Assembly: GCA_002841975.1 (NCBI GenBank)
Contig: PHBQ01000006.1
Coordinates: 1-53,458, forward strand
Direction of reading: 5' to 3'
DNA: 53,458 nt
From: Candidatus Cloacimonetes bacterium HGW-Cloacimonetes-1
GTDB lineage: Bacteria > Cloacimonadota > Cloacimonadia > Cloacimonadales > Cloacimonadaceae
This document shows, piece after piece, positions 1 to 53,458 of the stretch (position 1 is its first letter; every line of letters begins with the position of its first letter). Both the position numbers and the translations under genes were made by a program. The notes beneath the pieces are model-generated. The model was not told the DNA's origin, searched no databases, and saw only the letters and a program-made list of their open reading frames with translations.

Positions 1-2
1 TG

Positions 3-1121
3 GCGGATTATAGTTACTTGCTCCAATTTGCAGATATTGGAGGAGTGTTGGGTCTCTCCGTGTTGATATTGACGATCAATTTACTGGTCTACCAAAGTCC
101 CAAACTCCGCTGGCAAGCCGGCATTGGCATCGTCCTGATCTTGAGTTTGTGGGGTGCCTATGGCTGGTGGTGTACTCATCATCTGGAGCTTCAACAGCAG
201 GATCCCAAAATCTATGTGATGCAGCCGGCTATTGAGCAAGAAGATAAATGGGAAATAGCATATCTTGATTCGATTTTCACAAAGTATCGTCAAATGACCA
301 TTCAGGCGGCTCAGGATTCGGCAAAACTGGTGATCTGGCCAGAGGCCGCAGTTCCGTTTTACCTGCGCTATCAGCCGGGATACAGAGCAGAGATGAACTA
401 TCTGACGGAGCGGCTGCAGCTGGATATCTTTACCGGCTTTCCGGACTATGTTCCACTGCCAAAAGGTCATGTCCCCCCGGAGTACTATTACAATGCCGCA
501 GCACTGTTTGCACAGGGTCGCGGGATGAGTGAACTTTATTACAAGATGATTCTGGTTCCGATCGGAGAACGCATCCCGTGGCTGGGATTATTCCCTGTTT
601 TGTGGAAACTGCAGTTGGGTCAGGCAAACTGGGAGTATGGCACGGAGATTCGCAGCTTTAGCAGCGGTGGATATAGCTTCTCGCCATCCATATGTTACGA
701 AATAGCGTTTCCCATCTTACACCATAAAATGGCATTTCCGCAGGATCCCGGTTCCGGGAACTATAGTAAGAATGACTATCTGGTCAATCTCACCAATGAT
801 GCATGGTTTGGCACATCCTATGGCCCTTGGCTGCACGGGACGATGACACGCTTTCGGGCGATCGAAAACCGCATCCAGATCTACCGTTCTGCCAATACCG
901 GAATATCCATGATTGTCGATCCCCTGGGCAGGGTCCTTGCCCGGACTGAACTGTACCAAACTGCCAATATTACAGCCCCACTCTATACTACAAGGCGGAT
1001 CCCTGTGATCCGGAAAATATATCTGTATCCCGCTGTCTTTCCCTTGGTTTCGTTAGCATTGTTGATCGGTGCTTTCAGGATCAAACGTAAAAAGCGAATA
1101 AGCAACGAGGTAGCTCAATGA
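3..1121 (+). CDS. lnt: Apolipoprotein N-acyltransferase, 5' end cut by window
   Basis: Lnt transfers an acyl chain from phospholipid to the N-terminal cysteine of outer-membrane lipoproteins, in the inner membrane. The frame is open from base 3 (ADYSYLLQFADIGG, a typical Lnt stretch), so the TTG at 18 is internal and the N-terminal membrane segments lie outside the window. The nitrilase-type domain shows the expected triad: Glu in IWPEAAVPF, Lys in YYKMILVPIGE and Cys in SICYEIAFP. A hydrophobic segment near the C-terminus (LYPAVFPLVSLALLIGAF) is the last membrane helix. Its stop codon overlaps the start of the MerR gene (ATGA), which suggests one operon with the genes downstream. Confidence 0.93.
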   Translation, partial: ADYSYLLQFADIGGVLGLSVLILTINLLVYQSPKLRWQAGIGIVLILSLWGAYGWWCTHHLELQQQDPKIYVMQPAIEQEDKWEIAYLDSIFTKYRQMTIQAAQDSAKLVIWPEAAVPFYLRYQPGYRAEMNYLTERLQLDIFTGFPDYVPLPKGHVPPEYYYNAAALFAQGRGMSELYYKMILVPIGERIPWLGLFPVLWKLQLGQANWEYGTEIRSFSSGGYSFSPSICYEIAFPILHHKMAFPQDPGSGNYSKNDYLVNLTNDAWFGTSYGPWLHGTMTRFRAIENRIQIYRSANTGISMIVDPLGRVLARTELYQTANITAPLYTTRRIPVIRKIYLYPAVFPLVSLALLIGAFRIKRKKRISNEVAQ

Positions 1122-1519
1122 CAAAATACTATTATACTATCGGTGAAGTCAGTAACTTGATTGATATCAAACCATATGTGATCCGTTATTGGGAAACAGA
1201 GTTTCACCAGTTACGTCCTCGTAAGAGTAAAGGCAGGATCCGTAAATATGACGAAGAACAGATACTGCTGCTCAAAAAGATCAAGGATATGCTCTACACA
1301 CAGCGCTTCACGATCGAGGGAGCCCGGCAAAAGCTGAAAGCTGAAAAGAGTTCAGGGAAGCCTGCAGAGCCGATATCTATCACCGCTGCACCTCCAATTG
1401 AGAAGCAGGCAAATCTGGAATTGACAAATCCACTGCATCAGCACACTTTGCAAGAAATACGTGAGTCTTTGGAGCAGATCAGAATTAAGTGCAATAATTT
1501 TCTCAGGAGCAATAAATGA
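1118..1519 (+). CDS. MerR-family transcriptional regulator
   Basis: This is a 133-residue regulator. The N-terminal winged HTH is plain ([20 protein letters not shown], then a basic wing and [17 protein letters not shown]), as in the HspR/MlrA-like short MerR proteins. It is followed by a linker and a C-terminal helix (residues about 105-130) that probably dimerises. There is no cysteine cluster of the metal-sensing type, so the signal is unknown. GAGG lies 8 bases before the ATG. It overlaps lnt by 4 bases upstream and glyQ by 4 bases downstream, so it is translated with them. Proteins of this type are often found beside translation genes in related phyla. Whether it regulates this operon cannot be told from the sequence. 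Confidence 0.85.
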
Positions 1520-2361
1520 ACTTTCAGGATACCATCCTAACACTGCAAAAGTATTGGGCAGAGCAAGGCTGTAACTTGGTGCAGCCTTACGACATCGAGA
1601 TGGGTGCCGGAACATTTCATCCGGCTACATTTTTTGGGGCTTTGGGTAAAGCGCCTACCGCAATAGCCTATCCGCAACCATGTCGTCGCCCCAAAGATGG
1701 TCGCTATGGCGAAAACCCCAACCGTTTTCAGCATTATTATCAGTTCCAAGTAGTGATCAAACCCTGTCCCGATGATATCCAAAACCTCTATCTGCAGAGC
1801 TTGGAAGCCATCGGAATTGAGCTCGACAAGCATGATATCCGCTTTGTCGAAGACGACTGGGAATCACCTACTCTGGGTGCCTGGGGCTTGGGCTGGGAAG
1901 TATGGTTAGACGGTATGGAGATCAGCCAATTTACATATTTCCAGCAGGTAGGCAGCCTCGATGTCTTCCCCGTGAGTGTAGAGCTGACCTATGGCCTGGA
2001 GCGTCTGGCCATGTATATCCAAAATGTGAACGATTATCGTGAATTGCAATGGAACGACAGCACCACCTATGGAGATATCTTTTTTGCAAAAGAAGTGGAG
2101 TATTCGGATTATAACTTCAATCACAGCAATCCCACTCTCTTGTTTGGTATATTTGGCGAGTATGAAAAGGAATGCCTGGAGCTAATATCCCAAAAACTGG
2201 TTTACCCCGCATACGACAATCTGCTGCGCTGTTCCCACACCTTTAACCTGTTGGATGCCCGGGGTGTGATCAGCGTCACCGAAAGAGCATCCTATATCGC
2301 CAAGATCAGAAATTTGGCAAAAGAATGCGCTCAAGCATACATTGATAAATACGACGGATAG
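1516..2361 (+). CDS. glyQ: Glycyl-tRNA synthetase alpha subunit
   Basis: GlyQ is the catalytic class II subunit of the alpha2beta2 glycyl-tRNA synthetase. It activates glycine with ATP and, with the beta subunit, charges tRNA-Gly. The 281-residue length is normal. Highly conserved stretches are present: [20 protein letters not shown] near the start, [40 protein letters not shown] and [11 protein letters not shown]. The ATG overlaps the MerR stop codon (ATGA) and has AGGAG upstream. The usual partner glyS does not follow; a nucleotidyltransferase-like gene starts 9 bases later. The beta subunit must be encoded elsewhere if this organism uses the bacterial heterotetramer. Confidence 0.96.
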
Positions 2362-2370
2362 AGGATGAAA

Positions 2371-3039
2371 ATGAAAGACCAATGGACCAAAATACCGGAA
2401 CTGCTTACCGCAGTATCTGATCATTTGCTGCAAATAGCCATCTACGACTTGCATAGCGGTGCCGAAAAGTGCATTGTCATACTCGAAGAAGACCCCAAGG
2501 ATTTCTTTGGGTCGATGGAGCCAGTCCTGAATTATACTCGTAAAGCCAAGCTCCCCTTACCGCTCATCGTCAATCGCGAGTTCATCAGTTACTCTTTGGA
2601 TTCTTACCCTTTGGAATTTATCAATATCTCTTCTGATTACGAAAACATCTTTTGCAAAGAGGACATTTTGAACAATCTCAGCTTTGAGAATCGGGATGTA
2701 AGACTGCAAATCGAACGGGAAATAAAGAGTAAATGGTTGCTCACCCGGATGGCCGTACTGGAAAACATCAAGGATATCAAAGGTGTTCATCGCATCCTCA
2801 GAATGTCTGTGGAGGCAATAATCCCCGCCCTCAAAGGGTTCTGCTATCTCAAAGGTGTCGCTATTCCCAAAGATCTCAATCAACTGTTTGATTTGGTCAA
2901 CGAACTCACCGAGTTCGATACGAATCCCATCCGCCAGATCTACTCTATTTCCCGTAATGAGATCAATAAAGGCTTGGTTTATAGCTATCTGGATAACTTG
3001 GATAGCATTGCCAAAATCATGGAAACCTGGCAGCTATGA
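2371..3039 (+). CDS. Nucleotidyltransferase-fold-like protein with helical C-terminus, function unknown
   Basis: This 222-residue protein is not recognised with certainty. The N-terminal half reads like a degenerate DNA-polymerase-beta-type nucleotidyltransferase (a HSGAEKCIVIL strand, PLEFINISSDYENIFCKEDIL). The C-terminal half is helical and HEPN-like (VRLQIEREIKSKWLLTRM onwards). No clear GS...D-x-D catalytic motif is visible, so it may be a non-catalytic member. The ATG at 2371 is preferred over the one at 2365 because it leaves 6 bases to the GAGG at 2361-2364. The start of the next gene overlaps its stop by 4 bases, so it is part of the glyQ operon. Family placement is inference from overall pattern. 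Confidence 0.6.
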   Translation: MKDQWTKIPELLTAVSDHLLQIAIYDLHSGAEKCIVILEEDPKDFFGSMEPVLNYTRKAKLPLPLIVNREFISYSLDSYPLEFINISSDYENIFCKEDILNNLSFENRDVRLQIEREIKSKWLLTRMAVLENIKDIKGVHRILRMSVEAIIPALKGFCYLKGVAIPKDLNQLFDLVNELTEFDTNPIRQIYSISRNEINKGLVYSYLDNLDSIAKIMETWQL

Positions 3040-3821
3040 TCGGGACAGAGTATCACTTTGGAAACAGTGCCTATCCTGTGATAGCATTTGCTATCCACAA
3101 CGGACACGATATGCCGAGTGATCTGCTCGATATCTGTGGCATTAGTGAAGAAGATCGTTTCCGCGAAGAGGATCCATACACGGAGTTTATAGCTAAGCGT
3201 TTCCCCAATAATGTGTGTGTTTATGATAGCCGCTTTATGGTAGATCTGAATCGCTCTTTTGACAAAGCGGTATATCTGAAGCCGGAAGATTGCTGGGGCT
3301 TAAATGCCAGAACTGAAGCCCTCTCGGAGGAACTGCTTACCGGTTTACAAAATGACTATAAAGAATGGTATAGTGTACTGGAATACCAGATCGAAAGGCT
3401 GTTGCATACTCACAAGTTGTTGATCATCATGGATATCCACTCCTACAATCATCATCGGCAGGGCGAGGAATCTGCTCCCGATCCCCAGATCAACAATCCC
3501 GACATCATTATTGGGAAAAGCAATATGCCGGAAAAATACCATCCTCTGGTGGAGCATTTACACCACAGGATTGATGGTAAATTGCTGAATGGTAAACCCA
3601 TCGATTGCAGGATTGATGTCAAATTCAGCGGAGGATATATGTCACGGTGGCTGCATCAAAAGTATCCACTTCAGGTGATCAGCCTCTCTGTTGAGTTCAA
3701 GAAGATATTCATGAATGAGTGGACAGGCAACTTGAACGAAGAAATGTTCCGGGCTATGACAGATTTGTTTGTCGATTGTACCCGGGAATGGCTCCAAGCG
3801 GACCTCAACATCTCAAGTTAA
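3036..3821 (+). CDS. N-formylglutamate amidohydrolase family protein
   Basis: This 261-residue protein has the features of the N-formylglutamate amidohydrolase (HutG/FGase) fold, a zinc-dependent amidase related to carboxypeptidases. The N-terminal motif AIHNGHDMPSDLL matches the family's metal-binding HxG..P region, followed by RFREEDPYTEF, YDSRFMVDLNR and the second metal site region IIMDIHSYNHHR. In histidine degradation the enzyme releases formate from N-formylglutamate. No hut genes are nearby, so the substrate here is uncertain. It overlaps the preceding gene (ATGA) and ends 10 bases before the histidine kinase start. Confidence 0.8.
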   Translation: MIGTEYHFGNSAYPVIAFAIHNGHDMPSDLLDICGISEEDRFREEDPYTEFIAKRFPNNVCVYDSRFMVDLNRSFDKAVYLKPEDCWGLNARTEALSEELLTGLQNDYKEWYSVLEYQIERLLHTHKLLIIMDIHSYNHHRQGEESAPDPQINNPDIIIGKSNMPEKYHPLVEHLHHRIDGKLLNGKPIDCRIDVKFSGGYMSRWLHQKYPLQVISLSVEFKKIFMNEWTGNLNEEMFRAMTDLFVDCTREWLQADLNISS

Positions 3822-3831
3822 ATATGATATC

Positions 3832-6084
3832 ATGAACAAGTTACAGTTACGCAAACTCTTCTTTCTCCTGGTAATCGTTTACACGATCTGTGTCAGCGCC
3901 ATCATTCTGGTGATTTATCAGTATCAACGCAACGACGAACTCAATAAATTGAAGAAGCAGCTCGAATATGGTGCCAGATTGGTGAAATATGTATTACCCA
4001 CCGATTATTTTGATCGTGCTATAGGCCCCGATGCTATCTCTGCAGAAGAGTATCAATACTATACAGGAGTATTGACCGAAGTCGCTGCTCAAGGAAATTA
4101 TAAATACATTTACGCTCTCAAAAACGTGGGCGGGGAATATTATTTTATTGCCAGCAGTATTACTGCTGAGCAGCTTGCAGACAAAAAATACGATCCATAC
4201 TGGCTCTACTATAACAAAGTCCCGCAAATGCTGATCAACACTTTCCGCTCCCAAAAGCCGGAATTTGGCACGTATATAGATGAATGGGGTAGTTTCTATT
4301 CGTGTTTTATATCTGTTCACACTTCTGCCGGAAATGAATATATCATCGGTGCTGACTACGATATCACTCAACTCGATGCAGTTTTACGAAACAACTCACT
4401 AATTCACTTGTCAATGCTCTTAGCTCTCCTTTTGGTTATCGTTCCTGTATATTATCTACTCACCAAAATGCAGGTTCTCTATCTGCATGAATCCGAAACA
4501 TTGAGAGAAATCCTCTACTCCACACCGCTCTGTGTGTTGGTGGTAGATGTGCTAGGTACGATGCGTTTTGCAAATCAAGCGTGCTTAAAGATTATCGGCA
4601 TAAAAGACAATGAAATCCACAAAACCAATATTTTTGATCCCCGATTTCAGAAATTTCCACTCATAGAAAGAATGGCTAACTGCATACACAGCCGTGAAAG
4701 CTTTTCCGGAGACTACAATCAAACAGATGAGGGAGGAGTAAAACACTGGAATTACGCCGTCATCAACAGCTTGTATTATAGACAAACAAACAGTTTGCTG
4801 TTCTATGCCTTTAGTCAGGATATTACTACTATGAAAGACAGTCAGTTACGACTGCAGCACAGCAATATAGTTCTCAATTATCTCACCCAAGCATCTCATA
4901 TGCTGCTCTCAAATCCGGACCCCATCCAGGTCATCCCCGAGATCATAGAAAACCTGGGTAGCTGCTTGAATCGTTGTATGGTTCAAGTAGTCCAGAAAAT
5001 CGGAGCGGATTGGCAAGTAATAGCATCTTGGAAGAAGCATCAAATCACTTTGAACATCAAAACAGCCGATAGTGAAGACAGTCCTCATCATGTAATTGAA
5101 GACTGGGAAAACAAGCTGGAGCGTGGCATCGTTGTCAGTGCTAAGACAGATCAGCTCCCTCGCGAGTTTCTCAATATCGTCGAAGTATACATCGATCGCA
5201 ATTTTACCATATTTCCGATCATCATGAAAGGGCAGCTTTGGGGATTTCTCTCCACTGTATCCCGAGATTTGGAAGCTGTTCTGAATAAAGAAGCGACATT
5301 CAATTCCTTTAGTGCTCTTGCCGACAGCATTGGTGCAGCCGTCGAACGTTCAAATATCGAAAAGGCGTTGCGATTTGCAACCGATGCCAAGAGTTCATTC
5401 CTGAGTTCGATCAGTCATGAAATTCGTACTCCGTTAAATGGCATCCTGGGTATGGTCAATCTCATGCGCAGGACCAAGCTCGATGCAGAACAAAAAGACT
5501 ATGTAGATGCTATGAAGTCCTCAGGCAGTCAGCTGCAAAGCCTGATCGGTGATGTCTTGGATATCTCGCGCATCGAGGCAGGAAAGTTTACGATCCACAA
5601 AACCGCTACCAATATTCGTGGCACCGTATTCGCAGTTCAGCAAATAGTTCAGTTTCAAATCCGGGAAAAGAGCTTAGGTCTCGATGTAAGTATCGATCCC
5701 TTGATTCCGGATATCATCATCGCAGATGAAGTGCGGATCAAGCAGATAATGGTAAATCTGATTGGCAATGCCATCAAGTTCACCGGAAGTGGGAAAATCA
5801 AGCTCAGCCTTGATTTAGTAGATGAATCGACGCTCTGCCTAGAAGTTTCGGACACCGGTATCGGGATGACTCCCGAGCAGGTAGAGCGCATCTTTGAGCC
5901 GTTTTTCCAAGCCGGGAGCATCGAAGATAAGTCCAAGGGATCAGGGTTGGGCTTAGTGATAACATCTCGATTGATCAAAATGATGGGTGGGGATATTAGC
6001 GTTTCCAGTATCCTAGGTCAAGGGACCACATTTACCTGTAGGTTCAAGATCTCTTCCGTCAAGGATTCATCTCGATTGCAATAG
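3832..6084 (+). CDS. Membrane sensor histidine kinase (PAS-GAF-HisKA-HATPase)
   Basis: This is a 750-residue sensor kinase. A first membrane helix at residues about 9-29 is followed by a periplasmic sensor region and a second helix at about 190-210. A PAS-like segment (about 225-340), a GAF-like segment (about 360-505) and the transmitter come next. The H-box SSISHEIRTPLNGILG carries the phosphorylated His at about residue 529. The N-box VNLIGNAIKFT, G1 box VSDTGIGM and G2 box GSGLGLVITSRL are all intact. There is no receiver domain, so it needs a separate partner; the response regulator at 8626-8988 is the nearest candidate, but that pairing is inference. The ATG at 3832 is chosen over the upstream in-frame start at 3769, which would overlap the amidohydrolase by 53 bases and precede the membrane helix with odd sequence. 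Confidence 0.92.
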   Translation: MNKLQLRKLFFLLVIVYTICVSAIILVIYQYQRNDELNKLKKQLEYGARLVKYVLPTDYFDRAIGPDAISAEEYQYYTGVLTEVAAQGNYKYIYALKNVGGEYYFIASSITAEQLADKKYDPYWLYYNKVPQMLINTFRSQKPEFGTYIDEWGSFYSCFISVHTSAGNEYIIGADYDITQLDAVLRNNSLIHLSMLLALLLVIVPVYYLLTKMQVLYLHESETLREILYSTPLCVLVVDVLGTMRFANQACLKIIGIKDNEIHKTNIFDPRFQKFPLIERMANCIHSRESFSGDYNQTDEGGVKHWNYAVINSLYYRQTNSLLFYAFSQDITTMKDSQLRLQHSNIVLNYLTQASHMLLSNPDPIQVIPEIIENLGSCLNRCMVQVVQKIGADWQVIASWKKHQITLNIKTADSEDSPHHVIEDWENKLERGIVVSAKTDQLPREFLNIVEVYIDRNFTIFPIIMKGQLWGFLSTVSRDLEAVLNKEATFNSFSALADSIGAAVERSNIEKALRFATDAKSSFLSSISHEIRTPLNGILGMVNLMRRTKLDAEQKDYVDAMKSSGSQLQSLIGDVLDISRIEAGKFTIHKTATNIRGTVFAVQQIVQFQIREKSLGLDVSIDPLIPDIIIADEVRIKQIMVNLIGNAIKFTGSGKIKLSLDLVDESTLCLEVSDTGIGMTPEQVERIFEPFFQAGSIEDKSKGSGLGLVITSRLIKMMGGDISVSSILGQGTTFTCRFKISSVKDSSRLQ

Positions 6085-6096
6085 TGTTTGAACTGC

Positions 6097-6990
6097 TCAA
6101 GAGGATGCTGTTTTTGGCACTTTGAGCCAGATGACCGTCCCGATCAGTGCCGGAATCATATCATGAAATACAAACAGTGTCAAGGTTGCGGCTACTGCTT
6201 GCTCTGCTCCAAAGCCCAGAGGGTGGAAAAAGTACATAGCCAGCGATTCTCTCACCCCCAAACCAAATAATGTGATCGGGATTGTGCTCACCAGAGTCAC
6301 CATCGAAAAATGTACGCTACTGCTCCAGAAAGAAATGGGGTGGTACAGATTGAAAATCATCCACATCTGAAACAGGGTTGTACATACGTATGAGAACTGA
6401 ATGAGCGCTAGTTTCGGAGCTTTGCGGGCATAATTTGGTTGCAGATCACGGGTCTGGCTGAACACTCCCAATACGAAATACATCAGAATGGGTATGGACA
6501 CCGTCACAACACAGAGCGTAATTCTGATGCCGACAGCAAGTGTGGGGTACAGAAAAAGAACTGCAATTGCACCCATCAACCACGACATCCACGTCATAAA
6601 AAACTTCTCGGAGGTGACGGCAACTGCCGATGCAACCTTGCTGGTGTTTTGGATATAGAGCATCTTTCCGTAGGATGCCGATCCGCCGGGGATCAAGTAA
6701 CGTAGCGGGATCCCGATCATGTATGACACAAATACCTGTTTCCACGTATGCAGGAATCCGGGATTGAATTGCAAAGAGTTTTTCCAGACGATATACTGGG
6801 TGTAATGCTTATAAACTGTGGTGATCACCATCAGGAGCACTACATATAGCGGTAGTGATAAAATATTGTGCAAGACGACGGAGATCTCAAAGCGGCTAAA
6901 GATAAAATACAAAATACCGGCAGAAACTGCCAGCTTTAGAACAGTCAGGGATAGTTTAAACCACCTCTTGTTTATAGGCATACTATTCAA
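6097..6990 (-). CDS. Lysylphosphatidylglycerol synthase TM-region / UPF0104 family membrane protein
   Basis: This 297-residue protein is almost entirely hydrophobic, with about seven or eight membrane helices. It fits the flippase-like family that includes the membrane half of MprF and UPF0104 proteins. Family hallmarks are the loop PGGSASYGKMLYIQNTSKVASAVAVTSEKF after the third helix and GLGVRESLAMYFF near the end. No catalytic LPG synthase domain is attached, so a role in lipid or polyprenyl-lipid translocation is a guess from the family. Its start overlaps the end of the RNB ribonuclease by 8 bases. It converges on the histidine kinase with only 12 bases between stops, and no obvious terminator is visible in that gap. 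Confidence 0.78.
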   Translation of the reverse strand: MNSMPINKRWFKLSLTVLKLAVSAGILYFIFSRFEISVVLHNILSLPLYVVLLMVITTVYKHYTQYIVWKNSLQFNPGFLHTWKQVFVSYMIGIPLRYLIPGGSASYGKMLYIQNTSKVASAVAVTSEKFFMTWMSWLMGAIAVLFLYPTLAVGIRITLCVVTVSIPILMYFVLGVFSQTRDLQPNYARKAPKLALIQFSYVCTTLFQMWMIFNLYHPISFWSSSVHFSMVTLVSTIPITLFGLGVRESLAMYFFHPLGFGAEQAVAATLTLFVFHDMIPALIGTVIWLKVPKTASS

Positions 6991-8455
6991 TCAAGGCAAA
7001 ATCGAGGAATCCTTGGTTAACATCAGTAGCCAATAGTTTGACCTTGACTCGTTGTCCCACATCTACAGGAGATTTACTCTCAACAAGTCTGCCTTCACAA
7101 GAAGGGTGAAAAAGGCGTACCCAGGTTCCTTTGGTAGCTGCTCCGGTGATGATTCCGTCATATTCATTACCGATCTTGTTTTCCAACAGCATAGCCGTGG
7201 CAGATTTATCCACTCTCCGCTCCACTTTTTTGGCAGAGCTTTCGGCTTTGTTGCAGTGTATTGCCAGTTCCCGCAGTTCCTCCACGGTATAAGGTGCAGG
7301 CAGTTTCAAGAGCGCAGATTGCACCAGTCGCTGCGTAATCAGGTCCGGATAGCGGCGATTGGGAGCCGTGGAATGCGTGTAATCTCGCACTGCCAAGCCA
7401 AAATGTCCCTCTATATCTTCACCGGGAAGATCGACCATATATTCCCCCGGTCCCAGAAGCTTGATAATGCTCAAAGACAAATCGAGAAAGCCCTCGGAAT
7501 CACGTTCTTTCATAGTACTCAGGAATTGTTCCAATGCTATGGATACAGGAGCATCAGGCAGCGTTATGCCCTGCTCTGCAGCGATCTCCACTATCCTGGG
7601 CCAGCGTTTGGGAGTATGCACCACCCGTCGGAAGGAAGGCCGCTCTGCTGCTTCCAAATACAAGGCACAGACCCCATTGGTACAGATCATCAAATCTTCG
7701 ATCAGGATTCTGGCGCGGTTCTTTTCTTTGCGTTCCATCGATAGCAGTTCATCACCTTCAAACTCCGGTCTGGTGGCTGCTGTTTCCAGGCTCAAAGCAC
7801 CGTGTTTTTGGCGGTTTATCCGCAAGTGCTGTGCTACTTTGTCTTGCAGAGAAATACTATGTGCGAGACCTTTGACGGCCTCTATAGACTTTGGCAAGGC
7901 CGTCTTGTCTTCCAGCCAGTCACCCACTTCATTGTATGAAAGTTTAGCTTTATTACAGACCAGTCCGAAGCCCACTTCCCAGTGCTCCAGTATCCCTGTG
8001 GGAGAGATGTCCAGGGTATAGACTACCGCCTGTCTCGCCTGATCAAATACCAAGGATGTCAGTTCAGTCGAGAGTCTTTCCGGTAGCATCGAATACAGCA
8101 CCGCGGGAGTATAGACCGAGGTAGTATTGTGCTTTGCATGGTTGTCGATGGCACTATTTTGCTTTACCAATGCCCCCACTTCAGAGATTGCTACCAACAC
8201 TCTGATTTTTCCATCCGGCAGCTCTTTGGCATAGCTGATCTGATCGAGGTCCCGGGATCTATCATTATCGATCGAACACCAGGGAAGATGTCTCAAGTCC
8301 TGGATAGTATCCCCTGTCATATCTATTGTGAGCTGGAGGTTTTCTACTTCTTGCATCACATTTTCCGTAAATTCCGGGAGTAGACCATAATCCAGCATCG
8401 CCTGATGGGCGATTTCTTCCAGGATGACTCTGTGCTTTTTATTGGGATGATACAT
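6983..8455 (-). CDS. RNB-domain ribonuclease (RNase II/R family, short form)
   Basis: This is a 490-residue 3'-5' exoribonuclease. The RNB catalytic motif is seen at LPWCSIDNDRSRDLDQISYA, with the four Mg-binding aspartates of the family. It is followed by RVLVAISEVGALV, TSVYTPAVLYSMLPERL and, later, APNRRYPDLITQRL. A C-terminal S1-like RNA-binding domain is visible (YDGIITGAATKGTWVRLFHP). The N-terminal cold-shock domains of full-length RNase R (about 800 residues) are missing, as in the short RNB proteins of several phyla. The ATG at 8455 has GAGGG 4-5 bases upstream and is preferred over the TTG at 8470. Confidence 0.9.
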   Translation of the reverse strand: MYHPNKKHRVILEEIAHQAMLDYGLLPEFTENVMQEVENLQLTIDMTGDTIQDLRHLPWCSIDNDRSRDLDQISYAKELPDGKIRVLVAISEVGALVKQNSAIDNHAKHNTTSVYTPAVLYSMLPERLSTELTSLVFDQARQAVVYTLDISPTGILEHWEVGFGLVCNKAKLSYNEVGDWLEDKTALPKSIEAVKGLAHSISLQDKVAQHLRINRQKHGALSLETAATRPEFEGDELLSMERKEKNRARILIEDLMICTNGVCALYLEAAERPSFRRVVHTPKRWPRIVEIAAEQGITLPDAPVSIALEQFLSTMKERDSEGFLDLSLSIIKLLGPGEYMVDLPGEDIEGHFGLAVRDYTHSTAPNRRYPDLITQRLVQSALLKLPAPYTVEELRELAIHCNKAESSAKKVERRVDKSATAMLLENKIGNEYDGIITGAATKGTWVRLFHPSCEGRLVESKSPVDVGQRVKVKLLATDVNQGFLDFALIE

Positions 8456-8589
8456 AAACCCTCTTAACAATTCTACTATTGGTTATTCTGAGATGCGAAG
8501 GAACATTTAGATCAGCAATCCGAGCTAAGATAGCACCCGTGTATACACTGGAAACACTATTTAACACTGAAGCGAGCCCGCTCCGGCAG

Positions 8590-8608
8590 GTCCACACTTT
8601 CTGTGGAC
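8590..8608. terminator. Perfect 7-bp hairpin between two minus-strand genes
   Basis: GTCCACA and TGTGGAC flank a 5-base loop. It lies just after the stop of the response regulator gene and before the ribonuclease start. No T-run follows on either strand, so it may be a weak terminator or a processing site. The rest of 8456-8625 shows nothing else. Confidence 0.35.
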
Positions 8609-8625
8609 AGAAGTAGTGCCGAAAT

Positions 8626-8988
8626 TTAATACAAACTTTGAATCAAATTGTCCAGTTCAGAGCAGAGGAAGGGTTTTTCCAACACGGCATCCGCTCTCAA
8701 TCCGGTAGCCATCAATAAATAGGTCTTCTTGTCAATCTTGCCGCCACCGGAGATGGCTATAATCTTGACAGCCGGAAATTGCTCCCGAACTGTGATTATC
8801 AGTTCCAGACCATCATATTGGGGCATAACTATGTCTGTGATCAAAACATCAATCTCGTTAGTATCCAATACTTCGATGGCATTGACACAATCAAATGAGG
8901 TAAATACTTCGTAATCTTTTAATCGAAGCAGTTCGGACATCGTTTCGACAAATTGCTGATCATCATCAACCAGTAAGATACGTTTCAT
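8626..8988 (-). CDS. Single-domain response regulator
   Basis: This 120-residue protein is a lone receiver (CheY-like) domain. The acidic pair is at residues 8-10 (LLVDDDQQF), the phosphorylated Asp is D52 in LITDIVMPQYDG, the Ser of IAISGGGK is in the switch position and the conserved Lys is in AVLEKPF. No output domain is attached, so it must act through protein contacts or as a phosphorelay intermediate. AGGAG lies 5 bases before the ATG. It stands alone between the ribonuclease and the beta-helix gene. The histidine kinase at 3832-6084 has no receiver of its own and could be its partner. Confidence 0.93.
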   Translation of the reverse strand: MKRILLVDDDQQFVETMSELLRLKDYEVFTSFDCVNAIEVLDTNEIDVLITDIVMPQYDGLELIITVREQFPAVKIIAISGGGKIDKKTYLLMATGLRADAVLEKPFLCSELDNLIQSLY

Positions 8989-9022
8989 GATTCTCCTATA
9001 TACAGAAGTGAATTTCTGACTG

Positions 9023-11602
9023 CTACTTCATCAAGATAAGCTTTTTACGGATAGTAGCAAATTTATCATGTTTGATTTCAATAAAATAAATCCCGGCAGC
9101 GCATTTACGGGATCGGGCATCGCGCCCATCCCAGCGGAAATTGAGGTCTTTAGCGGCTGAAAACATGGCTTTATTGACCAATTGACCCTTCAGATTGTAG
9201 ATCCGGAGCTCTGTTTTGCCGGCTTTGCTGTAGCTCACATCGATGTTCAAATGCTCATCCCTGCCGATCATAAAAGGATTGGGGCCATATTTGATCACCG
9301 GAGGAGCCATCAACTCGTCCTCATTGGCACCCACCCAATACTCGATGTAATTGGTGGCAGGTGATTCAAATTGGTCATTGAAGGCGGTAACATAAAAGCG
9401 GTTATAGGGATAATTATAACCGAGGATATCAAAACTGGTCTGCTCAAAAGGAATCTCGTAGATTGTACCGGTGCTGCCTTCAAAGACGTTCCAATAGACC
9501 CGATAGCCCGTCCACACCGTGTTTGACACTGCCGGAGGCTGCCAGTAGAGGGAAGTGTTAAAGCACAGATTACGCGGATAGGGGAAGATTTCCATGGGAT
9601 GATAACGCCATTGGCTGCCCTCGGAAAGAGTCATAAGATTATCGGGAGTATCGATGAAGAGCTCTTCCACCTCGTAGTGAGCGCGCAAATGATCCCCTTC
9701 ATAATAGAATTTGTCCGTGGCGTAATGCTCATCGTAATAGGTCTGAGATACTTGCTGTCCGGAGGTAAGTCTTTGCCGGGAAAGCAGTCGATTGTATTGT
9801 TCAATAGGCCATACATAATCCATATCTATATCTGTAACTCGGATCGTCCCCAGCGTGTCCGTCACTTCTGTTTTTTGCCAAAATAACGGCAGTCCCACCA
9901 GAGATGTCCTTTGCCAGATGCTATTGGGAGGTAAGTTATAGGTGTATTCATTGGTAGCGGTGATGGCAGTGTGGCGTTTGAGATAGACATAATCCGTATC
10001 TTCATACAGATAGTTGATCTGCGACGGACTGTAAACAAAGAAGCCACTTTGCAGGGGATACACGATCTGGATGTCTTCCAGGGTCGGTGCGCCTATCTTT
10101 TCGTAGAGCCAGGGCTGCAGATCGGTCATTTCTATCGTTCCCAAATCAAGTTGTGCAACAGGAGTGATGGGCGTGGGAGTATTGATCCCGCCGCTACAAC
10201 CATAGACCTTAGCAGCAGAGTTTTGGATATCTGCAACCAATACCGGATAAAAGTCTTCGGCTAATGTGACTTCAAAACTGAATTGATTGGAATTGATTGG
10301 ATATGTGCCCAATACAGTTCCGGACGCAAAAGAAACCAGTTCCATGCGCACTTGCCCCAGGGTTTGGACTCCCGTGTAACTGTAGCTACCGCTGATCGTG
10401 ATAGGGCTACTATATGTCAAAAATGGTTCAAAGTCGATAGTGGGGAGTGCTGCGCTGTCCGAATGATCGGTGATATAGGAGGCGATTCCCGCAGCATCAT
10501 TGAAGTCCCAATAATTGTTTTCGGCAGAGATGATATTAGCGCTCTGGGAATAGGTGGCACAGACCACGGAGTGAGACACGTTATTGGCATCGATGTTGTT
10601 GCGGATTACGTTCTCACCCTGTGCCCAGGCATGATAGATACTCATGTTTCCCAGGCAGGGTCTGGCATTATTGGTGATATAAAATCCCGTAAAGTTACCG
10701 GTCACAATGTTACGCTCAAAATAGGGTTCCGAGGTCGCACCGCTCACCATAACGCCAGCTCCGGAATTCATGTCTCCCGGAATGAAGTTGTTACGGATCA
10801 CGTTGTCGTACAGATAGCCGGAGGCATTGAGCAGGTAAACGCCGGTCAGGTTACCCTCGATCAGATTGTGGTGAATAGTGGGATTGATGGCATTGGCACC
10901 TACTACGTCCCATGCCGTGATCCCCTGCCATTTGTTGGCATAGATGTGATTGTATGCAATGATGGGATCGTTGCTGCCATTTGAGGACTGGTTGGAGAGC
11001 TGGATCGCTCCCCGATAGGTAGAACTGAGGCCATTATTCGTAATTTGGCATTGCAGTATCTGAGTATTGCTGTTCTGCGAGATCAGGATTCCATTCTCAC
11101 CATTGGATTCAATTCTGCAATCGGAGATATACACCGTAGGTGGATTGGGATTACCGATCGCATAGGTATGAAGTCCCTTGGTGTTGTGATAAAGATGGCT
11201 ATTTACTACCGAAAAGGGGGAATCAATCGAATTGATCCCGTATTCGGCATCTTCGATGTAGCAATATCCGAAAATACTGGTAGCTGTGGTGCTTTCCAAG
11301 CGTATCCCATTCCAGAAAGTAAAGGAGGGAGCTCCGGGATTGACAAAACGGATGCTATCTGCCTCGGTTCCAATAGCAATGATAGATCCGGCGGCAGTAA
11401 TATAAAAATCTCCGGTGATTTCCACCAGAACTCCCGGCTGGATATTCAGTATTTCACCCGCTGGAACTGTGACATCGCCGACGACCTGGTAAGGATTGTT
11501 GTTCGCGCTCCATGTGCCGGATTGAGCTCCGCTAACGGTAACTGCCATGATAAATGAATAGCTGATACATAAGAAAACAATCAAGATTTGAACACGCTTC
11601 AT
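9023..11602 (-). CDS. Secreted right-handed beta-helix protein with FlgD-like C-terminal sorting domain
   Basis: This is an 859-residue exported protein. An N-terminal signal peptide (KRVQILIVFLCISYSFIMAVTV) is followed by a parallel beta-helix (residues about 35-390) rich in short repeats of the NosD/pectate-lyase type, such as NSHLYHNTKGLHTY and RNNFIPGDM. A fibronectin-III-like segment sits near residue 690-760. The C-terminal 85 residues are the sorting domain: YGPNPF, ELRIYNLKGQLV, FRWDGRD, AAGIYFIEIKHD and the final KKLILMK. The same tail ends the proteins at 38794 and 41414. A surface or extracellular role in polysaccharide binding or degradation is plausible, but no catalytic motif is recognised. 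AAGGA precedes the ATG. Confidence 0.85.
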   Translation of the reverse strand: MKRVQILIVFLCISYSFIMAVTVSGAQSGTWSANNNPYQVVGDVTVPAGEILNIQPGVLVEITGDFYITAAGSIIAIGTEADSIRFVNPGAPSFTFWNGIRLESTTATSIFGYCYIEDAEYGINSIDSPFSVVNSHLYHNTKGLHTYAIGNPNPPTVYISDCRIESNGENGILISQNSNTQILQCQITNNGLSSTYRGAIQLSNQSSNGSNDPIIAYNHIYANKWQGITAWDVVGANAINPTIHHNLIEGNLTGVYLLNASGYLYDNVIRNNFIPGDMNSGAGVMVSGATSEPYFERNIVTGNFTGFYITNNARPCLGNMSIYHAWAQGENVIRNNIDANNVSHSVVCATYSQSANIISAENNYWDFNDAAGIASYITDHSDSAALPTIDFEPFLTYSSPITISGSYSYTGVQTLGQVRMELVSFASGTVLGTYPINSNQFSFEVTLAEDFYPVLVADIQNSAAKVYGCSGGINTPTPITPVAQLDLGTIEMTDLQPWLYEKIGAPTLEDIQIVYPLQSGFFVYSPSQINYLYEDTDYVYLKRHTAITATNEYTYNLPPNSIWQRTSLVGLPLFWQKTEVTDTLGTIRVTDIDMDYVWPIEQYNRLLSRQRLTSGQQVSQTYYDEHYATDKFYYEGDHLRAHYEVEELFIDTPDNLMTLSEGSQWRYHPMEIFPYPRNLCFNTSLYWQPPAVSNTVWTGYRVYWNVFEGSTGTIYEIPFEQTSFDILGYNYPYNRFYVTAFNDQFESPATNYIEYWVGANEDELMAPPVIKYGPNPFMIGRDEHLNIDVSYSKAGKTELRIYNLKGQLVNKAMFSAAKDLNFRWDGRDARSRKCAAGIYFIEIKHDKFATIRKKLILMK

Positions 11603-11665
11603 AATTCACATCCTTACAAGATATTTATCTTGTGTAATAAGAAGATTGTTCCCCAATCTGTCAAT

Positions 11666-11693
11666 AAAAAAAAAGCTGTCCACCGGACAGCTT
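11666..11693 (-). terminator. Rho-independent terminator of the ferredoxin gene
   Basis: A perfect 9-bp stem (AAGCTGTCC / GGACAGCTT) with a 3-base loop is followed on the minus strand by nine T residues. It lies 27 bases after the ferredoxin stop codon. Confidence 0.93.
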
Positions 11694-11719
11694 CTAATGA
11701 TTTCAATTTGTAAAGTAAC

Positions 11720-11890
11720 TTATTCGGAAATAGCTTGGACTGGGCAAGTAGCAACGCAAGCACCGCAATCAATGCAAGTGTCGTCGTCACATACAGCTTT
11801 GTCAGCTTCCATAGAAAGTGCACTTACGGGGCAAACACCTACGCAAGCGCCGCAGCCGATGCATGTATCTTTGTCAATTTTAATAGCCAT
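11720..11890 (-). CDS. 2[4Fe-4S] ferredoxin, 56 residues
   Basis: A short gene of 56 codons encodes a clostridial-type ferredoxin, MAIKIDKDTCIGCGACVGVC onwards. Two full CxxCxxCxxxCP clusters are visible: CIGCGACVGVCP and CIDCGACVATCP. Each binds one [4Fe-4S] centre, making it a low-potential electron carrier in the cytoplasm for anaerobic enzymes such as oxidoreductases or hydrogenase. AAAGGAGT lies 6 bases before the ATG, and a strong terminator follows. It is therefore a single-gene unit. The longer minus-strand open frame at 11614-11823 overlaps it in another frame and is spurious. Confidence 0.95.
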   Translation of the reverse strand: MAIKIDKDTCIGCGACVGVCPVSALSMEADKAVCDDDTCIDCGACVATCPVQAISE

Positions 11891-11950
11891 GAGAGACTCC
11901 TTTATCTTTTGTGCTATGTTCAGATTTATATTGGATCAGTCAAGCACTTT

Positions 11951-12700
11951 TTAGCTTTTTGCTTTTGCTTGGTTTGCTACTGCCTGTTCGGCTTTTGCCA
12001 CTTCATCGGCATCGGCGAGGTAGTAACTGCGGATTACACTGAGATCTTCGTTAAATTCATAAACCAGTGGAATCCCCGTGGGAATATTGAGCGCTACAAT
12101 TTCATCATCCCCGATTTTGTTCAGGGATTTGACGATGGCGCGCAGACTGTTGCCATGAGCAGCGATGATTAAGTTTTTGCCGGCTTTGATGCGGGGGACT
12201 ATGATTTCGTCCCAAAAAGGCATGGTCCTGGCACAGGTGAGTTCCAATGATTCTGCCACCGGTAACTGATCCGGACTCAAATCTTTGTAGCGGGCATCTT
12301 TGCCGGGGTAACGAGGATCATCCAAGTCCAATGCTGGTGGCGGGACGTCAAAGCTACGTCGCCAGATTTTTACCTGATCTTCGCCGTACTTCTCGGCAGT
12401 TTCAGCCTTGTTAAGCCCCTGTAAAGCACCATAATGCCGCTCGTTCAAACGCCAATCCCGTTGCACTGGTAACCACATGAGATCCATCTCATCCAGAGTA
12501 ATCCAGAGCGTGCGAATGGCTCTTTTGAGCACGGATGTCCAGGCTTCATCAAAGACAAATCCTGCTTCTTTAAGGCGTTTTCCCGCAGTATGAGCTTCGG
12601 TGACACCGCGTTCGGAAAGATCTACATCGGTCCAGCCGGTGAAGAGGTTTTCTTTGTTCCATACGCTTTCGCCATGACGGATCAAAACTATTTTGTACAT
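11951..12700 (-). CDS. gpmA: 2,3-bisphosphoglycerate-dependent phosphoglycerate mutase
   Basis: GpmA interconverts 3- and 2-phosphoglycerate in glycolysis and gluconeogenesis. The 249-residue length is standard. The phosphohistidine motif [10 protein letters not shown] is at the N-terminus, with [40 protein letters not shown] and the second catalytic His in [10 protein letters not shown] all conserved. A C-terminal Ala/Lys-rich tail ([14 protein letters not shown]) is extra. GGAG lies 9 bases before the ATG, inside the end of the adenosyltransferase gene, whose stop overlaps the start by one base. fba and gap of the same pathway lie at 25361-27350. Confidence 0.96.
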
Positions 12701-13257
12701 TATATATCTCCTTTACAATCAATCATATCGGGCTTTGTCTTGTATACGATGGCTCCGTCCAGGTGCTCTACCCAGCGTGCCATCATAAAAAAGAAATCTG
12801 AGAGGCGATTACAAAATTCCAGGAGGGCAGGAGCCAGCTCTTCCGTGCGCGAGAGAGCTATCACCCGGCGTTCCGCACGCCTGGCAATGGTCCTGCAAAC
12901 ATCCAGATGTGCCGATGGAATTGTGGAGCCGGGGATCACAAAGCCTGTCAGGTGGAGCCGTGATTCATATTCGCGGATCACATTGGTCAGGGCTTCGGCA
13001 TCGGATATACAGATGGGAACTACGTATTCTTTGCTCCGCGACGCGAGCTGTCCCATCACTCGATAGAGCTTGTTTTGCAGATCGAGCAAGAGCTCCAGAA
13101 TATCTGTCTGTTTGATATAGTGTTTAGCAACACCGATCTGAGCATCAAGCTCGTCCAAAGTGCCGTAGGCATCGACGCGGATATCGTCCTTCCAGACTCT
13201 TTCCCCGCTCCAGAGCGAAGTCTGCCCCTGGTCCCCGGTCTTAGTCGTGATACTCAT
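12700..13257 (-). CDS. PduO-type ATP:cob(I)alamin adenosyltransferase
   Basis: This enzyme transfers the adenosyl group of ATP to cob(I)alamin to make coenzyme B12. The 185-residue protein has the PduO/MMAB signature: [20 protein letters not shown] near the start (ATP-binding), [14 protein letters not shown] and the C-terminal [15 protein letters not shown]. It would support B12-dependent enzymes such as methylmalonyl-CoA mutase, which are common in propionate- and amino-acid-fermenting anaerobes. No such enzyme is in the window. It lies 4 bases after ridA and overlaps gpmA by one base, so these three probably form one transcript. Confidence 0.92.
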
Positions 13258-13261
13258 CGCT

Positions 13262-13633
13262 TTATTTGGCAGCGATTACAGATATCTCTACCAAGCCATC
13301 TTTGGGTAAACGAGCCACTTGTACGGCTTCTCTGGCAGGATAGGGAGTACTGAAATGCTTGGCATAAATCTCGTTTAAAGCGGCAAAATCGTTCATGTCT
13401 TTGAGGAAGACAGAGACTTTGACGATGTTTGTACAGCTCATACCGGCGGCATCAAGGATAGCTTTGATATTTGCAAAGACGAGGTTTGTCTGTTCCACAA
13501 AACTCTCTGCCATTGTGCCGGATACAGGATCGATACCCAATTGACCGGACATAAATAACATATTGTTGCTTAAAACTGCTTGTGAATAGGGTCCGATGGC
13601 CCCGGGAGCTTTGTGTGTGTGAATCGCTTGCAT
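13262..13633 (-). CDS. ridA: RidA family enamine/imine deaminase
   Basis: RidA hydrolyses reactive 2-aminoacrylate-type enamines released by PLP enzymes. The 123-residue length is typical of the trimeric YjgF/YER057c/UK114 family. Conserved features are APGAIGPYSQAV near the N-terminus, FMSGQLGIDP, and PAREAVQVARLPKDGLVEI, whose Arg binds the substrate carboxylate and is needed for deaminase activity. AAGGAG lies 6 bases before the ATG. It follows the HisRS-like gene by 9 bases and precedes the adenosyltransferase by 4. Confidence 0.95.
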   Translation of the reverse strand: MQAIHTHKAPGAIGPYSQAVLSNNMLFMSGQLGIDPVSGTMAESFVEQTNLVFANIKAILDAAGMSCTNIVKVSVFLKDMNDFAALNEIYAKHFSTPYPAREAVQVARLPKDGLVEISVIAAK

Positions 13634-13642
13634 GTGATCTCC

Positions 13643-14929
13643 TTATTTTTCTTGAATTGTTGCTTTTCGTGCGATCAGGATTTCATTGATGATCTGATTG
13701 AGGGCGGTATAATCCTGATGTTCTTTTCCCAGATTGCGGATCAATACTTTTCCCTCGCGGATGTTTTCTTCCCGCAGGATGATCATCACGTTGCAGCCTT
13801 TTCGTATAGCTGTCTTGATCTCTACCTCGGTCGGTAAAATATCCGCACTCAGGATTGTGATAATGTTCTGTTCATGTAATTCCTGAGCTATTTGCAGCAT
13901 CATGATCTCCATATCCTGGGTTTGGGCGCAGATGTAAACTGCAAAGGGAGTGAGGTTCTCCCGGAAGAGATTCCGCTCGTGCATGATCTCAAATACGGTA
14001 TCGAGATTGATGTAGAAACCTACGGCAGGGATCTTTTTGCCGGTGATCATCTGGGATAGATAGTCATAACGACCGCCACCGCCGATCACGGTAGGTACTC
14101 CCCGGAGGTCTGCAATGATGTCAAAAACAGTTTCGTTGTAATAGGAGAAGTTTTTGAAGAGATGATCGTTGACTTTGTACTCATTTGCCAGATTCGCCTG
14201 GATTTTCTTGACTTTATGGAAATTGATTTTACACTTTTCACAGAGATAGTTCTGGATCTGGGGACCCTGATGGGCGATTACATTACAGCCATCGTCTTGG
14301 CAACAGGTATCCGCCAAAGGATTGTTGAGGAGCTCAGTATAGCAGTGGGCACACAAGTTTTCCTTGTGGTTATCGATGTGTTGCCGCATGTCCCGGAAAA
14401 AATCTACCCGGCATTCTTCACAGCCGTAACTATTGATCTCCAGACGTGCATCTTGCAAACCCAGCTGATGAATGAGTCTCATACCCAAACTGATGATCTC
14501 ATTTTCGGACAAAATACTGTCACTGCCCAAAAGCTCTACACCTAATTGATAGAACTCCATAGGCTGATGATTTTTGTCTTTACGAAACATCGGGCCGTGG
14601 TAGTAAAACCTGTGGATGTCCCCATCCTGAAACCGTTTGGCAGTATGGTGCAGTACGCTGATCGTGCCTTCCGGGCGCAAAGACAGCAGGCTCACGTTGT
14701 CGTCGGGAGCGGTTAAGCTCAATACTTGTTTGGTAACCTGGCTGGCTTCAATGACGTCCATCAAGGCGGTGATGCCATCGTGTAAAACGGAATAATCCTG
14801 CAAGACCGACAGGCGGATTTCCTGATAATTGTGCAAGGACAGCACATTGTCTATCTGTTGCTCGATTATCTTCCATTTCCACACATCTTCCGGCATAAAC
14901 TCATGGAAGCTTCTTAACTTGTCAGACAT
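13643..14929 (-). CDS. Histidyl-tRNA synthetase-like class II protein with altered active-site motifs
   Basis: This 428-residue protein has the full HisRS layout: a class II core, a cysteine-rich insert (CEEC at 170-173, CAHC at 193-196, CEKC at 230-233) and a C-terminal anticodon-binding domain. LSLRPEGT and GGGGRYDYL are conserved. Two motifs differ from canonical HisRS. Motif 2 reads GPMFRKDKNHQPMEF instead of the usual FRxERPQxGRYRQF. The HisA motif LVRGLDYY reads LFKNFSYY, putting Lys259 where the catalytic Arg is expected. It may be a divergent working HisRS or a paralogue with another role. HisZ is less likely because HisZ lacks the anticodon domain. GGAG lies before the ATG; ridA follows by 9 bases. 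Confidence 0.8.
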   Translation of the reverse strand: MSDKLRSFHEFMPEDVWKWKIIEQQIDNVLSLHNYQEIRLSVLQDYSVLHDGITALMDVIEASQVTKQVLSLTAPDDNVSLLSLRPEGTISVLHHTAKRFQDGDIHRFYYHGPMFRKDKNHQPMEFYQLGVELLGSDSILSENEIISLGMRLIHQLGLQDARLEINSYGCEECRVDFFRDMRQHIDNHKENLCAHCYTELLNNPLADTCCQDDGCNVIAHQGPQIQNYLCEKCKINFHKVKKIQANLANEYKVNDHLFKNFSYYNETVFDIIADLRGVPTVIGGGGRYDYLSQMITGKKIPAVGFYINLDTVFEIMHERNLFRENLTPFAVYICAQTQDMEIMMLQIAQELHEQNIITILSADILPTEVEIKTAIRKGCNVMIILREENIREGKVLIRNLGKEHQDYTALNQIINEILIARKATIQEK

Positions 14930-15070
14930 TCACTCTCCAATATCGTTGATTGCATCATTATGAAAAGGTAAACATAATCTGTCAACATAATTCATCACAA
15001 ATGGGATCGTATCATCAGTTCGGGATCGTAACAATTCATCGCATTCAGGGTCTATCATCACATTCATGTT

Positions 15071-15153
15071 GTAGGGGCGACCGGCGGGTCGCCCGCAATC
15101 AATGCGACGGAATTAGGTACATCTGGATCGGGCGAACCGCCGTTCGCCCCTAC
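15071..15153. repeat. GC-rich inverted repeat element, two arms
   Basis: The left arm at 15071-15094 contains GGGCGACCGGCGGGTCGCCC. The right arm at 15130-15153 is its reverse complement with two mismatches. Each arm is itself a hairpin. The left arm recurs exactly at 24606-24629. This is a REP-like dispersed element, sitting in the 274-base gap between the HisRS-like gene and the 308-aa gene, which holds nothing else recognisable. It could act as a terminator for the 308-aa gene. Confidence 0.8.
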
Positions 15154-15203
15154 GGGTTCGCTTTCTGCAGTAACGTCGTCCTGCTCTGCAGGATTCACAT
15201 CAT

Positions 15204-16130
15204 CTAAACTTCGATCAATGTAACTTTTAGATCTGTGTGATCCTCGTGATCAAGCGCGTTGAAGATTACCTTGCAACTTCTATCCGCATTGCTGGACTTC
15301 AGCTTTCTTTTGATTCTCTCATAACGACGGGTATCGATTTTGATGCTCAATTCCTTCACTTCGTTTTGCTCGGCACTGTCAATGAGGCCATTGACTTTGT
15401 CCAGATCGGTATCTTCACAAGTTTCCGGGAGGCTAAACCACTGGATGTAATCCGGAATATCGTCTTCGCTATAGGCATCTTCGGGTGCAACATACTCATA
15501 GCACAGAAGCGTCGTCTCATCGAGATCTTCGGTGGTAAGCGCTTCGACATAAGCTATTTGTTCGGCAAGCTCTTCCAGATATTCATCATGTTTGTCATAT
15601 TCATCGGTCGTGATTTCAACCTCTAGGAACGCCAAACCTTGTTCATATCCTTCCAGCAGTACATCTTTCAGATTCTCTTTGTGCAGCGCCTTGGAGTTAT
15701 CAAGCTTATTGATAAAGCTCTCGATTCCTTTCAAAAAAGGAGTAATGACCTCGCCCATATCCAAATCGTCATCATCTTTATCCACTTGACTCACTTTCCA
15801 TTTCAGAGGAGTAATATAGGCTTTGGCTTCCTTGTAATGGGAGATCAAGCTCACTGTGTCTCCTGCGACGCTCAGCTCCAAATGGTAGGGGCAATAGCTC
15901 TTGATCAGCTCAAATTGCTCCTGATAATGTTCCAAAAAGTCCTTGCTGACTTCGATCTCGAGAGTATCAAAACCTCGAAGGTAGTGCTTTTTCATGAGAT
16001 CGGTAATGTTGTTTAGGTCCTTACCTGCATTCTGTGGGTCTGTGACGCCACTGAATTCTTTCTCACCAGATTCATTCATGCGGGAGGAATGTGTATCCTC
16101 GTAACTGATTCTACATGCGTTTGTGTTCAT
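15204..16130 (-). CDS. Acidic 308-aa protein made of three repeated modules, function unknown
   Basis: No known family is recognised. The protein is strongly acidic (a run of DKDDDDLDMGE near residue 117). Three segments share a pattern: a short amphipathic helix, then a strand, then a charged helix with spaced Tyr. They are NNITDLMKK...FDTLEIEVSKDFLEHYQ (about 40-70), ENLKDVLLE...LAFLEVEITTDEYDKHD (about 152-182) and LDKVNGLID...VKELSIKIDTRRYERIK (about 243-274). GAGG lies 7 bases before the ATG. It follows the GTPase terminator on the same strand and has its own promoter-like box at 16171-16203, which resembles the one before the 100-aa gene at 23862. No signal peptide is seen, so it is probably cytoplasmic. 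Confidence 0.75.
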   Translation of the reverse strand: MNTNACRISYEDTHSSRMNESGEKEFSGVTDPQNAGKDLNNITDLMKKHYLRGFDTLEIEVSKDFLEHYQEQFELIKSYCPYHLELSVAGDTVSLISHYKEAKAYITPLKWKVSQVDKDDDDLDMGEVITPFLKGIESFINKLDNSKALHKENLKDVLLEGYEQGLAFLEVEITTDEYDKHDEYLEELAEQIAYVEALTTEDLDETTLLCYEYVAPEDAYSEDDIPDYIQWFSLPETCEDTDLDKVNGLIDSAEQNEVKELSIKIDTRRYERIKRKLKSSNADRSCKVIFNALDHEDHTDLKVTLIEV

Positions 16131-16170
16131 GATTTACCTCACTTGTATTGTGTTTTTCATGTATGAAGTG

Positions 16171-16203
16171 ATGATAAACCACGAGCTGGACAGATTAGGG
16201 GTA
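16171..16203 (-). promoter_or_regulatory. Promoter-like box of the 308-aa gene, shared with the 23862 gene
   Basis: On the minus strand it reads TACCCCTAATCTGTCCA, then a spacer, then GTTTATCAT containing a TATCAT -10-like hexamer. The box at 23894-23926 matches at about 26 of 33 positions. The -10-like end lies 41 bases before the ATG. There is no good -35 hexamer, which suggests an activator-dependent promoter. Confidence 0.55.
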
Positions 16204-16209
16204 GGGGGC

Positions 16210-16236
16210 AAAAAAAGCCGGAATTTACTCCGGCTT
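16210..16236 (-). terminator. Rho-independent terminator of the dynamin GTPase operon
   Basis: AGCCGGA / TCCGGCT forms a 7-bp stem with a 6-base loop, followed on the minus strand by seven T residues. It lies 26 bases after the stop of the third GTPase gene. Confidence 0.9.
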
Positions 16237-16261
16237 CATAAAATATCTGGCTTCAGAGACA

Positions 16262-18481
16262 TTATCCCAATGCTGTATGTACCTTACGGGATAGCTCTTC
16301 GCAGGCATCACTGCAGGCTTGATAAGCTTTGATTTCAGCATCTTTGTTTTGCATTGCCGTTTTGAGTTTATCAATATCTTCCAATGCCGTATCAATCAGG
16401 TTCTTGCCGAGTTCATTTCTAATGGACTGGAGCTTTGTCTTAAATTTATCCCCTTCGGATTCGACTATACTGATGATGTATAAATACAGATCATGCATTG
16501 CAGCCCCCAGGGCAAGATTGAGCTTATCTACTCCGCTATTCGTTACTTGAGGTTTGGGGAATTTATTTGCCAGTTTCTCTATAAATTTTGTGGAATCGAT
16601 GTGGACGCTTGGGATATCGATCTGTTCGATTGCTTCTTGGATTACTCGCTTAAAAAAGGCAAGATTGTACGAATCGTCCACTGCATCAAGACTCTTGCGA
16701 ATGACATCTATGAGATTCAACCTCAGGGTTTGTTCCTCTATCAATCTATGAAACATATACTCTATATCATGTGTTGCGCCTATAGTCGCTTTCTTCAAAT
16801 TGCCGATAGCGTGGTTTTTGGCAGCATAACGATAGGATGTGGTTCTGTCGTAGTATTGCGTTTCATAAACGGTTTTCTCAAAAAAGATGAGCACTGATTC
16901 TTTATGAGCGACTTCCCTGGAACACTCCTTAACTTTTGTCCCGGTTTTTTCTACTACGGTGGACAGATCTAAGGTACGCTCTCCCAGTTCTTTTTTAACT
17001 GCTACCATTTGTTTGCTACACTCGCTGATAATATTTCCTATCACTTCCGAGACACCGCTTTTGACGTTATCGATCTGTGCATGTAGTTGTTTTTCCTGTT
17101 TTTCCAGATCGGCAATGCCATTGTTTTGCAAAACGCTAATGCTACCCAGGGATTTCTCGACTATTTTCGCGATCAACAATTGTATTTTCTGCTCGGCAGA
17201 GGGGGCAAGAGCTTTTACTTTCTGCTCTAAGATTTCCGACTTTTCCTGCTTCACTTTGTTGAAAATCTGGACAACACTGTCCATATTTCCCAAGCGTTTC
17301 AAAGTATCGTGATCCAAGGTAAAGTCACTCCAGTTTTGTGTAAGCCCTTCCATGATTTTATAAGTGTGTTTTTCCGGTTCGTCCCATTGCTCTGGCGCTT
17401 TGATTGCCCAATTGTGCATAAAGGCAGAAACGTAGATGGGGGGTAAGCAATTCAAGAGCTTTTCCTTGATTTCCGGATTGATGAATTCAATGTTAACAAG
17501 ATGTTTATTTAATGAGGTCTCTGCAAGTTTATTATATGTACTATGAACTTCATGGATAGCATCTTCTAAGCTGTGCACATCATCTGCATCAAAATTTTGA
17601 AGCACAGAATCGAACTTGGATCCGATCAGTTCAAAATAGTTTACACCCTCAGATGGCAATTGGGATACCAAAAGGCATACATCTGTCTCGTCGAAAAAAG
17701 CTCCTCCCGTCTGGCTCAGGAAGAAAGCCACATCAGTTGTCTTCAGCATTTCACGGGTCTTTTCAGTACGAGCCGGAACAGGATCATTGAGACCAGGTGT
17801 ATCTACAATTTCCAAATCAATAAGTCTGGGATCATTGATGTAAAGCCACACTGCTTTGGTGATGGGAGTGTATTCACCACTTTCACCAACGTATTCATCA
17901 AGTTGGTCACGCATGGTAGAGTTATTATTGAACGGCAAACGCTTTGGTTTGTGTCCTAAATAGCTATTGACATCCAAGCCATTTTTCGCGGCAGCCTGAA
18001 CCATTTCAAAAGCGGCTTTAGTACTGGGAGATCCTGAGCTATATGAAGAACTAACTGTCGTCCTTACCGCATTAGCATTATCTTTTTGCATTGCTTCATA
18101 TTTCTCTTGTTCAGCTTTATATTCTTTGGCAGATTGACAGAGCGTTTCCCAATCATCAAGAGTGAAAAATTCGATTTCTATCCGCTCGTCTTCCGAATGA
18201 CTGATAATGGTGAGATTGGCGGTTTTAGGAGTGGCAGCCTTTGGTAGTACTTCCTCTCCCTCGAAAAGGAATGTGTTTAAAAATGATGATTTTCCAGCTT
18301 TGACTTGTCCTATAATGGCAAGGCGTAGGTGGCGATTTTTTACAATAGTATTCTCATACTGTTGCCTGAATTCGGTAGCGTTCTTCTCACATTCCTTTTG
18401 CCAATTTGGAAACTTCGTAGCATACGTGGACAGCTCTCGATATATAGCCTCCACTGTTTCAGGGATGTTTGTCTTGTTCAT
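16262..18481 (-). CDS. Dynamin-family GTPase C (third of three)
   Basis: This is a 739-residue large GTPase. G1 is GQVKAGKS (residues 58-65), G2 is the Thr-rich stretch around ATPKTANL (83-90), G3 is DTPG (227-230) and G4 is SKFD (288-291). A low-complexity Ser/Lys insert (about 115-165) separates G2 from G3. The C-terminal half is long and helical with likely coiled coil (about 430-530 and 690-735), as in dynamin stalks. No strong membrane helix is visible, so membrane contact, if any, would be through a partner or an amphipathic loop. GGAG lies before the ATG. It follows GTPase B by 35 bases and ends at a terminator, so it closes the operon. Confidence 0.85.
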   Translation of the reverse strand: MNKTNIPETVEAIYRELSTYATKFPNWQKECEKNATEFRQQYENTIVKNRHLRLAIIGQVKAGKSSFLNTFLFEGEEVLPKAATPKTANLTIISHSEDERIEIEFFTLDDWETLCQSAKEYKAEQEKYEAMQKDNANAVRTTVSSSYSSGSPSTKAAFEMVQAAAKNGLDVNSYLGHKPKRLPFNNNSTMRDQLDEYVGESGEYTPITKAVWLYINDPRLIDLEIVDTPGLNDPVPARTEKTREMLKTTDVAFFLSQTGGAFFDETDVCLLVSQLPSEGVNYFELIGSKFDSVLQNFDADDVHSLEDAIHEVHSTYNKLAETSLNKHLVNIEFINPEIKEKLLNCLPPIYVSAFMHNWAIKAPEQWDEPEKHTYKIMEGLTQNWSDFTLDHDTLKRLGNMDSVVQIFNKVKQEKSEILEQKVKALAPSAEQKIQLLIAKIVEKSLGSISVLQNNGIADLEKQEKQLHAQIDNVKSGVSEVIGNIISECSKQMVAVKKELGERTLDLSTVVEKTGTKVKECSREVAHKESVLIFFEKTVYETQYYDRTTSYRYAAKNHAIGNLKKATIGATHDIEYMFHRLIEEQTLRLNLIDVIRKSLDAVDDSYNLAFFKRVIQEAIEQIDIPSVHIDSTKFIEKLANKFPKPQVTNSGVDKLNLALGAAMHDLYLYIISIVESEGDKFKTKLQSIRNELGKNLIDTALEDIDKLKTAMQNKDAEIKAYQACSDACEELSRKVHTALG

Positions 18482-18516
18482 AACAACTCCATTGTCTTCA
18501 GTATTTTTACATCATG

Positions 18517-20637
18517 CTATATTGGTTCTTGGGTTTCGAACCCATGCTTTATAGCTTCCACCAACTCATATTCCTCTCGTCCGGGGAAGCTGCTTTCAAT
18601 TCCTCGTAACTTGTTGATTTTAGCTTTGCTTTCTTTTGTGGCCTTTTTTTTCTTTTCACTTTTTACCGCTGGCCTTGCAGCTAATGCCTGGGCCAGAGAT
18701 GCAATCATTGCATCTCTGGTTTCCGGATTTATCCAATTGTCTATGTACAATGCTTGTATTGCATCAATGGGGATTGGCATCATCGTCTTTTGATATGCAA
18801 ATAGTTGCTTTTCATCTTTTTTGATAATGCCATGTGCCAATTGTACAACACAATTTGCAGTTTCTTTAGAAATATTGAGGGCTTCAGCCATCATGCCCAT
18901 GATGATAGACTCCTGTTTTGAGATGTCTTTATCAGTAAGGCAAAGGAGTATAGCATCAAGCAGGAGTAGGCTTGATAATTCACTTTGTCGAATAGATTTT
19001 AAACAAGTGGCAAGATCCGCAGCACTTAGTTTGTTAACCCGTCGATGATAGGTATCGATATTGCCTATGCGTAAAAACTTAACAAAACTCCCCAGAAACA
19101 TCGCCTCTTCTGCTCTCACTTCACCGTCTTGTCTTGCCAAAACTGTCAGAAGTGTCAAATAATCCGCTCTTATCGATTCGGTTGTACTGACCAGAGGATG
19201 TGCTTTGGCCTTCCATATCTTTGTGTGAACTTCCGGTGATGTTTCGATGATACTCGATAGGGGACCGCTCGTTTTTACTGGCTTTTGATGTAACCCACTT
19301 AAGCCTTCAAGGATATACTCGTTGATACTGGAATCTTTGATATCTTTTTTTTCAAGATACCCTTTGAATAGATCATGCGCGTTGGCAGCATCTTCAGAAA
19401 TCATATCAACTTCATCTGGTTCAGGTAATTTGATACCTACACTGTCACCTATTTTCTTGAGCAGGGCAAAGAAATCGCGTTGTAGCTTACTTAGCTTTTT
19501 TTCAAGATCTTCAATACTGGTTTTGACATTTTTTGCCTCCATCACAATGTCATTGATGCATTCTGAAGAGATTTTATCAATGTCAAGAATGGCGAAAGCG
19601 GTTTGTTTACTTCTGTCTATACGGCGTCTTGCTTCGTCTTTTTCTTTTTCATAATAGCGACGAAACTCGCTGAAGATGCGTTTGAAGTTTTTGGGAAAGC
19701 TGCTTATATCCTTTTTAACGTCTCTATTGGACAGCCATTCACAGATTGGAGTGATGGGATATAGATCTCTTTTTTTGGCAGAAAAAGGGATTATCTTAAA
19801 GCCTTCGAAGCCCATTTCCTGTAAGCATTTTGCTACTTCCTTTTGGACATTTTCCACATCTTCATGGTTTAGTTTTTCAGCCTTGGATAACACCATCAGC
19901 AGCGGTTTTCTACCCAGTCTGAGAGTTCTAATGAAGTTAATATCATTTTCCTTTAGTGTCCCATTCTCGATATCCATCACCCAGATTACAGAGTCTGCAG
20001 TTATCAATTGCTCTCGGGCTACCTTTTCGTCTGTTCGATCCGAGTATTGATTGCTATCCGGCTTACTATAACCCGGAGTATCCAAAAGGGCGATATGCTT
20101 GTATGGAATGGCTGGGATTGCAACGAAGGCTTTGTTAATCAAGTACCCCAATTCGATTTCATACTTGTCTGAAAATTCGTAGCCGATAGCTTTGATTCCC
20201 TGTAAATCAAGCTTGCATCGCACATTGAATTTATTCACCACCCCCACTTCTTCATGAACGGAGTGCATTAGAAATGTTGGCACTACAGTGGATGGGTTGA
20301 TTTTGGTAGGTAGAATTTTATCTCCCATCAAAGTATTCAACAGCATTGATTTACCAGAGCTAAACGCACCTCCAACGCCGATCAAATGTTTGGATTCAAA
20401 CTCCGGGAAAGCGGCAAATGCTTCGAATCTTTCAAGTTCCATTTGAAACGCATCCACCAAGTCTGAACTGTTTTCAGGAGAGGCTTCGTTGAGATGCGGA
20501 AGAAGCTTGGCATAAACAAATTTCCTTAAATCATTGATGCCACGATCCTGATTGCCAGGCACTTCCTTGGTTTTGGTGGACAATACTATTCTTATGAGTT
20601 CCAATGCCCCTTCATGAGAATCAAGATAGGTATTCAT
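18517..20637 (-). CDS. Dynamin-family GTPase B fused to a TerB-like domain
   Basis: This is a 706-residue GTPase. G1 is GAFSSGKS (90-97), the G2 Thr is in NPSTVVPT (114-121), G3 is DTPG (186-189) and G4 is SKAE (251-254). A coiled coil follows (about 325-400). Residues about 490-610 look like a TerB/DjlA-type helical domain: LLTVLARQDGEVRAEEAMFL and, later, CLTDKDISKQESIIMGMMAE, with paired acidic positions (D504, D569) as in metal-binding TerB. A Lys-rich tail follows. Its start lies 17 bases inside GTPase A and lacks a good ribosome-binding site, so translation is probably coupled. The TerB assignment is by pattern and needs a profile search. Confidence 0.8.
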   Translation of the reverse strand: MNTYLDSHEGALELIRIVLSTKTKEVPGNQDRGINDLRKFVYAKLLPHLNEASPENSSDLVDAFQMELERFEAFAAFPEFESKHLIGVGGAFSSGKSMLLNTLMGDKILPTKINPSTVVPTFLMHSVHEEVGVVNKFNVRCKLDLQGIKAIGYEFSDKYEIELGYLINKAFVAIPAIPYKHIALLDTPGYSKPDSNQYSDRTDEKVAREQLITADSVIWVMDIENGTLKENDINFIRTLRLGRKPLLMVLSKAEKLNHEDVENVQKEVAKCLQEMGFEGFKIIPFSAKKRDLYPITPICEWLSNRDVKKDISSFPKNFKRIFSEFRRYYEKEKDEARRRIDRSKQTAFAILDIDKISSECINDIVMEAKNVKTSIEDLEKKLSKLQRDFFALLKKIGDSVGIKLPEPDEVDMISEDAANAHDLFKGYLEKKDIKDSSINEYILEGLSGLHQKPVKTSGPLSSIIETSPEVHTKIWKAKAHPLVSTTESIRADYLTLLTVLARQDGEVRAEEAMFLGSFVKFLRIGNIDTYHRRVNKLSAADLATCLKSIRQSELSSLLLLDAILLCLTDKDISKQESIIMGMMAEALNISKETANCVVQLAHGIIKKDEKQLFAYQKTMMPIPIDAIQALYIDNWINPETRDAMIASLAQALAARPAVKSEKKKKATKESKAKINKLRGIESSFPGREEYELVEAIKHGFETQEPI

Positions 20638-22279
20638 AATATTTAACCACTATCTCGAGATCGCCTTGCCATTTTTGCTTTCGCGCTTCAAATGCAGCAG
20701 CACTTTCCGTCCTCTGTTTTTGAATGTCCCATAACGCTTCTTTGGTGCTCTCCTCATTGTTGTAGATTGTTTCCTCTGTAACCCTATTCATGTCATTAAT
20801 GGCAGCATTCAACTTTTCTTGAATTGGTCCCTGTATGCTGTTTACAACTTTAGCAATGGTTTCTTGCCGAATTTGCATCTCAATCTGCTGTTTTTGTTCT
20901 TCCTGGCTGCCAGTAGAGCCTTTTTTATCTCTGAATAAGTCTATGATCGAATTCACTACCCCTACAATTATGGGGCCAATTATGGGGCCAATTAGGGGAA
21001 TGCTCTTTACAATATCTGACACCATTCTTTGAAAGAAATTTGGCTCTGAGGCATTGTTTGCAAATTCGGAATGAGAATTCGCTTGGGTTTCATTTCTGAT
21101 ACTCTCGACATGGATATTGCCTATACAACTTTCCAGTTCGGAGCTATAACCTTTGAGGATAGGCTGAACATAGAGGCTGTAGCCTTCTAAAAATGCTTTG
21201 CGACATATATATCCTACTTGTGAATTAAGATCACCATGTGAAATCACAGTACTCACAAGTGTGTAAATATTGCTTTCCATTGCCTGTTGGATGTGCATTA
21301 CCAGTTGCGTACCAGTGTTTTGAATAGTGTTCCCCTGTCTTTCTGAAGCATCCGATACTTTCCTCAGGGCATCTGCACTCTGTTTAATAATCTCTTTTTC
21401 CTTGGCTTTCAATTCATCATCATTCAAAGCCTCGTTATTTATCCTGCTATTTATAGCTTTTTCCAAACTACTGACAACAGTATAGAGCTTGGTATTGAAA
21501 CTATTGAACAATAGCTCTCCGGATCTATTCTCCAGTTGGGATAAAAGCTTGTGTACGCTTTCCAGGTCTTTCTTTTTGGCAGAAGCTGTTGCTATATAGT
21601 CCGCTTTTCTACCAAAGGATGCTTCGATCTGTTCACCCGTCTTTTTTACAATATCATTCAAGCCATCCTCATGCAGCTTTTCGGACTTTGTGATCAAACA
21701 ATACACCGGCACCTTGAATGCCCTGAGTTCGAGCAGAAATTCTATCAAATCCCGTCGGAGCCCGATTTCTGGATCAATCACAATCAGATATGCTGCACTT
21801 TTTCGTACGTATGAATCAATCGCCATTGAATGTGCATTAATTCCGGACTGCAAACCGGGTAAATCCACCAATGCCAGATGAGGATAGGCCTTGAGGTGCT
21901 CATTGTCCAATGTGATGCTGATAATACTATTTGGTTTAGCTGAATATGATCCAGTTTGAATCTCATGCATGCTGACGGGATAGATATCATCCCCATCCTG
22001 AAGGATAAATGTATCCTGTTTTCCCCAAGAAAGCTCAAAAGCTATATCAGTACAAGGATCGATCTTTACCTTGAATAGTTTGCTATCAATCAAAGCATTG
22101 AGTAAGGAGCTTTTCCCTGCACTATAACAACCGATAAGAGGGATGAATGCCTTGTAACTATTGATTTCTTTACGCCAATCGGATAAACTCCCTCCACTGG
22201 AGAGGTATTCTTTGCTGAGGGGTTCGAGAGTATCGCATAGTTCAATCAACTCTGCTTGCTGCTTGTAAATTGGTTTCAT
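20621..22279 (-). CDS. Dynamin-family GTPase A with hydrophobic membrane segment
   Basis: This is a 552-residue GTPase. G1 is GCYSAGKS (50-57), the G2 Thr is in DPCTDIAF (74-81), G3 is DLPG (139-142) and G4 is TKSE (197-200). A helical middle region leads to a hydrophobic, Gly/Pro-rich stretch at about 424-449 (IVKSIPLIGPIIGPIIVGVV), placed where bacterial dynamin-like proteins carry the membrane-inserting paddle. A Gln/Glu-rich helix (about 458-540) follows. It is the first GTPase of the operon, with AAGGAG 6 bases before the ATG. It overlaps GTPase B by 17 bases. It is the only one of the three with a clear membrane anchor, which suggests it tethers the complex. Confidence 0.85.
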   Translation of the reverse strand: MKPIYKQQAELIELCDTLEPLSKEYLSSGGSLSDWRKEINSYKAFIPLIGCYSAGKSSLLNALIDSKLFKVKIDPCTDIAFELSWGKQDTFILQDGDDIYPVSMHEIQTGSYSAKPNSIISITLDNEHLKAYPHLALVDLPGLQSGINAHSMAIDSYVRKSAAYLIVIDPEIGLRRDLIEFLLELRAFKVPVYCLITKSEKLHEDGLNDIVKKTGEQIEASFGRKADYIATASAKKKDLESVHKLLSQLENRSGELLFNSFNTKLYTVVSSLEKAINSRINNEALNDDELKAKEKEIIKQSADALRKVSDASERQGNTIQNTGTQLVMHIQQAMESNIYTLVSTVISHGDLNSQVGYICRKAFLEGYSLYVQPILKGYSSELESCIGNIHVESIRNETQANSHSEFANNASEPNFFQRMVSDIVKSIPLIGPIIGPIIVGVVNSIIDLFRDKKGSTGSQEEQKQQIEMQIRQETIAKVVNSIQGPIQEKLNAAINDMNRVTEETIYNNEESTKEALWDIQKQRTESAAAFEARKQKWQGDLEIVVKYYEYLS

Positions 22280-22323
22280 GTCTAACTCCTTGTATGATAC
22301 TATTTAAGGTTAAAATATACTTG

Positions 22324-22580
22324 TTAGGACGCCATCATATTGGGCATCTGTTTAAACTGGTAGAACTTGTCATAATCAACATGATTCAGCCACAAATCCT
22401 CGGCAGCATGGTAATCTGAAAGGCAAACATAATAGCATTCAAAGCACCTACACTGCTACCCGATACCGCTACCACATGTTTTGCTAAGCCATTTTCTTCC
22501 AAGGCTTTCCAAACTCCCAGTTGATAAGCACCTTTTGCTCCGCCTCCGGAGAGTACTAATCCAAGCTTCAAATCTTTCAT
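22324..22580 (-). pseudogene. Patatin-like phospholipase remnant, frameshifted and truncated
   Basis: The start is a good patatin N-terminus: LVLSGGGAKGAYQLGVWKAL (oxyanion-hole glycine motif) and SGSSVGALNAIMFA (the GxSxG nucleophile elbow). The open frame then runs into FQITMLPRICG and stops at 22386. One frame over, the reading continues as CLSDYHAAEDLWLNHVDYDK, the expected patatin continuation, and stops at 22324. So a frameshift lies close to 22420-22435 and most of the domain, including the catalytic Asp, is gone. The ATG overlaps the WYL regulator stop (ATGA), so the intact gene was translated with it. A sequencing error could explain the frameshift but not the missing 3' part. Confidence 0.8.
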
Positions 22581-23557
22581 CTATAAACCTCTAGAATGCT
22601 CTTGGCTTCACTTTGAATAATATCCACCAATTCCCCCGGCTCAAGCACTTTCACCTGTGCACCATAGCTCAGTACAAGCTTCTTCATTTCACTCAATGAG
22701 TTAGCCGGCATCTCCAGGAAAATGGAATTATCCGGGTGTTTTTCAATCTTCTGTTCCGGGTGCCAGATGCGTTCTGCAATATAGTCTGAAGTGGGGGGAT
22801 AAAACTGCAAGCGAACCTGGAAGACCTTTCCGGTATAGATGCCAAAACCGCTATTGAAATAGAGATCAGAATCAAATGCCACCTCGTCCTGAGGGCTATC
22901 CGACACCACCAAGGCATCTATCCGATTGACGGCAAAGACAATCACCTGATCGATCTTTTTGTAATATCCAGCCAGATAGAAATTGTGATTGAAGTACTTG
23001 ATGCTCAGTGGGGAGATTTCCTTGTGACTGTGTTTCTGGCTTTGCACACTGTAATAATCGAAGGACACCTTTTTGTAGTTCAAAATGGCTTTGAGCAATT
23101 GGCTCAGTTGTTGGTTCATCACTTCTGTACTGGGCACGATCCCGGTACTGTCGCTGATCAGTGCCTTTTGGACATCACGATAGAATTTTAAGATGGATTT
23201 ATCCAGGTTACTATCTATCTTACGCAGCAGATTCTTGATGTTTTCGGAGCTCACCAATCCCGATTCTTGCCAGAGTTTGGATGCCAAAGAGAGATTTAGG
23301 ATGTCCTCATAGTTCAGGGAATAATCCGGCAGCCTATAACTCTGAACGAAGTAATAGAACACTTGATTCTCCCGATCGGCATCCTGATCTTCATAGATAG
23401 GAAAGCCACAGGACGAGAGATTGGTGATATCCCTGGCGATGGTTTTTTTGGATACTTTGAAATACAGAGCCAGCTCGCCTTTGGAAATCCCGGTAGCACG
23501 GTTCTGATTGATCAAGTGTAGCATTTGCCATTGCCGATATAGTGCTTGATTGCGCAT
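22577..23557 (-). CDS. WYL-domain transcriptional regulator
   Basis: This is a 326-residue regulator. The N-terminal HTH (residues about 8-50, TGISKGELALYFKVSKKTIA) is followed by a WYL domain (about 165-230). The family's W-Y-L motif here reads FYLAGY in HNFYLAGYYKK, with the conserved Arg in NRIDALV. A C-terminal WCX-like segment ends the protein. WYL proteins bind nucleic acid or nucleotide ligands and often control phage-defence and stress loci. The ATG follows the 100-aa gene closely and has no strong ribosome-binding site, so coupling is likely. It probably controls its own operon from 23894-23969. Confidence 0.88.
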   Translation of the reverse strand: MRNQALYRQWQMLHLINQNRATGISKGELALYFKVSKKTIARDITNLSSCGFPIYEDQDADRENQVFYYFVQSYRLPDYSLNYEDILNLSLASKLWQESGLVSSENIKNLLRKIDSNLDKSILKFYRDVQKALISDSTGIVPSTEVMNQQLSQLLKAILNYKKVSFDYYSVQSQKHSHKEISPLSIKYFNHNFYLAGYYKKIDQVIVFAVNRIDALVVSDSPQDEVAFDSDLYFNSGFGIYTGKVFQVRLQFYPPTSDYIAERIWHPEQKIEKHPDNSIFLEMPANSLSEMKKLVLSYGAQVKVLEPGELVDIIQSEAKSILEVYR

Positions 23558-23559
23558 GT

Positions 23560-23862
23560 TTACTTATTGCCCTTTCCCTGTTTTGCCGGTGTTGACGACA
23601 CGACCCGTACTTGGAGCCTTGCTTTACGCACAAATTTCAGTAAATCCTCCGGATCGGAATCAAATACTCTGATCTTGCCCTGTTTCACGTCTTGGATTTT
23701 CTTCTCCATTTCTGCTTCCCAATCCTTCGTCTCTGCATCTGGTTCACTATCCGCGTCATCCATTGCGAGGATCCTTTCTATGAGGTTCTTGAGCTCCTCT
23801 ATTTCGCTGGGACTGTTCTCTTGGCCGTCTTCGTAATCATCTTTATCAAAGATGTTTCGCAT
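23560..23862 (-). CDS. Acidic 100-aa protein upstream of the WYL regulator
   Basis: No family is recognised. The 100 residues are highly charged (MRNIFDKDDYEDGQENSPSE, then a helix IEELKNLIERIL) and end in a basic, beta-like segment (LLKFVRKARLQVRVVSS) and a Lys/Gly tail. GGGAGGAACA lies just before the ATG at 23862, which is a very strong site. The longer frame starting at 23976 would cover the promoter-like box and repeats, so it is rejected. It is the first gene of a WYL-patatin transcript. An accessory or antitoxin-like binding protein is possible but unproven. Confidence 0.7.
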   Translation of the reverse strand: MRNIFDKDDYEDGQENSPSEIEELKNLIERILAMDDADSEPDAETKDWEAEMEKKIQDVKQGKIRVFDSDPEDLLKFVRKARLQVRVVSSTPAKQGKGNK

Positions 23863-23881
23863 TGTTCCTCCCAAACTGTAG

Positions 23882-23969
23882 TTTTGTGGTTTCATAATAA
23901 ATCGGGATATGGACAGATCAGGGGTATATGCATGGATATTTATACATAACTGCTGATTTTGTGGTTTCA
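23882..23969 (-). repeat. Two direct copies of TGAAACCACAAAA flanking the promoter box
   Basis: The 13-mer occurs at 23957-23969 and 23882-23894, 75 bases apart, and both copies are followed by a loosely shared CAGTT. One copy lies upstream of the promoter-like box and the other just at its -10 end. The arrangement suits a repressor or autoregulator site, possibly for the WYL protein. A weaker relative (TGAAAAACACAATAC) lies at 16145-16159 before the 308-aa gene. Confidence 0.45.
23894..23926 (-). promoter_or_regulatory. Promoter-like box of the 100-aa/WYL operon, shared with 16171-16203
   Basis: On the minus strand it reads TACCCCTGATCTGTCCA, then ATTTATTAT with a TATTAT -10-like hexamer ending 32 bases before the ATG. 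The first 17 bases match the box before the 308-aa gene at all but one position. Confidence 0.55.
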
Positions 23970-24324
23970 AAATCACTTGGTGTTCACACAGAACAGCCTA
24001 TCACTTGAAATTTATGTGAAATTGACCCAGATAACACTCTCGATGGAACAGGATTAGCTATAGTGGCTGACATAGCATCGCACTCCGATTACCCATATTA
24101 CGCTCAATGTACATAGATAAAACCAAAAAATAAACACCTCAAATCATTACATAATTATCCCCAAGACAAGTAGATACATAAATAGTACAGCGAATATATC
24201 TTCATGTCCCAAAGTTTCACCACTATGAAACTGACTATTCCAAATATTGTCAATGTAATTTCAGTGCTTTCAAAAACTCATATAAAGTAATGGTAGAAAG
24301 ATACAAGATAAGTGTTTCATTGAT

Positions 24325-24425
24325 AGTGTCGCCCCTCCAGGGCTAAAACTGTGTTGGGTTGGCCTTTCCTGAGGTTCCGCTGCGCTCCACCACAGGCTAT
24401 AAGAGTATCACCTCTCCGAGGTTTA
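24325..24425 (-). repeat. Solo REP element related to those flanking the RAYT gene
   Basis: It starts AGTGTCGCCCCTCCAGGGCT and ends GTATCACCTCTCCGAGGTTTA. It matches the right flank of the transposase gene (41094-41191) over nearly its whole length, in the same orientation. The ends carry hairpins (GCCC-TCCA-GGGC; CCTCAGG-type stem in the middle). Confidence 0.85.
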
Positions 24426-24605
24426 AAGGTTTGCGAATTAGACATATAACGCCATGAATTACTCCCTCTCCCATTTTGGGAGTCGGGGTCCCCAAGCGTC
24501 AACTTGTTGGCGATTGGGGTGAAGTGGGCTAGGGTGAGGGTGATTTTACTCATTGAATAGTCACACAGACTCTACGGATGGAACGGATTAACACGGAATA
24601 TTGTC

Positions 24606-24629
24606 GTAGGGGCGACCGGCGGGTCGCCC
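24606..24629. repeat. Second copy of the GC-rich hairpin repeat
   Basis: It is identical to the left arm at 15071-15094 (contains GGGCGACCGGCGGGTCGCCC). The opposite arm is not present here. Confidence 0.8.
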
Positions 24630-24825
24630 GAAACCATGCAACTTGTGTGTCTCCCCTTGTTCTTAATTGCACACGCCACGTGTGCAGACATTCGAGCCGA
24701 CTGTGAATATGGCAATTGGAAGCCTGCTGTGCGTTTTCTCCAGCTGGATAGACACATAGGTCTGCCCCTTTGGATGCCAATGGCAACATTTTCTCCAGGA
24801 TTGACAATTCCTCGAAAACTACTGC

Positions 24826-24916
24826 TCCCATACTTAGTTGTGGCTATGATGTGGCTATGCCGCCCTATGAATCATGGGGCCGCATAGCCACATCATAGCC
24901 ACAACTAAGTATGGGA
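24826..24916. repeat. 35-bp perfect inverted repeat (copy 1 of a long-hairpin element)
   Basis: Arms 24826-24860 and 24882-24916 pair perfectly over 35 bp, around a 21-base loop that can itself pair (ATGA/TCAT and GCCC/GGGC). Within each arm the unit TGTGGCTATGA is tandemly repeated. A second, less perfect copy lies at 50761-50849. Confidence 0.92.
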
Positions 24917-25108
24917 GGTACTGGACTCCGGTATGGAGTTCACGGTGCTGAAACCCGTATCTATTCAGTCATCGAGCTTTGCAGCGCAGCAGACTTCATG
25001 ACGTGTGTTGTTTGCTTTGCAAGTCAATAGCTCTCTGAAACCGTTTCGTTGCCGGTGATGAAAGCATGTTTTGATGAAGTTCATGCTACAAATAGCACAT
25101 ATCGTGTG

Positions 25109-25207
25109 TGTCGCCCATGAAGGGCTCATTAGGGATGTGGAACCATCGAGGGCCTTCGTGCCTGCGGCACTCCGAACCCTCGCTATCGGATGTCGCCCTT
25201 CCGGGCT
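25109..25207. repeat. Degenerate REP-like pair
   Basis: TGTCGCCCATGAAGGGCT at the left and TGTCGCCCTTCCGGGCT at the right resemble the hairpin end of the REP family. Between them CGAGGG and CCCTCG enclose a smaller hairpin, GTGCC-TGC-GGCAC. Confidence 0.5.
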
Positions 25208-25294
25208 TCTTTGTCCACATGGTGCGGTGATCATTTCCCGGCTCTCATGACCTTTGATACACTTAGGTATTTCCCAGAAGTTCAAAGATTTTCC

Positions 25295-25322
25295 TTGACG
25301 TGCCAATCCTTATGGCTATACT
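25295..25322 (+). promoter_or_regulatory. Sigma-70-type promoter of fba-gap
   Basis: TTGACG at 25295-25300 and TATACT at 25317-25322 are 16 bases apart, and each matches the consensus at five of six positions. The fba start codon is 39 bases downstream of the -10, with GGAGG in between. Confidence 0.75.
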
Positions 25323-25360
25323 TAGCTTTAGTGTTTAAATTTCCATAACATGGAGGAACG

Positions 25361-27350
<1,990 letters not shown>

Positions 27351-27393
27351 AGCTTGATTCCCGGTTGACTCCGGTTTTCAACAATATTCGTGC

Positions 27394-27420
27394 AAAGGCG
27401 ATCTTCGGATCGCCTTTTTT
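27394..27420 (+). terminator. Rho-independent terminator of fba-gap
   Basis: AAAGGCGATC and GATCGCCTTT pair perfectly over 10 bp around a TTCG tetraloop and run into six T residues. It lies 44 bases after the gap stop codon. Confidence 0.95.
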
Positions 27421-27533
27421 CTATGAATTTCATTGACAAAATATTCTCGATATTAAAGCATGTGAATGTACGAACAATGTGGGGGCAGTAACACTTACTC
27501 AGGACGAATTTTGACTAAAGGAATGTAACAAGA

Positions 27534-27893
27534 TTGAAAAGTAAAACTATCTTTCGATGGAATAACGTTATAGGATCGTTGAGAAACTTCGCGATTGTTG
27601 GCCTTATTTCTTTGGTTGCAGCATCGACGTTGATTTTTATCGTGTTCGCTTTACGAACTTTGATAGATCCTATGTACCGCAATGCTTCATTAATAATTTT
27701 CACAAAACAGATTTTCTATCTGTTCTTATGGCCTTACTATCTGATAGAGAGTTTTCTGGGGATGGTCAATCCCGATGGTAGCCACAATTTTCATATAATA
27801 GTGACGCCCCTCGGCTTGTTGCTTTCTCTGGTCTATATCGTAATAGCCGGCAATGTGGTTTATTCCGTTGTGAGCTGGATCAAAAGGAGATAA
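27534..27893 (+). CDS. Small membrane protein, function unknown
   Basis: This 119-residue protein has three likely membrane helices: about 15-38 (NFAIVGLISLVAASTLIFIV), 57-75 (FTKQIFYLFLWPYYLIESF) and 90-112 (TPLGLLLSLVYIVIAGNVVY), with a basic end (KRR). No family is recognised. The only in-frame start is TTG at 27534, with AAAGGA about 10 bases upstream. The upstream gap (27421-27533) may hold its promoter but shows no clear hexamer pair. It stands alone after the gap terminator and converges on the transglutaminase gene. Confidence 0.6.
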   Translation: MKSKTIFRWNNVIGSLRNFAIVGLISLVAASTLIFIVFALRTLIDPMYRNASLIIFTKQIFYLFLWPYYLIESFLGMVNPDGSHNFHIIVTPLGLLLSLVYIVIAGNVVYSVVSWIKRR

Positions 27894-27917
27894 TGAATCT
27901 TTTGTGATTTAGTTTTG

Positions 27918-30467
27918 CTATTTGGGTAAACTCTCCCAAAGTCCTTCGTAGATTTTCCATGTACCATCTTCAGACAGATACAGCGTATAGTTGCGGTACT
28001 GTTTGTCCGGATCCCGAGCGATTATCTTTGCCCACTCCGGGGAGACGATGAAATAATTGGTATGCTCCGGACTGATAGTTTCAGCCGCTTGAGCATCTAC
28101 CAGGACAAATGATTTTCCCGTAGCCTCAAGTTTGATATAGAGACGCATAGTATTCTCTTGCTGATACCTACCCAAGATTGCGATCTTTAACCCCTGTTTC
28201 TGCAATTCCGCTGCTATTGGCATTAGCTCTTCCGGAACATTATCCCAGTTCTGTTCATAACCTTCAATACGGATCCGGCATGTGTTCGTGGCAGTATTTT
28301 CGGATAGTGTCAGGGGTGCGATGCTATAAAAAGTCTTGCTGTCGCTAATCCTATAGCCGACTTGCACCAGATATTCTCCCGCGGGATACTCACCTTCAAA
28401 TCTGCCATTTCCGACAAATGCAGGCTGCTGGTTCACCGGATAAAAACTGCCATCCCGATAAAAACTAAGCTGTACCTGGTGGATGTCCACCGGAATCCCG
28501 TCGGAATCCACTATCTGGATTATGGCTGTGAGATTTGCATCAATGGCTGTGGTGGAAGATTGATCTGCATACTTATTGTTGGTAATACTATAATACTTCC
28601 ATTGGCCGTCGATGTACACGTTGATGAGGTCCGCAGCTCTGCTAAAGTCTGCAGGGATGCCGTTGGCACGCAGGGCGGAACATGCCAGTATCTTGAGCTG
28701 ATAGAGGTAGAGATATTTGCTGGCGGCTGCCAAATCCAAACGTAACAACCCGGACATAGCACGTTTGCCGTCCAGCTTGTATCGTTTGAGGAGCATGGCA
28801 ATGGTCTGCTCCAATCTTTGCTCGGGAGAGGCTGCCGGGGAGATAAAATAACGGGGATAGAGATTTGGCTTCCCTTTGTAATAAAAGGGCTCCGGCAGTT
28901 CTTCGTAATGAACGGTGGGGCTCAACAGCGCTTCCAGAGCCTGGTCATTTAGAGTTTGGATAAAATCATGCTGCTCCAGATAAAAGCGATAGAGGGCTTC
29001 AAATTGATCTGCCCTGGCTTGCCAGAGAAACTTGGGATCTGCACTCAGGAGATACGATGCAAAGTCGGAAGCGATTGCGGGACCTGATTGGTGCAGCTCG
29101 AGGAAGTCGGCAAAGGCGTCCTGATTGTGTTTGCATGCAATCCACAGCTCTGCCAGGAGGCTGTCGGAGGGAGAGATTGCCAGCGGCAAGGCTCTGTCTG
29201 TATAGCTTTTAACTTTGCTCTGCCATTTGGATTTGGCGAGGCGAACTCCCTCGTTCCAGGTTTCGGGGGCTTGCTGCCAATCAAAGGCATTGCCGGGATA
29301 TTCCATCAGCATTGTGGATTTCATATCCTCTGTACCCAGAGTGGCTTCCCGGTTGATAATGCTAGTGCTTTCGGAAGAAATCGGGATCAAGGTTCGCAGA
29401 CTATCCTTGTAAGCCAGGACATAAAATGCTCCCTTGCCCACACTCAGTGAGAGCTCGCCGTTTTGATCGGTCTGAGCTCGCAGGATTGGCCGCAGGCTGG
29501 ACCAATTGTACACCATGATGGAGACAGTGGTCTCGGGCACGGGGTTCCCCTTCTCGTCCCGGATCTTCAAGTTCAGGGTACGGGTTCGCTCCCCCAGATA
29601 GTTACGAGTGGAATTTATTACAGCCCCGGAATCGTCTTGGTAGAGAATTTCTTCGCCATCCGCTGGGATGGAGCCTTCTGTCAAAATCAAAATAGTCTTA
29701 TCGACCATGGCACTGAACCAAGTCTGGTTTGGGAAATAGGCAGCATCCATATCACCGGTATAAATCCACTTTCCATCCATAAAGACCTCTGCCCAGGCAT
29801 GGTTGTTGTCCATATGTGCCCAGTAGGGTGTCGATGCGGGTCGTGCCGGAATTCCTGCTACTCTGCAGGCAGCTACAAAGAGGATTTGCATTTCTTCACA
29901 GCGTCCCACTATGGATTTCTGTGTAATGTCGTAAGGGGATTGGTCTCTGCCGGATGTTTGCTGAAAGACCAGGTTCTCCACGCTCCACAAACTTACGGCG
30001 CGGTATCGATCCAGGATCACGGGGTTGGAGATCATGATTTGCTGAAGTCCCTCCGCAAATAGCAGTTCGCGATACGGGGTTATTCTCTCATCGGACACGG
30101 TTTGCTTGGCTATGTAGGAGAGAAAGAGCTCCGGGGAATAGTTCATGCCATCGAGTTGGAGTAACTGCACAGTTTGGTTGTAGTTACTCTGCACATCTCG
30201 GGGATTTGCCTCTGCCAACACGGCATTGGATTCATAGGCGATCAGAAATGCCATCAAGATGTCCGGATGCTTGCGTAGCATAGTCTTGTATGGTTTGGAC
30301 AAAGAAGCAGGCATATTCTTCAGATTTGCCTTTGCTTTGGCACTGATGCTATTGAAAAGCTCGGGATTCCCGGAGGCAGTCAATGCTGCAGGCAGTTCGG
30401 TTGAGAGAGCAAACAATGCAGTGCTCAGAGTGAATAACAGGATGAACAGAATCAGGTATTTTGGCAT
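27918..30467 (-). CDS. Exported tandem transglutaminase-like protein
   Basis: This is an 849-residue protein with a signal peptide (MPKYLILFILLFTLSTALFA). A transglutaminase-core domain shows the Cys-His-Asp triad: C190 in VGRCEEMQIL, H223 in DNNHAWAEVFMDG and D239 in YTGDMDAAYF. A carboxypeptidase-regulatory-like Ig domain follows (LNLKIRDEKGNPVPETTV, about 300-360). A second, degenerate copy of both lies at about 580-740 (ALRANGIPADF, YIDGQWKYY, IVDSDGIPVDIHQVQL). The ATG at 30467 has GAGG 8 bases upstream and avoids overlap with the nucleotidase gene. The first copy may act as a protease or cross-linking enzyme in the periplasm. Confidence 0.82.
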   Translation of the reverse strand: MPKYLILFILLFTLSTALFALSTELPAALTASGNPELFNSISAKAKANLKNMPASLSKPYKTMLRKHPDILMAFLIAYESNAVLAEANPRDVQSNYNQTVQLLQLDGMNYSPELFLSYIAKQTVSDERITPYRELLFAEGLQQIMISNPVILDRYRAVSLWSVENLVFQQTSGRDQSPYDITQKSIVGRCEEMQILFVAACRVAGIPARPASTPYWAHMDNNHAWAEVFMDGKWIYTGDMDAAYFPNQTWFSAMVDKTILILTEGSIPADGEEILYQDDSGAVINSTRNYLGERTRTLNLKIRDEKGNPVPETTVSIMVYNWSSLRPILRAQTDQNGELSLSVGKGAFYVLAYKDSLRTLIPISSESTSIINREATLGTEDMKSTMLMEYPGNAFDWQQAPETWNEGVRLAKSKWQSKVKSYTDRALPLAISPSDSLLAELWIACKHNQDAFADFLELHQSGPAIASDFASYLLSADPKFLWQARADQFEALYRFYLEQHDFIQTLNDQALEALLSPTVHYEELPEPFYYKGKPNLYPRYFISPAASPEQRLEQTIAMLLKRYKLDGKRAMSGLLRLDLAAASKYLYLYQLKILACSALRANGIPADFSRAADLINVYIDGQWKYYSITNNKYADQSSTTAIDANLTAIIQIVDSDGIPVDIHQVQLSFYRDGSFYPVNQQPAFVGNGRFEGEYPAGEYLVQVGYRISDSKTFYSIAPLTLSENTATNTCRIRIEGYEQNWDNVPEELMPIAAELQKQGLKIAILGRYQQENTMRLYIKLEATGKSFVLVDAQAAETISPEHTNYFIVSPEWAKIIARDPDKQYRNYTLYLSEDGTWKIYEGLWESLPK

Positions 30468-30510
30468 ATGTGGCCTCATTTCAGACAAATTTTGAATATA
30501 CAAGTGCTCA

Positions 30511-31980
30511 TTACTTGGCGTATTGCTTTTTGATCTGATCGACCAAAGCATCCAGGATCAGGTCTCCGGTATCATAAACATCGAATGGTTCAAAGCCCAG
30601 ATATTTGTCCCACTGTCCTGCCAAATAGTCATGCGAGACAATACGATAGGTCTTATCCGGAATCAGTTTGCTGCCATCTACGCTAAAGTTCCCGGGAAGT
30701 CCGGTTTCGAGCTCAGTTTTGGTAGTCCAGCCCATCGGTGTAGCCTGGACGATGTCGAAGGGCTTTGAAACTTTGTGTTCTTCATTCCGTTTGTAAAAAG
30801 TGATGAGATCGGAGCCTTTGCAGGAAAAGAGGGTGATCTTATTGTTGAAGGGCAGCATCTCGGTCATGTCTTTGAGTGTGACATCGCCTTTGGCAATACT
30901 GCGCCGGATTCCACCGCAATTGATCATTGCAATATCGGGATGATAAATCTCGGCATACTGTTTGCGCAGGGCATCTACCTGCCATCTGGAGACCACAGTT
31001 TCCAGATATTTATTGGGGATCCAGTCTTCCGGGATGGTGCCGATCACCACGTTCAGATCGCTGTTGATCTGCCCTTTGATCCGATCCACAAAGCGTGACA
31101 CTTCGGTGGCGGGCATTGGTTCCTTAACGCTCACGGGGATCAGTGCATTTTTGTAATGTGCAATGCGATCATTGACCACATCAAGGTCGATTTGCCCCAG
31201 ATTGAGCAGGTAGGCACCGGTCTGGAGGATCAGGATATTATTCACGACCAGTGGCTCTTCCAAGATTCTGTGGTCATGTCCGCCGATAATCATGTCGATC
31301 CGATGGTCGAGGCTGAGGGCTAACATACTATCAGCAGTGGAGCCCATGTGGCTCAAAACGACTATCAAATCCGTGGCTTTATCCAGATCTTTGAGGTATT
31401 TATCAATGGCCACTTTATAGGGCAGGATATCGATTGTACGAACGTTGGTAGCTTTTACTTTCTCCGGCAGTTCCAGCAAAGTTAGTCCCAATACTCCGAT
31501 CCGCAGGGAATCCCTCTTGATGATTGTATATGGTACACCGGGAGTCGGCTTCCCCGTCTTTTTATCCCTCAGATTGGTACTCACAAAGGGGTACTTGGAT
31601 ATTTTGGTGAGGGCCATGGTATTGCTGAAGCTTTGGTCAAATTCGTGGTTACCATAGCAGGCGGCATCCAACTGCAGGAGGTTGAATACTTCGTTCACGG
31701 CACCACCGATGGCACCGTTGTGGGGCAGGCTGCTAAAGATGCTGCCGGTCTGTTCATCTCCGGCATCGAGATAGATGGAGCGTGTTACTTCCTGCCTCTG
31801 TCTGGTTAGGATAAAATCAAGTTCCGAATATCCACCCAGGTCGATTTTCCCGCTTGCCGTACTATAAGTGCGGGGCAGATAGGTGCCATGGGTGTCATTG
31901 GTGTAAAATACACGGAGCGGAATAGCTATGGCGGCTTGAACGCAGAGCAGGCAGCTCAGGGCAATAATGATTCTTTTCAT
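30511..31980 (-). CDS. 5'-nucleotidase/metallophosphatase, secreted
   Basis: This is a 489-residue periplasmic or surface enzyme of the UshA type, which hydrolyses nucleotides or related phosphoesters. A signal peptide (KRIIIALSCLLCVQAAIAI) precedes the metal-binding domain, with VFYTNDTHGTYLP, DAGDEQTGS, CYGNHEFDQSF, VVLSHMGS and IGGHDHRI. The C-terminal substrate domain has INCGGIRRSI and MLPFNNKITLF. Its ATG overlaps the kdsB stop (ATGA), with GGAAAG upstream. It belongs to the operon running from corA or queD down to the transglutaminase gene. Confidence 0.92.
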   Translation of the reverse strand: MKRIIIALSCLLCVQAAIAIPLRVFYTNDTHGTYLPRTYSTASGKIDLGGYSELDFILTRQRQEVTRSIYLDAGDEQTGSIFSSLPHNGAIGGAVNEVFNLLQLDAACYGNHEFDQSFSNTMALTKISKYPFVSTNLRDKKTGKPTPGVPYTIIKRDSLRIGVLGLTLLELPEKVKATNVRTIDILPYKVAIDKYLKDLDKATDLIVVLSHMGSTADSMLALSLDHRIDMIIGGHDHRILEEPLVVNNILILQTGAYLLNLGQIDLDVVNDRIAHYKNALIPVSVKEPMPATEVSRFVDRIKGQINSDLNVVIGTIPEDWIPNKYLETVVSRWQVDALRKQYAEIYHPDIAMINCGGIRRSIAKGDVTLKDMTEMLPFNNKITLFSCKGSDLITFYKRNEEHKVSKPFDIVQATPMGWTTKTELETGLPGNFSVDGSKLIPDKTYRIVSHDYLAGQWDKYLGFEPFDVYDTGDLILDALVDQIKKQYAK

Positions 31981-32708
31981 GATAGCTTTCCTTGCAAGAT
32001 GGATTCCACCAAGAGCAGATCTTGCGGAGTATCAATCCCGATACCCTGGTACAGTGTGGGGATCATGCGAATCCGGATTCCGTGTTCCAGCATGCGGAGT
32101 TGCTCCAGCTTTTCGATCTGTTCCAGCACTCCCATAGGCAAGTTTACAAAACGCAAAAGAGTTTCCTGCCGATAGGCATAAACTCCGATGTGGCGATGAT
32201 AGTTCACCCCGGGAATATTGTCCCGATTGTAGGGGATAGGTGCACGGGAAAAGTAGATAGCATTGGAATCTGAGTCCAGCACGACCTTCACAATATTGGA
32301 ATCAATCAGCATTTCAATCTCATCAATAGATGTATACAGGGAAGCAACCTCAACGGTATCATCATCGAAGGCGGATACTATCTGCTGAAGTGAGTGTTTG
32401 TCGATCAGCGGTTCATCACCTTGGATATTGACGATGACATCGGCAGGATAGCCTGTGATGGCTTCTGCGATTCGATCACTGCCGCTTTGGTGGCTCTGGG
32501 ATGTCATCACGGCTTTGCCCCCGAAACTGTTCACGGCATCGATGATGCTGCTGCTGTCCGTGGCCACCAGAACTTCGTCGAACAGAGCGGTGCGGGTGGC
32601 TGCCTCATAGACATGTTGAATGATAGGTTTTCCGCAGAGTGGAGCCAGAGCCTTTCCAGGGAATCTGGTAGAGCCCATGCGGGCCGGTATCATAGCGATG
32701 ATCCTCAT
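31977..32708 (-). CDS. kdsB: 3-deoxy-manno-octulosonate cytidylyltransferase
   Basis: KdsB activates KDO as CMP-KDO for LPS core assembly, so the organism has an LPS-type outer membrane. The 243-residue protein has the CTP-binding start IPARMGSTRFPGKALAPLCG, then HQSGSDRIAEAI, VNIQGDEPLID, YFSRAPIPYNR and HIGVYAYRQETL, all canonical. The start codon lies within the end of the lipoprotein gene, and the stop overlaps the nucleotidase start, so translation is coupled on both sides. Confidence 0.96.
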   Translation of the reverse strand: MRIIAMIPARMGSTRFPGKALAPLCGKPIIQHVYEAATRTALFDEVLVATDSSSIIDAVNSFGGKAVMTSQSHQSGSDRIAEAITGYPADVIVNIQGDEPLIDKHSLQQIVSAFDDDTVEVASLYTSIDEIEMLIDSNIVKVVLDSDSNAIYFSRAPIPYNRDNIPGVNYHRHIGVYAYRQETLLRFVNLPMGVLEQIEKLEQLRMLEHGIRIRMIPTLYQGIGIDTPQDLLLVESILQGKLS

Positions 32709-33511
32709 TATTTACCTGCCTTGAGTCGGAGAAATACTTTGTAACTGGGCGTTTCGTTATTCTTGAGATATATGATAAAAGCTTTATCTATCTGGGTAGA
32801 TTGATTACGGACTACGGTTTCGATGGCGATGCTCTTTTGGATGGCATCGTCGGTGGCTCGCACCACGGAGAGTACATTTTGCAGGCGATATTGACCGATC
32901 TTTTGGAGGGCGGCTTCCTGTGCTAAATACCAGGCATCCATCAGATTTGCCTGATGAGAATAGCCGATAGCCACGATGTTGTTGCCATCTACAGAGATGT
33001 CCCCGGTGCACCAGTCTGGCTGGTCCATTACGCTCATGGGCTGCATGCTCTCATTGACCTGAATATCTCCAAAGCCATAGAGAGAGATCAGATAGCCATG
33101 AACCCTGTGCCGGGCAAGGGGTTTTAGCTCTTTGGCAGCATAAAACAGGTATGAGGTATCTGCACTCACAACCAGATCAAATTTTATCTTGTTCCAGTCA
33201 TATTCCCGCTGTTCAGCCAAAGACATGATCAGCGATTTATTGACCACAAAGGAGCCCTTGTTCCGAGACAGCGATACTGCGGCAAATTCCCGGGCGGTCT
33301 CTTCCGCTTCTGCGGACCACATCTTGTCGTCCCAGGCTATCCCGATGGCATTATCTCCATCCGGGAGATCCCACAGCCATGCCGGAGCAGGGAAGGGGAC
33401 ATACTGGCGTTGCTCGTGGGTGATCACAAGCGGTGACACATGGTTTTGCGAACAGCCAAAGCTGGACAACAACATCAGGATTAGGACGGTGAAATATCCA
33501 AGCCTGTGCAT
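32708..33511 (-). CDS. Lipoprotein, possibly LPP20-like
   Basis: This 267-residue protein has a lipoprotein signal (LILMLLSSFGC, lipidated Cys at about 20). The rest shows two related segments, each with a hydrophobic strand followed by an Ala-rich helix: AIGIAWDDKMWSAEAEETAR (about 56-75) and VAIGYSHQANLMDAWYLAQE (about 170-190). This resembles the LPP20-type lipoprotein repeat, but the match is by eye only. It would be attached to the outer membrane by the Lnt pathway. It lies 4 bases after mnmG and overlaps kdsB by one base. Confidence 0.7.
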   Translation of the reverse strand: MHRLGYFTVLILMLLSSFGCSQNHVSPLVITHEQRQYVPFPAPAWLWDLPDGDNAIGIAWDDKMWSAEAEETAREFAAVSLSRNKGSFVVNKSLIMSLAEQREYDWNKIKFDLVVSADTSYLFYAAKELKPLARHRVHGYLISLYGFGDIQVNESMQPMSVMDQPDWCTGDISVDGNNIVAIGYSHQANLMDAWYLAQEAALQKIGQYRLQNVLSVVRATDDAIQKSIAIETVVRNQSTQIDKAFIIYLKNNETPSYKVFLRLKAGK

Positions 33512-33515
33512 GCGT

Positions 33516-35354
33516 TTAGCCTTTGCGGAGCAGATGGTTTTTCTTGAGCCATACCATCAAGGCGGAAGTATCTGTATAGTTTACTCCGGGGATACGCATG
33601 GCTTGTCCTACGTTCTCGGGGCGGATGCGTTGCAGCTTTTCCCGAGCTTCCCAAGCAATTGATTCTATCTTCATAAAGTCTATATCCGGTGGGATCAAGA
33701 GAGTCTCAGCAGCACGAAACTTCGTGAGTTCCTCGTCTTGGCGTTTCAAATACCCCTCATATTTGATCTCGATCTCGATTCTGCGTTCGATATCGCTGCT
33801 CAGATCCGGAGGTGCCACGAACCCATATCGTTTCAAATCTGTAAAAGTGAGTTCGGGTCGTTTCAGCAGTGCGGCATATTTCACGGGCTCACGCAGGTCT
33901 GTGTGTTTGTCACAATTCTCGCTCCAGAGGCGCATGGTTTCACGCTCTTTGATCGCTTTCATAGAGCAAAACTGTTGCCAACGGGTTTCGGATACCAGCC
34001 CCAGTTTATGCCCGATCGGCATCAAGCGCTCATCGGCATTATCCTGGCGGAGTTGGAGTCTGTATTCGGCGCGGGAGGTAAACATGCGATATGGTTCATT
34101 GGTCCCGCAGGTCACCAGATCGTCGATCAATACACCCAAGTAGGCTTCACTGCGCGTCAGGATCAAGGGATCCTGGTTGTCCAGAGACAGCACTGCGTTG
34201 ATCCCGGCCATCAGCCCCTGTCCGGCAGCTTCTTCATAGCCGGAAGTGCCATTGATTTGCCCTGCCAGATATAATCCCCGGATCTTTTTGGTCTCCAGGC
34301 TCAACTGGATCTCGGTGGGATCTACGTAGTCGTATTCGATGGCATAGGCATAGCGCATAAACTTGGCTTGCTCCAATCCCGGGATGCTGTGCACCACCAT
34401 TTCCTGAACCCAGGGCGGGAGGCTGGTAGAGATGCCATTGATATAGGCTTCATGCGTAGTCAAACCTTCCGGTTCGATAAAGACATGATGATTGGGCTTA
34501 TCCGGGAATTTGACAATTTTATCCTCGATGGAGGGGCAGTAACGGGGGCCAATCCCCTCTATAATTCCGCTGTACAAGGCAGAAAGCTTGATATTGCTCT
34601 GGATGATGGAGTGTGTTTCGGCAGTGGTATGGGTGATATAGCAAGAGACTCGATTTGCCAGAGTCACATCCCGATAATAGGAAAACCCCTGTGGTTCGGG
34701 ATCTCCTGCCTGTTCTTCGAGGCGGGAAAAGTCCAAACTACGCAGATCTACCCGCGGTGGAGTTCCGGTCTTGAATCTTCCCAGCACAAATCCCGCAGCT
34801 TTCAAAGAAGCCGGTAACTGATCTGCGGATGGTTCTCCGCTACGTCCCCCTGCCACGGTGATATTGCCCACGTGGATTCTGCCACGCAAGAAAGTACCGG
34901 AGGCGATGATTACTTTGGGGGCATAATATTCCTTGCCGATCTGGGTGCGGATGCCACATACGGCAGCATTCTCCACCAGAATATCGCTGACTGTGGATTC
35001 GATAATGTGCAAATTGTCTTGTTGTTCCAGATGTTCACGCATGATTTGAGCATAGAGTTGACGGTCGTTTTGAGCACGGGGTGCCCACACGGCAGGACCC
35101 TTTTTCATATTCAGCATGCGGTAGTGGATTCCTGTCAGATCTGCCACATAGCCGATTTCTCCGCCCAGGGCATCGATCTCACGAGCCAAATGCCCCTTCG
35201 CGGGTCCACCCACGGAGGGATTGCAGGACATTCTTCCGATGGATTCCAACTTGATCACAAAGATAGCGGTTTTGGCACCCATACGGGCTGCTGCCAGTCC
35301 GGCTTCTACACCCGCATGACCGGCTCCGACTACAATTACATCGTATTTATCCGT
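33516..35354 (-). CDS. mnmG: tRNA uridine-34 5-carboxymethylaminomethyl modification enzyme, apparent ACG start
   Basis: MnmG, with MnmE, installs the cmnm5 group on U34 of tRNAs, using FAD and methylene-THF. The FAD motif VIVVGAGHAGVEAG, the SIGRMSCNPSVGGPAKGHL stretch, MLNMKKGPAVWAPRAQNDR, GTFLRGRIHVG and RSGEPSADQLP are all present. The first in-frame ATG (35282) would remove the FAD motif. The conserved N-terminus runs back to DKYDVIVVG, preceded by ACG at 35352-35354 with GAGG 5 bases upstream. An in-frame stop at 35370 leaves no ATG, GTG or TTG in between. So it either starts at ACG or there is a base error. The 612-residue length fits the family. Confidence 0.93.
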   Translation of the reverse strand, partial: TDKYDVIVVGAGHAGVEAGLAAARMGAKTAIFVIKLESIGRMSCNPSVGGPAKGHLAREIDALGGEIGYVADLTGIHYRMLNMKKGPAVWAPRAQNDRQLYAQIMREHLEQQDNLHIIESTVSDILVENAAVCGIRTQIGKEYYAPKVIIASGTFLRGRIHVGNITVAGGRSGEPSADQLPASLKAAGFVLGRFKTGTPPRVDLRSLDFSRLEEQAGDPEPQGFSYYRDVTLANRVSCYITHTTAETHSIIQSNIKLSALYSGIIEGIGPRYCPSIEDKIVKFPDKPNHHVFIEPEGLTTHEAYINGISTSLPPWVQEMVVHSIPGLEQAKFMRYAYAIEYDYVDPTEIQLSLETKKIRGLYLAGQINGTSGYEEAAGQGLMAGINAVLSLDNQDPLILTRSEAYLGVLIDDLVTCGTNEPYRMFTSRAEYRLQLRQDNADERLMPIGHKLGLVSETRWQQFCSMKAIKERETMRLWSENCDKHTDLREPVKYAALLKRPELTFTDLKRYGFVAPPDLSSDIERRIEIEIKYEGYLKRQDEELTKFRAAETLLIPPDIDFMKIESIAWEAREKLQRIRPENVGQAMRIPGVNYTDTSALMVWLKKNHLLRKG

Positions 35355-35361
35355 GTTGACC

Positions 35362-35973
35362 TCAAATGATCATAAATTTATAAGTCCAGTCCATCAGCTG
35401 TTCCATCCCCACGTTGTTCAAAGCAGAGACGGGATAGATCGGGATATCGCCACAATTCAGCCCTTTGCGTAACTGATTGATCTGAGCCACAATCTTGGCT
35501 TTGGGGACTTTGTCTGCTTTGGTGGCAATCACGCAATGCTCGATCTGGCGCAAACGCAGCATCTCCAGCATCAGGATGTCTTTCTTATCCGCAGGATGAC
35601 GAATATCGACCAGGACCAGGATGCCTCGTAACTGAGGTCTCTGCTCCAGATATTTATTGATCATTTTACGCCACTTTTCCTGCTCGGCAAGACCTATTTC
35701 GGCAAAGCCATAGCCGGGAAAATCTGTGAATTGCATAAAGCCGGTTTCGTCATTGGCATCGTGTTTCCAACGGATCAGGAAAAAGTTTAGAAGGCGTGTT
35801 TTACCGGGAGTACCGCTGGTCTTGGCGAGGCTCTTACGTCCTGTAAGAAGATTGATGAGGGTGGATTTACCAACGTTTGATCTGCCGGCAAAGGCAAATT
35901 CGGGATATGCAGAGGCGGGGTAGTCTGCCGGTTCTACGGCACTTTTAACAAAAAAAGACTCGACTATTCTCAT
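35362..35973 (-). CDS. engB: Ribosome biogenesis GTPase EngB (YsxC/YihA)
   Basis: EngB is an essential GTPase for 50S subunit assembly. The 203-residue protein has G1 AGRSNVGKSTLIN, G2 TSGTPGKTRLLNFF, G3 DFPGYGFAE and G4 ATKADKVPK, with the switch G5 SALNNVGM. Its start overlaps the queD stop (ATGA). It ends 7 bases before the ACG that appears to start mnmG, and mnmG's GAGG site overlaps its stop codon, so the two are probably coupled. Confidence 0.96.
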   Translation of the reverse strand: MRIVESFFVKSAVEPADYPASAYPEFAFAGRSNVGKSTLINLLTGRKSLAKTSGTPGKTRLLNFFLIRWKHDANDETGFMQFTDFPGYGFAEIGLAEQEKWRKMINKYLEQRPQLRGILVLVDIRHPADKKDILMLEMLRLRQIEHCVIATKADKVPKAKIVAQINQLRKGLNCGDIPIYPVSALNNVGMEQLMDWTYKFMII

Positions 35974-36338
35974 ATAGCATATACCACCGAGGATCTCTCC
36001 GATTCACATATTTCCACTTCATAGACGCGACAAGTATCACTGCCCAATTGACTTTGCATCCGTTCATAGACGTATTTTGCCAGATGTTCAGAGGTAGGAT
36101 TGATCTGGTCAAAGGGAGGAATCTCATTCAGATATTGATGATCGAGTTCGTTCAAGATAGCATTCAGGTACTTTTTGATGATGCCAAAGTCCATCGCCAT
36201 ACCGATCTCGTCCAAGGTCTCGCAGATCAGTCCGATCCGCACTTTCCAGTTGTGGCCATGCAGGTTTTGGCAAGCTCCCTGATAGCCACAAAGCTTGTGG
36301 GCAGCAGAGAATGTTTCGGTTACGCTTAATTTATACAA
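35970..36338 (-). CDS. queD: 6-carboxytetrahydropterin synthase
   Basis: QueD makes 6-carboxytetrahydropterin from dihydroneopterin triphosphate for queuosine synthesis. The 122-residue protein has the zinc histidines in SAAHKL and LHGHNW, the catalytic Cys in GACQNLHGH, AMDFGIIK, LDHQYLNE and NPTSEHLAKYVYE. The TTG at 36338 is chosen because GAGAGG lies 8 bases upstream and it gives the usual family N-terminus (YKLSVTETFSAAH). The TTG at 36359 overlaps the corA stop and has no site. engB overlaps its stop codon. Confidence 0.93.
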   Translation of the reverse strand: MYKLSVTETFSAAHKLCGYQGACQNLHGHNWKVRIGLICETLDEIGMAMDFGIIKKYLNAILNELDHQYLNEIPPFDQINPTSEHLAKYVYERMQSQLGSDTCRVYEVEICESERSSVVYAI

Positions 36339-36355
36339 GGTTGTTTCCTCTCTTA

Positions 36356-37288
36356 TCAAAAATATTTCTTGCGGATAAACACAAAGACTAGTGTAATCGA
36401 CATCACAATGGCAAAGCCCATCACGATCAGGAATGCGTATGGGTTGTTTTGAAACGGCAATCTCACGTTCATTCCATAGATGCTTGCAATCAATGTCGGC
36501 AAAGCTATAATGATCGTAATTGATGTCAAGAACTTCATCACAACGTTGAGGTTATTGGAGATGATCGAAGCAAAGGCATCCATCATTCCACTCAGGATAC
36601 TGCTGTGGATATTTGCCATTTCGATCGCCTGTTTGTTCTCGATAATTACGTCTTCAATCAAGTCTTCCGCTTCGGAATCCTGCTGCATCCAACGCGATCT
36701 CTGCATCCGTTCCAGGATAATTTCGTTCGACTTGAGGGATGTGGTAAAAAACACCAGGGACTTTTCCATGCGCAGGAGGCGGATCAATTCCTTGTTCCGC
36801 ATGGACTGGTGTAGCTCATTTTCTATATTTGCGGTACGGCGGTCTATTTCCTTCAGAAACTTCAGGTAATAGATCGAAGTGCGCAGATTGAGATGCAAGA
36901 CAAAACTCTGCTGCGTGATCCGGAAGGGACGGTTTTTACCATCCAGATACTGGGTCAAAACTTCATTGTCATAAAAAGAAACGGTGATCACTTTATCCGG
37001 GATCACGATGATCCCCAAAGGTGCCGTGGCAAAGGGAACCGTGGCAGAGCGATGTTTATAAAACACCGGTACTCGCACGATGATCAGCATTGCGCCTTCA
37101 TCGTATTCCAGACGTGCGTTTTCGTCTACGTCCTGTAAGTCTGTGATAAAATCTTCCGGAAGATCATATTGTTTTACAACGCTGTTGATCTCGTCTGTGT
37201 CTGGGTTTTCCAGATGAAGCCAAAATGTTTCATCCAAGTTTAGTGCCGGAGCAAATCGCTGTCCTGTGCTTTTGAACATCTGAATCAT
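36356..37288 (-). CDS. corA: CorA-type magnesium/divalent cation transporter
   Basis: This 310-residue inner-membrane channel imports Mg2+ or related ions. The long N-terminal cytoplasmic funnel ends with a helix leading into two C-terminal membrane helices: FLTSITIIIALPTLIASI, then the selectivity motif YGMNV, then AFLIVMGFAIVMSITLVFVF. The protein ends in a basic tail (RKKYF). The ATG at 37288 has GGAGG 6 bases upstream and is preferred over the GTG at 37300. The queD start region overlaps its end. The 37301-37454 gap upstream shows no terminator for the BtpA gene and nothing else clear. Confidence 0.93.
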   Translation of the reverse strand: MIQMFKSTGQRFAPALNLDETFWLHLENPDTDEINSVVKQYDLPEDFITDLQDVDENARLEYDEGAMLIIVRVPVFYKHRSATVPFATAPLGIIVIPDKVITVSFYDNEVLTQYLDGKNRPFRITQQSFVLHLNLRTSIYYLKFLKEIDRRTANIENELHQSMRNKELIRLLRMEKSLVFFTTSLKSNEIILERMQRSRWMQQDSEAEDLIEDVIIENKQAIEMANIHSSILSGMMDAFASIISNNLNVVMKFLTSITIIIALPTLIASIYGMNVRLPFQNNPYAFLIVMGFAIVMSITLVFVFIRKKYF

Positions 37289-37454
37289 AGCGACCTCCAC
37301 ATCTTTTTAGGTTATTCCGTACCAGTCTTTTTATTCCTGTCATGATGGCAACAAAAACTTTGATCGGGGCTTATCCCGAAAACAGGTTCAGGGCCTCATG
37401 ACGATTAACTTGCTATAAGCGCAAGGCAATTTCTCTGGATAAAACTCTAGCTAT

Positions 37455-38252
37455 TTATCTGATGGCGTTCAGGACATTGAGGATTCGCTCCAGAGACAGG
37501 GAATTTGACCATAGTCCATCGGTTTTGAAATAAGAACCGATGATGAAGCTATCTGCAAGCTCCCAAAAGGAACGGATGTTCTCCGGAGTGATGCCGGATC
37601 CGATCAGGATGGGGAGTGACGATGCTTTGCGGACTGCCTGCAGATCTGCGGGAGCGGCGGCTTTACCGGTGGCAGAGCCTGTCACGATGAGTCCGTCACT
37701 GAGGAAGAATTCTGCAGCGGAGGCTGTTTCACCGATACCGACGTCGGAAGTAATGGCGTGTGCAGAGTGTTTTTTCTTGATATCTGTGAGGATGGCAATA
37801 TGCTCTGCACCGATCTGTTTGCGATAGCGCAACAGTTCACCGGCACAAGCGTCGATATAGCCTTCGTCTGCCACATGGCCAAAGACAAAGCCTTCTGCCC
37901 GTATGAATTGAATCTCGGCTGCCTTGGCTATTGACAGAGCTTCTTTATTGGCGGCTGCCAGGACCTGTATACCCAATGGTACTGTCACAGCGTCCCGAAC
38001 GGCGCAGGCAACGGCAGTGAGCGTGGAAGTGATCTCTGGCCCCACGACACGATTCAGATAGGGCAGATCGTGCATGTTTTCCAGCATGATCGCATCTAAA
38101 CCCGCTTGTTCATAGACTTTGGCTTCTTCTACCGCCAGACGGACAATCTCTTTGGTGGAGAGATGATGATTCGGGGTGCCGGGTAAGGCCTGAACATGCA
38201 CCATCCCAATGATGGGCTTGGTGCCGGGACTAAAGATTTGCCAAAATTTCAT
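37455..38252 (-). CDS. BtpA/SgcQ-family TIM-barrel protein
   Basis: This 265-residue protein belongs to the BtpA family, named for a factor affecting photosystem I stability in cyanobacteria and found in many non-photosynthetic bacteria, where its role is unclear. The family start PIIGMVHVQALPGTP is present, with DAIMLENMHDLPY, GIQVLAAANKEAL, RAEGFVFGHVADEGYIDA, LIVTGSATGKAA, LIGSGITPENI and ADSFIIGSYFKTDG. AAGGAG lies 7 bases before the ATG at 38252. The longer upstream frame reads intergenic repeat sequence. It stands alone on its side of the gap. Confidence 0.9.
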   Translation of the reverse strand: MKFWQIFSPGTKPIIGMVHVQALPGTPNHHLSTKEIVRLAVEEAKVYEQAGLDAIMLENMHDLPYLNRVVGPEITSTLTAVACAVRDAVTVPLGIQVLAAANKEALSIAKAAEIQFIRAEGFVFGHVADEGYIDACAGELLRYRKQIGAEHIAILTDIKKKHSAHAITSDVGIGETASAAEFFLSDGLIVTGSATGKAAAPADLQAVRKASSLPILIGSGITPENIRSFWELADSFIIGSYFKTDGLWSNSLSLERILNVLNAIR

Positions 38253-38793
38253 CGTGTGCTCCTTCTGATCTGGCTGTGGACTTTGCAATCCGTGAGCATC
38301 GCTTGCTCTGCAGTACGATTCTACATCCGATCTCATGCATAGTCGAGGTTCATCCAGAGTCAAGGATTTTTTGCCGGATGGCAGATCTTCGTATCTGCCC
38401 ATTGGTCTCCGGGTTGTAGAGCGAGCCGCGTAGCCGGAGGATGCCAATCCTCCGCAAAAAGCCAAGTCAGCCACGAGGCGTGTACCATTGAGCGGATTCA
38501 CATCTTTCCAATCTCAGGTGCCGGCGTGGCACTTCCCTCGTAAATCCCAAGTCCGACAAGGGAATCACGAGGGCTTCACGAGGGGATCACGAGGGAATCG
38601 AGCAAGGCTGATTGTATCCCGAGAAAATGGAAGATCTTTGAAGCTGAAAACCAATTTATTGGCGATTACAACTGATTTACACTATACTATAGGTGTCGAT
38701 AGATCTTGACAGTTATCAGTACTTAAGTGTAATTGGGAAAGTACTTCCGAAGATCACCCGGGAGAGCATCAAAGCTTTAGGAGAAGGATTATT
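38253..38793. other. Intergenic region between btpA-like and beta-propeller genes
   Basis: These 541 bases hold no credible gene. The notable item is a run of four 11-bp units at 38560-38600. A weak TTGACA at 38710 upstream of the beta-propeller gene lacks a good -10. Confidence 0.6.
38560..38600. repeat. 11-bp tandem repeat, about 3.7 units
   Basis: Units read GGGAATCACGA, GGGCTTCACGA, GGGGATCACGA and a partial GGGAATCG. An inverted relative (CCCTCGTAAATCCC) precedes it at 38535-38548. It is probably a minor microsatellite-like repeat. Confidence 0.7.
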
Positions 38794-40437
38794 ATGAAAA
38801 CAGCGCTCTACTTATTTGTGATATTGTTGTTAATGCTAACGAGTCAGCTCATTGCCCAGATAAACATCAGTGCCTATGCTGCCGACAATGCTGAGGCTCC
38901 ACTGGACATACCTTCCTATATACTCAATGCTGCCGGTCAAAAAGAAGTAGTGCATCCGGACGTGATTTTCGAGCCCACCGGCTGGAACGGATACCAATAT
39001 TGGATGGCATATACTCCCTTTCCGGATGTGGATGCAGTTCATGAAAATCCCTGCATTGCTGTCTCTAACGATCGGGAAAACTGGATTGAACCTCCAGGCG
39101 GCACAAACCCCATAGATTCCTTTGCCTCCTCGGCTTCCGTGTATAACTCTGATACGGAACTGATCCTCTCTGCGGACAAGGATACTCTGTATTGCATCTG
39201 GCGACGGGTGGCAAGCTATACCCAGGAAGTGATGTATTACAGATATACCACGGATGGGATCAACTGGTCGCCCAAAGTAGAAATCATGAATCTCACTACT
39301 ACCAATACCGGTGGCCTCATTTCTCCTGCTATTGTTTATCAAGGCGGCATGTATCGCATGTGGTCGGTACGCAAACCTGCGTCCGGCGTAACGGCTCCCC
39401 GTGTGGTGGAGTATCGCCAGGCATCATCCTTATCCGGGCTCCAGGTTGCTGCGGTTGTCGTCACCACTATTACACCATTTACTTATAACGCCACGTCTGT
39501 TCCCACTACGGAAACGTGGCATCTGAATGTGATCTATCACAATGGATATTACTGGATGATCAATACCGTAGGTCCCTACGGAGTTTCTTCCGGCGGCGAT
39601 TTGTATCTGGGGTATTCCGCTGACGGCATCACCTGGACCTTTGGCTCCCAGCCGGTACTGACTCGTCGTGATCCCTTCTCTTATTGGGATCGCATCCTGT
39701 ATCGTGCCAGTATTTTGCCGACCAGTGGCAATTCCAATAACTTTTACATCTGGTATTCGGTCCAGAGAAAGAACAGCACACCCCACATGATAGGATTTAC
39801 TTTCACCACCGGCGGCGAGACCCTTCCGGTCGAGCTTTCATCATTAACTGCGATCGTTACACCGCTCAACACCGTTCAGATCAATTGGGTCACCCAAAGT
39901 GAAACAAATGTTTCGGGCTATTATGTGCTGCGTAATACTTCCGCAAATGATGCGACTGCCTCAGTAGTCAGTCCTCTGATTGCCGGCACAAACACTTCTA
40001 CACAAACAAGCTATTCTTTTATCGATCAGAATAATCCGGAGAGCGGACTTCTGTTCTATTGGCTAAAGTGTGTGGATCTTGCCGGTACCTATACAGTGCA
40101 TGGCCCCATATCCATCTATTTGGAGACATCCCCCAACACTCCTCCCCCTCCCGTGGCATTCGGTACGTCCCTGCAACGTGTGTATCCCAATCCTTTCAAT
40201 CCCACAACGACCATAGACTTTACCATAGCAAAACCGAGTACAGTTCGCATCGAGATTTATAACCTGCGCGGTGAGAATTTGCGCAGATTGGGAAATCAAT
40301 TCTACGCCAAAGGGACTTACGAGTGCGTTTGGGATGGCAAAGCTGAAAATGGAGAGGTGCAAGCCTCCGGGATTTATTTTATCAAGCTGAGTACGCCGGA
40401 TCACGTTTCTGCGCGTAAGGTATTGATGCTGAAATAG
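38794..40437 (+). CDS. Secreted beta-propeller protein with FlgD-like C-terminal sorting domain
   Basis: This is a 547-residue exported protein. A signal peptide (residues 1-21, ending LTSQLIAQ) is followed by a beta-propeller region that resembles the five-bladed glycoside-hydrolase-43/sialidase fold: VHPDVIFEPTGWNGYQYWMA, NPCIAVSNDRENW, YYRYTTDGINW and YLGYSADGITW. A fibronectin-like domain (about 345-450) is followed by the sorting tail: VYPNPFNPTTTIDFTI, RIEIYNLRGENL, CVWDGKAENG, ASGIYFIKL and the final RKVLMLK. A carbohydrate-binding or glycosidase role is plausible; catalytic residues were not assigned. AAGGATTATT precedes the ATG. Confidence 0.83.
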   Translation: MKTALYLFVILLLMLTSQLIAQINISAYAADNAEAPLDIPSYILNAAGQKEVVHPDVIFEPTGWNGYQYWMAYTPFPDVDAVHENPCIAVSNDRENWIEPPGGTNPIDSFASSASVYNSDTELILSADKDTLYCIWRRVASYTQEVMYYRYTTDGINWSPKVEIMNLTTTNTGGLISPAIVYQGGMYRMWSVRKPASGVTAPRVVEYRQASSLSGLQVAAVVVTTITPFTYNATSVPTTETWHLNVIYHNGYYWMINTVGPYGVSSGGDLYLGYSADGITWTFGSQPVLTRRDPFSYWDRILYRASILPTSGNSNNFYIWYSVQRKNSTPHMIGFTFTTGGETLPVELSSLTAIVTPLNTVQINWVTQSETNVSGYYVLRNTSANDATASVVSPLIAGTNTSTQTSYSFIDQNNPESGLLFYWLKCVDLAGTYTVHGPISIYLETSPNTPPPPVAFGTSLQRVYPNPFNPTTTIDFTIAKPSTVRIEIYNLRGENLRRLGNQFYAKGTYECVWDGKAENGEVQASGIYFIKLSTPDHVSARKVLMLK

Positions 40438-40554
40438 CAGCATAACTCGCAAGCCTCTAAACCGCGGAGCGGTACAGGCTGTTAAAAAGTGGTGTATTTA
40501 TATGGCATGAATCAGATTAGTGATGCAGCGAAACCTATTGGATGCGCGTGCCGA

Positions 40555-40652
40555 TAAACCTCGGAGAGGTGATACTCTTATAGCCTGAGGTGAAGCGCAG
40601 CGAAACCTCAGGAACAGTAACAAAGTAAATTAAGCCCTGGAGGGGCGACACT
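40555..40652 (+). repeat. Left REP flank of the RAYT element
   Basis: It starts TAAACCTCGGAGAGGTGATA and ends CCCTGGAGGGGCGACACT. It is an imperfect inverted copy of 41094-41191. The two 98-base flanks enclose the transposase gene. The first 117 bases after the beta-propeller gene (40438-40554) show only a weak hairpin (ACCGC-GGA-GCGGT). Confidence 0.9.
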
Positions 40653-40663
40653 GGGAGGCAATG

Positions 40664-41095
40664 ATGGCAACCTCATATTGCTCCATCACTGTGCACATTA
40701 TTTTCGGCACGAAGGATCGCTTTAGGTACTTGACGGATGATGTGTTTTCCTATATTCATGGGATTATCCACCAATTGGACGGTATCCCCATTTCCATCAA
40801 CGGCACCGATGATCACATCCACATTTTATGCAATCTTCCCAAATCCATGACGGTACCAGAATTCGTCCGTGTTATCAAGGCCAATTCCAGCAAATGGTTC
40901 AAAGATAAAAATGCAAACATGGCGTGGCAAACGGGATATGCAGCATTTAGCGTTAGCAAGACCAATATCCCAGCCATTCAAAAGTACATTATGGCGCAGA
41001 AGGAACATCATCATCGGGTGACATTTGCAGAAGAAATGCAGAAGTACATGGTGGAGGAAGGAGGTTCAAGTGTTTGGAATGAATGGTTTGGATAG
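40664..41095 (+). CDS. REP-associated tyrosine (Y1/HUH) transposase
   Basis: This 143-residue protein belongs to the IS200/IS605 TnpA-like superfamily in its REP-associated form (RAYT). The HUH metal-binding motif is in GTDDHIHIL, the catalytic Tyr in IQKYIMAQKEHH, and the protein starts SYCSITVHIIFGTKDR, as is typical. It nicks single-stranded DNA at REP hairpins and is thought to spread them. GGGAGG lies 5 bases before the second ATG at 40664; the first ATG (40661) leaves only 2 bases. Inverted REPs flank it on both sides, and a solo REP lies at 24325-24425. The gene looks intact, so the family may still be active. Confidence 0.92.
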   Translation: MATSYCSITVHIIFGTKDRFRYLTDDVFSYIHGIIHQLDGIPISINGTDDHIHILCNLPKSMTVPEFVRVIKANSSKWFKDKNANMAWQTGYAAFSVSKTNIPAIQKYIMAQKEHHHRVTFAEEMQKYMVEEGGSSVWNEWFG

Positions 41096-41191
41096 TGTCG
41101 CCCTTCCAGGGCTTACCGGCGAGGGTGCCTTTTCCTGAGGTTACGCTGCGCTTCACCTCAGGCTACAAGAGTATCACCTCTCCGAGGTTTA
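41094..41191 (-). repeat. Right REP flank of the RAYT element
   Basis: It starts AGTGTCGCCCTTCCAGGGCT at the transposase stop codon and ends TCTCCGAGGTTTA. It pairs in inverse orientation with 40555-40652. The following 41192-41413 carries no gene; it holds only a TTGACA at 41293 without a matching -10. Confidence 0.9.
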
Positions 41192-41413
41192 AAGGTATGC
41201 AAATTTAACAGCTTGGCTGCGCTTCAACCCATGTTTACCATCTAAATGCGCACTTTCATATCATATAGTATCAACTCTCCAAGGTAAAGTCCATTGACAA
41301 ATTCTCAAAACAGAATGGCAGATCGTTGTATTGATTCTATTCGAAATGGAAGGAATATTGCATCTACTACATAAGATGGCAAGGATTCATTGTCAGCTTG
41401 CAAGGAGGCAATT

Positions 41414-43201
41414 ATGAAACACTTTGTTACAATATTTGTTTGCATATTGGCACTACACTTGATGGCCGCTCCGGTCTCCGAGACTACTGCAGCGCAGGTG
41501 GCATCCGCACAATTGAAACGTGTAGCTCCTAGTACCGATTACACTCCGATTAATATGGAACGGATCATAAATCAGGATGCTACTTTGGCATATATCTTTA
41601 GCTTCTATCCTGATGCTTATGTAGTCGTGACTGCATTGGATGAATTTACCCCTGTCATTGCTTATGCTACGGAAAATCCCTACAAAAGCGATGAATCACA
41701 GGATATCCTGACAGAATTGATCCGTACCGATCTTTGCTATCGCTGGCAAAACCTTCCCCTCTACAGCATGGAGCAAAGATCTGCGATCAGCAGCCAATGG
41801 GAAGATCTGCTATCCTCGCAACCCGGTCGGGATTATCAGCAATGGCCTCCCGTGGGATATTCCCCTACAGGTGGATGGCTGAAAACCAATTGGACTCAAA
41901 ATGCACCATATAATGCAATGTGCCCCATGGATTTGGTGACCGGTGCCCGTAGCGTGGCAGGCTGTCCGTCTATTGCCATGGGACAAATCGTGAACTATCA
42001 CCATACTTTGAACAATACACGTTTAACCGATGCCGATGATTATCATCATAACTACAGTGGACGGAACTATTGGATCGATAACGATGCGGTAGCCCTGAGC
42101 TTTCCGACATTTCCGGAGCTCAATAGCTATCTGGATGCTGTTTCGCAGCATTTTGCGACCGATCAAGCGCTCACCAACACCGATAAAGCAGCCATCGTCT
42201 TTGCCTGCGGTGTCGCAGCCACACAGGTCTATACCTCTACCGGCTCCGGTACATTTGGAGTGGGACAGGCTTTTGCGGCATTTCAACGCTTCAATTTTCA
42301 GGACATGGAACTATTGGACAATAGCGATACCGACGTCTATGACCGCATGGCGGATAGCATGATGAATGCCCTACCGGTGTTGCTGGCGGTGATGACTCCC
42401 GCCGAAGATATGGGGCACAACGTCGTAGTAGATGGATACAATACTGATGGGCTGTTTCACCTCAATTTTGGCTGGGGAGGATCAAGCAATGGCTGGTATC
42501 AGTTACCTGAACAGTTTCCCTATGGAATGACAGTTTTGGAAGGTGCCATCGTCGATATTCACCCCCGGGAATATGTGATGGTGTTTCCGGATACGCTGAA
42601 CTTCCTGACTTGGGAAGAGATGCACATCCAGAGCATCGAAGTGGTCAATATCACCGGAGAGAATATTACTATAGAGGGAACATCGAACCAGTGGGTTTTA
42701 CCGGCTTCTCAATTGTTTGTACTCACAAATCCGTCAGTATTGCCATGTGTGCTAACTCCCGGACAGAGTATGTTTATCAATGTGATGGTAGATTTACCGA
42801 CCGTGAAAACTCGGCAAATCTACGAAACACCCCTGCGCATCATCTATAATGCCGGATACTATGATGTCATGATCCGCTACAATACCGAGCTCACATCTCC
42901 GGTGGAGGACGATCTGATCGCAGTAACGCCCCTCAGCGTGTCCAATAGCCCCAATCCCTTCCGGGATTATACCAGAATCTCTGTCAAATCTGCAGCCCAG
43001 AGCAGTATCAGGATAGGGGTTTACAACGTGCGGGGGCAGCTGGTACGAAGCTTTGATGCCAAATGCAATAGCAATGGAGATTGTGATATCCTGTGGGATG
43101 CCCTGGATGAAAAGGGAACAACAGCATCTTCCGGTATCTATTACTATCGGGTCGAGGGTGACCGGATAGTTCAAACCCGCAAGATGCTGTTGCTCAAATA
43201 G
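41414..43201 (+). CDS. Secreted C10 (streptopain) family cysteine protease with sorting domain
   Basis: This is a 595-residue exported protease. A signal peptide (FVTIFVCILALHLMAAPVS) precedes a prodomain (about 20-150) of the Spi/PepSY-like type seen in this family. The catalytic Cys is C184 in VAGCPSIAMGQIVNYHH, and the His is in GHNVVVDGYNTDGLFHLNFG, with the following WGG loop. The family consensus GCVATAMAQ is changed to GCPSIAMGQ, but Cys and His remain. The sorting tail is NSPNPFRDYTRI, RIGVYNVRGQLVRSF, ILWDALDEKG, SSGIYYYRVEGD and the final RKMLLLK. The ATG at 41414 has AAGGAGG 5 bases upstream and is preferred over the start at 41390. Confidence 0.93.
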   Translation: MKHFVTIFVCILALHLMAAPVSETTAAQVASAQLKRVAPSTDYTPINMERIINQDATLAYIFSFYPDAYVVVTALDEFTPVIAYATENPYKSDESQDILTELIRTDLCYRWQNLPLYSMEQRSAISSQWEDLLSSQPGRDYQQWPPVGYSPTGGWLKTNWTQNAPYNAMCPMDLVTGARSVAGCPSIAMGQIVNYHHTLNNTRLTDADDYHHNYSGRNYWIDNDAVALSFPTFPELNSYLDAVSQHFATDQALTNTDKAAIVFACGVAATQVYTSTGSGTFGVGQAFAAFQRFNFQDMELLDNSDTDVYDRMADSMMNALPVLLAVMTPAEDMGHNVVVDGYNTDGLFHLNFGWGGSSNGWYQLPEQFPYGMTVLEGAIVDIHPREYVMVFPDTLNFLTWEEMHIQSIEVVNITGENITIEGTSNQWVLPASQLFVLTNPSVLPCVLTPGQSMFINVMVDLPTVKTRQIYETPLRIIYNAGYYDVMIRYNTELTSPVEDDLIAVTPLSVSNSPNPFRDYTRISVKSAAQSSIRIGVYNVRGQLVRSFDAKCNSNGDCDILWDALDEKGTTASSGIYYYRVEGDRIVQTRKMLLLK

Positions 43202-43203
43202 AT

Positions 43204-45687
43204 TTATTTACTGGCTGCAATGCTGATCATCTTCTGCGGGATGATGATCACTTTGCGGACGGTGAGTCCTTCCAGAGCTTTTATCACGTTATCGATGGAT
43301 AGGGCTGTGCTGCGCAAGGTATCTTCCGTGGCATCCGCTGCTACATCCATCTTACCGCGTACTTTACCATTGACCTGGATCACGTAGGTGATGCTGTCTT
43401 TTTGCAAATACTTCTCGTCATAGCCGGGAAGGCCGCATTCATGAAGCATCTCTGTACAACCAATCATCTCCCACAGCTCTTCGGCGATATGCGGAGCAAA
43501 TGGGTAGAGCAACTGGGGGATAATCCCACAGGCTTCGGCATATACTGCAAGCTCTGCATTGCTGAGTTGGGTGGTGTCCTTGATACTGGTACATTTGTTG
43601 AGATGTTCCATAGTCACGGCAATGGCAGTATTGTATTGCATTCTGTGCAGACTATCTTCGAGCCATTTCTTCACGGTGATATGCGAGCTGTAAAGCAGTT
43701 CACGGAACTCTGGGCTGAGTTCGGATGGCTCTGCCGTATATTCCAAGCCCTGGCGGATGGCATCGATATTGGTCTCGATCAGACGCCAAATCCGGTTCAG
43801 GAAGCGGAAGGCTCCCATCACGGCATCGTCGTTCCATTCCACATCCTTTTCGGGAGGTGAGGCAAAGAGCAGGAAGACGCGCAAAGTATCGGCACCAAAG
43901 CGGTCTATAATGTATTGGGGGTCAACCACGTTGCCTTTGGACTTGGACATCTTGGCACCATCTTTGAGCACCATGCCCTGGGTCAAAAGACGGGCAAAAG
44001 GCTCGTCACTCTTCACCCAACCGAGGTCGCGCATAAACTTGTGGATAAAGCGGGCATAGAGCAAGTGCATCACAGCATGCTCGACCCCGCCGATATATTG
44101 ATCCACCGGCAGCCAATATTCGGCATTTTCCGGAGAGAAGGGTAGCTTTTCATTTTTGGGATCTGCATAACGGGCAAAATACCAGGAGCTATCGACAAAG
44201 GTATCCATGGTGTCGGTCTCACGGCGGGCGGCTTTTCCACACTGCGGACAGGGGACATTCAGCCATTCCGGAACCGATAGCAGGGGATTACTGGTGGTTT
44301 TGCCTACTTGCACATTGTCGGGCAGCAATACCGGCAAATCTTCGTCCGGAACCAATACGACACCGCAATCCGGGCAGTGGATGATCGGGATCGGATTTCC
44401 CCAGTAACGTTGGCGGGAAATACCCCAATCTCGAATGCGATAGGTGTGAGTGCGCTTGCCCCAGTTGTTCGCTTCGATCCATTCACTGATGGCGGTCTTA
44501 CTCTCGACACTGTCACGTCCGTCAAATTGGGCAGAATTGGTCATAATACCGGCCTCAGTATAGGCTGCTTGCATGGTATCCAAGCTCAAGTTTTGCTCTG
44601 GGTTTTGGATCACCAGTTTGAGCGGGATATTGTATTTCTGTGCAAAATCATAGTCGCGTTGATCATGAGCGGGAACTGCCATCACGGCACCGGTGCCATA
44701 GTCCATCAGTACGTAGTTTGTCACCCAGATTTGCACCATATCTCCGTTCAGGGGATTGATGCAATTGTGTCCGCTAAAAATACCTTCTTTGGGTTTATCC
44801 TCGGCGGTACGCAGGATTTTGTCTTCATTGATTACGCGTTGGCAAAAATCATGCAGTTCCGTATTGGAGGGGTCATCCGTCAGCCACTTTTGCACCAGAG
44901 GATGCTCCGGCGGTACTGCCATAAAGGTGACGCCGTAGATAGTGTCGGGGCGGGTAGTAAAGACTGCAATGCTCTCGGTTCCGTCTTGCATGGGGAATTC
45001 TATACGGGTGCCCGTGCTCTTGCCGATCCAGTTCTTTTGCATGGTCATCACTTTTTCCGGCCAGTCTATGACTCCGCTAAAGTCCAGCAGTTCTTCTGCA
45101 TAATCTGTAATCCGAAAATACCATTGTTCCAGTTCCTTTTGCAATACATCGGTACCGCAACGCCAGCAGTGACCATCCTCCACCTGTTCATTGGCGAGTA
45201 CGGTCTGGCATTCATCACACCAGTTTTGGTAGGATTTCTTGCGATAGACGATACCTTGCTCGTACATCTTTTTAAAGATATACTGTCCCCAGTGATAGTA
45301 TTCGGGACGGCAGGTGCTGACTTCGCGCTCCCAGTCCAGTCCAAAGCCCATGCCATCAAATTGGATGCGCATGGCGGCAATGTTCTCTTCCGTGGTGAGG
45401 CGGGGATGAGAATTGTGCAAGATTGCGTAATTCTCGGCAGGCATGCCAAAGCTATCGTAACCCATGGGTTGCATCACGTTGTAGCCTTCCATCAGTTTGA
45501 GCCGGGTGACGGCATCGCCGATGGAGTAGTTTGAAGCGTGTCCTATATGTAATATTCCGGATGGATAGGGGAACATAGACAGTACATAGTATTTGGGCTT
45601 TGCACATACATCCTGTGCATTAAAGACGCGGCTGTTTCGCCAGTTTGCTTGCCACTTACGCTCGATTTCACTAAAAGGATATTCCAT
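43204..45687 (-). CDS. leuS: Leucyl-tRNA synthetase
   Basis: LeuS charges tRNA-Leu. The 827-residue class I enzyme has the HIGH-type motif in PSGILHIGHASNYSIGD, the editing (CP1) domain with AVFTTRPDTIYGVTFMA and MAVPAHDQRDYDFAQ, the zinc-like Cys groups WCDECQTVLAN and CPDCG, and the KMSKS loop in GAKMSKSKGNVVDP. The anticodon domain closes the protein. GGAG lies 6 bases before the ATG at 45687, which is preferred over 45699. It converges on the C10 protease with 2 bases between stops and diverges from mtnA across 258 bases. Confidence 0.97.
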   Translation of the reverse strand: MEYPFSEIERKWQANWRNSRVFNAQDVCAKPKYYVLSMFPYPSGILHIGHASNYSIGDAVTRLKLMEGYNVMQPMGYDSFGMPAENYAILHNSHPRLTTEENIAAMRIQFDGMGFGLDWEREVSTCRPEYYHWGQYIFKKMYEQGIVYRKKSYQNWCDECQTVLANEQVEDGHCWRCGTDVLQKELEQWYFRITDYAEELLDFSGVIDWPEKVMTMQKNWIGKSTGTRIEFPMQDGTESIAVFTTRPDTIYGVTFMAVPPEHPLVQKWLTDDPSNTELHDFCQRVINEDKILRTAEDKPKEGIFSGHNCINPLNGDMVQIWVTNYVLMDYGTGAVMAVPAHDQRDYDFAQKYNIPLKLVIQNPEQNLSLDTMQAAYTEAGIMTNSAQFDGRDSVESKTAISEWIEANNWGKRTHTYRIRDWGISRQRYWGNPIPIIHCPDCGVVLVPDEDLPVLLPDNVQVGKTTSNPLLSVPEWLNVPCPQCGKAARRETDTMDTFVDSSWYFARYADPKNEKLPFSPENAEYWLPVDQYIGGVEHAVMHLLYARFIHKFMRDLGWVKSDEPFARLLTQGMVLKDGAKMSKSKGNVVDPQYIIDRFGADTLRVFLLFASPPEKDVEWNDDAVMGAFRFLNRIWRLIETNIDAIRQGLEYTAEPSELSPEFRELLYSSHITVKKWLEDSLHRMQYNTAIAVTMEHLNKCTSIKDTTQLSNAELAVYAEACGIIPQLLYPFAPHIAEELWEMIGCTEMLHECGLPGYDEKYLQKDSITYVIQVNGKVRGKMDVAADATEDTLRSTALSIDNVIKALEGLTVRKVIIIPQKMISIAASK

Positions 45688-45910
45688 AACTTTCTCCATC
45701 CGGATCTGGACATCTCCATAATCCGATATAATCTATAGCTTTACTCGTTTTATGATTATGGCATATTTGTCAAGCATCACGTTTAAGGTAGCCCCTCCCA
45801 GGATATGCGGAGCAGGATGCCGATGCTGCTGAACTCCATGCCGGTTGTTACACAATTAATGGGTGACTTCAAGAAAGCTATTGACGAAATAGCATTCTCT
45901 CTTGCAAGGT

Positions 45911-45932
45911 TATACTGGAGTACGATCGTACT
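45911..45932 (+). promoter_or_regulatory. Possible -10 box and operator palindrome of mtnA
   Basis: TATACT at 45911-45916 is followed 2 bases later by a perfect 14-bp palindrome, AGTACGATCGTACT (45919-45932), directly before the GGAG and ATG of mtnA. A TTGACG lies 24 bases upstream of the hexamer, too far for a normal -35. The palindrome lies where a repressor would block initiation. Confidence 0.4.
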
Positions 45933-45945
45933 TATGGAGTAAATT

Positions 45946-46989
45946 ATGCAAATTAATGGTAAAGAATATAGATCGGTATGGTATGAAGACAATCGTGTTT
46001 TCATGATCAATCAAAACCTCTTGCCCTTCCGCTTTGAGATTGCGTCTTTTGGCAGTTATGAAGAGGTAGTGGTAGCCATTCAAAACATGACGGTACGGGG
46101 TGCACCAGCCATCGGAGCCGCAGGCGCCTATGCCATGGCACTTGCCACAGCTACAGCCCCGGAAGACAAATACCGCAGCTATCTGCGCCAGGCACATGCC
46201 GCCTTGATCGCTGCCCGGCCTACAGCCATCGACCTCAATAACGGGGTTAGCTATGTTTATGAAAATGCCCTCAAGTTTATCCCGGATGTCGTGCATTCAC
46301 GGCAGGTGGCAGAACTGGCATCGATCGAATTTGCCAACAAGAGTGCCGAGGATTGCCGACGCATCGGGATCATCGGTCAGGAAGTCATTCCAGACGGAGC
46401 CAGGATCCTGACGCATTGTAATGCCGGAGCATTGGCAACCGTGGATTGGGGAACTGCCCTCTCTGCAATCCGGATGGCACACCGCAAGGGCAAGAAACTC
46501 TTTGTCTATGTCAGCGAGACCCGTCCCCGCTTTCAGGGTTCGCGCCTCACAGCCTTTGAACTGGAACAAGAAGGGATCGAGCACACCATCATTGCCGATA
46601 GTGCTTGCGGATTTTACTTTTGGAAAGATGCGATCGATCTCGTGATCACGGGAGCAGACCGCGTCTGCCTGAATGGAGACATTGCAAACAAGATCGGCAC
46701 CTATGAAAAGGCAGTATTGGCAAAAGAACACAAGGTCCCTTTCTATGTTGCCGCTCCGCTCAGTACCTTTGATTTTACCTGCAATCACGGGACGGACATC
46801 CCGATCGAGATTCGCAGCGAGGACGAGATTAAAATGTTTGGTGACACCTTGATAGCCAATCCCGGCAGTAGTGCCCTCAATCCCTCTTTTGACATTACTC
46901 CCGCCAAATACATCAACGGGATCATCACTCACAGAGCCATCTTCAAGCCCAAAGAAGCAGCTCAAAAGATCCAATCCGATCTGAATTGA
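45946..46989 (+). CDS. mtnA: S-methyl-5-thioribose-1-phosphate isomerase
   Basis: MtnA converts methylthioribose-1-phosphate to methylthioribulose-1-phosphate in methionine salvage. The 347-residue protein has MTVRGAPAIGAAGAYA, the catalytic Cys in LTHCNAGALATVDWGTAL, VSETRPRFQGSRLTA and the catalytic Asp in ITGADRVCLNGDIANKIGTY. GGAG precedes the ATG by 7 bases. The MTA/SAH-deaminase gene starts 20 bases after its stop, and smpB follows that by overlap, so the three are one transcript. No mtnP, mtnK, mtnB or mtnC is nearby. Confidence 0.96.
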   Translation: MQINGKEYRSVWYEDNRVFMINQNLLPFRFEIASFGSYEEVVVAIQNMTVRGAPAIGAAGAYAMALATATAPEDKYRSYLRQAHAALIAARPTAIDLNNGVSYVYENALKFIPDVVHSRQVAELASIEFANKSAEDCRRIGIIGQEVIPDGARILTHCNAGALATVDWGTALSAIRMAHRKGKKLFVYVSETRPRFQGSRLTAFELEQEGIEHTIIADSACGFYFWKDAIDLVITGADRVCLNGDIANKIGTYEKAVLAKEHKVPFYVAAPLSTFDFTCNHGTDIPIEIRSEDEIKMFGDTLIANPGSSALNPSFDITPAKYINGIITHRAIFKPKEAAQKIQSDLN

Positions 46990-47009
46990 AGCGTTGCGCA
47001 GAGGTCCTT

Positions 47010-48338
47010 ATGAGTAGTAAAATTTCCACGGTAGATCTGATCATCAGCGGAGGAACCATCCTCTGTATCGATCCGGAGATGCGAGTCCTGAAAAACCATA
47101 ATATTGCCATTCAAAATGGCATAATCAGGGATATATACCCCACAACATCAGCCATCTATGAAGCCGCAGAAACTATTGATGCACAAGATTGCATCGTCAT
47201 CCCCGGATTGATTAATGCCCATACCCACGTCCCCATGACTTATTTTCGGGGTCTGGCAGACGACCTGCCCCTGGACACCTGGCTGCGGAATCATATCTGG
47301 CCTGCAGAAGCCAGGCACGTGAGCCCCCGCCTGGTCTATGACGCCTCTTTGCACGGAGCTGCGGAGATGATCAAAAACGGAATAGTACTACTCAATGACA
47401 TGTACTTTTTCTGTGAGCAAACCGCCCAAGCACTAACCACCATCGGGATGCGTGGCATCCTGGGGGAAGCCGTGATTCAAGCGATGATGAGTGCAGACGG
47501 AATCCACAATATCGGTAAGCAAGCCTTGCAGTTACGAACGCAATTTGCCGATAATCCTTTGATCGATTTTGCCCTCAGTCCACATTCGATCTATACTTGC
47601 GACCGTTCTGTTTTGGAGAAATGCACAGATATAGCCCTCTCCCATGATATGATGATCCACATGCATCTCTGCGAGACCAAATCCGAATCCGAAAATTGCC
47701 TGAAGGAACACGGAATCAAGCCCGTATTCTACCTGGACCAAATCGGCCTTTTGAAGGCACATGCCGTGATGGCTCACGGGGTATGGATAGATGAAGACGA
47801 GATGGAATTGCTGGCCCATCATGGCAATAGCATCATCACCTGTACAGACAGTAACCTCAAGCTCGTTTCCGGGATTGCACCCTTGCAGCAATATGCAGCG
47901 CATGGAGTCAACGTCTGCATGGGTACCGATGGAGTGGCGAGTAACAACAATCTGGATATGCTCTCCGAAATGGATATCACCGCCAAGATTCACAAGATCA
48001 CCACCGGCGATCCTTCCTTTTTGCCGGCATCCGATGTGCTGCGCATGGCAACTATTAACGGGGCAAAAGCGTTGGGACTGGAAGCATCTATGGGTTCTCT
48101 GGAGATCGGGAAGAATGCCGATGTGGTATTGCTGTCTTTGGATGCTCTAGAGACGCAGCCCCTATACAATCCATATTCCCATGTCGTCTATGCGATGAAT
48201 TCAAATTGTGTGCGGGACGTAGTTATTGCCGGAGAAATCGTGCTCCAAAACCGTGTATTGACCAAGGTCGATGAAGCAGAAATCATCGCCACAGCCAAAA
48301 CCTACCAAAAACAGATAGCAAGTGAACAGGAAAAATGA
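47010..48338 (+). CDS. mtaD: 5-methylthioadenosine/S-adenosylhomocysteine deaminase (MtaD-like amidohydrolase)
   Basis: This 442-residue metal-dependent amidohydrolase deaminates MTA and SAH to their inosine forms. The zinc motif is in INAHTHVPMTYFRGL, followed by the family signature ADDLPLDTWLRNHIWPAEA, the metal His in MIHMHLCETKSE, VMAHGVWID and the Asp in CMGTDGVASNNNLDM. GAGG lies 5 bases before the ATG at 47010, which is chosen over the TTG at 46986. With mtnA next door, it suggests a salvage route through methylthioinosine. Related guanine or chlorohydrolase deaminases are less likely given the signature. smpB overlaps its stop by 4 bases. Confidence 0.9.
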   Translation: MSSKISTVDLIISGGTILCIDPEMRVLKNHNIAIQNGIIRDIYPTTSAIYEAAETIDAQDCIVIPGLINAHTHVPMTYFRGLADDLPLDTWLRNHIWPAEARHVSPRLVYDASLHGAAEMIKNGIVLLNDMYFFCEQTAQALTTIGMRGILGEAVIQAMMSADGIHNIGKQALQLRTQFADNPLIDFALSPHSIYTCDRSVLEKCTDIALSHDMMIHMHLCETKSESENCLKEHGIKPVFYLDQIGLLKAHAVMAHGVWIDEDEMELLAHHGNSIITCTDSNLKLVSGIAPLQQYAAHGVNVCMGTDGVASNNNLDMLSEMDITAKIHKITTGDPSFLPASDVLRMATINGAKALGLEASMGSLEIGKNADVVLLSLDALETQPLYNPYSHVVYAMNSNCVRDVVIAGEIVLQNRVLTKVDEAEIIATAKTYQKQIASEQEK

Positions 48339-48769
48339 AATCAATAAAGAATCGTAAAGCCCTACATGAATATTTTGTAATTCAGCAGTTCGAAGCAGGA
48401 ATTGTCTTACGCGGCACCGAGATCAAGTCTATCCGGGCCGGACAGATCAATTTTAAAGACAGTTATGCCAAGATTGAGAACGGTGAATGTTGGCTGATGA
48501 ACTTTCATATCAGCCCTTGGGAAAAAGCATCATTCTTCAATCATGAAGCAGAACGCAAGCGTAAACTATTGATGCACAGAAGCGAAATCCGCAAGCTCAA
48601 ATCCAAAGTGGAAGAGCTGGGAATGACCCTGATCCCGCTGGACATATATATCAATGCAGAGGGCTTGTGCAAGCTCAGTATCGCTTTGTGCAAAGGTAAG
48701 AAGTTCTACGACAAACGGGAAACCCTGCACAAGAAAGATCTGGAACGGGAACGCGAGAGAGAAAAATAG
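48335..48769 (+). CDS. smpB: SsrA-binding protein SmpB
   Basis: SmpB carries tmRNA to stalled ribosomes in trans-translation. The 144-residue length is normal. The conserved start NRKALHEYFVIQQFEAGIVL, GTEIKSIRAGQINFKDSY, FHISPWEKASFFNHEAERKR, RKLLMHRSEIRKL and KGKKFYDKRETLHKKD are all present, with the basic C-terminal tail needed for decoding-centre binding. Its ATG overlaps the mtaD stop. The tmRNA gene itself is not in the window. Confidence 0.97.
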   Translation: MKSIKNRKALHEYFVIQQFEAGIVLRGTEIKSIRAGQINFKDSYAKIENGECWLMNFHISPWEKASFFNHEAERKRKLLMHRSEIRKLKSKVEELGMTLIPLDIYINAEGLCKLSIALCKGKKFYDKRETLHKKDLEREREREK

Positions 48770-48799
48770 CGTCAATTCCGTTTCCGAAACTGACGCTAT
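48766..48799. terminator. Bidirectional-type hairpin between smpB and the VOC gene
   Basis: ATAGCGTCA (48766-48774) and TGACGCTAT (48791-48799) pair perfectly over 9 bp, with a small upper stem GTTT/AAAC. On the minus strand the stem runs into TTTTT, so it ends the VOC-gene transcript well. The + strand has no T-run. The smpB stop codon lies inside the stem. Confidence 0.75.
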
Positions 48800-48802
48800 C
48801 AT

Positions 48803-49192
48803 TTATAACGTGATTTCTACTTTCATGCGATCCGGATCTTCAAAGAAGACAGCATAGCTATCCTCTCCACCGGCATGAGGATGCCGATCCGGATAAAGTA
48901 TAGTGACTCCTCGACCTTTCAATTCTGCAGTAATACTATCTACAAATTCCCTATCCCCGGCATGAAATGCCAGATGATTGAGTCCGCTGCGACAGCGGTG
49001 GTATGGAATATCCAGATACTTCTCTTCGGTCTGTACCAACACAATATAGGTATCATCTTTGATATAGCTGATGCCCTGATCCCATTCTTGAAATACGCTA
49101 TAGCCCAATCTGGACAATAGCCAACCCCAAAACTCGATACTGGTGGGCAAATCCCGAACGTAGATCTCGATATGATGTACTACTCCGGTCAT
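48803..49192 (-). CDS. VOC (glyoxalase/bleomycin resistance) superfamily protein
   Basis: This 129-residue protein has the paired beta-alpha-beta-beta-beta fold of the vicinal oxygen chelate family: VHHIEIYVRDLPTSIEFW at the start, LNHLAFHAGDREFVDSITAE in the middle and SYAVFFEDPDRMKVEITL at the end. The His and Glu positions for a metal centre (VHHIE, LNHLAF, KVEITL) are present, so it may be an active lyase or dioxygenase. The substrate is unknown. The ATG at 49192 lies 2 bases after the stop of the thioredoxin-like gene, so its translation is probably coupled to it. Confidence 0.85.
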   Translation of the reverse strand: MTGVVHHIEIYVRDLPTSIEFWGWLLSRLGYSVFQEWDQGISYIKDDTYIVLVQTEEKYLDIPYHRCRSGLNHLAFHAGDREFVDSITAELKGRGVTILYPDRHPHAGGEDSYAVFFEDPDRMKVEITL

Positions 49193-49194
49193 GT

Positions 49195-50691
49195 TTATTT
49201 GAGAGCCTTTAAAGCATTGACCCAAGTATCCAGCTTCTCATCCAAATCATCGGTAAAGCCCTTTTCTTCAAAGCGGATCTTACCTTCGGCATCGATCACA
49301 CAGATAAAAGGGATGCCATCAAAATCATAGCTTTGGGACAGATCGTTGGTACCCATAAGCAGGGTCATGCCGTAGGCTTTGGTGGCAAACTGTGCTTTGG
49401 CTTGTTCCGGTTCACGTTCCCAGACGTTGATGGAATAGACTTTGACGCCGGCGGGCATCTTCTTTTTCATCCAGTTATCCAGGACAGGCATCGCGCGTTG
49501 ACAAGGACTGCACCAGGTAGCCCAGAAATCGAGGATAACGATGTTGCCTTTTTGATCGGCAAGCTTTACCATATTCCCGTTTGCATCCGGAAGTTCCCAC
49601 ATATATGCATCTTTGCTGATTATGTTTTTGAGGGCTTCATCACGGCGACCTTCGGCTCCATTGTCCCATTTGAGTTTTGCTTCATACATCATCTTCAGCC
49701 ATTTTTGTCCGGCTGTGGACAGTACTGTCCATTCTTTATTGCTTTCGATGTATTTGAAGGTGATTCTGTCTTCACGTACCAAAGTAGCAATGTAGTCGAT
49801 AGCGCGATCATAGTTGTTTTTGGAGATATTCAGGCTGATCAGGAGGGGATAGCGATCGCGGTTGTCGAGTTCATCTTTATTCTGCTGAAAATAGGTATCA
49901 ACTTCTTTCCAATTCTCTGTTTTTTTCAATAAGTCTAAATAGTAGTAGGTATAGATTTTAGAGCTATCCGCAGGGCTGACTTCACCGGCTTTTACGGCAG
50001 CAGAGATCAAGCTGGGGAATGCCACTTTGAAGGCACCGAGGCTTTTCGATTCAGTTGTGAAAGCCACTATCAAGTCCGGTGTTAACCAGCCGGCAGGCAT
50101 TGCTCCGGCTTGGATCAGATACTTCTCGGCATTGGAATAGTCTTTTTTCCAATTGTACATTTGGTACATGGTATAGACGGTATAATCCTCTTTGGGGAAT
50201 CTCTTTTCCATCTCCATCAGGATTTTGACGTCGGATTTGAAATCTGCTTCCAGCTTGGCTGGATCGTCCACAAATCCTTCCTGGGGGTTAAAGAGGCCAT
50301 GATTGTAGGCAGTTGCTACCAATTCGTAACCCCACATCTTTTTGGGATTCTTTTTTACTATCTGTCTGCCTTCGACCAAGCTCTGATATTTATCATCCAA
50401 AATCCGAGCCCACAAGTAGTGGTATTCTTTGGATTTGGGCTTTTGAAGGTGTAGATTTGCAAAATAAGTAAGGCAAGCTTCGGGATCCACCATCTGCCAT
50501 ACGTCCTGGATATTGCTGAGGTCGTCTACATCTGTAGTTTTTGCAATATATTCATTTATCAAAATCTGTGCTTCTTCAGCAGACTGGGCTTCACGGATAC
50601 GAGACGTAAACTCGTCACCAACTTTGGTGGCAAAAGCGAGTGTGGTCATCATGAGGATCGCTAAAAGTGCGATCAATTTTGGTCTGTGCAT
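49195..50691 (-). CDS. Exported TPR-like protein with C-terminal TlpA/ResA thioredoxin domain
   Basis: This is a 498-residue protein. A signal peptide (PKLIALLAILMMTTLAFA) precedes about 320 residues of helical, TPR-like repeats (ECYLTYFANLHLQK-type pairs, YTVYTMYQMYNWKKDYSNAEKY). The thioredoxin-like domain (about 360-498) has the redox motif WCSPC in ILDFWATWCSPCQRAM, the cis-Pro in FDGIPFICVID and the strand VKVYSINVWER. It is probably a periplasmic thiol-disulphide reductase tied to a protein partner through the repeats. GGAGG lies before the ATG. The VOC gene follows at 2 bases. Confidence 0.88.
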   Translation of the reverse strand: MHRPKLIALLAILMMTTLAFATKVGDEFTSRIREAQSAEEAQILINEYIAKTTDVDDLSNIQDVWQMVDPEACLTYFANLHLQKPKSKEYHYLWARILDDKYQSLVEGRQIVKKNPKKMWGYELVATAYNHGLFNPQEGFVDDPAKLEADFKSDVKILMEMEKRFPKEDYTVYTMYQMYNWKKDYSNAEKYLIQAGAMPAGWLTPDLIVAFTTESKSLGAFKVAFPSLISAAVKAGEVSPADSSKIYTYYYLDLLKKTENWKEVDTYFQQNKDELDNRDRYPLLISLNISKNNYDRAIDYIATLVREDRITFKYIESNKEWTVLSTAGQKWLKMMYEAKLKWDNGAEGRRDEALKNIISKDAYMWELPDANGNMVKLADQKGNIVILDFWATWCSPCQRAMPVLDNWMKKKMPAGVKVYSINVWEREPEQAKAQFATKAYGMTLLMGTNDLSQSYDFDGIPFICVIDAEGKIRFEEKGFTDDLDEKLDTWVNALKALK

Positions 50692-50760
50692 TATTCCTCC
50701 ATGGATTTCTTTACGTTTGTTAGGAAAATTCTGTTGTTTATTCCGTCAATGTCTATTTCC

Positions 50761-50849
50761 TGCTTACTTAGTTGTGGCTATGATGTGGCTATGCCGCCCC
50801 ATGAATCATAGGGAGGCATAGCCACATCATAGCCACATCTCAATAAGCA
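50761..50849. repeat. Long palindrome, copy 2
   Basis: Inner arms 50773-50795 and 50815-50837 pair perfectly over 23 bp and match the arm of the 24826-24916 element (TGTGGCTATGATGTGGCTAT). The outer arms TGCTTA/TAAGCA pair after an imperfect middle. It lies in the 5' region between the methyltransferase and thioredoxin-like genes. Confidence 0.9.
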
Positions 50850-50864
50850 AGCACTAAGGTTCAT

Positions 50865-51566
50865 TTAGCTCCGATATGCCAGAAACAGCTTTCTGCCACG
50901 ATCACGGATCCGATCGATATGGACATCAAATCCCAAATGAGCAAAGCTCTCACGGAATTCATCATCTGTCCACATTCCCAGTTCCAGATGCTCCAGAAAG
51001 TGCTCTGTACCTTGCGGAGTTGCTACTACATGTTGCATATCCAAAATCGAGACGCCATCTTTAGCAAGACTGGTGCACACTCTGGCGATTTTCAGATCCG
51101 GTTCATCTACCGTGAGCAGATTGACATTGCCCACCCGATACTCTTCCTTACTGTGCCATGGCTCTATCAGCATCACGCCATTAGGTTTGAGGTGTTTGGT
51201 GAAATTCATCAATGTCCGCTGCATATTTGCAAGCGTCAGTACATGCCCGATCGAACCAAAGAAGCAGGTAATCACGTCAAAGGTTTCGTGCAGATCAAAA
51301 TCAGTCATGTCGGCTTGGGTGAAGTGGAGATCCGGGTTTCTATCCTTGGCAATGAGCAGGAGTTCCGGACAGATATCCATTCCCTGACAGGAAAAGTGTT
51401 CTTTCAAACACTTCAGGTGCATTCCGGTCCCGCATGCGACATCCAGTAGGCTTTTGCGCCCATGCTCCATGAACGGATTCAGAGTATTTATCACAGCCTC
51501 TGTTTCGGCTTCATAGTCCTTGAATGAGTACAGTTTATCATAATACTTTGCCATACGGCTATACAT
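50865..51566 (-). CDS. Class I SAM-dependent methyltransferase
   Basis: This 233-residue protein has the Rossmann motif I in LLDVACGTGMHLKCL, motif II acidic residue in CQGMDICPELL, DMTDFDL and the motif IV region DVITCFFGSIGHV. It resembles the small-molecule or UbiE-like methyltransferases. The substrate is unknown. The start MYSRMAKYYDKLYSFKDY is typical of this subfamily. AGAGG lies 8 bases before the ATG. It follows the VWA gene by 49 bases on the same strand, so it may share its transcript. Confidence 0.88.
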   Translation of the reverse strand: MYSRMAKYYDKLYSFKDYEAETEAVINTLNPFMEHGRKSLLDVACGTGMHLKCLKEHFSCQGMDICPELLLIAKDRNPDLHFTQADMTDFDLHETFDVITCFFGSIGHVLTLANMQRTLMNFTKHLKPNGVMLIEPWHSKEEYRVGNVNLLTVDEPDLKIARVCTSLAKDGVSILDMQHVVATPQGTEHFLEHLELGMWTDDEFRESFAHLGFDVHIDRIRDRGRKLFLAYRS

Positions 51567-51615
51567 CTGTCTTACCTCTCTTACACAATTTGTATGTTAA
51601 TCAATGAACAAGATA

Positions 51616-53457
51616 CTATAATAAACCCCACCGGCGACGAAAAAATAGCTCTGTACAAAAGCTCAGGATAAAGAGGCTCAGAATATACCACTTTTTATAG
51701 AGTGGGATCTCGTTGCGGATTGTTACTTGCTCCCGAGTAGGGGGGAGCGGAGTGAAGGCAGGTAAACTGTTCTGATCCAGCATTTTCCCTCCACTTTCCC
51801 AGGCTATCCAAGAGAGGAGAGGCAGATTGTAATCAAAGTCCCGGGATTCGACTGATGATTCCGCGATATAGAACTTTCCGCCGGTCTTATTACCGCTATC
51901 TTTATCGAGGATTTCAAAACGATAGGTACCGGCCTTGCTGAAAGAAGTACTCGCACCGAAGTCATTGCCGTCCAGAGTCATATAGTCGGCAAAAACGGAT
52001 TTGTTTTCGGGATCAAAGATCTCTAAACGGGGATTGATATCGAGCTTTGCCTGCCGGATGGAATCTTCTACCCTGAGGCGGATATTGACGCTTTCGCCAC
52101 GGAAATAGCTATTGTTGTAGAGGGCGTTAAAATTGTTTGTAGAGAGGTTTCCGAGCCACGTGACAGCACCGGTGATGAGCTTTTGATAAGAACTCGAGGA
52201 GCTTTGCATTTGCCAGCGCCAGAGGTTGAGCACCGGGATGGCAATAGCTTTGCCGGTAGGGCCGGACATCAGCACCAGGGCAGGGGATTTTTGGGGGTTG
52301 TCCATGGTAATCGCAGTGATAGTGCCAGATTTGGCAACTACGTAATAATAATCCAGAGGCGGGATGTTGGCTTGTTCGGAGGGATCAATCCGGAGCATGG
52401 GGTAGTTTTGGGATTCAGCTTGCCAGCGCATAAATCCTTGATAGGAACTGCTGACATTGGACTTCTGGATGGGCAGGGAGTTTAGTTCATCGATCGGTGC
52501 ACCTTGATAGAGAAGTCCTATTCCTTTGGCCTGAAGTGCTTGGATCTGGTTTGCTAAATTTGCCCCCAAACGCAGTTCACCATTATTGATGATGATGATC
52601 ACGCTGAGGTTGGAGTTTTCCAGAGTACTGACGGGTTTATTTCCGGTGCTGAGCTGACCGTTTATAGCACTGTAGTGGCTGATTGCCCAGCGGGGATTGG
52701 TGGAGATGGCATCGATGATAAATTTGTTGTCCCAACCGGGTTTATCCGAGATAATGATAATCCTTTCTTTTTCGCTTTGAATCTCGATAGCTCCCGGGAA
52801 GGAGTTATTGTTCAAAGTCCGTTCTTTGGCGTTGGGAGCAGATACTTCTACACTATAGCTATAAAAACCGGTTTGCGAAAAGCGCTGGTGGAAGTCCACA
52901 AGTTGTGTATATTCGGTATTGAAAATCACTTTCTGCACTGCAGCTTGCTTGCCATTTATCTTCAGGGTTACGGTGGCTGTTCCTTTCCAATTGTCTGCTT
53001 TGATCTCACTACGGATGAGAGTTGGTTCATTGCGATAGCCCTGACGATTGTTATTCACAGACATCACAGCCAAATCCTGGTTTTGGACTACTGCAGTATC
53101 GGCGATGGTGATGAAAGGTACATTGAGTTGTTTGATGATGCTCAGGTCTTCATCTTTGAGCCAGGCATCCGTACCCAATACGACAGTTCGGATCCGTTTG
53201 TGTTTTTTTGCCACATAGGCCAAGGCGGGTGCGAGTAGTGAATTGTCCTTGTCTTTACTGATTCCATTGGCAAAATCGTAATCCGTGACTTTGTAACCCT
53301 TGTCCCGGTACTTGGCGATAAGATTGTCTAAATGGGGCTGGAGATAATCTTTCTTGGATTGGTCTGTTGTCTTGAGGTTCATACTGCCGGATACGTCTCG
53401 CAAAACTATTACTTCCGACACCTCTGTCCGCTGATGGATATAGTACAAAATCGGGCT
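51616..53457 (-). CDS. VWA-type membrane protein, 5' end cut by window
   Basis: The frame is open to the window edge, and the TTG at 53448 is internal. The visible 613 residues start with a von Willebrand A-like segment containing the MIDAS motif DVSGSM (VIVLRDVSGSMNLKTTD) and later TVVLGTDAW. Several Ig-like segments follow. A C-terminal membrane helix (KKWYILSLFILSFCTELFF) is followed by RRRWGLL. The layout resembles the BatA/YfbK-like or DUF4159-associated VWA membrane proteins that often sit beside MoxR ATPase genes. Those neighbours, if present, lie outside the window. Function is not established. Confidence 0.75.
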   Translation of the reverse strand, partial: SPILYYIHQRTEVSEVIVLRDVSGSMNLKTTDQSKKDYLQPHLDNLIAKYRDKGYKVTDYDFANGISKDKDNSLLAPALAYVAKKHKRIRTVVLGTDAWLKDEDLSIIKQLNVPFITIADTAVVQNQDLAVMSVNNNRQGYRNEPTLIRSEIKADNWKGTATVTLKINGKQAAVQKVIFNTEYTQLVDFHQRFSQTGFYSYSVEVSAPNAKERTLNNNSFPGAIEIQSEKERIIIISDKPGWDNKFIIDAISTNPRWAISHYSAINGQLSTGNKPVSTLENSNLSVIIIINNGELRLGANLANQIQALQAKGIGLLYQGAPIDELNSLPIQKSNVSSSYQGFMRWQAESQNYPMLRIDPSEQANIPPLDYYYVVAKSGTITAITMDNPQKSPALVLMSGPTGKAIAIPVLNLWRWQMQSSSSSYQKLITGAVTWLGNLSTNNFNALYNNSYFRGESVNIRLRVEDSIRQAKLDINPRLEIFDPENKSVFADYMTLDGNDFGASTSFSKAGTYRFEILDKDSGNKTGGKFYIAESSVESRDFDYNLPLLSWIAWESGGKMLDQNSLPAFTPLPPTREQVTIRNEIPLYKKWYILSLFILSFCTELFFRRRWGLL

Positions 53458-53458
53458 G

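Follow-up and report, generated by a model that had tools for sequence, protein, structure and literature searches.

The gene at positions 13643-14929 on the minus strand of the window (the whole stretch of DNA that was analysed, 53,458 nucleotides from Candidatus Cloacimonetes bacterium HGW-Cloacimonetes-1) encodes a protein with the layout of histidyl-tRNA synthetase (HisRS) but with altered catalytic motifs. The question it raises is whether its chemistry is done differently or whether it is a paralogue with another job. The gene, called hisS2 here (a name coined for this analysis only), starts with ATG and encodes 428 amino acids; a frame check showed the reading frame to be real, with the minus strand open and the plus strand not. 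The only passing Pfam domains in the protein are PF13393 (E 6e-47, residues 8-312) and PF03129, which matches weakly (E 1.5e-4, residues 331-417); a GCN2-type protein kinase domain is absent. When compared with the sequences of solved structures, the protein was matched to S. aureus HisRS (1qe0, E 1.9e-42). It reaches 251.4 bits with the hisS model TIGR00442 and 119.9 bits with the hisZ model TIGR00443, under the respective equivalog cut-offs of 286.75 and 271.65, and nine further paralogues score 154-269 bits with TIGR00442, all under its cut-off. PADLOC, used to look for an anti-phage role, gave no match for hisS2.

Active-site residues were counted in 43 paralogues of at least 380 amino acids (the fragments L031 and L048 were excluded), 25 canonical HisRS of the Cloacimonadota, 33 other canonical HisRS (that of E. 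coli and 32 from the 79 that were found) as well as five HisZ rows, one of which (L247) is a fragment under the HisZ cut-off. Residues are numbered after E. coli HisRS by alignment, and their assignment to the histidine pocket and the ATP site follows the E. coli HisRS structures. All features described in the following lie on the minus strand. The five pocket residues (E83, T85, Q127, E131 and Y264) are all present in the hisS2 protein and complete in 37/43 paralogues, or in 40/43 when Asp83 is counted; in L081, the most distant copy, part of the pocket is lost. The first two lie in the conserved RPEGT (protein residues 85-89, 14663-14677), where Glu83 is Glu in 40 and Asp in 3 of the 43 paralogues and Thr85 is invariant (43/43).

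The ATP site shows the opposite pattern. Motif 2 (FRKDKNHQPMEF, residues 115-126, 14552-14587) keeps the Arg113 equivalent, but the RPQxGRxR loop is lost and is two residues shorter, with Arg121 and Arg123 missing. The HisA motif reads LFKNFSYY (residues 257-264, 14138-14161), in which Tyr263-Tyr264 are kept while Arg259 is replaced by Lys and Asp262 by Ser. Both changes, Lys for the Arg of LVRGLDYY and the missing ERPQxGR stretch of motif 2, had been pointed out by the sequence-only reading and were borne out by the alignment. It had missed a further loss in motif 3 (residues 302-312, 13994-14026), where Arg311 is Thr and Gly308 is Asn. All four ATP-site arginines (R121, R123, R259 and R311) occur together in 0/43 paralogues and 32/43 have none of them, whereas they are retained in 25/25 canonical Cloacimonadota HisRS, 33/33 other canonical HisRS and 2/5 HisZ. 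Arg311 is found in 2/43 paralogues versus 58/58 canonical rows, and no paralogue (0/43) has both Arg259 and Arg311. In addition Glu47 is Gln in 39 and Glu270 is Asp in 31 or Asn in 7 of the 43 paralogues; both are invariant in the 58 canonical rows. The description as a HisRS-like protein with altered catalytic motifs was therefore correct and rather understated, and because the pattern is common to all 43 paralogues it is no sequencing accident. The insertion domain (residues 170-233, 14231-14422) contains eight conserved cysteines, which are found together in 39/43 paralogues, 0/25 canonical Cloacimonadota HisRS and 15/33 other canonical HisRS.

Judged from these residues, adenylation has probably been lost rather than being done differently. 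On balance we lean towards hisS2 being a pseudo-synthetase, dead in adenylation but able to bind histidine, that serves as a regulator or adaptor, where the histidine binding, the partner and the regulatory role are what we infer. An adenylating ligase with changed chemistry, which like EpmA or GluQ-RS would charge an acceptor (tRNA-His or a different one) with the help of Lys259 and a rebuilt ATP site, is unlikely. Such an enzyme would fit the Lys259 (33/43, with Arg in another 5/43), the Arg113 (38/43) and the Asn or Asp at position 308 (42/43), a new near-fixed polar residue of motif 3. However, a selected ATP site should be conserved, and the motif-2 loop of the paralogues is short and variable while the motif-3 Arg is gone in 41/43, with T, L, I, S and others as replacements. 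One genome (G028, 99% complete) has the paralogue and gave no canonical HisRS match, which also speaks for such an enzyme, but its copy (L015) shows the same ATP-site losses. G028 is also without the ammonia-lyase gene found next to hisS in relatives, which suggests an assembly gap. EpmA/GenX is a duplicated synthetase with a new job, and both it and GluQ-RS remain adenylating enzymes, whereas hisS2 has lost the usual ATP site. GluQ-RS is likewise described as a duplicated synthetase with a new job in the accessible part of PMC3542578. In what is accessible of a computed analysis of HisRS (PMC8558854), nine conserved charged residues are named, including Glu83, Arg113, Glu131 and Arg259, and the Arg259 term is unfavourable for adenylation, so the loss of Arg259 alone is weak evidence for a dead site. 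As Lys259 is still positively charged and Arg113 is present in 38/43 paralogues, weak ATP binding is possible.

The whole HisRS fold, including the anticodon-binding domain, is predicted to be retained. The AlphaFold2 model of hisS2 reached a pLDDT of 89.1 and a pTM of 0.85; it was built on an alignment of 54 rows (the window protein with 53 relatives, namely L133 and 52 canonical HisRS taken from 63), and this richness in canonical sequences may pull the model towards the canonical fold. Its top fold match is the histidine-bound HisRS 4e51_A (Z 38.2, rmsd 2.5 over 407 residues); HisZ entries reach Z 24-28 and the GCN2 chain 9f58_E Z 23.6.

The genome, which is 99.45% complete and spans 2.78 Mb over 128 contigs, carries a canonical hisS on contig C87 (L001), which scores 491 bits with TIGR00442 against the cut-off of 286.75 and retains RPQAGRYR, VRGLDYY and the motif-3 Arg. 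ARAGORN names 40 of 41 tRNA matches, among them one tRNA-His (GTG), whose DNA encodes G-1 and C73 by inspection; the unnamed match (C109:1-80) is cut by a contig end. A second, canonical hisS and its tRNA-His, the first things to look for according to the sequence-only reading, are thus both present, and hisS2 is therefore dispensable as the HisRS of the cell. That hisS2 is the only hisS is ruled out for this genome. Like HisS, the protein has the pocket residues, an anticodon-type domain and the predicted whole fold, and an eight-cysteine insertion occurs in some HisRS as well; unlike HisS, it has lost the motif-3 Arg, Arg259, Asp262 and the RPQxGR loop, scores below the family cut-off and exists besides a canonical hisS.

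HisRS is a class-II dimer. It is conceivable, if improbable, that hisS2 is a non-catalytic subunit or regulator of the canonical enzyme, which would form a heterodimer over the class-II interface and modulate charging. The whole fold kept in the predicted model speaks for this, as does the canonical gene found alongside in 52/56 paralogue genomes. However, the two proteins are only 27% identical and encoded on different contigs (C74 for hisS2, C87 for the canonical enzyme), and many phylum genomes encode the canonical enzyme but no paralogue.

For the distribution, the paralogue was counted in 124 genomes of the phylum at a profile score of at least 371 bits, with one addition, G029, where two pieces of one 401-residue frame were entered as one place. 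By this count 56/124 genomes have the paralogue, and 20/124 gave neither a paralogue nor a canonical match; as phylum matches were listed only down to about 233 bits, some short fragments may have escaped the count. In f1, the family of the window, it occurs in 47/49 genomes, the two without it being 59% and 86% complete. Outside f1 it was found in f2 (1/3), f3 (1/1), f4 (2/2), f6 (1/2), f7 (1/2), f10 (2/4) and f11 (1/1), and the profile search gave none in f5 (n = 1), f8 (1), f9 (40), f12 (1) and f13 (17). Besides G028, the paralogue genomes without a canonical HisRS match are G006 (74% complete), G064 (71%) and G035 (81%). Eight HisRS stretches from seven f9 and f13 genomes all show the canonical motif-2 loop and HisA motif (8/8) and the motif-3 Glu-Arg (8/8). 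One f9 genome without the paralogue (G094) has two full-length HisRS genes with canonical motifs (L277 and L278), which are 59% identical to each other.

Beyond the phylum genomes, a wider scan of contigs gave a single paralogue among the best 80 loci listed, a copy of 51% identity that again comes from Candidatus Cloacimonadota (L133); the other 79 each show an RPQxGR-type loop, a VRG-type HisA motif or the two together. In 296 genomes from the phylum to which Chlorobium belongs, a profile search gave, among the matches listed, none above 308.2 bits, compared with at least 371 bits for the paralogue genomes (G029 with its two pieces excepted), a narrow margin as canonical HisRS of f13 reach 353. 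Six loci were found in IMG/VR, with 22-27% identity. The paralogue is thus likely restricted to the Cloacimonadota.

In a tree of 43 rows the 12 paralogues form one clade (bootstrap/SH-aLRT 100/100), the canonical Cloacimonadota HisRS a separate clade (100/100) and HisZ a third (100/99), and a quick tree of the 106 rows used for the residue counts gave the same three groups. In a free tree with HisRS, HisZ and HisRS-like paralogues, as proposed by the sequence-only reading, the hisS2 family stands apart. The same reading had considered that hisS2 might be simply a divergent enzyme, the only hisS of its genome and grouping with working HisRS; what was found is a canonical hisS and a separate paralogue clade. 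Together with the TIGR00442 scores under the cut-off this supports its other suggestion, a paralogue with another job. In AU tests neither a joint clade of the paralogues with HisZ (p 0.403) nor one with the canonical Cloacimonadota HisRS (p 0.527) was rejected, and for this reason no origin within the phylum is claimed.

The paralogue is under purifying selection. Six close pairs with usable dS gave dN/dS values of 0.065-0.20, while a seventh pair was saturated; for the sole canonical pair with usable dS the value is 0.079, compared with 0.109 between the paralogues of that genome pair. That hisS2 is a decaying pseudogene is rejected on these selection results, unless they were to reflect a recent loss, and we regard it as extremely improbable, although catalytic residues are missing, the G035 copy has a broken frame and that of G021 lies in pieces at contig ends. 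Its presence in 47/49 genomes of the family and the near-invariant residues specific to the paralogues also stand against decay.

In comparison to the canonical enzyme, the constraint on the paralogue is shifted away from the catalytic core and towards the C-terminal domain. Domain identities were compared in 11 f1 genomes that have both genes, giving 55 pairs, which are not independent. In these the catalytic domain has a mean identity of 0.586 in the paralogue versus 0.723 in the canonical protein and the insertion one of 0.451 versus 0.631, whereas the C-terminal domain reaches 0.511 versus 0.425, with the paralogue higher in 53/55 pairs. C-terminal identity divided by catalytic identity gives 0.87 for the paralogue and 0.59 for the canonical protein, a ratio that was stable under leave-one-out. 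In a wider set, 17 genomes from seven families, the C-terminal means hardly differ, with 0.397 (paralogue) and 0.379 (canonical), while the catalytic means are 0.437 and 0.667. Within the canonical gene itself the anticodon domain is far less conserved than the catalytic domain (0.425 versus 0.723 in the 11 f1 genomes). The C-terminal anticodon-binding-type domain of hisS2 (residues 326-428, 13646-13954), modelled mostly with pLDDT above 90, contains family-specific residues, namely Gln346 (42/43), Glu350 (40/43), His352 (39/43), Arg391 (39/43), Gly393 and Lys394 (43/43 each) and Lys422 (40/43, the remainder Arg).

A HisRS-derived protein with a kept pocket and no expected adenylation resembles HisZ, the regulatory subunit of short-form HisG, and a TIGR00443 match, if one under the cut-off (119.9 bits), and the AU test, in which a joint clade is not rejected (p 0.403), would agree with this. 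However, HisG was found in 0/60 genomes by profile search, the one of the window included, while 13/14 control genomes were positive, and HisD above the cut-off in 0/124 phylum genomes, with one weak match under the cut-off in G116. HisZ identity is rejected on this gene content. The two also form separate clades in the free tree, the paralogue keeps a constrained C-terminal domain, and the five HisZ rows hold more ATP-site residues than the paralogue family, with Arg259 and Asp262 each in 5/5 HisZ versus 5/43 and 0/43 paralogues. There is thus hardly any chance that hisS2 is a HisZ.

Judged by the same two markers, HisG and HisD, histidine biosynthesis seems to be missing from the phylum. The histidine-ammonia-lyase family is present in 112/124 phylum genomes, and histidine degradation has been reported for Cloacimonadota in the accessible parts of two papers (PMC8542988; PMC13082233). 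The ammonia-lyase is also found in clades without the paralogue, and therefore degradation alone does not predict the paralogue. Many f9 and f13 genomes without the paralogue have two genes of the aromatic-amino-acid-lyase family, often side by side, and paralogue genomes mostly one. On C87 the canonical hisS and a gene of the histidine-ammonia-lyase family are some 6 kb apart (L132; C87:42986-44362 and 35718-36902), and in G009 the distance is about 4 kb.

In the window, hisS2 is followed on the minus strand by ridA (PF01042, 13262-13633), a cobalamin adenosyltransferase gene (PF01923, 12700-13257) and a gene for a phosphoglycerate-mutase-type protein (PF00300, 11951-12700) with gaps of 9, 4 and -1 bp, the last two belonging to the same putative operon as hisS2. 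A promoter-like TTGACA-17-CATAAT (14957-14985, minus strand) precedes the hisS2 start codon by about 28 bp; it is a consensus match only, and 8 such sites were found in 11800-15400 versus 4.7 expected from shuffles. Rfam gave zero matches in the window at gathering score, therefore no recognised riboswitch or T-box is present there.

The neighbourhood raises the possibility, in our view a small one, that hisS2 is a regulatory subunit of another enzyme, possibly linked to RidA or amino-acid catabolism, that would act like HisZ but not on HisG. In 46/56 paralogue genomes ridA immediately follows the paralogue in the same orientation, no more than 500 bp away, and a ridA-family match is present in 56/56 paralogue genomes versus 19/68 others (one of the 19 below the Pfam cut-off; Fisher p 3.5e-19, not corrected for phylogeny). 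However, ridA is not adjacent in seven genomes (G004, G012, G018, G036, G038, G045 and G047) and near but on the opposite strand in three (G009, G015 and G028), and the adjacency may reflect operon inheritance only.

Upstream of hisS2 the window holds a gene for a 308-residue protein without Pfam match (15204-16130), then three successive dynamin-family GTPase genes (PF00350; 16262-18481, 18517-20637 and 20621-22279), the third with a weak PADLOC match to LeoA, and further upstream a WYL-domain regulator (22577-23557). A GC-rich near-palindromic repeat (GGGCGACCCGCCGGTCGCCC and variants) occurs at 15075-15094, 15130-15149 and 24610-24629, one pair separating hisS2 from the gene upstream of it. 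Copies are found on several contigs; when up to 2 mismatches are allowed, the genome has 10 matches in forward and 10 in reverse orientation, perfect copies counting on both strands, and the control has 0. Outside f1, all 9/9 loci read have upstream genes of a 7TM-HD (PgpH-type)-ybeY-corC (CNNM/CBS)-DUF3108-VanZ series, which is reduced to the DUF3108 gene in L034 and to corC in L081; the families were named on the L033 proteins and assigned at other loci by clustering.

To return to the pseudo-synthetase, we propose that hisS2 is an ancient HisRS paralogue, so far found only in Cloacimonadota, that would make no histidyl-adenylate. Its class-II core is without the ATP-handling arginines but has kept the amino-acid pocket, and because the pocket is kept, L-histidine or a close analogue is most likely still bound. 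Ligand binding could then be passed on to the C-terminal anticodon-type domain, which evolves slowly and would contact a partner, either an RNA (tRNA-His or a different one) or a protein (the canonical HisRS or some other, RidA being also a candidate). The outcome would be a histidine-responsive regulator or adaptor that resembles HisZ or the HisRS-like domain of GCN2, in a host where histidine would be imported, needed for charging of tRNA-His and also degraded. According to the accessible part of PMC9976931 the motif-2 loop of HisRS reads base 73, and as this loop is short in hisS2, normal recognition of the acceptor end is argued against; binding on the anticodon side is still possible.

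More speculatively, hisS2 may be a stand-alone bacterial counterpart of the HisRS-like sensor of GCN2, in which the dead site would read free histidine and the C-terminal domain tRNA-His or another RNA, dividing imported histidine between translation and fermentation; we hold this specific form to be rather doubtful. GCN2 uses a HisRS-related domain for sensing, as described in the accessible part of PMC4335047, and hisS2 shares the HisRS-related fold (9f58_E), but it is a stand-alone bacterial protein without kinase and keeps the histidine pocket.

In the accessible part of a review on duplicated aminoacyl-tRNA synthetases only HisZ is listed for the HisRS family (PMC9437257). The titles and abstract beginnings retrieved on HisZ, HisRS paralogues and bacterial HisRS-like proteins contain no such protein. 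Literature searches found no paper on Cloacimonadota HisRS, on histidine auxotrophy of Cloacimonas, on amino-acid auxotrophy of Cloacimonadota or on HisRS R259 in adenylation. For annotation, it has to be considered that automatic pipelines may label hisS2 as hisS or hisZ. If the proposal is true, hisS2 would join HisZ and the GCN2 domain as one more type of protein derived from HisRS, and a conserved pseudo-HisRS that keeps its pocket in the absence of HisG would be a separate re-use of the HisRS fold. It makes histidine sensing by histidine-fermenting bacteria without histidine biosynthesis a testable question.
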